In this document: positions 1-33,519 of the stretch, piece after piece | How the letters are laid out: every line of letters starts with the position of its first letter | How positions within the stretch are numbered: the stretch's first letter is position 1 | NCBI GenBank assembly: GCA_021809925.1 | Contig: JAJZJV010000006.1 | Span: forward strand, 1-33,519 | Reading direction: 5' to 3' | Length of the DNA: 33,519 nt | DNA from: Microcaldota archaeon | GTDB lineage: Archaea > Micrarchaeota > Micrarchaeia > Micrarchaeales > CABMGC01 | Made by a program: the position numbers and the translations under genes | The notes under the pieces: model-generated | Told to the model about the DNA's origin: nothing | Databases searched by the model: none | Seen by the model: the letters and a program-made list of their open reading frames with translations, nothing else

Positions 1-1
1 A

Positions 2-67
2 GAAGGCGACGAAATAGAGTTAGAACCCAAGACTAAAACAATAGAACTGACCTTCAAGAAGGCGTAA
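2..67 (+). CDS. C-terminal end of a CDS truncated by the window edge (...EGDEIELEPKTKTIELTFKKA*)
   Basis: Open frame from base 2 to TAA at 65-67; start lies outside the window. Confidence 0.4.
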   Translation, partial: EGDEIELEPKTKTIELTFKKA

Positions 68-136
68 ACCACATAAGATCAGATATGCATCACGTTAAGA
101 CGTCAGATGACCAACTACTGGATTTATACCTTAGAT

Positions 137-892
137 CTATTCAAGATTATTTCTCTTAATAGAATTGGACAGCTGTTTTAACGGCGTTATCTTATCAGTA
201 AACACCGAGTCTATATTTCTATACAAGTCGTCCTTATCCTGCGCTATATAATGCATGGTTGTTTGCGGACCTGAGTGCCTAGCAAACCTAGACGCTAAGA
301 CTATGTTGCCATTAGTAGACTTGGCGAAATGAGTTATGGCATAGTGCCTTAAACTGTGTGTTGTAAGCCTGTGTAATGGTCTAGACCTATGATAAGAATA
401 AGCTTCTTCCGAAACTGCATAAGTCTGGTCTAAATACGTCTGCTGGATTATCCTACGGAATACGTTTCTAACATAATTCAGGTTTATGTAAGGCAGCTTG
501 GTTCTCCCGTAGTCATTTTCTTTAAAGAAAATGTAACCTTCTGCTGCCTTTATCTCTTTCAGATGGTTATTCATAAATTCTACTGTTTCTTTGAATAATT
601 CGATTGGAATTATTAACGAGTCAGTCTGCCTAGACTTTTCACTGTTTATAGTAAGTTCTCGCTTGTCGAAGTCTATGTTGCTTGTATGCAATTTGCAGAT
701 TTCGCCCATTCGAAGACCAAGAAACGCCTGATACTTAAACAAAAGGCTGAACTTTTCGTTGTGAACGTTTCTTAGGAAGCGTTGTAATTCAAGCTCCGTA
801 AATCCTTTGTTTATCGAACCATATCTAGGCTCTCTTCTTCTTTTAAAGCGTTTTTCATGTGCTCTTGTAACTATTGTTCTAAGTTGTTCCAA
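137..892 (-). CDS. Tyrosine recombinase/integrase, catalytic domain
   Basis: Phage-integrase motifs: 'LGLRMGEICKL' (Arg box I), 'HSLRHYAITHF' (HxxR) and 'ARHSGPQTTMHYI' (H...Y nucleophile). Confidence 0.85.
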   Translation of the reverse strand: MEQLRTIVTRAHEKRFKRRREPRYGSINKGFTELELQRFLRNVHNEKFSLLFKYQAFLGLRMGEICKLHTSNIDFDKRELTINSEKSRQTDSLIIPIELFKETVEFMNNHLKEIKAAEGYIFFKENDYGRTKLPYINLNYVRNVFRRIIQQTYLDQTYAVSEEAYSYHRSRPLHRLTTHSLRHYAITHFAKSTNGNIVLASRFARHSGPQTTMHYIAQDKDDLYRNIDSVFTDKITPLKQLSNSIKRNNLE

Positions 893-989
893 CTTGTTCT
901 TTGAAATTGTATTGCTAAGCTCAGTTGTGTATTTTAGGAAGTCTTTGAAAACGCACCCCGAACCCGCCTTTTCACTGCTTCCAGAATCA

Positions 990-1013
990 GGCCCGAAATC
1001 TGGATTTGAACCC
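990..1013 (-). repeat. tRNA 3'-end-like fragment, candidate attachment site
   Basis: ggcccgaaatctggatttgaaccc resembles the T-arm/acceptor of the adjacent tRNA-Ile (gggcccgaggagatttgaactccc). Confidence 0.45.
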
Positions 1014-1038
1014 TTGTTTTGTCGTCGATTTTTGTAAA

Positions 1039-1146
1039 TGGGCCCGAGGAGATTTGAACTCCCGTCCTCCCGATTTCTGTCATTTGATTAAACTTTTCAA
1101 AAGTTTATATCAGTCGGGTGCTCCAACCAGGCTAAGCTACAAGCCC
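1039..1146 (-). tRNA. tRNA-Ile(GAT) with an intron of about 33 nt in the anticodon loop
   Basis: Reverse complement folds as a tRNA: acceptor GGGCTTG/CGGGCCC, D-arm GCTT..GAGC, anticodon stem CCCGA/TCGGG, loop CTGATA-[intron]-A, T-arm GGGAG TTCAAAT CTCCT, discriminator A. Confidence 0.85.
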
Positions 1147-1171
1147 ATTTTGCATTAATATATGAAGAGCT

Positions 1172-2152
1172 TCATTTATATTCCTTGCTTTCGAAGATGT
1201 TCGGAAGCGCTTCCTTGAATTTTTTAAGGTCCTCTTCAATCTTCGGCATCCTTGTTTTAGATCTCAGCGCAGCTGCAGGGTGGAATGTGACAAGGAACTT
1301 TCTCCCATCTATTTCTATTATCCTGCCATGGTTCTTCTCAACGCTTCCATCGCCAAGCATGGCATTGCTTGCTATGTTTCCGAGAAGGATGATTCCTTCC
1401 GGATTTATGATGCTCAACTGCATCATCAGAAATGGCATGCAGGCAGCCACCTCTTCTTTTGTGGGAAGCCTGTTCTTTGGTGGGAAGAACTGGACAACGC
1501 TGAGTATGTATGCCTTCTCCCGTTTTATTCCTGCATTCTTCAGCATCTTGTTGAGAAGCTCACCGCTCCTCCCGACAAATGGCCTGCCTTGTTTATCTTC
1601 CTCAGCTCCTGGAGCCTGACCAAGTATGACTATCTTCGCATTTAACGGCCCCTCTCCAGGAACAAGCTTCCTGCTCAGTTCCCAATCCTTTTTCCTCACT
1701 GGCAGTGCTCCATATCTCTCATTAATCTTGGACATGATTTCCTTTCTTCTGATATAATCATAAGCATGGCTTAGCAGATCTTTAGAATTCTTGAATCTTA
1801 CCATCGATATTGCTTTTGCATAATCTACCCATTCAAATGCTTTGTGCTCCGAGGATATTCTGACATTTTTCCCTTCAGATTCTGCGAGAAAGAATTTGGC
1901 CCACTTATGTATCTTTTCCCCTTTTTCCTGGAAAAAATATTCTATTACCTCAGAGAACCCATAAACCATCTTCGGCTCGAGGTTGCTCTCCTCTTTTATC
2001 TCTCTCATCGCAGCAATCTCTGGGGTCTCTCCCTTTTCTATATGGCCTTTTGGAAACCCATAATCTCCATTATTGCTTAGCATGAGCAGAAAAAGCAGAG
2101 ACTCTCCATCTCTCTTGTAAATCACGGCACCTGCAGAAAATTCAAACATCAT
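1172..2152 (-). CDS. Nudix hydrolase - family-4-type uracil-DNA glycosylase fusion
   Basis: N-terminal Nudix box GHIEKGETPEIAAMREIKEESNL. C-terminal UDG motifs 'VPGEGPLNAKIVILGQAPGAEEDKQGRPFVGRSGELL', 'PPKNRLPTKEEVAACMPFL' and 'VTFHPAAALR'. Confidence 0.88.
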   Translation of the reverse strand: MMFEFSAGAVIYKRDGESLLFLLMLSNNGDYGFPKGHIEKGETPEIAAMREIKEESNLEPKMVYGFSEVIEYFFQEKGEKIHKWAKFFLAESEGKNVRISSEHKAFEWVDYAKAISMVRFKNSKDLLSHAYDYIRRKEIMSKINERYGALPVRKKDWELSRKLVPGEGPLNAKIVILGQAPGAEEDKQGRPFVGRSGELLNKMLKNAGIKREKAYILSVVQFFPPKNRLPTKEEVAACMPFLMMQLSIINPEGIILLGNIASNAMLGDGSVEKNHGRIIEIDGRKFLVTFHPAAALRSKTRMPKIEEDLKKFKEALPNIFESKEYK

Positions 2153-3648
2153 TCCTTAATCAACCTGTTTAAGATGCAGTATGCGCCCTCAAGCCTTCTC
2201 TGCTCAGAGTAATTGCCGGTCTTTGAGAACAGGTCTGAAGCCGAGGTATAAAAGCCATTGTAATAACTCGGACACGTCTGATTCGTTATCGAGATGCCAT
2301 GCATCACTGCATAGACATTTATTACAGAGGAGCTGTAACTGTTTTCAGAGTACGGGAATGAGCTTTGATACACAAAAAATTCAGTACTGTTGGAGACCAT
2401 ATCATAAATCCTGCTCGTTACTGAATCATTATTGAAAAATATCGCGTCTCCTAGGACAGTGTTGTTTGACAATAATTCCTTGGTGATGTTTGTGTTTTGG
2501 TTTGTAAGGTAAACTATTATAGGATATGATCCCATGCTTTTGTTGGAGAGAATCACAGCTGCAGAGTTACCATTCGTTGCAGTCAATGTTATAAATCCAG
2601 AAAGGTTCAGCTGCGTGCCAGATAACCTCACAATGCTCTGGTTTGTGAAGTTGAATGCTGAAGATGAAGATAAAAGAGATGGGCTTACAGTCAATGACGT
2701 GTAATAATTCATAGTAAATGCCAATATCAATACAGAGGAAAATACTGCTATGAATATGCCTGCCTTCTGTTGCGATGTCGCCTTAAATACCATCTTCCTA
2801 CCAAAGTGCGGCATGTCAAGGCCATATTTCTTTGCAATAAGAAACATGATTATTATCGAAGCGTAGAATAACAGTATGCCTGCCACAAGGTGTATCGAGA
2901 GAATTGCATCCTTCGGCCCGCCGAATAGCCACTCCGCAGCGATGCCTAGCATACGTATAAAGTTGAGCAGCATGACAAGCACCACGCTTGAGATGATCCA
3001 GAGTACTTTTTTCGAGTTCTCTCCGTCATAGAAATATGCAACAGGAATCAGGAACAAAGCCATGGCTATCAGAGCTCCTATCCCAACACAGCTCTGGCCT
3101 ATGCTTATGTTGATACCGTTTGCACTTATAGTTGTCGGAGCAATATACGATATCTTCGCGAATGCGCTCAATATTCCATAAACAAGTTTTGTATTCAGGG
3201 CCGCGAATCCCTGGTTTAACCTTATGATAGGAATGAGCAATATCGGAGAAGCTACAATTGGGTAAATAATCAGCGGCCTCATGTTGTTGATATTCTTGGC
3301 GCCGAAAAGGAGTATCACCAACGAGCACGCAAAGAGCGGAAATATAAGCATTTCTATTTTGTAACTCGTGAATGCAAACGAGAACAATATGCTTAGGTAA
3401 ATCATGGCGATGATAAAAATTGCCATACCCAATGCCCCAAATGCCACATCTGACTTCTTGACATTAGGATGTATACGTTTCTTTGACATGAAGAGTGCTA
3501 GCAGGGGGACCATGAGCAATGGGATTATAACATATGTGGATGGATCCGTATCACTTATCGTGAATGATGTTGTCATAATCACGTTTGCCGTAGCAAAAAG
3601 TATCAATATAAAAAGTACTGCAAACGCTATCTTGCTATCGTATTTCAT
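2149..3648 (-). CDS. Exosortase/archaeosortase family protein with C-terminal extracytoplasmic domain
   Basis: Multi-TM protein with ordered Cys ('GQSCVGIGAL'), Arg ('LLNFIRMLGI') and His ('SIHLVAGIL') typical of exosortase/archaeosortase; overlaps the upstream end of the Nudix-UDG gene. Confidence 0.8.
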   Translation of the reverse strand: MKYDSKIAFAVLFILILFATANVIMTTSFTISDTDPSTYVIIPLLMVPLLALFMSKKRIHPNVKKSDVAFGALGMAIFIIAMIYLSILFSFAFTSYKIEMLIFPLFACSLVILLFGAKNINNMRPLIIYPIVASPILLIPIIRLNQGFAALNTKLVYGILSAFAKISYIAPTTISANGINISIGQSCVGIGALIAMALFLIPVAYFYDGENSKKVLWIISSVVLVMLLNFIRMLGIAAEWLFGGPKDAILSIHLVAGILLFYASIIIMFLIAKKYGLDMPHFGRKMVFKATSQQKAGIFIAVFSSVLILAFTMNYYTSLTVSPSLLSSSSAFNFTNQSIVRLSGTQLNLSGFITLTATNGNSAAVILSNKSMGSYPIIVYLTNQNTNITKELLSNNTVLGDAIFFNNDSVTSRIYDMVSNSTEFFVYQSSFPYSENSYSSSVINVYAVMHGISITNQTCPSYYNGFYTSASDLFSKTGNYSEQRRLEGAYCILNRLIKE

Positions 3649-3772
3649 AAATGCACCGATTAGTCCTCAGCCGATATAGGTTTCATCACTCTTCAGCAGT
3701 TACTCTTGTCTTCACAGGACAAAATATTATCTTTTGGTAGGTATATATAATTTTGCATTCAAATTGTGAAAC

Positions 3773-4213
3773 ATGGGACGGGAGAAATTCAGGTATCTGC
3801 CGCACACAGCTGACATAGCGTTTTTTTCTTACGGCGTAGATAAAAAAGAAGCCATAGAGAATGCAGCTCTCGCGCTGCTGAACATAATGCTGGATCTCAA
3901 AAGGATAAATGAATCAAAGTCCAAGGTCAAGGAATTGAAGATACGGGAAAAAGCTTCAAGCATTGAGGATCTAGTCTGGTTTACTCTTCAAGACATATTG
4001 TCAAACATAGACGCAAGAGCGCTGAAGGCGTACAGCTTTAGGATCGATGCACTCAGAGAGAGCAAGAGTGGAGCAAGGCTTACCGGCAGCATTATGCATA
4101 AGGACATAAAAGACGACCTATCCTTGCTTGAGGTCAAGGCAGTGACTCCACACAATTTGACAATATCAAAAAACAGGAAGAGGTATAGGATACATATTCT
4201 AGTAGATGTATAA
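3773..4213 (+). CDS. Archease
   Basis: 'FRYLPHTADIAFFSYG' N-terminus and 'KAVTPHNLTISK' motif characteristic of archease (RtcB cofactor). Confidence 0.9.
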   Translation: MGREKFRYLPHTADIAFFSYGVDKKEAIENAALALLNIMLDLKRINESKSKVKELKIREKASSIEDLVWFTLQDILSNIDARALKAYSFRIDALRESKSGARLTGSIMHKDIKDDLSLLEVKAVTPHNLTISKNRKRYRIHILVDV

Positions 4214-4270
4214 AACAAGTGAACCGCATCTTAGAAAGGATTATATTGGTTTAAGAAATAGGTCTATCAG

Positions 4271-5287
4271 GGTGAATCGATTAACAGGAAAACATCCATG
4301 CTATTGCTTCTTTTTCTTTCATCCCTAATGCTTCTTGCGGCATCAGTGCTTATGATACAATTAGTATCTGTGGCATACGGTGTGGGTGCTGGAGCATCTA
4401 TACAAAGCGCTGCAGACCATTCAAACGTCACAAGTATATTGGAGCCATCCGCAGAGAATCTGAATCCCCTATACACAACAATACTCTCTGAGTATATGGT
4501 ATTCGTAGTCGGGATAGGGATGCTGATATCTTCTGTGCTAATCTACAAAAACAAATCCAACATTGCAAACAGCGAAGCCAGGGGATATGTCTTTCTTAAT
4601 GCATCCCTTACTCTAATTTACACTGCCCTCTTCTTCATCATACCTGTATTCTTTGTCAATATCATCAAGGCGCAGATAATATCTGTAAGCAATTATTATT
4701 ATCTTGCCGTCTATCTTTCAATAATAATGGCGTTATCAATAGATTCGTATATCATATTATCCAAGTATATTAATCCATCATCACCACACAGGAGGAAGAA
4801 TCTGGCTATAGATCCATCAAAGCCCTACACCAATCTTCTCCGCATAAAGGATGAGATATTCTCACGGCTAATTGGAAATGTATTCATTGTAGATAAGCAC
4901 ATGAATTCGGAGGGCATAGAAAACTTCTCCAGGCTATTCATGGGCAACGAGAACAATGTGCCAGAGGTAAAGATACTTACTTCAAAAGAGATGCTTGATG
5001 CGCGCTTCTCAAGAAACTACCGTGACTGCAAGACTGAGGCTGAGAATTATGGCACGCGGATTAGCGTCTTTGTCATGAGTGATGAAGATGCAGTCTCACA
5101 GCACGAGAGGTTCGTATTCGATGACAAGAATGCTTACAAAGTTCCGCCATTCAACATCATGCATAAGAAGAGTGAGCATATAACTAGGCTTAATCTGAAT
5201 GATGCTAGGCGAAGGTTTAACGAGCTACAAAAAAGATCCATAAAATACGAGAACTTTGTCTCAAAGAATGGCACAAAGCCTAAATGA
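4271..5287 (+). CDS. Multi-TM membrane protein with a C-terminal soluble domain, possibly PLD-like
   Basis: In-frame GTG upstream of the listed ATG (4298); hydrophobic N-terminal half; soluble half contains 'HERFVFDDKNAYKVPPFN'. Confidence 0.65.
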   Translation, partial: GESINRKTSMLLLLFLSSLMLLAASVLMIQLVSVAYGVGAGASIQSAADHSNVTSILEPSAENLNPLYTTILSEYMVFVVGIGMLISSVLIYKNKSNIANSEARGYVFLNASLTLIYTALFFIIPVFFVNIIKAQIISVSNYYYLAVYLSIIMALSIDSYIILSKYINPSSPHRRKNLAIDPSKPYTNLLRIKDEIFSRLIGNVFIVDKHMNSEGIENFSRLFMGNENNVPEVKILTSKEMLDARFSRNYRDCKTEAENYGTRISVFVMSDEDAVSQHERFVFDDKNAYKVPPFNIMHKKSEHITRLNLNDARRRFNELQKRSIKYENFVSKNGTKPK

Positions 5288-5369
5288 GCGCTAAACTATC
5301 TATATAAAGTACAAGATGTGAGATTGGACCAACCATAAATATCAAAGTATTTTCTAATCTGCAGAAGAA

Positions 5370-5507
5370 ATGATAAAAAGCCACATGAAGGTTCCCGAAG
5401 CTATCATTACTGTGGTGAGCGCGAATATTGGGATCTCACAAATCTCATTCTACACTGCAATGGGCTATATTTATCGATCTTTGCTTTTTCTATTTCTAAA
5501 AGGATAA
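5370..5507 (+). CDS. Possible 45-aa small hydrophobic peptide
   Basis: ATG...TAA ORF MIKSHMKVPEAIITVVSANIGISQISFYTAMGYIYRSLLFLFLKG in an otherwise empty gap; no further support. Confidence 0.2.
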   Translation: MIKSHMKVPEAIITVVSANIGISQISFYTAMGYIYRSLLFLFLKG

Positions 5508-5642
5508 ATAGTGGCAATATCCAATCAGGAAAACATACTCTGAGCAGACTCGCTTGATCAGGGACACCATGGAATAAGCCAAATAAAAGAAATGCGATTC
5601 CGATGCTCTATAAAAACGGATGCACCAAAATTCTTCCAAAGA

Positions 5643-5713
5643 AGCCAGGAAAGGGAGTTGAACCCCTCTAAGCCGCTCTGCAGGCGGCTGCATAGCCGAT
5701 CTGCCACCCTGGC
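5643..5713 (-). tRNA. tRNA-Cys(GCA)
   Basis: Reverse complement GCCAGGGTGGCAGATCGGCTATGCAGCCGCCTGCAGAGCGGCTTAGAGGGGTTCAACTCCCTTTCCTGGCT; anticodon stem GCCGC/GCGGC with loop CTGCAGA. Confidence 0.9.
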
Positions 5714-5754
5714 AATAGAAGCATCTATTATCTCTATTATTGGATAGTAATTCT

Positions 5755-6771
5755 CTATAACCCTTTCTGTGAACTTTCCAGCATTCTATCATGCTCTTCT
5801 TCACTGATGCAGGAACGCAGCATGTCTATTGCCTCAAGAGGGAATTTGCCAACCGATGTTTCATTGCTAAGCATTATGGCATATGCATTGTTAGAAATTG
5901 CATTTGAGATATCGCTAACTTCTGCCCTGGTTGGCACAGGCTTGCTGACCATGCTTGCAAGGACTTCTGTAGCCATTATAAATGGCGTCTCGCCTCTCTC
6001 AGCAGCCTTGACTATGAATCTCTGCGCCTGAGAGAGCTTCTCAAAGCCTACATTCAGGGCAAGGTCTCCCCTAGCCACCATCACCATGTCAGACTCGCTG
6101 ATAATTTCATCTATACTATCAAGTGCAGCCTTTCTCTCGATCTTAGAAACGATCTTCGCGTCTTTGGCTGCTGATCTTAATTTTCTAATATTGTCTGCAT
6201 TTCTGACGAACGATTCCGCAACCATATCGCATTTGTTTGCAACAGCGAATCCAAGAAGTTCCATGTCCTCGCTAGTAGGCGGTTCTGCGTCTACTTCAAG
6301 TCCTTCTAAGCTCAGCCCCTTCCTACTCTCTATAATACCATCAAAGTAGGATCTGCATGTTACCCATCTTTTCCCAATTTTTGTTATCTCAAGCTTGAGC
6401 TCCCCATCACCAACATATATTGCAGCTCCTGGCCTGCAATATCTAATAAGATCATATTCTATTGGTACGGAGCCTGGAACAGCGGCTCCTCCCCCAAATG
6501 AGAATCTGACTTCATCGCCCTTCTTGATCTCTCTACTCTTATCAAGCTTGCCTATCCTTATCTTTGGGCCTGGAAGATCTGCCATGATCTCAGTAATCTT
6601 ACCAAGCCTTTTCGATATCGTTCTCACCTTCTCAATAGCTGCAGACCACTCCTTCTCGCTCCCATGGGACAGATTAATTCGCACAATGTCTGCCATGCTG
6701 ACTGCCATTTCAAGAATTTTCTCATCCTTTATCATAGGCCCATAAGTGATTATTATCTTTGTTCTCATCAA
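5755..6771 (-). CDS. pyk: Pyruvate kinase (A/B domains only)
   Basis: 'RTKIIITYGP', 'VRINLSHG', 'DLPGPKIRIG', 'MVARGDLALNVG', 'MATEVLASM' and 'IMLSNETSVGKFPLEA'; ends at 338 aa without the C domain. Confidence 0.85.
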   Translation of the reverse strand: MMRTKIIITYGPMIKDEKILEMAVSMADIVRINLSHGSEKEWSAAIEKVRTISKRLGKITEIMADLPGPKIRIGKLDKSREIKKGDEVRFSFGGGAAVPGSVPIEYDLIRYCRPGAAIYVGDGELKLEITKIGKRWVTCRSYFDGIIESRKGLSLEGLEVDAEPPTSEDMELLGFAVANKCDMVAESFVRNADNIRKLRSAAKDAKIVSKIERKAALDSIDEIISESDMVMVARGDLALNVGFEKLSQAQRFIVKAAERGETPFIMATEVLASMVSKPVPTRAEVSDISNAISNNAYAIMLSNETSVGKFPLEAIDMLRSCISEEEHDRMLESSQKGL

Positions 6772-6875
6772 ACCTACCGTTTAACAGGTCATATTTTCCC
6801 TTTGTAGACATAGCTTAAGAACATATACTAAAATTATATTGTATAAGGATTATCCTTTTTGCAGAGGTTGAGATT

Positions 6876-7709
6876 GTGATAAAAGTTGCTTTCCAGGGTG
6901 AATCAGGGGCTTACAGTGAAGAAGCCGCCAAGAAATATTTCGGAGAAAGAATACGGACAGTTCCATGTCAGACATTTGCAGACATCTTTGAGTCGATCTC
7001 CAGGGGAATTGACTTCGGTGTCGTTCCAATAGAGAATTCAATAGAGGGGAATGTCACGCAGACATACGATCTAATCCTAAAATTTGGGTTTCCGATAGTT
7101 GGCGAGGTTATACATAAAATCTCACACTGCCTAATAGCAAACGAGGGGGCAAATATAAAATCTATCAAAAATGTCTACTCGCATCCGCAGGCTTTGGGCC
7201 AATGCAGAGAGTATCTGGAAAGGATGGGATTTTCTGCGATACCTGAATATGACACAGCAGGAAGTGTAAAGCTGATAAAAGAAAAGGGAATAGCTGATGG
7301 AGCCGCAATAGCTGGAAGGGGAGCTGCGGTAATCTACCGCATGAAGATACTTGCTTCTGGGATAGAAACAAACAAGAAGAATTTCACTAGATTCTTTGTT
7401 ATATCAAGAAAAGCCAATAAATCTTCAAATGATGGCGTTGGGTTCAAAACATCGGTAGCGTTTTCAACAAAACATAGGCCAGGAGCGCTCTACAATGCAA
7501 TAGGATGTTTTGCAAATAATGAAATAAACCTTACATACATCCAATCAAGGCCAATCCTCGGAAAGCCCTGGAAATATAACTTTTACTTAGACTGTGAAGG
7601 ATCCATCCATGATGCAAAACTAAAAGAAGCAGTCAAAGAACTTGGTGCATTTTCCTCATTTGTCAAGGTCCTTGGGTCCTATCAAAAAGCGGAGAAAAAA
7701 GGTAATTGA
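6876..7709 (+). CDS. pheA: Prephenate dehydratase with ACT domain
   Basis: 'VAFQGESGAYSEEAAKKYF', 'VVPIENSIEGNVTQTYDL', 'NFTRFFVI', then 'RPGALYNAIGCFANNEINLTYIQSRP' (ACT). Confidence 0.93.
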   Translation: MIKVAFQGESGAYSEEAAKKYFGERIRTVPCQTFADIFESISRGIDFGVVPIENSIEGNVTQTYDLILKFGFPIVGEVIHKISHCLIANEGANIKSIKNVYSHPQALGQCREYLERMGFSAIPEYDTAGSVKLIKEKGIADGAAIAGRGAAVIYRMKILASGIETNKKNFTRFFVISRKANKSSNDGVGFKTSVAFSTKHRPGALYNAIGCFANNEINLTYIQSRPILGKPWKYNFYLDCEGSIHDAKLKEAVKELGAFSSFVKVLGSYQKAEKKGN

Positions 7710-8528
7710 ATGAGAGTTGCCATATTGGGCGGAGCTGGAAAGATGGGAGGATGGTTCTCTAGGTTCTTCGTGGATAATGGCGATGATGTTGTCATTTCAG
7801 GAAGAAATTTGGCAAAGGCAAAGTCTCTCTCGGAGAAAATCCCTATCTCTGTTGCAGAGAGCAGTACCAATGCGATAATAGGGGCAGACCTTGTAGTGAT
7901 ATCTGTTCCGATCCAGAGTTTTGAGAGTTTACTTGCTGAAATCGCTCCGCACCTCTCCGAGAATCAGAAGGTAATTGATATAACATCCGTAAAGGTGGTG
8001 CCTGTGGATCTAATGCATAAGTTCATCAAAAGCGCATTGGTTTTGGGTACCCATCCTCTATTCGGCCCTTCCTCTGGTGCTGAAGGCCAGAACTTTATCT
8101 TAACTCCAACAAATGTACGAGAGCGCGCCTTTGCGGAAGATTTCTCATCGTTCTTGTCATCAAAGGGATTCAAGGTTCTGATAACAAACCCGGAGGAGCA
8201 CGACTCCGCAATGGCCAAGGTTCTCGCGCTCACACACTTTGTCGGCATCGTCACAGCAGATGTCTGGGAAGAGATAAATATAAATGAAGTACTTCCATTC
8301 AGTGGAACAAGCTTTAAGAGGCTTCATAAATTCGTGGAGAACGTCATTGAGTCTGACGTAGAGCTATATTCTTATCTGCAGATGAATCTTCCCGGAACTG
8401 CTGATCTGGAAGCTCTTTTCGCAAAGAAGGCTGTAGAGTGGTCCACACTCTCAAAAAAGAAGGATACAGAATCTTTTTCTTTGAAGATGAGTGGTCTGAA
8501 AAAGACCATAATTTATAAAGAAGAGTGA
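7710..8528 (+). CDS. tyrA: Prephenate dehydrogenase
   Basis: Rossmann 'MRVAILGGAGKMGGWFSRFF', 'VIDITSVK' and 'GTHPLFGPSS'; starts directly after the pheA stop. Confidence 0.9.
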   Translation: MRVAILGGAGKMGGWFSRFFVDNGDDVVISGRNLAKAKSLSEKIPISVAESSTNAIIGADLVVISVPIQSFESLLAEIAPHLSENQKVIDITSVKVVPVDLMHKFIKSALVLGTHPLFGPSSGAEGQNFILTPTNVRERAFAEDFSSFLSSKGFKVLITNPEEHDSAMAKVLALTHFVGIVTADVWEEININEVLPFSGTSFKRLHKFVENVIESDVELYSYLQMNLPGTADLEALFAKKAVEWSTLSKKKDTESFSLKMSGLKKTIIYKEE

Positions 8529-8641
8529 AAAGTGAGACTTCCTGTAACCAACACGTTTTGATAACATTTATAAAGCTCTAACTGGATTTTTATACGCGAC
8601 CAGTCTGCCAAGGTGCAAGTTCTTTGGCGAGGATGATATTC

Positions 8642-8881
8642 ATGCCCTACGAAACCCTTGAAAGTGCAGTCTTTTTTGGAATCACATCCGTATTCCCGTC
8701 TGGCATAGAGATAATCCTTGTGGCTGTATCCCTTGCTGTCCTTTTCGTACTGGGTATAATGATTGCAAATAAAAAGGAGGATGAGCGATTCGTCTACTTA
8801 ATGCACCTATTGATAGGAGTAAGCTTAGGTGTCTTTGGTGTTGCAATTGCATTCCTTACAGATTATTTCATATCCTTCTGA
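8642..8881 (+). CDS. Small two-TM membrane protein
   Basis: ATG at 8642 preceded by SD-like gaggatgat; two hydrophobic segments. The ORF track gives an upstream start at 8624. Confidence 0.6.
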   Translation: MPYETLESAVFFGITSVFPSGIEIILVAVSLAVLFVLGIMIANKKEDERFVYLMHLLIGVSLGVFGVAIAFLTDYFISF

Positions 8882-9604
8882 TTACCTCAGCCTTGCCCCT
8901 CCATCTACTGGTATGACTGCTCCATTAATCCACTCCGATTCATCGTCCAAAAGCCATGTTATAACTCTGGCGACATCTTCTGGAGGGCATTCAATATCTC
9001 CCAATTTCCTGCTTCTTTTCCACTCTCTCCCCGGCTTAAAATCATGTCTCATTGCTTTAGGCGCTACAGCATTGACTCTGATACTTTTATCCAGAAGTTC
9101 GTATGCCAGGAGTTCTGTTGCCTTGGCGAGGCCAGCTTTTGCCGAGGCGTATACTATTTCATCTAAGCCATGTCCATATGTACCTTCTATTGAGGATACC
9201 ATGACTATGGCCGAGCCCTCTTTGAGATGCGGCAATGCTTCTTTAACTGCATATATTGGCGCCTTGAGGTTCACGCTTATCATACTCTCCATCTTCTCCT
9301 CGCTAAGACTCTTTATTGGCGTATCCGTGTAATTTCCAACAAGAATAGCAAGATGATCTATCTTTCCAAGTTTCTTTAGGGATTGATCCACAGCCTTTCT
9401 TGCTCCAGAGATAGTGGAAAGATCAGCAACAATATACTCAATTTTCCCGTATCCGGAGAGTTCTTTCTTCACCTTTTTAAGGTTGGACTCATTTCTCGCA
9501 ACAATTACTATCTCCGCACCGCTCTTAAGTAGAAAGTAGGATGTTGCTGGGCCCAATCCCAATCCAACACCCATAACAAGTACCTTTTTGCCAACAAGAT
9601 TCAT
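8882..9604 (-). CDS. Short-chain dehydrogenase/reductase (SDR)
   Basis: Rossmann 'KKVLVMGVGLGLGPATSYFLLK', 'YASAKAGLAKATELLAYEL', C-terminal 'NGAVIPVDGG'. Confidence 0.87.
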   Translation of the reverse strand: MNLVGKKVLVMGVGLGLGPATSYFLLKSGAEIVIVARNESNLKKVKKELSGYGKIEYIVADLSTISGARKAVDQSLKKLGKIDHLAILVGNYTDTPIKSLSEEKMESMISVNLKAPIYAVKEALPHLKEGSAIVMVSSIEGTYGHGLDEIVYASAKAGLAKATELLAYELLDKSIRVNAVAPKAMRHDFKPGREWKRSRKLGDIECPPEDVARVITWLLDDESEWINGAVIPVDGGARLR

Positions 9605-9644
9605 GATATCACCAAGCTTTTAAATATGAGTAAGAGAAGTTATC

Positions 9645-12023
9645 TCATTTTGTGATGTCTATTTGTATACCATTAGAAACCTCCAATGACGCCTTACCTC
9701 TCTCTATCTTCTTTATTTTCATGCTACCTTCAATATCCCGAAGCTCTCCAAGGTCGAATTCTGAGTCTATAGTGACTGATGCAAGCTCTGCATTGAGAGC
9801 CATCTTGTTATCGTGTTTCCATTTCCTTATGAATTTTATTATAGAAACTATCGACTCACCAATCTCAAGTTGTGCAGCATCAACCTTCTCTATGGATGGC
9901 CAAATGCTTACATGTATTGATTTGCTCCTCTCTTCAGGGAATGCTTCAAGAAATGCATTATTTGAAAGGAATGCTGTCTGGTATATCTCTTCCATCGCGA
10001 AAGGAATGAATGGAGCAAGCATCTTCACTACTGAAAGGAAAGATTTCATGAATGGCCTGTAGGCAGATTCGTCCCCTGAATAAATTCGGTATTTTATGAA
10101 TTCTAAGTAATCGTTAGCGAATTCCCAGAAGAACTCTTCCACCGCTTGTTTTGCTCCATGGTAATTGTACTCGTCGAATCTCTTGGTTGCTATACTCACA
10201 GCTTCGTTCATTCTCCCAAGTATCCATCTATCCACCGGATTCTCGCTGCTCTTCTTGCTAATCGATTTACAGTTCATCTCCATGAACCTTGCAACATTCC
10301 ACATCTTATTAATCAGCTTTGAGCATGCGATAAGCTCTTTCTCTTGGAATGAACTGTCTTCCCCTAAGGATGCTGAGCTTGCCCAGTATCTGATTGGGTC
10401 TGCCCCATACTTATCAATGAATCCCTCTGGCTTTATGACATTGCCCAGATGCTTATGCATTGCCTCGCCTTTTGGATCAAGGCCATGCCCCGAGATTATT
10501 ATATCCTTCCAAGGTATTGAGTTGGTGTGCAAGTATGATTTTACCACTGTTGTGAAGGCCCAGAAAGATATTATGTCATGAGCCTGCGGCCTCAGGCTCA
10601 TTGGATATATTTTATCCATGTATCTCCCATCCAGCCCCCATCTTGCGTTGATAAGCGGCGTTAGGGAAGATGTTGCCCAGGTATCCATCACATCACTCTC
10701 TGGTTCGAAGTCTGAAGAGCCGCATTTTTCACACCGGCCTGCTGGCTTATCGACAAACGGATTAACCGGAAGTGCCTTCTCATCTGCAAATCTGACTTCA
10801 TTGCATTTCCTGCAGTACCATACTGGGAAGTAAACTCCGAAGTACCTCTGTCTCGAGATCCCCCAGTCCCATTGCAGGCCACTCACCCAATTATCGAACC
10901 TGACTTTCATATGCTGTGGATACCATCTAATCTCGGATCCAAGCTCAAGAAACTTGTCCTTAAGATCAAGGTAATGTATATACCACTGATTCTTAACGAT
11001 AAACTCTATCTCAGTATCGCATCTCTCGTGCGTATTGACTGAGTGTTCTATTTTCTCCTCTCTGAGAAGAAGCTCCTTCTCCCTTAACTCACCAACAACT
11101 TTTTCCCTAGCCTCCTTTATGCCAAGCCCCTTCAGAGAACTTTCTGTTATCTTGCCCACAGGGCTTATTATTATTTTTAGATCAAGCCCATAAGCCTTGT
11201 ACCATTCTATATCTGTCTGGTCTCCGAAAGTAGAGCACATGACAATCCCGCTGCCCTTGTTGGGATCTACTCTGGAATCGCCGATTATCTTCACCTCCTG
11301 TCCGAAAATTGGCACTTTCACAGATCTTCCTATCAATTCCTTGTTTTTCCCGTCTTCCGGATTTACAAATATTGCAACGCATGCAGGTATAAGTTCGGGT
11401 CTTGTTGTTGCTATAACTATGCCTTCATCAAACTTGACAAATACCATCTTGCTTGGCAGGGTCTTGTCTGCAAGCTCCATCTGTGAGACAGTGGTCTTGC
11501 ATTTCGGGCAGTAAAGGACTGGTGCTTCTTTCTTGTATACTCTTCCCATTCTGTTAAGTTCAAGAAATGACTTCTGTGATATCTTCTGCACATCGGAGCT
11601 TATAGTCTGGTATGTCAAGGACCAGTCAACAGAGAGTCCAAGCCTTTTCCACAACTCAACATACTTTTTATTGTATATCTCTATCTCGCTCCTAACGATC
11701 TCTGTGAATCGTTCCCTTTCCATGCTTTCTGCTCTCTTCCCTATTTTCTTCTCAATCAAGAGTTCGGTAGGAAGCCCGTTATTGTCCAGTCCGAAGGGAT
11801 AAAAGACTTCGAAACCTTTCATTCTCTTATATCTCGCAACAAATTCTGCCTGTGAATATGAAAAGACATGACCCATATGAATATCTCCAGAAACGGTGGG
11901 GGGTGGGGTATCTATGGAGTAAACTTCTTTTTTGCTATCGGGACTGAATGCAAAGAAAGCATTCTCTTCCCAAAATCTCATTATCTTTTCTTCCACAATT
12001 TTCGAGTCGTACTTTGGCTCCAT
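9645..12023 (-). CDS. valS: Valyl-tRNA synthetase
   Basis: 'PPPTVSGDIHMGHVFSYSQAEFVARYKRMKGFEVFYPFG' (HIGH-type), editing-domain 'IATTRPELIPACVAIFVNPED', 'GISRQRYFG', 'YGADPIRYWAS'. Confidence 0.93.
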   Translation of the reverse strand: MEPKYDSKIVEEKIMRFWEENAFFAFSPDSKKEVYSIDTPPPTVSGDIHMGHVFSYSQAEFVARYKRMKGFEVFYPFGLDNNGLPTELLIEKKIGKRAESMERERFTEIVRSEIEIYNKKYVELWKRLGLSVDWSLTYQTISSDVQKISQKSFLELNRMGRVYKKEAPVLYCPKCKTTVSQMELADKTLPSKMVFVKFDEGIVIATTRPELIPACVAIFVNPEDGKNKELIGRSVKVPIFGQEVKIIGDSRVDPNKGSGIVMCSTFGDQTDIEWYKAYGLDLKIIISPVGKITESSLKGLGIKEAREKVVGELREKELLLREEKIEHSVNTHERCDTEIEFIVKNQWYIHYLDLKDKFLELGSEIRWYPQHMKVRFDNWVSGLQWDWGISRQRYFGVYFPVWYCRKCNEVRFADEKALPVNPFVDKPAGRCEKCGSSDFEPESDVMDTWATSSLTPLINARWGLDGRYMDKIYPMSLRPQAHDIISFWAFTTVVKSYLHTNSIPWKDIIISGHGLDPKGEAMHKHLGNVIKPEGFIDKYGADPIRYWASSASLGEDSSFQEKELIACSKLINKMWNVARFMEMNCKSISKKSSENPVDRWILGRMNEAVSIATKRFDEYNYHGAKQAVEEFFWEFANDYLEFIKYRIYSGDESAYRPFMKSFLSVVKMLAPFIPFAMEEIYQTAFLSNNAFLEAFPEERSKSIHVSIWPSIEKVDAAQLEIGESIVSIIKFIRKWKHDNKMALNAELASVTIDSEFDLGELRDIEGSMKIKKIERGKASLEVSNGIQIDITK

Positions 12024-12221
12024 GATAATTACCAGCGAGCATAGAAAATGGTGATATCAACATCAAAATAGTTATAAACCTTCTTGATGAATACTATACA
12101 TGTGTTGATAAATGCCAAGCATATATTAGATTAAAGGCAAAGAATATAAAGCTTGATTTACCAATATGTAATGCGGGCTTATTTTGTACCGTATTTATAA
12201 TCGATAAACCTTAGTGGTCAA

Positions 12222-12680
12222 ATGGCAAGAATGCATACAGGAAGACATGGAAAGTCAAAATCAAGGAAGCCAAAGGCTGACCTTGCTACGATACCTGAAA
12301 ACTTCAACAAGGAAGAAGTGGGAGAGATAGCTGTAAATTATGCTAAACAAGGAATACCACAGCCAATGATAGGACAGCTTCTGAAGGAGAAGCATAATGT
12401 GCCTTACATAAAACATGCAATGGGGCAGAGGCTTGGCCAGGTCCTTGAAAGCAAAGGCCTTACTCAGGAATTTCCTCAGGATCTTGTAGATCTGATGAGA
12501 AGGGCAATTAGGATGAGAAAGCACATCGGAAAGAACCACAACGATTCAAGCAACAAGCGCATACTCAACAATACTGAGTCAAAGATCTGGAAGCTTACAA
12601 AATATTACAAGAGCAGGGGCGTCCTTCCAAAGGACTGGAAATACGAGCCTGAAAAGGTCGAACTTATTATAAAGAGCTGA
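12222..12680 (+). CDS. rpsO: 30S ribosomal protein S15 (archaeal uS15)
   Basis: 'MARMHTGRHGKSKSRKP' N-terminus and 'KHIGKNHNDSSNKRILNNTESKIWKLTKYYK'. Confidence 0.93.
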   Translation: MARMHTGRHGKSKSRKPKADLATIPENFNKEEVGEIAVNYAKQGIPQPMIGQLLKEKHNVPYIKHAMGQRLGQVLESKGLTQEFPQDLVDLMRRAIRMRKHIGKNHNDSSNKRILNNTESKIWKLTKYYKSRGVLPKDWKYEPEKVELIIKS

Positions 12681-12685
12681 TATCG

Positions 12686-13270
12686 ATGGCATTGCAAAAG
12701 AGCGTAGAAAAGTGGAAAAGCAAAAATTGGTTTGATGTATATGCGCCCAAGATATTCGGCGACATTGTTATAGGGGAGATACCTGCGGCAGATGAAAAGA
12801 AAATTCTCGGGAGGAGGATAAAAGTAAGCCTTTCATGGATCACCCACAAGCCAGAGCATTCCTTTCTTGTAATAGGGCTGAAAGTAAACGATTCAAAAGG
12901 CAATGTGGCACATACAACGATAAATTACCTTGAGCAGACTTACAGCTATGTGCATTCATTAGTGAAGAGGCACGGAAGCGTAATATATACGATTGACAAT
13001 GTCAGGGACAAGGATAACAATAATTTGGTTGTGAAGCTGATACTCGTTTCAAGGGGCAAGATAACAACTACAAAGAAGACAGCCATAAGGAAAGAGATCT
13101 CTTCCCTCCTCAAGGGGCTAGTGGCAGGCATGAGCAAAGAAGATCTCATAACTTCCGTAATAGAAAATAAGCTTCAGAACGAGAGCAGGAACAAGATCAA
13201 GAACATCGCATTCATCAACAAGCTCGAAGTTAAGAAAATAGAGTTTGAGACTAAGGGCAATAACTCTTGA
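12686..13270 (+). CDS. rps3ae: 30S ribosomal protein S3Ae (eS1)
   Basis: 'KWKSKNWFDVYAPKIFGDIVIGEIPAADEKKILGRRIKVSL' typical eS1 N-terminus; adjacent to uS15. Confidence 0.92.
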   Translation: MALQKSVEKWKSKNWFDVYAPKIFGDIVIGEIPAADEKKILGRRIKVSLSWITHKPEHSFLVIGLKVNDSKGNVAHTTINYLEQTYSYVHSLVKRHGSVIYTIDNVRDKDNNNLVVKLILVSRGKITTTKKTAIRKEISSLLKGLVAGMSKEDLITSVIENKLQNESRNKIKNIAFINKLEVKKIEFETKGNNS

Positions 13271-13340
13271 ATTATTGCTTGATGGTTTATTCCATCAACT
13301 AATCCTTCTGAATTGGGATATGGGTTAGTTCTTGATTTAA

Positions 13341-13388
13341 CAACGTGAGCGGGAAATCCCACGCCATTCACGGGTGGGAGGATGTCAC
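13341..13388 (+). repeat. Solo IS200/IS605-type palindromic terminal sequence, copy A
   Basis: caacgtgagcgggaaatcccacgccattcacgggtgggaggatgtcac; near-identical copy at 32731-32781 and inverse copies near 28737 and 29034. Confidence 0.7.
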
Positions 13389-13548
13389 ATTTAAAAGGAA
13401 AAGGGAGTCCTCAGAAGGTGTGTGGGGATAATACGGTTGGATTGGGATATCGTATTTAAAACAAGTCTTCCTCGGACCCCTTTGAATTTAATTTGTCCAA
13501 GCTTATATTTATATATAATCTGGTTGCAGTTGCATTTTTTACGCAATA

Positions 13549-13568
13549 ATATGCCAATTATGGCATAT
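13549..13568. promoter_or_regulatory. 20-bp perfect palindrome, candidate operator of the Lrp-like gene
   Basis: ATATGCCA-ATTA-TGGCATAT, about 53 bp before the start at 13621. Confidence 0.5.
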
Positions 13569-13620
13569 ATTTTAATATTTGTTCCAGATAAAAGGATATT
13601 GCTATTGAGAACAAGGAATA

Positions 13621-14775
13621 ATGATGTTGAAAGATGATGTTGAAAGGAAGATCCTCACCACGTTGAGTATGAATAGTAGGGCAACCCTTAAATTCATCGG
13701 CAGCCAGATAGGGCTGAGCAAGCACCCTACATTCAGGAAAGTCAAGAAAGTTGAAGAAAAATACAAGATAAATTATATTGCAGAACTTGATATCAACAAG
13801 CTGGGGTTCCTGAAGTTCCTTATATTAGTGAAGTTTACCGGAAAGATACCTCCACAAAAAGATATAGCAGAAGCAGCAAGGAAGGAGCCAAGGATTCAGC
13901 TCGGACTGCTTCTCAATGGAGGTCAATATGATCTGCTTTTATATGCATTGGCAGAGACAGACGGTGTGATAAGCAAGATAAGGCTCAATCTCATACGTGA
14001 TCCACTCTTGATAAATTATCCTGCAGAATGGTACGTGAGCCCATTCGACGAAACATACAATTTTATCCCATTAACAGATCAGTTTGTCGAGTCGCTAAGG
14101 GGGCGCATAATGGAGCGGATCGAGATAGGCAAGCAAACCCAAGGCAAAGAGAAACGAATATTGATGCGGGAATTCGCAGTGCTCAAAGAGATCAATAAGA
14201 ATGCCAACATAGATTTTGTGAATATAGATAAGAAGTACGGTTTTGACAGAGGAAGGTCACAGTACTCCTTCTACAAGCTTCTTGACAAAGGACTGATCAA
14301 GAGAACAACAATAACGATGCACGACCTTCCGATAAAGTATTCTGCGTTGATAATAGGAAAGATTACAAATTACAAGGCATTCGAAGAGGAAAGGCCAAGG
14401 CTACTTCACCATATAATTAGGGATTCCAACTCAGCAACAAATAGATATGCACTTACTGGTGACATAACAATACCTTTCAGCATACTTTTCTTCATGCCAT
14501 CAATCAAAACTGGAGACATCGATGAAGTTCTGGAAGATCTGAACACCCTTCCAGGGATTGAATTTACGACATCTATAATAACAAATACACTTATAGGCGA
14601 GTTCTGTTATAGGCTATTTGACAATGCTTATTCGATACAGTCTGATGTCCTTGAATATATGTACAAGGAAAAGGCTCAAAAGAAGATAGAATATTATGGC
14701 AGAGAAAAGAAAGTGAAGAAAGAGAATGTATTCATCGAACTGCCAAACAAATCAAGACGTAAAATAAAAGAGTAA
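13621..14775 (+). CDS. Lrp/AsnC-type winged-HTH transcriptional regulator
   Basis: 'DDVERKILTTLSMNSRATLKFIGSQIGLSKHPTFRKVKKVEEKYKI' AsnC-type HTH; a second HTH-like segment follows at 'FAVLKEINKNANIDF'. Confidence 0.72.
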   Translation: MMLKDDVERKILTTLSMNSRATLKFIGSQIGLSKHPTFRKVKKVEEKYKINYIAELDINKLGFLKFLILVKFTGKIPPQKDIAEAARKEPRIQLGLLLNGGQYDLLLYALAETDGVISKIRLNLIRDPLLINYPAEWYVSPFDETYNFIPLTDQFVESLRGRIMERIEIGKQTQGKEKRILMREFAVLKEINKNANIDFVNIDKKYGFDRGRSQYSFYKLLDKGLIKRTTITMHDLPIKYSALIIGKITNYKAFEEERPRLLHHIIRDSNSATNRYALTGDITIPFSILFFMPSIKTGDIDEVLEDLNTLPGIEFTTSIITNTLIGEFCYRLFDNAYSIQSDVLEYMYKEKAQKKIEYYGREKKVKKENVFIELPNKSRRKIKE

Positions 14776-14995
14776 ACTGTTATAGCAAGCAACAGTCCCA
14801 TCGCTGCTATTATTTTTACGGCGGATAGCCTCCCGAATATTTCATCCTATTACCCAATATTATAAAGATAGACAACTATTTAAACCTTAACCAAGCCCGT
14901 TTTTTAGGAACTTGACAAATTAAGAATCTTTCCGTTAAATTATACTTGGGAGGTTTTCTCCCTCTTTTTTATCGTCGGAAATCGGTAGTGCAGAG

Positions 14996-15043
14996 TCTCC
15001 TGGAGGCCGATGCGGCGAGCGCATCGGTCGCCTTGCCAGGAGA
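14996..15043 (+). promoter_or_regulatory. 5'-UTR hairpin sequestering the transposase Shine-Dalgarno
   Basis: TCTCCTGG/CCAGGAGA, GGC/GCC and CGATGCG/CGCATCG stems; GGAGA lies in the 3' stem just before ATG 15052. Confidence 0.65.
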
Positions 15044-15051
15044 ACGAAAAC

Positions 15052-15885
15052 ATGAAAATAAGATACCAGAGGTTTGCGCTGCAACGCGCGTAATCGTGCA
15101 GCACTACGGGCATACGAAAAAGTTTGCCAACATATCGTCGCATTAGTGATACAGATGGATGAATTGACGGATGTAGAACTCATTGATCTCGCTGGTACGA
15201 AAATTGGAAGAATAATCGGTTACAAGAAAAGGCCAGATTATTCTATCTTCTCTAAGGTCAGAGAACGCGCAGAACCTGAAATATTCGAAGAACTGAACAA
15301 CTGGATTCTACAGAACAGGCTTAACGGAAGGCGAATACGGCTAATTGCACAGGATAGTACTGATGTGCCTGCATTTTCGCGCAAGGATAAGTATGCGAGA
15401 ACTGGACATAGGACCCCATCAAAGAGGGAAGAGGAAGATGCAGATGGAAGGGCCAACGACATGTTCTTTGGTTACAAATTGCATATGATTTGTGATGCAG
15501 AAACTGAAATCCCTGTAAGTTTCTACGTTGCACCTGGAAACAGGCATGATTCTGTCTTCTTCGCCAGATTATTTGACGATTTAAATCAGAGATTTTGTAT
15601 TGCACATGGTGCGAAGTATCTTGCAGATTTTGCCTTTGACGCAACCCACATATAGAACTTCATGAGAATGGAGTAAAAGCAGCAATCTCCGCCAACGGAA
15701 GAGGGCATAGAAAGTCAGAGGTTCCAAAGGATCCGGAATATAAGAAAAGATGGGCAATTGAGAGGATCTTCTCAATGTTAAAAGAGGTTTTCGGACTTGC
15801 AAAGAACAGAGTAATCGGGATGAAAAAGGTAGCGATACACATCCATTCTTGCATTATTGCATATCTGGCCAGTTATCTGATGTGA
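15052..15885 (+). pseudogene. Frameshifted DDE transposase
   Basis: Frame 1 MKIRYQRFALQR; then frame 2 (ORF 15074-15655) with 'IAQDSTDVPAF' and 'YLADFAFDATHI'; then frame 1 'ELHENGVKAAISANGRGHRK...KKRWAIERIFSMLKEVFGLAKNRVIG...'. Confidence 0.75.
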
Positions 15886-16041
15886 TCAATTATGCATCTT
15901 GACGATGGTGGCCTTATGTAAATGTCAACTTCCTAGTTACGTATCACAAAAACATAAATAATGGTTAAGCTATACAAATGCATAAACAGTGCGACCATAG
16001 CTTTAAAATATGTTTACGTATGGATATATTGAGGTACCCAG

Positions 16042-16560
16042 ATGGTAACTATACACAACGCAAATGCCAAGGATCTGGATGCAGTTAATAGTATCTATGC
16101 AGAAGCATATACAGAGGTAAAATCTGATCCCATGTTTGGAGATTACCTCTATATAAAAAAGCCAGATAGAAAATCCAACGATGTGCTTAAAAAGCGAATA
16201 TATGCTGACATTAAAAAGGGCAATTGCATATTCAACATAGCTGAAGAAAACGGAAAGAAGGTGGGTTTTTGCTTCGTAACAAGAAAGATAGCAGGCTCCG
16301 AGCTCTCCCATGTGGGCATACTTGGTGTTCGTGTCCTTAAGGATTGGAGAGGACTTGGCATAGGAAGTGATCTCATATCCAAGACTCTCAACGATGCAAA
16401 AGGCAGGTTCGAGATAATAGAGATATATGTCCTTGGTTTCAACACAGGGGCAAAAAGGCTGTATCGCCGCTTAGGATTCAAGAGATGGGGGATTGCCCGA
16501 AGATACATGAAGAGAAATGGTAAGTATTACAATCTTGAATATATGTACCTTGACTTATGA
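16042..16560 (+). CDS. GNAT family N-acetyltransferase
   Basis: 'GILGVRVLKDWRGLGIGSDLISKTL' acetyl-CoA motif and 'VLGFNTGAKRLYRRLGFKRWG'. Confidence 0.9.
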   Translation: MVTIHNANAKDLDAVNSIYAEAYTEVKSDPMFGDYLYIKKPDRKSNDVLKKRIYADIKKGNCIFNIAEENGKKVGFCFVTRKIAGSELSHVGILGVRVLKDWRGLGIGSDLISKTLNDAKGRFEIIEIYVLGFNTGAKRLYRRLGFKRWGIARRYMKRNGKYYNLEYMYLDL

Positions 16561-16914
16561 TTCTTCCCTTATCTTCTCATTTATGACTTTCTCTAGAACA
16601 ACAGCGTTGTTGTGTTCCTGATCGTTTGAGGAATACACAAACGTTACGTCCGATGCCTTAACTATGTTTATGAGCTTATTCAGGGATTCATTCCTTTCAA
16701 GCTCTTTCCTGTATCTCTTCTCAAATTCCGGCCATTTCTTGATATCATGTGCAAACCATGTCCTCAGCTTATCGCTTGGCGCTATTTCCTTCATCCAGAT
16801 ATCTATGTTTGCAGTGCTCCTCTTGACTCCTCTTGGCCAGAGCCTGTCAACAAGAATCCTTCTTCCATCAGTCATCTCTGTCTTATCGTAAATCCTCTTA
16901 ATGCCGAGGAGCAT
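16555..16914 (-). CDS. DUF488 family protein (YeaO-like)
   Basis: 'IKRIYDKTEMTDGRRILVDRLWPRGVKRSTANIDIWMKEIAPSDKLRTWFAHD' hallmark of the family. Confidence 0.88.
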   Translation of the reverse strand: MLLGIKRIYDKTEMTDGRRILVDRLWPRGVKRSTANIDIWMKEIAPSDKLRTWFAHDIKKWPEFEKRYRKELERNESLNKLINIVKASDVTFVYSSNDQEHNNAVVLEKVINEKIREES

Positions 16915-16999
16915 AAAAGCACCAATCTTATCATATGCTGCATATCTTTAAAAAGTTTACCTCGAAAGATCCAGAACTTCGGAAAAATGCCAGCAGATT

Positions 17000-17401
17000 C
17001 TACTTTTCTTCTCTTTTTATTGCCTCAAGCATCTCTTTGGCTACCACTGTACCTGAGCGTTCACAGATCATTCTAACCTTTTCAAGAACAAGTCTTCCTT
17101 CCTTGCGCCCATCTCCTAACAAGTGTAGCCCGCTCGACTTATACCAGACAGCTCCTAGAAGAGGAAAACCTTCTGTATAATTTTTCCTTCCCTCTCTGTA
17201 TTCTAAGAATGCAGCAGAAAGGCGCAATCTTTTTGCGGCTTTAGGAAGGTCTAACTGATCCATCGCTGTTGCAGCATCAAGCATCTTAAACGCAGCTTCT
17301 CCAAACTTACGATTCCTTCTTGCATCGAAGGCCGAGATCTGCAGAGCATTGACCCTTCTTATCTTTATGTCGCGTTCAATGCTACTCATACAATCACTCA
17401 A
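17000..17401 (-). CDS. Hypothetical alpha-helical (TPR-like) protein
   Basis: ORF overlapping the upstream pentapeptide gene by 8 nt in the same orientation; helical Ala-rich composition. Confidence 0.6.
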   Translation of the reverse strand: MSDCMSSIERDIKIRRVNALQISAFDARRNRKFGEAAFKMLDAATAMDQLDLPKAAKRLRLSAAFLEYREGRKNYTEGFPLLGAVWYKSSGLHLLGDGRKEGRLVLEKVRMICERSGTVVAKEMLEAIKREEK

Positions 17402-17981
17402 ATGCCAATGAATCCATTAACTTTAATCCCTTCATTACAACTGCAGCCTGCCCTGGAGCTGCATTTGTCCTGAAGAATACTGCAGACTCGATCCCAGAAA
17501 GGCTGCTCATGTTGGCCCCTCTGATATCACTGAATGCGAATGTCGATCCTGCCACATTGGAAAAGGAAAGATCTGATCCCCTGAGGGAAATTCCTGTAAA
17601 GTCTAAATCTGTCAAAGACATGAATGTAAGATCCATATTCTCCAGATTGTCCTTCCTCGCAGCTCTTCTGATAACTTCTTCAAAACTTACTTTACTGAGA
17701 GGAATCTTCTCATCTCTCCACATTGTGTCTATCTCAAGTGCACGTTCCCTATATGCCCTCATTGCTTTCCTAATTGCTCTCTTCTGGTCATCTCTTGCAA
17801 CTACTTTGAACAGGAAGGCATGCTCTACACCAACAAGTTTCTGGTTTATTCCACTGATATCTGCAAAAATAAGCCTAGAGCCATACAAATTCACGATACC
17901 ATTGCTCTCTCCGACAATCCTTGTCCTTAAAATTTGGGTTTTATTTGTGGCGACTTCCATTGTATGCACCAGCAACATCAA
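17394..17981 (-). CDS. Pentapeptide-repeat protein
   Basis: 'LENMDLTFMSLTDLDFTGISLRGSDLSFSNVAGSTFAFSDIRGANMSSL' A(D/N)LXX-type repeats. Confidence 0.75.
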   Translation of the reverse strand: MMLLVHTMEVATNKTQILRTRIVGESNGIVNLYGSRLIFADISGINQKLVGVEHAFLFKVVARDDQKRAIRKAMRAYRERALEIDTMWRDEKIPLSKVSFEEVIRRAARKDNLENMDLTFMSLTDLDFTGISLRGSDLSFSNVAGSTFAFSDIRGANMSSLSGIESAVFFRTNAAPGQAAVVMKGLKLMDSLAFE

Positions 17982-18691
17982 TTAAGATTAAGCAGTTTTA
18001 CTGCATTCTTTGAAAGAATCATCTCCTTTTCAGAATCTTCCATTCTAAGCTTCTTTATTTTCATAAGTTCGATATCTTGATAAGCGTAGGTACTATCTGA
18101 TCCGAACATTATTTTACCACTTCCTATCTTCTCAGATACTATTTCTATAAGCCTGCTGCAGGATAATATAGATGTCTCAGTATAAAGATTCGGGCTTTTC
18201 CCTATAACCTCAAAAGCATTCATTGAGAGAGCTGCGAAATGTGCTATGATTATATTCATCTTCGGAAAATGCTCTGCAAGGAGTACGACCCTATCTGGAT
18301 CCGTGTTCGCTATATTCTCTTTTCTTGTATGTATTATAACTGGTTTCCTGGATTTCTCTATCTCCTTAAAGACTGGCCATATCTTCTCGTCCAGAACATC
18401 AAAGTCCTGTGATCTGGTATGCAGCTTCATTCCTGCAAACTTCTTGAGCGCATCTCCAACCTCTTCAGGAGTCACATCTTTTGGGTTAAACCTTAAGAAA
18501 GGTATTATTGAGCTATTTTTATACTGTAAGAGATCGAAACTCGCCTGCATTACCTCTTTCTCTCTTTCATTGAATGGAAAGATGACTGTTTTGTCTATCT
18601 TGTTTTCCTTCATGCTCTCTCTCAGCTCCTCTATGCTTTGCGTGGTTCCATCCTTGTCAGTGCCGACGTGGTTGTGAATGTCAATTATCAT
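17978..18691 (-). CDS. Amidohydrolase-2/TIM-barrel metal-dependent hydrolase
   Basis: 'MIIDIHNHVG' metal-binding start, 'KPVIIHTRKEN', 'NIIIAHFAAL', 'IMFGSDSTYA'. Confidence 0.82.
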   Translation of the reverse strand: MIIDIHNHVGTDKDGTTQSIEELRESMKENKIDKTVIFPFNEREKEVMQASFDLLQYKNSSIIPFLRFNPKDVTPEEVGDALKKFAGMKLHTRSQDFDVLDEKIWPVFKEIEKSRKPVIIHTRKENIANTDPDRVVLLAEHFPKMNIIIAHFAALSMNAFEVIGKSPNLYTETSILSCSRLIEIVSEKIGSGKIMFGSDSTYAYQDIELMKIKKLRMEDSEKEMILSKNAVKLLNLN

Positions 18692-18880
18692 AATATCTTA
18701 TTTGGTCTTTCTTATTTTAATACTTTTGGTACAATTGGTACAATTTTAAAATATTCTGATCTTTGCTTTGAAGAAAAGCTTTAAATAACTGTAATAAAAT
18801 AATTAATTTATGCAGATTTCATTCAAAGCGGATAATGTTTATTCTTGCATTAGTGATGTTAGTCTTATCCTTATTCAGAT

Positions 18881-18900
18881 ATTGGGTCAGTAGACCCAAT
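18881..18900. promoter_or_regulatory. Perfect stem-loop/palindrome in the intergenic region
   Basis: ATTGGGTC-AGTA-GACCCAAT, upstream of the orphan gene pair. Confidence 0.5.
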
Positions 18901-18981
18901 AATACTCTTTTTATAAAATGGAACTAAATGCGGTGTTTGCCGCTGTGATTTGTTTTTTTAATTCAGATTAAAGTTTGTAAA

Positions 18982-19389
18982 GTGATTGATATGGGTATTG
19001 TTTTAAAAGAGCCAAAGGCTCAAGAAAGAGAATATATAAAGGTGGATAGAAATAGGTTTCAGATAATTTCTGACAATAATATCGCAGACAGGGCTGAGTT
19101 ATATATATCAAAGGCCATAAAAGCGCATGCTGAAGGCCAGCTCTTTAATTCTGCAGTATTCTTTGGTGCTGCTGCGAGATGGTATGAACGCCTAGCAACT
19201 TATAATGTTGGTATCCCTGCAGTTGCAGAATCTGCAAATGCTGCTGCTTCACAAGCAAGAAATAGCGCTGCAAAAAATGCATTAAACAGTGGGAGTAGCA
19301 TTAAAGATCTTGACGCAGCAGTTTCTGCCGAATTAGATAAGGTTCGTGCATTTGGCAGTACTGCCAGGGGTTCTAAACTGTCATTTTAA
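18982..19389 (+). CDS. Hypothetical alpha-helical protein
   Basis: ORF immediately upstream of 19401-20684; Ala-rich helical composition. Confidence 0.6.
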   Translation: MIDMGIVLKEPKAQEREYIKVDRNRFQIISDNNIADRAELYISKAIKAHAEGQLFNSAVFFGAAARWYERLATYNVGIPAVAESANAAASQARNSAAKNALNSGSSIKDLDAAVSAELDKVRAFGSTARGSKLSF

Positions 19390-19400
19390 TATGTGATTGC

Positions 19401-20684
19401 ATGGCAGCTAATGTGCGATTGAATAGAGAGCCAGCCAGGTCTAGTTTCAAAGACGGATCTCATGTGGCTAGACATTTTTACTCTGAGTTCGGTGAGATGG
19501 CAGAGCTTTTAAGGCTGAAAAGGAGTGGAGCAGTTGCAGAAGTTTCAAACAGGTTTCTAGAGCAGAGCAATATACCACTAACTATAAAAAGGGTTGAAGA
19601 GATAGCTGTTGATCATGGCTTGGTCAAGCCAGGCGAGATTAGCATATTGTATGCCCGGCAAATAGCGACTCCTAGATTTGAGAATGTTGTTTTCCAGCTT
19701 GTTGGAAATGTCCTTTCAGAGATGCTTAATAAAGAAGGCTATCCATCCAGAGCCGCAATAGCAACATACACTACTGATGATATGACTTGCCTGAGCGTTG
19801 AGAAATCATCTTATTTTACAATAGTAGTACCAAATGGTGAAAGAGTATTTAGCGTAGGGGTAGGAAAGCCGCGAGAAGGAGTACAAATAGATTTGCAACA
19901 TCTTCAGCCAATTCAGGCCGGGCTTAAGGCGAGAATAGAGCGTGTCTTTGAGAATGATCTACCTCGGGGTTTTGCAAGAGGTCCTTCAAGCAATGGAATT
20001 TCTCTTGTAGATTTTCATAGGGCAATATCAAGGAATATCGTATCTGAAAGCGGTGGAAATTCAATAAATGGGCTATATAGCGATGTGCTAAAGGAGTTAT
20101 TAGCAAACGGGTACATTGTGCCAGAGATACGTGTGATAGATTCATCTGGCAGAAGCACATTACTTAGGAAGAGCATGACAGAAAGAGACTATCAGCAAAA
20201 CGGAAGAGCGCTAATCACCCCTGAAGATATCATAAATAATTCGGTAAGGGCAACGCTAACTCCAAGATATGGATATTCTTTAGCTCTCTTCACGTTGGCA
20301 TTATCTGATAAGGTAATCTTCACCCAGAGATATGGGGCTACTGAGAAATATTTTCCCGAAGAAGCGCAAGGTCTCGAAAACGCGCTTAAAAGGGAGCTTG
20401 GAATACTGATGCCCCTTTTCGATCTTAATAATGCATGGCATAGCGTACGGGAAAGCGAGATACTGTATTCTATACTATCTCACATATTTCCATCCCAAAA
20501 GATCAGCGCCATGACTGAAGATGAACGCTTAAGGCGTGCTATGTCACTGTACGTACCAGCAAAAGACTACAGGAATGGTGTGGAAGTAGCTTCAACATCA
20601 AAGACTGAGAGCCTGGAAGAAGCAATGCAAAACATCTCTGCAAGCTTATTCAAAGCCACATATGGGGATATAATCCGCAGGTAG
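19401..20684 (+). CDS. Hypothetical protein, no recognised family
   Basis: 427-aa ORF, 11 nt after the preceding stop. Confidence 0.7.
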   Translation: MAANVRLNREPARSSFKDGSHVARHFYSEFGEMAELLRLKRSGAVAEVSNRFLEQSNIPLTIKRVEEIAVDHGLVKPGEISILYARQIATPRFENVVFQLVGNVLSEMLNKEGYPSRAAIATYTTDDMTCLSVEKSSYFTIVVPNGERVFSVGVGKPREGVQIDLQHLQPIQAGLKARIERVFENDLPRGFARGPSSNGISLVDFHRAISRNIVSESGGNSINGLYSDVLKELLANGYIVPEIRVIDSSGRSTLLRKSMTERDYQQNGRALITPEDIINNSVRATLTPRYGYSLALFTLALSDKVIFTQRYGATEKYFPEEAQGLENALKRELGILMPLFDLNNAWHSVRESEILYSILSHIFPSQKISAMTEDERLRRAMSLYVPAKDYRNGVEVASTSKTESLEEAMQNISASLFKATYGDIIRR

Positions 20685-20722
20685 TATTTTAGATGTTCTA
20701 TCCAATGTAAAATTGATCTTGT

Positions 20723-21727
20723 ATGGAGGTTATCAAGCCAGAATCTCTGAAGAAGGGGGATACAATAGGTGTCATAACTCCAGCTTCTCCCCTAACAAAG
20801 AACAGATTAGATCTTGTAAATCTCAAGGTTAGACAGCTTGAATCAATGGGTTACAAGGTACATTTTGGCAGAAATTATAACAAGAACCTCGGGCATAAAG
20901 CTGGCACTTCCGAAGAACGCCTTGCTGATCTGATGGGGATGTTTGAAAACAAGGATATTAAGGCCATAATAACAGCCAGAGGTGGTTATAATTCAAACGA
21001 ACTACTCGATTCCATAGATTACAATATAATCCGAAAGAACCCCAAAATATTCTGCGGCTTCAGTGACGTAACTTTCCTTCATTGTGCAATACACACAAAA
21101 ACAGGGCTGGCAACATTTTATGGTCCGAACCTCAATACGCGATTTGCACTTCCTGGAGAAGATCCTGGATACACATTGAACTACTTCAATAAGGTGCTCA
21201 CTGAGAAAAATGACCGATTAAAAATAATGCCTTCAAGCAGATTCACATTCCTAAGGGAGCTTGAGATTCCAGAAGATAAGCTCTATGCTACTGCTTGGAA
21301 GACTCTCAGGGAAGGCAGCGCGGAAGGAAAGCTTGTCGGAGGTCACATATTCACATTTCTTGATTTGGCAGGAACTGAATATCTTCCAGATTTCTCAGAT
21401 AAGATATTATTCTGGGAGGATACAGAAAGCACAACGGCACTGACAGACCGATCCCTGCACCAAATGAAGATGCTTGGAATCTTGGATGAGATTAAAGGCA
21501 TGATTGTTGGAAGAACAAATAACCTTGAGTATAAAACAGATGACCAAAATTATCCTCTTGATAAAATAATAATAGAGGCAACAAAAGAATATGACTTCCC
21601 TATTATTTCAGGTATGGATTTCGGACATACAACGCCAATGTTTACCATCCCTTATGGTATAAATGCAAGGATATCCGCAAACATGGCAGAACAAAGCTTT
21701 GAGCTTACTGAGAGCGCGGTTATCTAG
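20723..21727 (+). CDS. S66 family peptidase (LD-carboxypeptidase / MccF-like)
   Basis: 'LKKGDTIGVITPASP', 'IITARGGYNSNELLDSIDY', 'CGFSDVTFLHCAIHTKTGLATFYGPN', 'FDFGHTTPMFTIPYG'-like C-terminus. Confidence 0.88.
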   Translation: MEVIKPESLKKGDTIGVITPASPLTKNRLDLVNLKVRQLESMGYKVHFGRNYNKNLGHKAGTSEERLADLMGMFENKDIKAIITARGGYNSNELLDSIDYNIIRKNPKIFCGFSDVTFLHCAIHTKTGLATFYGPNLNTRFALPGEDPGYTLNYFNKVLTEKNDRLKIMPSSRFTFLRELEIPEDKLYATAWKTLREGSAEGKLVGGHIFTFLDLAGTEYLPDFSDKILFWEDTESTTALTDRSLHQMKMLGILDEIKGMIVGRTNNLEYKTDDQNYPLDKIIIEATKEYDFPIISGMDFGHTTPMFTIPYGINARISANMAEQSFELTESAVI

Positions 21728-22163
21728 TTTTCTTCTTAGCAGATTTTCTTCGTTTAATGTCTTTAGTGGTATTTACTGGCTTCATGAATCTGTAAAGAAG
21801 CACTGCCATTGCTATAGTAAATACTGTTGTGCCTAGTAGTGCGTATTCGGAAAAAGATCGTATGTATGCATATGTGGACGCAGCAGAGTCTTCTGCTTGA
21901 TTTGCGTACGCTATTGCAGCTACTGGCGAGTAATGCATAATGGTCTTTGCCTTGTCAAGATATCTGTACGCAGAACTTAAATCTGGATTGATAAATAGAT
22001 ATCCACTCTCATTAATTTGGTGTATGTACTGCTCAGTGCTATTTATTATGGAGTTAGCATCCTGGAAGGTATAGTTGTTTGCAGATATGCCAGAATTAAT
22101 AGCATGTGCTGTAAACGTAATAAAAATAAGGAAGAAAAGGGAAATGAAAACCCTCTTATTCAT
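21720..22163 (-). CDS. Hypothetical secreted/membrane protein
   Basis: N-terminal signal-like hydrophobic stretch, C-terminal TM helix followed by a Lys/Arg-rich tail. Confidence 0.6.
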   Translation of the reverse strand: MNKRVFISLFFLIFITFTAHAINSGISANNYTFQDANSIINSTEQYIHQINESGYLFINPDLSSAYRYLDKAKTIMHYSPVAAIAYANQAEDSAASTYAYIRSFSEYALLGTTVFTIAMAVLLYRFMKPVNTTKDIKRRKSAKKKTR

Positions 22164-22176
22164 CGTCTCCCTCCAA

Positions 22177-23184
22177 TCAGAGATTTACGTCAAGCTCAAG
22201 TTCTTTCTTAAGCTCCCTGTACCTATTTCTGATAGTAACCTCTGTAACTCCTGCCACATCAGCCACTTCCTTCTGGGTTCTTCTTTCTCCTACCAAGGCA
22301 CCTGCAATATAAACTGCGGCAGCGGATACTCCTGTCGGGCTTCTTCCGCTGACAAGACCTTTCTTCATCGCCTGTTTAAGAAGCACGGAAGCCTTCTCCT
22401 GGGCATCTCCACTAAGCTTCAAGGCAGCAATATATCTTGGCACATATGCTGATGGATCAGTGAGTGGTATCTTCAGTCCGAGTTCATGGGTTATTACTCT
22501 ATAGGTTCTACCAACTTCCTTCTTTGGAACGTTTGATATTGAGGATATCTCATCAAGTGTTCTAGGCATTCCTGCGCTCCTGCATGTTGCGTATAATGCG
22601 GCGTTCACTACTGTCTCAATAGGCCTGCCTCTGATAAGGTTGTTCTTTACACACTGTCTGTAAAGAAGCGCTGCCTGTTCCCTGATATTGTCTGGCAAAC
22701 CGAGATAACTTGCCACTCTGTTCAATTCTGGCAACGCTACAAGATAGTTCCTCTCGCTTGAGTTTGCTATGCTTGCTCTCTTGTGCCATTTCCTCATTCT
22801 ATAGAGCTGCGCTTGCCTCTTTGATGGCAGCTTCGTTCCTCTAATATCTTTGTTATACATATCAATTTCTGTCACGAGCCCTCTGTTTGGCTTTGTGTAC
22901 TTTATTGGGGCACCAGTTCTTGCTCTCGCATTTCTTTGATCCGAATCAAATGCTCTCCATTCCGGTCCTGAATCTACTATATTCTCTTCTATAACAAGAC
23001 CACAGCTATTGCAGATGTACTCTCCTCTTTCATTATCAAATATTATATCAAGACTCTTGCAGCTTGGACATCGTCTGACATTCTCTGTTGGGGATGGCTG
23101 CGTTCCTTTATGAGATCTTTGATCTTCAACCTCGCCTTCTTCCGAGATTTTCTTAGTCTGTTTTTTAATCTTCTTGTCTGCCAT
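22177..23184 (-). CDS. tfb: Transcription initiation factor IIB (TFB)
   Basis: Zinc ribbon 'CPSCKSLDIIFDNERGEYICNSCGLVIEE', 'GPEWRAFD', two cyclin folds; MADKK start preferred over the upstream start at 23262. Confidence 0.95.
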   Translation of the reverse strand: MADKKIKKQTKKISEEGEVEDQRSHKGTQPSPTENVRRCPSCKSLDIIFDNERGEYICNSCGLVIEENIVDSGPEWRAFDSDQRNARARTGAPIKYTKPNRGLVTEIDMYNKDIRGTKLPSKRQAQLYRMRKWHKRASIANSSERNYLVALPELNRVASYLGLPDNIREQAALLYRQCVKNNLIRGRPIETVVNAALYATCRSAGMPRTLDEISSISNVPKKEVGRTYRVITHELGLKIPLTDPSAYVPRYIAALKLSGDAQEKASVLLKQAMKKGLVSGRSPTGVSAAAVYIAGALVGERRTQKEVADVAGVTEVTIRNRYRELKKELELDVNL

Positions 23185-23399
23185 TCTTAACCACCATTCG
23201 GATTTCAAATATAATTGCGCTTTTCCTATAAAAACTTTTATAAAGTTTTCTAAAACCAGCAATAAATAAGTGAAGAATAAGATATTTAAATCTTTTGGTC
23301 AACAAACCCATTGAAAATAACGCTCTTTTAAGAGCTCAAGAAAACCTTTCAATAACAAAACTCTAAGTATATTAGAGTGATTCTACGACTCTCGAAAGT

Positions 23400-23636
23400 G
23401 TGAATGATTGGAGAGATGAGATTGCCGATGTCATAATAAAAGTAGCGAATCTCATCTCATATCTCCTCTTATTTGAACTTGATATAGCCATCAAGAGCCA
23501 GGGTATACTTGCAAAGGTATACATGAAGTTGGAGAGCCAGAAAGTAGAACGTGAGGTGGCTCCATACATTGGCGCTGTGATGTTTCTCTCATTCAACGGC
23601 AAAGAGGCTAATTCAGGACAATACAAAAAGATTTAG
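23400..23636 (+). CDS. Small hypothetical protein
   Basis: GTG-start 78-aa ORF; weak support. Confidence 0.35.
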   Translation: MNDWRDEIADVIIKVANLISYLLLFELDIAIKSQGILAKVYMKLESQKVEREVAPYIGAVMFLSFNGKEANSGQYKKI

Positions 23637-23678
23637 TTACAATATGTTTATATATCAGGAAAAAGAAAATTATCATTT

Positions 23679-24479
23679 ATGAGTAGGATAACACAAAATG
23701 TCCCTGCCAACGCTGAACCCCTTATACATATCCAAAGAGTAGGTATAGATGGTGCGAGCATAAATGGCAATTTTAATCTCGGGAATATTGCCTACACTCA
23801 AGGTCTTCTTAGGGAGGCCGTAGCTGCGTCATGGATTACAGCTCTTTCAGAAATGTCTAGCGATAAGGCTAAAAAAATAATATCAAAGTTAAATGAGATG
23901 AATCCATGCATTGTTCAAAGGTCATGGACTACATTTAATGTAACTCCAACAGTCTATCTTATAGGTGGAATGGCAGTTGCATCATATGCCTTAGCTACTA
24001 TATCTGCACTTGATAATGTTGATCCGAATACACAACTAATCAAAAACGCAATTACAAGGGCGTCTGATGATATTGATCTTGTCTGTGTTCCAGATCTTTT
24101 AGGAACCGTAGTTGTTCCAGGATATTCTCACATTAAGACTTACACAAGGAATTTAGTAAGGCACACTCCCGCTGTTACCGTTATAGGAGCGCTTCGCTCT
24201 GAGGGTGGAGATGGCTTACCTCTCCCATATGTAGATATATACAGCCCAAATGGAAAGTCAAGGGCAAGATCTATGAATGGAGCTATATTTCCAATATCTA
24301 GCATACGTGATACTTTTAACTTAACTTTCGGAGAAGACGTTACAATTCAGTTAGCTCCAATTGAAGCACTGATAACAATGAAGCGCATAGCATCAGCAGA
24401 AGGCTCTGGGAGAACCGAGGAAGGTAGGAAAAAGGATGAAAATGATCTTACTATCCTAACCGCAATACAGCGCGAATGA
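23679..24479 (+). CDS. Nucleotidyltransferase-fold protein (AbiEii-like)
   Basis: 'YLIGGMAVASYAL', 'RASDDIDLVCV', 'PYVDIYSP', 'APIEALITMKRIA...GRKKDENDLTIL' in the typical order. Confidence 0.65.
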   Translation: MSRITQNVPANAEPLIHIQRVGIDGASINGNFNLGNIAYTQGLLREAVAASWITALSEMSSDKAKKIISKLNEMNPCIVQRSWTTFNVTPTVYLIGGMAVASYALATISALDNVDPNTQLIKNAITRASDDIDLVCVPDLLGTVVVPGYSHIKTYTRNLVRHTPAVTVIGALRSEGGDGLPLPYVDIYSPNGKSRARSMNGAIFPISSIRDTFNLTFGEDVTIQLAPIEALITMKRIASAEGSGRTEEGRKKDENDLTILTAIQRE

Positions 24480-24528
24480 GATCCCGTTGTTCTAACTGCT
24501 ATGCTACGCATGCAACAACAGATAATTA

Positions 24529-25128
24529 ATGTATACAAAGTGGATAATTATGACCAAAAAAGAAAGATATGCTTATTTTTCTGTAGACGTAGAAGCAGCA
24601 GGTCCAGCGCCACCATACAGTATGCTTTCCATAGGGGCAGTGTATACTGGTACTCCTCCAGCAGAGTTTTATTCGGAACTAAAGCCCATATCTGAAGAGT
24701 TTGATCCCAAGGCTTTGGAAGTCAATGGCTTTGATTTATCAAAACTCAAGGTTACAGGTCAAGAACCTGAAGCAGTGATGCGCTCATTTTCTGAATGGGT
24801 AAAGAAAATTTCTGACGGTAAAAGACCTGTCTTCGTTTCGTACGGAACATTCGACTGGATGTTTGTCCAGTTTTATCTCTCGAAGTATACTGGTGAGATA
24901 CCATTTGGGCCTAATGGGCTAGATCTAAAATCTTTTAGCATGGGTGTACTCCATCTTCAAACGTGGAGAGAGACCACCGAACAAAAAGTAATGGATCTGA
25001 TAGGGTTGAAGAGAGATTCATCTAGTGTAGAACATAATGCTTTGGATGATGCAAGAAAACAAGCAAGACTATTTAATCTGTTGCAAGAAATTAGGTCAAG
25101 ACATGACCGTACAAAATTAAAGGTATAA
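24529..25128 (+). CDS. DEDDh 3'-5' exonuclease family protein
   Basis: 'YFSVDVEAAGP' (DxE), 'GTFDWMFV' (D), 'EHNALDDARKQARL' (HxxxxD). Confidence 0.85.
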   Translation: MYTKWIIMTKKERYAYFSVDVEAAGPAPPYSMLSIGAVYTGTPPAEFYSELKPISEEFDPKALEVNGFDLSKLKVTGQEPEAVMRSFSEWVKKISDGKRPVFVSYGTFDWMFVQFYLSKYTGEIPFGPNGLDLKSFSMGVLHLQTWRETTEQKVMDLIGLKRDSSSVEHNALDDARKQARLFNLLQEIRSRHDRTKLKV

Positions 25129-25173
25129 GATCTTCCTCGTCCTTTCAAATATCTCTTTTAATCAAGTGTTATT

Positions 25174-26235
25174 ATGGTGCCATCAAAAAGCGGACACAAT
25201 ATGCAATCACAAGACGGTGGTGCGCATGAAAAAATACATTCATATTACAGCGATTTTGTTTTAGAGGAGATTAATTCATTTATTCTATCGACAGTTAATT
25301 TACTTGGGGTGATTGTTGAGAGGGAGATAACTCAACCAAGAATCTCATTTGTGGGTTTGGCAGATAATTTGGAAGACGATGCCAAATATGATCCGGAAAG
25401 CAAAACCATAATAATAAATCTCAATGCATTATTCAGAAATGAAGAAGACAAAAGTGTCTTCAATCCCTACCTTAAGATAGCTATAGCCCATGAACTAACG
25501 CATTACCTCACTGATGTTTTACACGAAAAGGCATTTGAATGGAGGAATATTGAGAGAAATGGCGCAGGACCTGAGACTTTATTATTTTACATAAGCGATG
25601 AGGGTTCTCGCTGCGAGTTCATTGCTGGATTATTATCTGGAAGCATAAATACAAGGAAGGGTTTGCACAGATTGATTGATGATATCGGCGAGTTGGGATA
25701 CAATGAGCAGGCAGGCGAGATTTTTATAGATATCTTCAGAATGCTGAAGAAAGGCGGAGATGTCAATAAAGCTCTTTATGATTACATAAGATTAAGAGAG
25801 AATGCTCTTGGAGATCACCTTTACATATATGGCATGATTGTCTCTTCAATTATGCTTATTGGCAATGGTCTTGAGAGTGATCCTGAAGCAGCTGAAAGAA
25901 CGACAATACATGATCTTCTAGTAACTCCTCTTGAGGACATAATATCCAAAGCATCCGGAATAGTTATTGATCGCAGAGTAGATAATGCATATGGAACAAT
26001 TTACTACAAGGTACTAAAAGAGCTAGAAGAAGAGCAAAAGATGCGAGAGAATGAGCAGCAAAGAGAAAGAGAGGAGAGAATAAGGCGAATGAAAGCACTC
26101 CAAGATGTTATAAAGACTAAGAGGTTGAAGGGCACTTATGACATAACAGCCGCAACAAGCATGCTTAAAAATGGTGCCTTAAAAGGGGCTTATAGGAGCA
26201 GTAAGGGTAATAAAAAAGAGAAGCTCAAGAGATAG
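25174..26235 (+). CDS. Zincin-like metalloprotease candidate
   Basis: 'IAIAHELTHYLTDV' HExxH motif, downstream 'DEGSRCEFIAGLLSG', C-terminal charged coiled-coil. Confidence 0.6.
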   Translation: MVPSKSGHNMQSQDGGAHEKIHSYYSDFVLEEINSFILSTVNLLGVIVEREITQPRISFVGLADNLEDDAKYDPESKTIIINLNALFRNEEDKSVFNPYLKIAIAHELTHYLTDVLHEKAFEWRNIERNGAGPETLLFYISDEGSRCEFIAGLLSGSINTRKGLHRLIDDIGELGYNEQAGEIFIDIFRMLKKGGDVNKALYDYIRLRENALGDHLYIYGMIVSSIMLIGNGLESDPEAAERTTIHDLLVTPLEDIISKASGIVIDRRVDNAYGTIYYKVLKELEEEQKMRENEQQREREERIRRMKALQDVIKTKRLKGTYDITAATSMLKNGALKGAYRSSKGNKKEKLKR

Positions 26236-26256
26236 CAAATTGGGCACCATATGCTC

Positions 26257-27117
26257 TCACTTCGTGCCCTTTTTTATCATCTCGACAACATTCTCCATCT
26301 CTTTTCTGCTTTTATTTATATCCTCTATGTTGTCTATTGAATACCATGGCGTTGAGAAAACATATCCAAAGAGCTTCCCCGCGCTGGCCAATGCCGGAAA
26401 GAGACTCTCCTCAAGCATTATTCTGCCAGAGGAACCGGAGAGAAGACCAAAGACTGATGGATCGAAAAGATAGATGCCAGCATTGACAAGCCTTGCTTCC
26501 CTTCCCTGATCTGGCTTTCTGGTAAAGTTGCTTATCTTTAAGCCCTCTAGCCTTGTAACACCCATGCCATATCTTGATATTGATGTTGTAAGAGCAACGG
26601 TTGCTAATGCTCTAGTCTCGATATGCTGCAGGTACATTCCAGCCATATCCAGCCTGAATATATGATCCCCATTTAATGCAAAAAAAGGCGATGTCCCTAT
26701 CAGCCCACTGACAAGGCTTAATGCACCTTCGGTACCTCTCTGTGCATCCTCTCTTATATAATTAAGCCTTACTCCCAATGCAGACCCATCTCCGAAGTGA
26801 TCTACTAAGTCATCACTTCCCTTCCCTATTGTGACGAGCACCTCAGATATGCCATTTCTCTTGAGTTCTCCCACCACATACTCCATTATTGGCCTTCCCT
26901 TGATTGAGATCATTGGAGGGTAGACTACTCGATTTTCTATCACTATGCCTCTCCCACCAGCAAATATAACCGCTTTCTTTGGCATTGCATGCGTCATGGC
27001 AGAATCAAGTAGATGCTCTATCGCATGCGATCTATTTCTTATCTTAACTCCATCTATCCCTGCATCGATTCTTTTTAGCAACTCCTCGTCAAGGGTTATT
27101 GTGAGTCTCTTCTTCAT
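26257..27117 (-). CDS. Ribbon-helix-helix (CopG/MetJ-type) domain fused to sugar-phosphate nucleotidyltransferase domain
   Basis: N-terminus 'KKRLTITLDEELLKRIDAGIDGVKIRNRSHAIEHLLDSAM' (RHH), then 'KAVIFAGGRG...', 'GRPIMEYVVGELKRNGISEVLV', 'GTEGALSLV', 'FFALNGDHIFRLD', 'VNAGIYLFDPSVF'. Confidence 0.85.
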   Translation of the reverse strand: MKKRLTITLDEELLKRIDAGIDGVKIRNRSHAIEHLLDSAMTHAMPKKAVIFAGGRGIVIENRVVYPPMISIKGRPIMEYVVGELKRNGISEVLVTIGKGSDDLVDHFGDGSALGVRLNYIREDAQRGTEGALSLVSGLIGTSPFFALNGDHIFRLDMAGMYLQHIETRALATVALTTSISRYGMGVTRLEGLKISNFTRKPDQGREARLVNAGIYLFDPSVFGLLSGSSGRIMLEESLFPALASAGKLFGYVFSTPWYSIDNIEDINKSRKEMENVVEMIKKGTK

Positions 27118-27182
27118 TTTATCAGTTCTGTGTACTTACAGTAAATAGTTACAACGATAAATCTAAATATCATTATGAAAAC

Positions 27183-27222
27183 TATGATATAGTATGATAA
27201 AGTATGATATAATAAGATATTA
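27183..27222. promoter_or_regulatory. Tandem 10-bp-period direct repeats, candidate RHH operator
   Basis: TATGATATAG TATGATAAAG TATGATATAA TAAGATATTA; an inverted ATATCAT copy lies at 27167-27173. Confidence 0.65.
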
Positions 27223-27232
27223 AGGTTTTTCT

Positions 27233-28129
27233 ATGAACGCATCCGGAACAAAAACCCTTGGAAGAAACAAAGCGTTATGCGAAGCATTACAATCACAATT
27301 GCGCAATGAAGATATGGCATTTGATAATAGGCCGACCATTCTGACCCCAGAAAAATGTCCGGGAAGGTATGCTGGAGAAGTGGTAAGTATCCCACCTGGG
27401 TTTTTTCGCATCAGAGCAATGGGCGGGATAAAAACATTCTGCTCTACTGTCCTTCCAAATACCTCCATGATAGCGTTTTCCCAACAATCTATAGATGTTG
27501 TGATTAAGCAACACGACAGTGGAGAGAATGTATCCTTCAACGGAATTAATGGAGTAATAGTGCCTCAGAAAACATCGTGCCAGATAAATAATGTCGGAGA
27601 GCAGCCTCTGTTTACTGTCTATGGTGCCTTGGATGGGTCGTTCGTTCGAAATCCAATTGGATTTAATCTCAATGCTGTGAAAGAGTATATAAATAAGTAT
27701 GGCACATCAAAGATTATGGTACCTAATAGACCGTATGGGGAACGCATCGGCGTCGTCAATGGTGGCCTTTTTGGTGAGGGTGCAGATGGAAAAAAGGAGA
27801 TAGTGTTGGGTCCGCATACCTATGACTTCTCTGCAGGAAACCATCTTTCTCCACAATCAATGCATGTACATTGTCAACTGCACGAAATATTCGTAACATT
27901 CTCTGGCATGAGGCTCTTCTATCCTTATAAGGGGGAGATTTTCTTCTTAGAGGCCATGAAAGGGGAAGCAGTGATAGTCCCTCCTGGCTTAGCTCATCTC
28001 ACAATCATGGACGGAGAGGAACCTACATTCGTATTTAAAGCATCTTTAAACGGAAGCGTAGCAAATGATAAGCGCGTATTGCTCTCTGATGAACATGTTA
28101 AAGGATTATCTGAATTACTAAGGCAATAG
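27233..28129 (+). CDS. Cupin-fold (bicupin-like) protein
   Basis: 'SMHVHCQLHEIFVTFSGMRLFYPYKGEIFFLEAMKGEAVIVPPGLAHLTI' cupin motifs; N-terminal half also cupin-like. Confidence 0.7.
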   Translation: MNASGTKTLGRNKALCEALQSQLRNEDMAFDNRPTILTPEKCPGRYAGEVVSIPPGFFRIRAMGGIKTFCSTVLPNTSMIAFSQQSIDVVIKQHDSGENVSFNGINGVIVPQKTSCQINNVGEQPLFTVYGALDGSFVRNPIGFNLNAVKEYINKYGTSKIMVPNRPYGERIGVVNGGLFGEGADGKKEIVLGPHTYDFSAGNHLSPQSMHVHCQLHEIFVTFSGMRLFYPYKGEIFFLEAMKGEAVIVPPGLAHLTIMDGEEPTFVFKASLNGSVANDKRVLLSDEHVKGLSELLRQ

Positions 28130-28136
28130 TGTTTAG

Positions 28137-28670
28137 ATGAAGAAAATAGATGATGTCGGATCTGGGTACTCAATCTGGATCATGCCTGAGGCAGGAGAAG
28201 GAGAAAGGTATGCAGAGATTATACGCTTGCTCTCCTCTACCTACTCAACCCCATTCTTTGAACCCCACGTTACGCTGCTCGGCGGACTGTCTGGTAGTGA
28301 AGATTCCTTAATTAAAGGGATATCTGATATTGCATCCTCTATACACTCGTTTACGACGCAGTTCGATAAGATTGGTTATCTGGAAGAGTATTTTAGATCG
28401 CTCTTTGTACTCTTAAAGAGAGATGCCGAATTAGAATATATATGGAAGACTGCATCTGCAAAGTTTCATCTCCGTCCCGATAGATATATGCCCCACATGA
28501 GTCTTATTTATGGATTCATTCCAGAAGAAGAAAAGCAAGAAATTATAAAAAAGATTATGGTAAATGACATCGGAAATGGGTTTCTGGCAAAAAAGCTTGC
28601 GCTTTATTCTACGGAAGGACCTGTGGAAAGATGGCAGAAGATTTGTAGTTTTGATCTGTCGCGAGTATAA
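28137..28670 (+). CDS. 2H phosphoesterase (cyclic phosphodiesterase/LigT-like)
   Basis: Two HxT/S motifs: 'PHVTLLGGL' and 'PHMSLIYGF'. Confidence 0.82.
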   Translation: MKKIDDVGSGYSIWIMPEAGEGERYAEIIRLLSSTYSTPFFEPHVTLLGGLSGSEDSLIKGISDIASSIHSFTTQFDKIGYLEEYFRSLFVLLKRDAELEYIWKTASAKFHLRPDRYMPHMSLIYGFIPEEEKQEIIKKIMVNDIGNGFLAKKLALYSTEGPVERWQKICSFDLSRV

Positions 28671-28736
28671 ATATAAAAATTTAGGAAACCTGCTTATCCA
28701 TCTACGATATTGTAATACTGCCTATACTGTGTTTTA

Positions 28737-28780
28737 GTGACATCCTCCCACCCGTAAACGGTGTGGGCTTCCCAAGTGAA
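28737..28780 (-). repeat. Solo IS200/IS605-type terminal palindrome, copy B (inverse)
   Basis: gtgacatcctcccacccgtaaacggtgtgggcttcccaagtg, reverse complement of the copy E hairpin. Confidence 0.65.
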
Positions 28781-29033
28781 ACATGGATATAGATTATGGA
28801 ACAAAAATGAATATGTATGTTTGCGATAAAATCATATCATACGGCGGGACACGCCGAAATCTACGCTCAGGGAGATTTTGTAAGGCCTCAAGTCCATGAG
28901 GCAATTTTCGCTGAATTGAGAACGTACCAAATGAAACATGGTCTGATGCCATTTTCTCCCGAATGGAAAAAGGGAATTTTCCCAGATGAAGATTCGCCTG
29001 ATGATTCTGGGCTACTGCTTCTGCGGTTCGCTT

Positions 29034-29096
29034 TCATCCCACCCCTAAAGGGAACCCTCTGAAGAGGGCGTGGGATTTCCCGCTCACGGTGTTAAG
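29034..29096 (-). repeat. IS200/IS605-type terminal palindrome, copy C (inverse, expanded with extra hairpins)
   Basis: Reverse complement ttaacaccgtgagcgggaaatcccacgccctcttcagagggttccctttaggggtgggatg. Confidence 0.6.
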
Positions 29097-29199
29097 TTTA
29101 AATTTTAGAAACATTTTAATTTGTCTTGCTCTTTTAATGCATCCAGCAAAGTAAGCACCCACCACTTGTGGATGTAAAGGATGTTACTTTATCAATATG

Positions 29200-29236
29200 G
29201 GCGTAAAATCCACGCCGTTTACGGATGGGGTTTTGC
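29200..29236 (+). repeat. Degenerate copy D of the palindromic element
   Basis: gcgtaaaatccacgccgtttacggatggggtt resembles cgggaaatcccacaccgtttacgggtgggagg. Confidence 0.45.
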
Positions 29237-29286
29237 CTATATCCTTTTCCTACTCTTAAATAATCCTAAATTATGGATGCTGTCAT

Positions 29287-29355
29287 ATTTAGTCGCCAAA
29301 ACCAAATATGCCCAGGGATTTTTAACCTCTGGGAAAATAGTAGAAGTGACTAAAT
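29287..29355. other. Nested stem-loop in non-coding DNA, possible structured RNA
   Basis: Outer ATTTAGTC/GACTAAAT and inner CCCAG..CTGGG with GG/CC. Confidence 0.35.
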
Positions 29356-29516
29356 TATTCAATACAGCAACCCTCCAAAAGCAATAAATATCTGAAATGT
29401 TGATTAATTTATTATTAAAATCATAACAATCCTAGCAATCAAGACACAACAAAGCCTACTCTCTTCTAAATCAGGCTATAAGAGCAAGAAATTAGAACCA
29501 ATGCAAGTGATGTAAT

Positions 29517-30371
29517 ATGCAAAAAAAACAAGATCCAGTGGTTACTGATAAAATGAAGAAATCAGTATCAGCTTTATTCGATAGTGCAAGGAAGCCAAGT
29601 GAACAGAAAGGTTACTTGCAGAGCGTACTGCGCCCAGCTTCTTATCTGGCGCTCTCTGCAATGATTGGCTTAGGGAGTGCTGCATGTGCCAAAACCACAG
29701 CTAATGCTGTGCAGGGAACCAAAGAACCGGTCATTGCTGGATACTCAATCAAAGCAACTAAGATCTCAAAAGGAGGCGCAGCAATGCATTTTAAGCTTCC
29801 CAAGACAACAGGTGCTGAGGCAGAAGTGAATCTTGAAGGTGAAGGCTTCTCTTTAGTTGCTGGAGTAACTGTCATAAATAGGAGTCATCTAAAAGGGCCT
29901 GAGGCCGTGCCTGTATTTTTTGATATACAAAACCCAAGCAAGAGCAGCCCCGAAGTATCTTTGGGGGGCACAGATCCCAGATATTCTACAAACCCTAGGA
30001 CAACATCTTACTCTTCTGAGATCGTATCTTTGGGAAATGGGACATTCATACTTTCTGTAATGGCCTACAACGCAAAAGGTTCACAACTCTTCATCGACCA
30101 GAAGCCGCTCTCCTTACAAGCCCCATTTTCTAATGTAACTGGCAGCTGCAATACTGGAATAGTAGTTGGAAAAGGCACAGCTGCAGAGATAAATGTGAGC
30201 AGATGCATGTTTCAGTTATCAATATCAATTGGAGGTAATGAGCAGTGGTCTGCAGTCTTTGCTACCAATTCAGCAGAACCTTTTGTTTATAAAGGACAGC
30301 AAACCCAAAGCAGCGTTGTCTTGGGACCAAGAAATCCAGAAAGTGGTGGCTTTATAGTAAAATACAGATAA
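29517..30371 (+). CDS. Hypothetical membrane-anchored or lipoprotein-like secreted protein
   Basis: Hydrophobic 'YLALSAMIGLGSAACAKTT' lipobox-like segment then a Ser/Thr/Gly-rich extracytoplasmic region. Confidence 0.65.
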   Translation: MQKKQDPVVTDKMKKSVSALFDSARKPSEQKGYLQSVLRPASYLALSAMIGLGSAACAKTTANAVQGTKEPVIAGYSIKATKISKGGAAMHFKLPKTTGAEAEVNLEGEGFSLVAGVTVINRSHLKGPEAVPVFFDIQNPSKSSPEVSLGGTDPRYSTNPRTTSYSSEIVSLGNGTFILSVMAYNAKGSQLFIDQKPLSLQAPFSNVTGSCNTGIVVGKGTAAEINVSRCMFQLSISIGGNEQWSAVFATNSAEPFVYKGQQTQSSVVLGPRNPESGGFIVKYR

Positions 30372-30395
30372 CAAACAGTAAGAGATGGTAATTTT

Positions 30396-31121
30396 ATGGC
30401 AGCACAGAGAACCACGCAAAAAAAAGGAGATGGCCTACCACTGAAGATACCTCCGATTACGATAATGACTAGTGCATATGAACAACATATTATTAGCTCG
30501 TATGAGCGTATGGTAAAAGATGCACTAACATCTGTGATTCAGAATAGGGAAAAAATGGGGCTGGATCCAAGATTTACGGTATTTCATAATGTCCTTCGCC
30601 TAACAGTCCCTGGAAACGGATTTTACACACCAGATTTTGTCCTCAATGCAGCAATGTCTGGGAAACCTATACTAATAGAACCGCATGGTGAGCGATGGCT
30701 AAGTCCAGAGTATGTAGAAAAACTGAAAAAAGTAGCAGAGGAGTATGGTCTCCATATAATATTGATATCACATCTAATGAGAGATGAGTTGAACAGAAGA
30801 GTGGCATCGTCAGGTACTAAAACAACCAGAGAGATTAGCATGGAAGACATGTTATATGCAAAAGAGCGTTTAAAATTCCTTGGGGGATATTGGCACATCC
30901 TACAAGATGATCATGGAAGGATCTTTCTTGAAAGAAAACTTCATTCACTGCTCTCAAACGCAGAAGAGATTGGATACCCTCACCTGATTAAGATGGCAGA
31001 GCACTCTGCTGATCTATCCAATTCTGCCACAGCATCACCAAATATCGACAATGAGGCAGTAATAGACGTGGCTTACAGCAATGCTATAAATACAACTGCT
31101 GCTTCATTAAAAAGAGCCTGA
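30396..31121 (+). CDS. Hypothetical protein with PD-(D/E)XK-like segment
   Basis: 'GFYTPDFVLNAAMSGKPILIEPHGERW' resembles the PD...ExK core of nuclease-fold proteins, but with H in place of K. Confidence 0.6.
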   Translation: MAAQRTTQKKGDGLPLKIPPITIMTSAYEQHIISSYERMVKDALTSVIQNREKMGLDPRFTVFHNVLRLTVPGNGFYTPDFVLNAAMSGKPILIEPHGERWLSPEYVEKLKKVAEEYGLHIILISHLMRDELNRRVASSGTKTTREISMEDMLYAKERLKFLGGYWHILQDDHGRIFLERKLHSLLSNAEEIGYPHLIKMAEHSADLSNSATASPNIDNEAVIDVAYSNAINTTAASLKRA

Positions 31122-31136
31122 ATATGATACTGATAA

Positions 31137-31415
31137 TTGATACAATGGAGAAGCAAAATCTTCAATGGCACTTCAGAATATGGCAAAGCAGGTGCTAGAG
31201 GGCGCCACAGAACCGGATCAAAGGTACAGCCAGATCAGAAAAGTGACATAGAAATAATTACAGAGAGGATTTTGGGCGGTGAGATCTTAACTCCAAAAAA
31301 CGGCTTTGGTCCAGAATCTGCAGAAATTATTATGAGAGCAAAGAGACAAAGAGGATCATATCAGATGCCGCACTATATTAAAGAGTCCAGCATACCTATC
31401 AACCTTAATATTTAA
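31137..31415 (+). CDS. Hypothetical small protein (TTG start; reading frame uncertain)
   Basis: 92-aa ORF between two larger genes; an alternative frame from 'MALQNMAKQVLEGATEPDQRYSQIRK' overlaps its N-terminus. Confidence 0.35.
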   Translation: MIQWRSKIFNGTSEYGKAGARGRHRTGSKVQPDQKSDIEIITERILGGEILTPKNGFGPESAEIIMRAKRQRGSYQMPHYIKESSIPINLNI

Positions 31416-31427
31416 TTCAGTGTTTTC

Positions 31428-32519
31428 ATGCCGATTAAACAACTCGAAGCAACAAATAAGAACCCAAAGCAACTTCCAACAAATGGGGACGAACCACTTT
31501 TCGTTGTTGATAGAAGGCTTCCTGTAAAAGATGTGGTTACGGGGTGGAAGGAGTTAAATCGACAGCGCACTGAACAGCTAATGCATATTGCATTCGATGT
31601 GGCAATGCATGCAAGAAAGGTTGCTGGTGTTGTAGCGGAGGCGGTGAAGGCTTCGATTGTTGTTGCCGTCGTAGCAATCTCCGTTACTGCATACTCGATA
31701 TCAAAAGAGCCACACCTCTCCAAATCAATAGATAACGTGCCTATAGGGATATCTGCTGCTGGGATATCCTCTCATGAAGGCCAGCCTTTACCTGTCATTA
31801 CAGACAGGATATTAGGTTATCTTGACATCAAAGAAATTGGTGTTTCTTACGATGCCTTGGGGTCTAACCTAAATGGCTTCGGCCTGGGTACATATAAGGA
31901 GATTGTGGGATCTGGCAAAGGAAGCTTTCAATTAAATGCGTTTCTCTTCGGAGGGCAGAATTATGGACAGATCTATTGGGCCCAAAACGTTGTAGAGCTT
32001 GATACAAAAACCAACGAGATTTACTTCGCGTTGAACGTCTGGGATGGAATCTCTACTCAGCCAGTCTTAGCATATGATACACCTGCAATGAACTATACAT
32101 TGCCGATAAAAATAGATCTCTCCATGTCTCTTAAGACCTTTGAAGGATCTGAATATCTCTTCTTCAGTTATCAGATAAATAATGAAGTTTCGATTACTTA
32201 TTACAAGTACAAATTGCCAAGCACATTCCTTTTGATCTCTTCAGGATTTACCCCAACAGACCTCGTGTTTTGCGGCCCCTACAGTTCCGAGATAGCATAT
32301 GCTAGCAAAATAGATGCGTCCCTAGCGCTGTATTATGATGATAATGGAAAGCTTCTTCTGTTTTCAAACATAAACACAGAAGACCTTTCACTAATACATA
32401 CTGGCGAAAGTGCAGCCAACGTAAATGCCTATCTTGGCTCGGATTCTTTCATCAATCTTTCAACAGGAAATCCAACAAATATCAATCTGACAAATTTCAG
32501 TCCAGATGTGCCAAAATAG
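31428..32519 (+). CDS. Hypothetical single-TM-anchored extracytoplasmic protein
   Basis: TM segment 'ASIVVAVVAISVTAYSI' followed by a long polar, probably beta-rich domain. Confidence 0.65.
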   Translation: MPIKQLEATNKNPKQLPTNGDEPLFVVDRRLPVKDVVTGWKELNRQRTEQLMHIAFDVAMHARKVAGVVAEAVKASIVVAVVAISVTAYSISKEPHLSKSIDNVPIGISAAGISSHEGQPLPVITDRILGYLDIKEIGVSYDALGSNLNGFGLGTYKEIVGSGKGSFQLNAFLFGGQNYGQIYWAQNVVELDTKTNEIYFALNVWDGISTQPVLAYDTPAMNYTLPIKIDLSMSLKTFEGSEYLFFSYQINNEVSITYYKYKLPSTFLLISSGFTPTDLVFCGPYSSEIAYASKIDASLALYYDDNGKLLLFSNINTEDLSLIHTGESAANVNAYLGSDSFINLSTGNPTNINLTNFSPDVPK

Positions 32520-32730
32520 CCAGTACGGTAAATTAATTCAATATTATTAAATATGAAGATCATCATTTCTTAATCTAAAACACCAAAGCCCCAATCAGGA
32601 AGGGATATGATTTTTATCTCAGAAGCACATGCAGATATTCTTTATATGTGGAAGAGCACAGAGATATCGCGGTCTCATTTAAGAGATCAAGAGTAATGAG
32701 ATGCTAAGAAATGTTTGTTACAAATATACT

Positions 32731-32781
32731 TAACAACGTGAGCGGGAAATCCCACACCGTTTACGGGTGGGAGGATGTCAC
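32731..32781 (+). repeat. Solo IS200/IS605-type terminal palindrome, copy E
   Basis: taacaacgtgagcgggaaatcccacaccgtttacgggtgggaggatgtcac, near-identical to copy A. Confidence 0.7.
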
Positions 32782-32802
32782 TATAGTACTTAAAGTGAGT
32801 AA

Positions 32803-33240
32803 ATGAGAACAATCGGTTTTAGAACTTCGAATCAGGCAAGAATGAGATCTGCAATAAGCCCAGAACTAATTAAAGATAGCACAGATAAGCAAATTGTAAT
32901 GGCTGCAAATAAGCATATCCGTGATGCGGTATCAGCTCTTAGAGAGGCAAGAAGAGATGATAGCGAAAAAGGATCTGGAAGAACAATAGAATTATTATTG
33001 ATAGAATCAGTGATAGGACCGGAAACTTGGAGAACCAAAGCAATAGAGTCTTTAGAAAAAGCCGCATACCAATACCTTGTGCTAAGAAAGGCTAATCCCC
33101 CAGAAAGTCTTATTGCAACCCAAGCATACAAAGCAGAGATACGTGTAGAAAGATGGACGAAACGATTAGTCAGAGGTTCTAGAAAAGTAGATTTGATGCC
33201 ATCACTTATTGAGTCAGGCGAGTTATTTAGAAAGCTATAA
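32803..33240 (+). CDS. Hypothetical alpha-helical protein
   Basis: 145-aa ORF starting just after repeat copy E. Confidence 0.6.
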   Translation: MRTIGFRTSNQARMRSAISPELIKDSTDKQIVMAANKHIRDAVSALREARRDDSEKGSGRTIELLLIESVIGPETWRTKAIESLEKAAYQYLVLRKANPPESLIATQAYKAEIRVERWTKRLVRGSRKVDLMPSLIESGELFRKL

Positions 33241-33401
33241 TACCAATAATCTAATATTATTTTAGTTATTCTTAAATATTTTTAACCGTATTAATTGAAA
33301 CAAATATTAAATCATGTTTAAATATGGGATGTTTCAAAAATTATTGATTATGGAACATGCTGCTAAAAATACGGGTTGTACTCCCGCAAGCGGTGAATCA
33401 C

Positions 33402-33422
33402 CTCGGGCTGAAGCCCGAGGCT
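33402..33422. repeat. IS200/IS605-type terminal hairpin
   Basis: cctcgggctgaagcccgagg perfect stem-loop beside the TnpA-like C-terminus. Confidence 0.6.
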
Positions 33423-33424
33423 TC

Positions 33425-33519
33425 TTATGAAGCTCCCAGAGTTGATTGCCGACCTGTTCTTGGAACATATTTTGGATATTCATGCCTGTCAATGTAACGT
33501 TCTACTGTCTCTGCAGTCA
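33425..33519 (-). CDS. C-terminal end of a probable IS200/IS605 TnpA (Y1) transposase, truncated by the window
   Basis: Reverse frame ...TAETVERYIDRHEYPKYVPRTGRQSTLGAS* with the 'hyper' hairpin CCTCGGGCTGAAGCCCGAGG directly downstream, typical of IS200/IS605. Confidence 0.5.
   Translation of the reverse strand, partial: TAETVERYIDRHEYPKYVPRTGRQSTLGAS

Follow-up and report, generated by a model that had tools for sequence, protein, structure and literature searches.

Why would an archaeon with a genome of 0.9 Mb carry a nucleotidyltransferase that has lost its catalytic signature and is joined to a DNA-binding domain? The question is raised by an open reading frame at 26257 to 27117 (minus strand, 286 aa) of the window, i.e., the whole 33,519-nucleotide stretch of Micrarchaeota DNA analyzed here. 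The best explanation, which we consider likely with some reserve, is that it encodes an autoregulatory repressor of the RHH type, which would control its own gene and a divergent cupin-phosphoesterase operon, with the eroded enzyme domain as sensor of a sugar-phosphate or nucleotide sugar.

The first-pass annotation had given the exact extent of this frame, and profile searches matched both domains that it proposed. It had called the N terminus RHH and named a lack of RHH similarity in an HMM search as one outcome that would overturn the idea; similarity was found instead. The best RHH profile was that of NikR, TIGR02793 (residues 3 to 45, E = 9.4e-6), and Pfam RHH_1 fell just under its cutoff (17.9 bits against 20.5; E = 0.003). 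Furthermore, an RHH sequence resembling that of the family matched E. coli NikR in the PDB (1q5v, E = 1.3e-3). By profile, therefore, the protein is placed among the RHH (CopG/MetJ/NikR) proteins, with NikR as the closest solved relative. NikR contacts DNA through the residues of its R-x-T-x-T strand, which the fusion shares as R4-x-T6-x-T8. This domain (residues 1 to 45; 26983 to 27117, minus strand) is about 80% conserved across the 24 homologs compared, and we infer that it binds DNA itself. The remainder is a sugar nucleotidyltransferase domain (residues 47 to 269; 26311 to 26979, minus strand). PF00483 (NTP_transferase) covers residues 48 to 269 with E = 1.1e-23 and 84.5 bits, against a curated cutoff of 21.2, and Foldseek with the AlphaFold2 model (pLDDT 84.7) matched MurU, RmlA, and GMPPA/GMPPB at E values of about 1e-16 to 1e-19. 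The protein belongs to the sugar nucleotidyltransferase fold family PF00483.

The fusion resembles RmlA- and MurU-type enzymes in its fold, its AGG start, its GT and NGD motifs, and NAGIY, and differs from them in the N-terminal RHH domain and in the signature. Where a canonical paralog in the same genome reads AGGEGTRLRPLTEDTPKP, the fusion reads AGGRGIVIENRV--VYPPM. With AGGRGIVIENRVVYPPM occupying the place of the paralog's AGGEGTRLRPLTEDTPKP, both the GTR Arg and the PKP Lys are gone, as the first-pass annotation had claimed. The replaced loop (residues 54 to 69, GGRGIVIENRVVYPPM; 26911 to 26958, minus strand) is two residues shorter than the canonical signature, and the GxGTR...PK pattern of catalytically competent sugar nucleotidyltransferases is absent. 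The EKP Glu has changed as well, the window protein reading TRKP. Its C-terminal W-x-D is WYSID, with the Asp at W+4, where canonical enzymes of the same order also have it (W-x-PIDT). Retained are AGG and the sugar and metal motifs that had been described as kept (GTEGA, NGD, and NAGIY). Conservation computed across homologs is 0.38 for the replaced loop versus 0.62 for the whole nucleotidyltransferase domain; it reaches 1.0 for AGG, 0.80 for the RHH domain, and 0.72 to 0.78 for the pocket motifs. A poorly conserved loop beside a conserved pocket and RHH domain is the pattern expected of a protein kept for a role other than canonical catalysis. Thus, the window protein probably no longer synthesizes nucleotide sugars; some residual activity is conceivable, since the metal-binding Asp of NGD is retained.

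How far does this erosion extend? Within the order, the fusion was found in 26 of 164 genomes (the window's own and 25 others), two of the copies being fragments, and the full-length members share 41 to 70% identity. The named records that carry them are nearly all Candidatus Micrarchaeota. The GTR loop is absent in every order member read; L095 and L090 seem to have an R or K in the GTR column, which was judged to be a chance letter of the replaced loop. The PKP Lys survives in about half of the order members and is missing from the window's branch. In the tree, the order's members form a single group (support 100/100; root not known). When 84,980 species were scanned more widely, each through a single genome, 233 candidate relatives came up, and the best 80 of them were read. 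Among these 80 were other DPANN archaea (Woesearchaeota, Altiarchaeota, Aenigmatarchaeota, Diapherotrites, and Nanoarchaeota) and Patescibacteria (Gottesmanbacteria, Buchananbacteria, Doudnabacteria, Uhrbacteria, Berkelbacteria, and Kerfeldbacteria). The signature is intact in these other DPANN (Arg in 40/40, Lys in 40/40, WxD in 37/40); in the Patescibacteria, Lys replaces the GTR Arg in 11 of 18, and the PKP Lys is kept in all 18. Every member that covers the position retains the Asp of NGD. Since free-standing enzymes carry the signature, its loss within the fused family would be the simplest reading. Moreover, distant relatives of the same architecture keep it intact, so that the two domains were probably joined before the signature decayed, in an ancestor that was probably still an active enzyme carrying a DNA-binding domain. 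The first-pass annotation had regarded homologs with an intact signature and full activity as evidence against its idea. Intact signatures do occur, in these distant relatives; their activity is a prediction, and proteins of this architecture there would probably combine enzyme activity with regulation of their own operon.

PMM/PGM carries out the step preceding nucleotide-sugar synthesis, and the gene encoding it follows the fusion in relatives with the full signature. Together with the Asp of NGD and the GT and NAGIY motifs retained in the window protein, this would suit a trigger enzyme, which still catalyzes nucleotidyl transfer with a non-canonical signature and, like PutA, regulates its own promoter. 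However, we consider this unlikely for the window protein, because the GTR Arg is lost throughout the order members read, the loop that replaces it is poorly conserved, the PKP Lys has been lost too in the window's branch, and the genome holds two other, free-standing nucleotidyltransferases.

Where might a regulator of this kind act? The first-pass annotation had pointed to the divergent promoter between the fusion and cupin genes (27118 to 27232, intergenic), and exactly there we found a conserved operator-like array. TATGATA recurs at 27183, 27193, and 27203, followed by a degenerate TAAGATA at 27213, with a period of 10 bp (predicted operator, 27183 to 27219). The three TATGATA boxes (27183 to 27209) are 3 pattern hits in the window against 0.01 expected. 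We also recorded, with no motif given, the distances at which identical 6-mers recur in upstream regions, with dinucleotide shuffles as control. Recurrence at 10 bp was observed in 34 of 83 upstream regions, compared with 5.1 (maximum 14) in the shuffles, and no other distance was prominent. The 6-mers repeated most often were ATCATA and GTATGA, the latter being the reverse complement of TCATAC. Allowing up to one mismatch, TCATACN4TCATAC occurs in 37 of the 83 regions against 0.04 expected, related sequences here not being independent of each other; about half of the regions upstream of the homologs contain nothing close to this pattern. Those that carry it span several DPANN phyla and several Patescibacteria. 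In the window's own assembly, no further intergenic copy was found at up to one mismatch, except possibly one in a doubtful 73-aa reading frame at C13:5081, and weaker matches in that genome are probably chance. Control of the divergent operon, and with it the DNA-binding side of the regulator reading, is thus strongly supported by sequence. An RHH-enzyme architecture with operator-like repeats at its own promoter may be a candidate for PutA-like autoregulation.

The operator of NikR is GTATGA-N16-TCATAC (PMC7055735). The half-site of the fusion repeats, GTATGA/TCATAC, is exactly that of NikR, which matches the NikR-like RHH domain of the fusion. The arrangement differs: NikR uses an inverted pair separated by N16, whereas the fusion has direct repeats at 10 bp. 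The sensors also differ, being the nickel-binding NikR_C in NikR and the nucleotidyltransferase domain here; NikR_C is not in the window protein, residues 48 to 269 of which are NTP_transferase. Could the array belong to NikR or a similar RHH regulator, leaving the fusion's RHH domain only to dimerize? The shared half-site would allow it, as would the NikR_C-like proteins in 35 of 162 genomes of the order. Nevertheless, we find this very improbable. The window's own genome gave no NikR_C match, and G059 to G064 include genomes with NikR_C-like hits that have neither the fusion nor an exact site. Furthermore, the boxes sit at the fusion's own promoter in both archaea and Patescibacteria, and their other targets are sugar genes rather than nickel genes.

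Autoregulatory RHH proteins are mostly repressors. The placement of the operator agrees with this in several lineages: it lies between the TATA box and the start codon in G135 to G137, L098, and L111, and Patescibacteria have it 12 to 50 bp ahead of the start codon. The predicted operator of the window overlaps a TATA-like element of the cupin gene (TATAATAA, 27208 to 27215, plus strand) lying 25 bp before the cupin ATG, an inferred element that is a weak match (6 of 8 positions). In most Woesearchaeota cases, the operator is 13 bp from the TATA box of the fusion and 12 bp from that of the divergent gene, outside both. This spacing could serve either to block or to recruit the basal machinery, and its near constancy would suit an activator, in which the same DNA-binding regulator recruits basal transcription factors from a position immediately preceding the TATA/BRE of each divergent gene. 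We consider activation rather unlikely in view of the downstream operators, the overlap in the window, and the usual behavior of RHH proteins. Since several relatives place the operator downstream of TATA and ahead of the coding sequence, and Patescibacteria a short way ahead of the start codon, repression appears the better general guess, and we hold it with fair confidence.

Which genes would such a repressor control besides its own? The probable target in the window is the divergent double-cupin gene (27233 to 28129, plus strand), homologs of which lie near the fusion in 11 genomes, the window's included. A CPDase/2'-5' RNA ligase-like phosphoesterase (28137 to 28670, plus strand; PF07823, E = 7e-14) probably shares its operon, with homologs near the fusion in nine genomes, again including the window's. 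In some genomes, these homologs lie downstream of the fusion in the same direction. The cupin model retrieved only general double-cupin matches (oxalate decarboxylase, DUF861). No PGI match was found in the window's genome, and that the cupin replaces the missing PGI is a guess. The operon has no assigned sugar role, which counts against the sugar reading. Elsewhere in the window, a 3'-5' exoribonuclease-like protein (24529 to 25128, plus strand) is Rv2179c-like (E = 3e-9). The protein at 31428 to 32519 (plus strand; PF05317, E = 4e-21) belongs to the thermopsin family of archaeal acid proteases. A tRNA gene at 1039 to 1146 (minus strand), scored by Rfam at 51.4 bits and missed by ARAGORN, has about 34 extra bases after the 5' side of the anticodon stem, probably an intron.

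The fusion's neighbors in other genomes are sugar genes. In many other DPANN, PMM/PGM comes after the fusion and FBPase-aldolase-GAPDH runs divergently from it; PGK and GAPDH come after it in some Patescibacteria. Within the order, other members have it next to canonical nucleotidyltransferases, a ROK kinase, or an NAD-dependent epimerase-family gene, or alternatively ribulose-phosphate epimerase and transketolase genes. Beside the copy in G014, two adjoining genes (L033, 367 to 1646, minus strand), one nucleotidyltransferase-like and the other its partner, resemble an AbiE-type pair by eye.

Exact operators were also searched for elsewhere in the fusion-bearing genomes and in G033, a close relative without a detected fusion. 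Most matches outside the fusion loci lie inside long reading frames and are probably chance. Other exact operators stand before a PGI gene, before galE-galT, between nagB and the fusion, and before a nucleotidyltransferase and PGI-like pair whose divergent neighbor is unclassified, perhaps the cupin homolog. Not every exact site adjoins a sugar gene: one in G097 precedes a class I aminoacyl-tRNA synthetase-like gene (named from its sequence), and sites in G056 (C3) and G151 have no explanation. The theme of the sites and neighbors, as predicted from the genes, is sugar-phosphate and nucleotide-sugar metabolism. In one Gottesmanbacteria sequence (L170), three exact operators fall within 16 kb, at 1653, at 8966 (before galE-galT), and at 17320 (adjoining a PIG-L deacetylase gene), which suggests a small regulon in this bacterium.

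A mechanism can be proposed for a dedicated transcription regulator that would have evolved from an RHH-tethered sugar nucleotidyltransferase. In the divergent promoter, each GTATGA (TCATAC) box in the row would be held by one RHH dimer. As the boxes are one helical turn apart, neighbors would stand on the same face of the helix and bind cooperatively. Occupancy of the boxes would control, and most likely repress, both the cupin-phosphoesterase operon and the gene of the fusion itself. Having lost the signature that grips phosphate and kept the rest of its pocket, the nucleotidyltransferase domain would act as the sensor. As its ligand, a sugar-phosphate or nucleotide sugar is the most likely choice, because a domain without the Arg and Lys should handle triphosphates less well and the nucleoside and sugar pockets remain. 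Binding of this ligand would alter dimer or oligomer geometry, and hence the cooperativity of the RHH dimers and the occupancy of DNA.

For the architecture, the closest analogue is PutA, a regulator in proline catabolism. PutA (trifunctional proline utilisation A) has an N-terminal RHH domain fused to a metabolic enzyme and is an autogenous repressor (PMC5293562). In contrast to the nucleotidyltransferase fold of the fusion, with its lost signature, the enzyme of PutA is an unrelated flavoenzyme that stays active. For the sensor, GMPPA offers a parallel and is itself a Foldseek match; it is a non-catalytic GMPPB paralog, reported to be a nucleotidyltransferase fold turned GDP-mannose-binding regulator (PMC11228364). 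GMPPA differs from the fusion in acting on an enzyme by protein contact rather than on DNA, and in having no RHH domain. A literature search of open-licence papers found no description of the RHH-nucleotidyltransferase architecture, which is probably an undescribed family of sugar-sensing regulators.

Gene regulation in DPANN and Patescibacteria is little known, partly because few have been cultured. Here, one family comes with a predicted DNA code and gene set (gluconeogenesis, hexose isomerization, and nucleotide-sugar synthesis) open to testing in vitro with no need for cultures. We lean, if only slightly, toward the view that this family is a widespread sugar-phosphate controller in DPANN and Patescibacteria, with a single operator code across archaea and bacteria, and that the Micrarchaeota branch is a step from active enzyme-regulator to pure pseudoenzyme sensor. 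If true, a single architecture would document, along a phylogeny, how a likely active enzyme became a pseudoenzyme sensor, and archaeal and bacterial promoters would have one operator in common.

Follow-up and report, generated by a model that had tools for sequence, protein, structure and literature searches.

Which protein reads the short tandem repeats that lie between two divergently transcribed genes of a small archaeal genome, and what would its binding do to these genes? The repeats are located in a stretch of 33,519 nucleotides from a Microcaldota archaeon, which is referred to here as the window, and a preliminary description made from the sequence had proposed that they form the operator array of an RHH protein.

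The divergent locus and its repeats

With 0.9 Mb in 48 contigs the assembly is small, and the window encodes ribosomal proteins S3Ae and S15 and a ValRS, all of the archaeal types. A reading of the region as a bacterial promoter was rejected on these types, by which the genome is archaeal, and the sigma-70-like matches in the region reflect A/T richness. The intergenic region of 115 bp (27118-27232) separates the minus-strand gene of a 286-aa protein, the RHH-NTase (26257-27117), from the divergent plus-strand gene of a 298-aa bicupin (27233..28129), the putative regulated gene. A cyclic phosphodiesterase/2'-5' RNA ligase-like protein (28137..28670, plus strand; PF07823, PF13563) starts 7 bp downstream of the bicupin, both genes are probably co-transcribed, and a homolog of the phosphodiesterase-like gene adjoins the bicupin in the relative G073. 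The C-terminal cupin of the bicupin matches archaeal cupin-type phosphoglucose isomerases (profile, 2.4e-5), and its residues H211, H213, E218 and H255 are invariant. The assignment rests on this profile match because Foldseek with the bicupin model returned only generic bicupins of the oxalate decarboxylase type, with poor superposition. The window furthermore encodes, next to the RHH-NTase gene, a 353-aa protein with no Pfam match (25174-26235) that carries the zinc-metallopeptidase-like motif AHELTHYL, and a 284-aa protein (29517-30371) with a possible lipoprotein-like segment (SAMIGLGSAACAKTT).

As stated in the preliminary description, three near-identical decamers and a degenerate one follow each other at an exact 10-bp period (27183-27222, plus strand), and 10 bp intervene between the end of the array and the bicupin ATG at 27233. 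Decamer 1, TATGATATAG (27183..27192), is a putative operator half-site that is found in register in the array-clade relatives. Decamer 2, TATGATAAAG (27193..27202), and decamer 3, TATGATATAA (27203..27212), constitute the core, TATGA being strictly kept in the latter, and decamer 4, TAAGATATTA (27213..27222), is degenerate. At the decamer junctions GTATGA is formed twice (27192-27197 and 27202-27207). The array is followed by AGGT (27223..27226, plus strand), which may represent a weak Shine-Dalgarno-like sequence 6 nt before the ATG. The inverted ATATCAT that had been noted upstream is present (27167..27173, minus strand), but an operator role for it is unsupported: it is off the 10-bp register, lies outside the conserved array, overlaps an A/T-rich TATA-like stretch and is probably no half-site.

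As a control for self-similarity, the 115-bp intergenic region was dinucleotide-shuffled 3000 times. The best three decamer copies score 28/30 (shuffles: mean 21.8, maximum 26) and the best four 36/40 (mean 26.6, maximum 32), and either value was reached in 0/3000 shuffles. A search of the entire 0.91-Mb genome found the exact double decamer TATGATAWARTATGATAWAR nowhere but in the array, and two further matches outside it have two mismatches each. The array, occurring once in this genome, is no general promoter element. Beyond the array, TATGA-N5-TATGA sites of the same genome fall mostly within predicted ORFs or at their edges, and two of them, L119 (C13:5082) and L116 (C4:108223), are apparently intergenic. 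L119 (C13:5082-5099) is a lone pair, TATGAAAGAGTATGAAAA, that precedes a 166-aa ORF by approximately 275 bp, and is a weak candidate for a second site in this genome. Other functions of the repeats were considered and dismissed: shuffles fold just as well as the transcribed array (z=0.38), which speaks against a role at the RNA level, and no neighbours indicative of plasmid partition or CRISPR were found near the array.

Conservation in relatives and co-occurrence with the RHH-NTase

Phylogenetic footprinting, which had been suggested as a check, placed the array beside the orthologous RHH gene in all ten genomes with the divergent arrangement (G000, G026, G025, G033, G018, G012, G027, G064, G080 and G078), spanning 8-9 genera. 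Upstream of these orthologs the repeats are conserved and the flanks diverge, which is the reverse of conserved flanks around lost repeats. Same-strand TATGA spacings in the ten upstream regions are almost exclusively 10, 20 or 30 bp (15, 11 and 8 times, respectively; expected 0.03-0.05 each). In unsupervised 8-mer counts AAAGTATG, AAGTATGA and TATGATAA came out on top, each present in 9/10 upstream regions, compared to at most six for any 8-mer in 60 shuffles, and GTATGA was found in 10/10. For example, G026 has six tandem copies (TATGATAAAT TAAGATAAAG TATGATATTA TATGATAATA TATGACTTAG TATGATTTAT), and in G027 TATGATGAAA comes before TATGATAAAG-TATGATAAAT. In an alignment of 18 promoters on decamer 2, the most conserved, decamers 2 and 3 contain 14.9 and 10.5 bits, figures that are inflated by anchoring on the core, versus approximately 2-5 bits per ten columns outside of it; decamer 4 (2.5 bits) shows weak positional conservation. 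In several RHH-positive genomes, those of genus g4, the RHH gene itself is not accompanied by an array.

At a threshold of E<=1e-80 the full RHH-NTase was detected in 26/302 genomes of the phylum, solely in this order and there within two families, besides two partial copies; a single-protein scan of GTDB contigs yielded only a 24% nucleotidyltransferase match. To delineate the regulon, 165 genomes belonging to the order were searched for sequence patterns. The exact core TATGATAAAGTATGA is present in 11 of these, 10 of which encode the RHH-NTase (Fisher p=4e-8), and the co-occurrence at the genus level is 8/8 (p=4e-5), with both p values being optimistic because the tested genomes are related. 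Matches in RHH-negative genomes fall within or across coding sequence, and the exact site inside a coding sequence of G008 is probably due to chance. No array was found at the bicupin of the RHH-negative G024 (94% complete).

At loci other than that of the RHH gene, the core was found in promoters of PGI/PMI-type bifunctional isomerases (PF10432; G030 and G071), of intact nucleotidyltransferases (G004 and G073, and with one mismatch G074) and of a ROK sugar kinase in G119 (TATGATGACA TATGACAAAG TATGATGATA), the latter being identified by eye from its N-terminus. The site in G073 is flanked by a bicupin on one side and by a nucleotidyltransferase-isomerase pair on the other. An intact nucleotidyltransferase-cupin fusion is encoded divergently from the RHH-NTase in G037, G046 and G049. 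The RHH-NTase was not found in G023 (83% complete) or in G073 (62% complete), both of which carry sites. The bicupin paralogues L041 and L043 of G023 have the same two-copy TATGATAAAATATGAGTGTG box directly before the start codon.

In the relatives, a TTTATATA/CTTAAATA-like TATA box precedes the core decamers by approximately 22-32 bp, at some remote targets by approximately 10 bp, so that the array covers the stretch from TATA box to transcription start. The putative TATA box of the bicupin promoter in the window is CTAAATAT (27163..27170, plus strand), the position of which matches the boxes of the relatives; by analogy, bicupin transcription would start inside the array and the transcript would have a short leader. 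With the TATA position upstream of the array, leaderless transcription of the bicupin, as proposed earlier, is not favoured. The array covers the bicupin promoter and is 66 bp away from the start of the RHH gene, and the autoregulatory role that had been ascribed to it is unsupported at this locus. For the family autoregulation is plausible, since five genomes of other clades have a 10-bp-spaced pair in the RHH gene's own leader, either direct (TATGATACGG TGTGA) or inverted (TATGA-N5-TCATA); these pairs support a predicted autoregulation in those clades (5/16 leaders versus 0.03 expected, three of the five genomes being close relatives and TGTGA having been admitted after inspection). In three RHH-NTases, L019, L020 and L021, R-I-S-(L/I)-T takes the place of the strand R-L-T-I-T, and the leader motif is shifted (TATGAWAAAGTAATAC), possibly reflecting co-variation of recognition strand and operator.

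Domain architecture of the RHH-NTase

The minus-strand protein starts with MKKRLTITLDEELLKRID..., an RHH domain that comprises residues 1-45 (MKKRLTITLD...; 26983..27117). The excised residues 1-46 score 22.5 bits with Pfam RHH_1 (cut-off 20.5), the nearest named relatives of the domain are NikR N-terminal models (7e-7, NCBIfam TIGR02793), and its PDB matches are E. coli NikR (1q5v/2hzv) and CopG. The full protein scores 25.9 bits with TIGR02793 and thereby stays below the NikR full-length cut-off of 175. The NikR-type C-terminal ACT nickel-binding domain is absent; instead, residues 47-270 (26308..26979, minus strand) match NTP_transferase PF00483 (1.1e-23) and represent a degenerate sugar-1-phosphate nucleotidyltransferase domain that may act as ligand sensor. 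The AlphaFold monomer model has a mean pLDDT of 81, and the pLDDT of 35-58 in its RHH part (residues 1-40) is expected because this domain folds as an intertwined dimer. Foldseek with the model returned GDP-mannose pyrophosphorylases, MurU, RmlA and many other nucleotidyltransferases, and the match to 8x7s (E 4e-19, query-normalised TM 0.72) indicates that the nucleotidyltransferase fold is kept.

All 16 aligned orthologs have lost the GxGTRL signature and carry another residue in place of the W-x-D-(I/V)-G aspartate (W-Y-S-I-D or similar), and the RHH-NTases of the cupin-linked clade additionally lost the lysine of P-K-P. In these genomes, three canonical intact paralogues kept both GxGTRL and W-F/Y-D-I-G, and the remaining intact nucleotidyltransferase paralogues there retain the GxGTRL signature. 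As both catalytic motifs are lost in all aligned orthologs, we read the domain as a predicted pseudoenzyme.

Operator reading, alternatives and related systems

The best explanation, to which we assign a probability of about 0.78, is that the repeats are the tandem operator of the divergently encoded RHH-NTase and that this protein represses the sugar genes. The RHH operator array envisaged in the preliminary description is strongly supported by the conserved repeats, by sites that track the RHH gene and by the combination of a NikR-like domain with a NikR-like half-site. Each decamer would offer one (G)TATGATA half-site to one RHH dimer, bound in the major groove, and neighbouring dimers, being one turn apart, would lie side by side on one helix face and bind cooperatively. 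The array would overlap the TATA-to-start region of the bicupin-phosphodiesterase unit, and its occupancy should therefore block TBP, TFB or RNA polymerase and repress the unit. The C-terminal domain, devoid of the catalytic motifs, would act as sensor of a sugar nucleotide or sugar phosphate, so that the expression of sugar-activation genes would follow the level of this ligand. Taken by themselves, binding of the RHH-NTase to these repeats is highly probable and repression upon binding is likely, while sensing of a sugar nucleotide by the nucleotidyltransferase-like domain has an even chance.

The RHH-NTase could also bind the array and activate the bicupin promoter or act dually. The direction of regulation is unreadable from sequence, and TATA box and start in the window are predictions; however, in the relatives the decamers lie downstream of the TATA box or overlap it, toward the start codon, which is the usual position for repression in archaea, and activation is thus unlikely. 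That the repeats belong to another transcription factor, which evolved together with the sugar genes, the RHH-NTase being a mere neighbour, would account for the sites persisting in G023 and G073. Yet both of these genomes are incomplete, exact sites track the presence of the RHH-NTase over 165 genomes, RHH leaders carry sites even in clades without the cupin gene, and RHH domain and motif are both NikR-like, which renders a different factor quite improbable.

It is very improbable that the repeats are core promoter elements, i.e., overlapping TATA-like boxes, possibly leaderless, with no dedicated binding protein. They are A/T-rich and the third decamer precedes the ATG by approximately 27 bp, the position expected for the TATA box of a leaderless promoter, but the motif is rare genome-wide, has an invariant G at its centre and recurs strictly every 10 bp, and in the relatives a distinct TATA box is present in addition to it. 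Slippage does generate short tandem repeats, and A/T-rich DNA could contain such an array by chance; against this stand the shuffle control and the footprinting, which refutes it: in eight genera or more, and also at unlinked promoters, the repeats have been retained between diverging flanks. The probability of this origin is negligible.

The operator reading can be extended to a new archaeal transcription factor family, in which a retired nucleotidyltransferase serves as GMPPA-like sugar-nucleotide sensor and is joined to a NikR-like RHH domain. This family would be confined to one order of small-genome archaea, read the decamers in both orientations and control the hexose-activation pathway (kinase, isomerases, nucleotidyltransferase). 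The joint reading is tentative and falls slightly short of even odds. No regulator-operator pair of this domain make-up was found in the family libraries and the literature searched. For reduced archaeal genomes, the analysis yields a concrete candidate operator together with the regulator matched to it and a predicted regulon, and the sensor is predicted to descend from an enzyme of the very pathway that it would monitor. It further suggests that NikR-like half-site recognition was kept despite a wholly different sensor domain and half-site spacing, and it points to a possible way in which sugar activation is sensed and controlled in minimal archaea.

Among the known systems, E. coli NikR provides the best match of the RHH domain, with the strand R-x-T-I-T-L-D and the half-site GTATGA common to both. 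The NikR operator is GTATGA-N16-TCATAC (PMC7055735), an arrangement not present in the window array: the NikR half-sites are inverted and 16 bp apart, whereas those of the decamers are direct and 10 bp apart. Furthermore, NikR senses nickel via an ACT-type domain, whereas the sensor domain of the RHH-NTase is nucleotidyltransferase-like. For Omega-type RHH proteins it was shown that one dimer binds per short repeat, direct or inverted, over promoters, with weak affinity to one repeat and tight binding only to two or more (PMC9499535). The Omega repressor/RHH ParB of pSM19035 (WATCACW heptads) is similar in its tandem, near-palindromic, promoter-overlapping repeats in either orientation, but these are contiguous 7-bp repeats acting in plasmid partition, while the window array has a 10-bp unit and is found at sugar-metabolism genes. 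At promoter repeats, adjacent RelB dimers occupy the same face of the DNA (PMC2812701), and RelB and CopG are both RHH repressors on promoter repeats, CopG sharing the N-terminal MKKRLTITL with the RHH-NTase; in contrast to the latter, they have no enzyme-like sensor domain and act in toxin-antitoxin or copy-number control. GMPPA is a eukaryotic protein with no DNA-binding domain that acts on the enzyme by protein contact. This non-catalytic GDP-mannose pyrophosphorylase paralogue binds GDP-mannose and regulates the pathway (PMC11228364), and as a nucleotidyltransferase paralogue without catalysis it constitutes a precedent for the proposed sugar-nucleotide sensing by the RHH-NTase.
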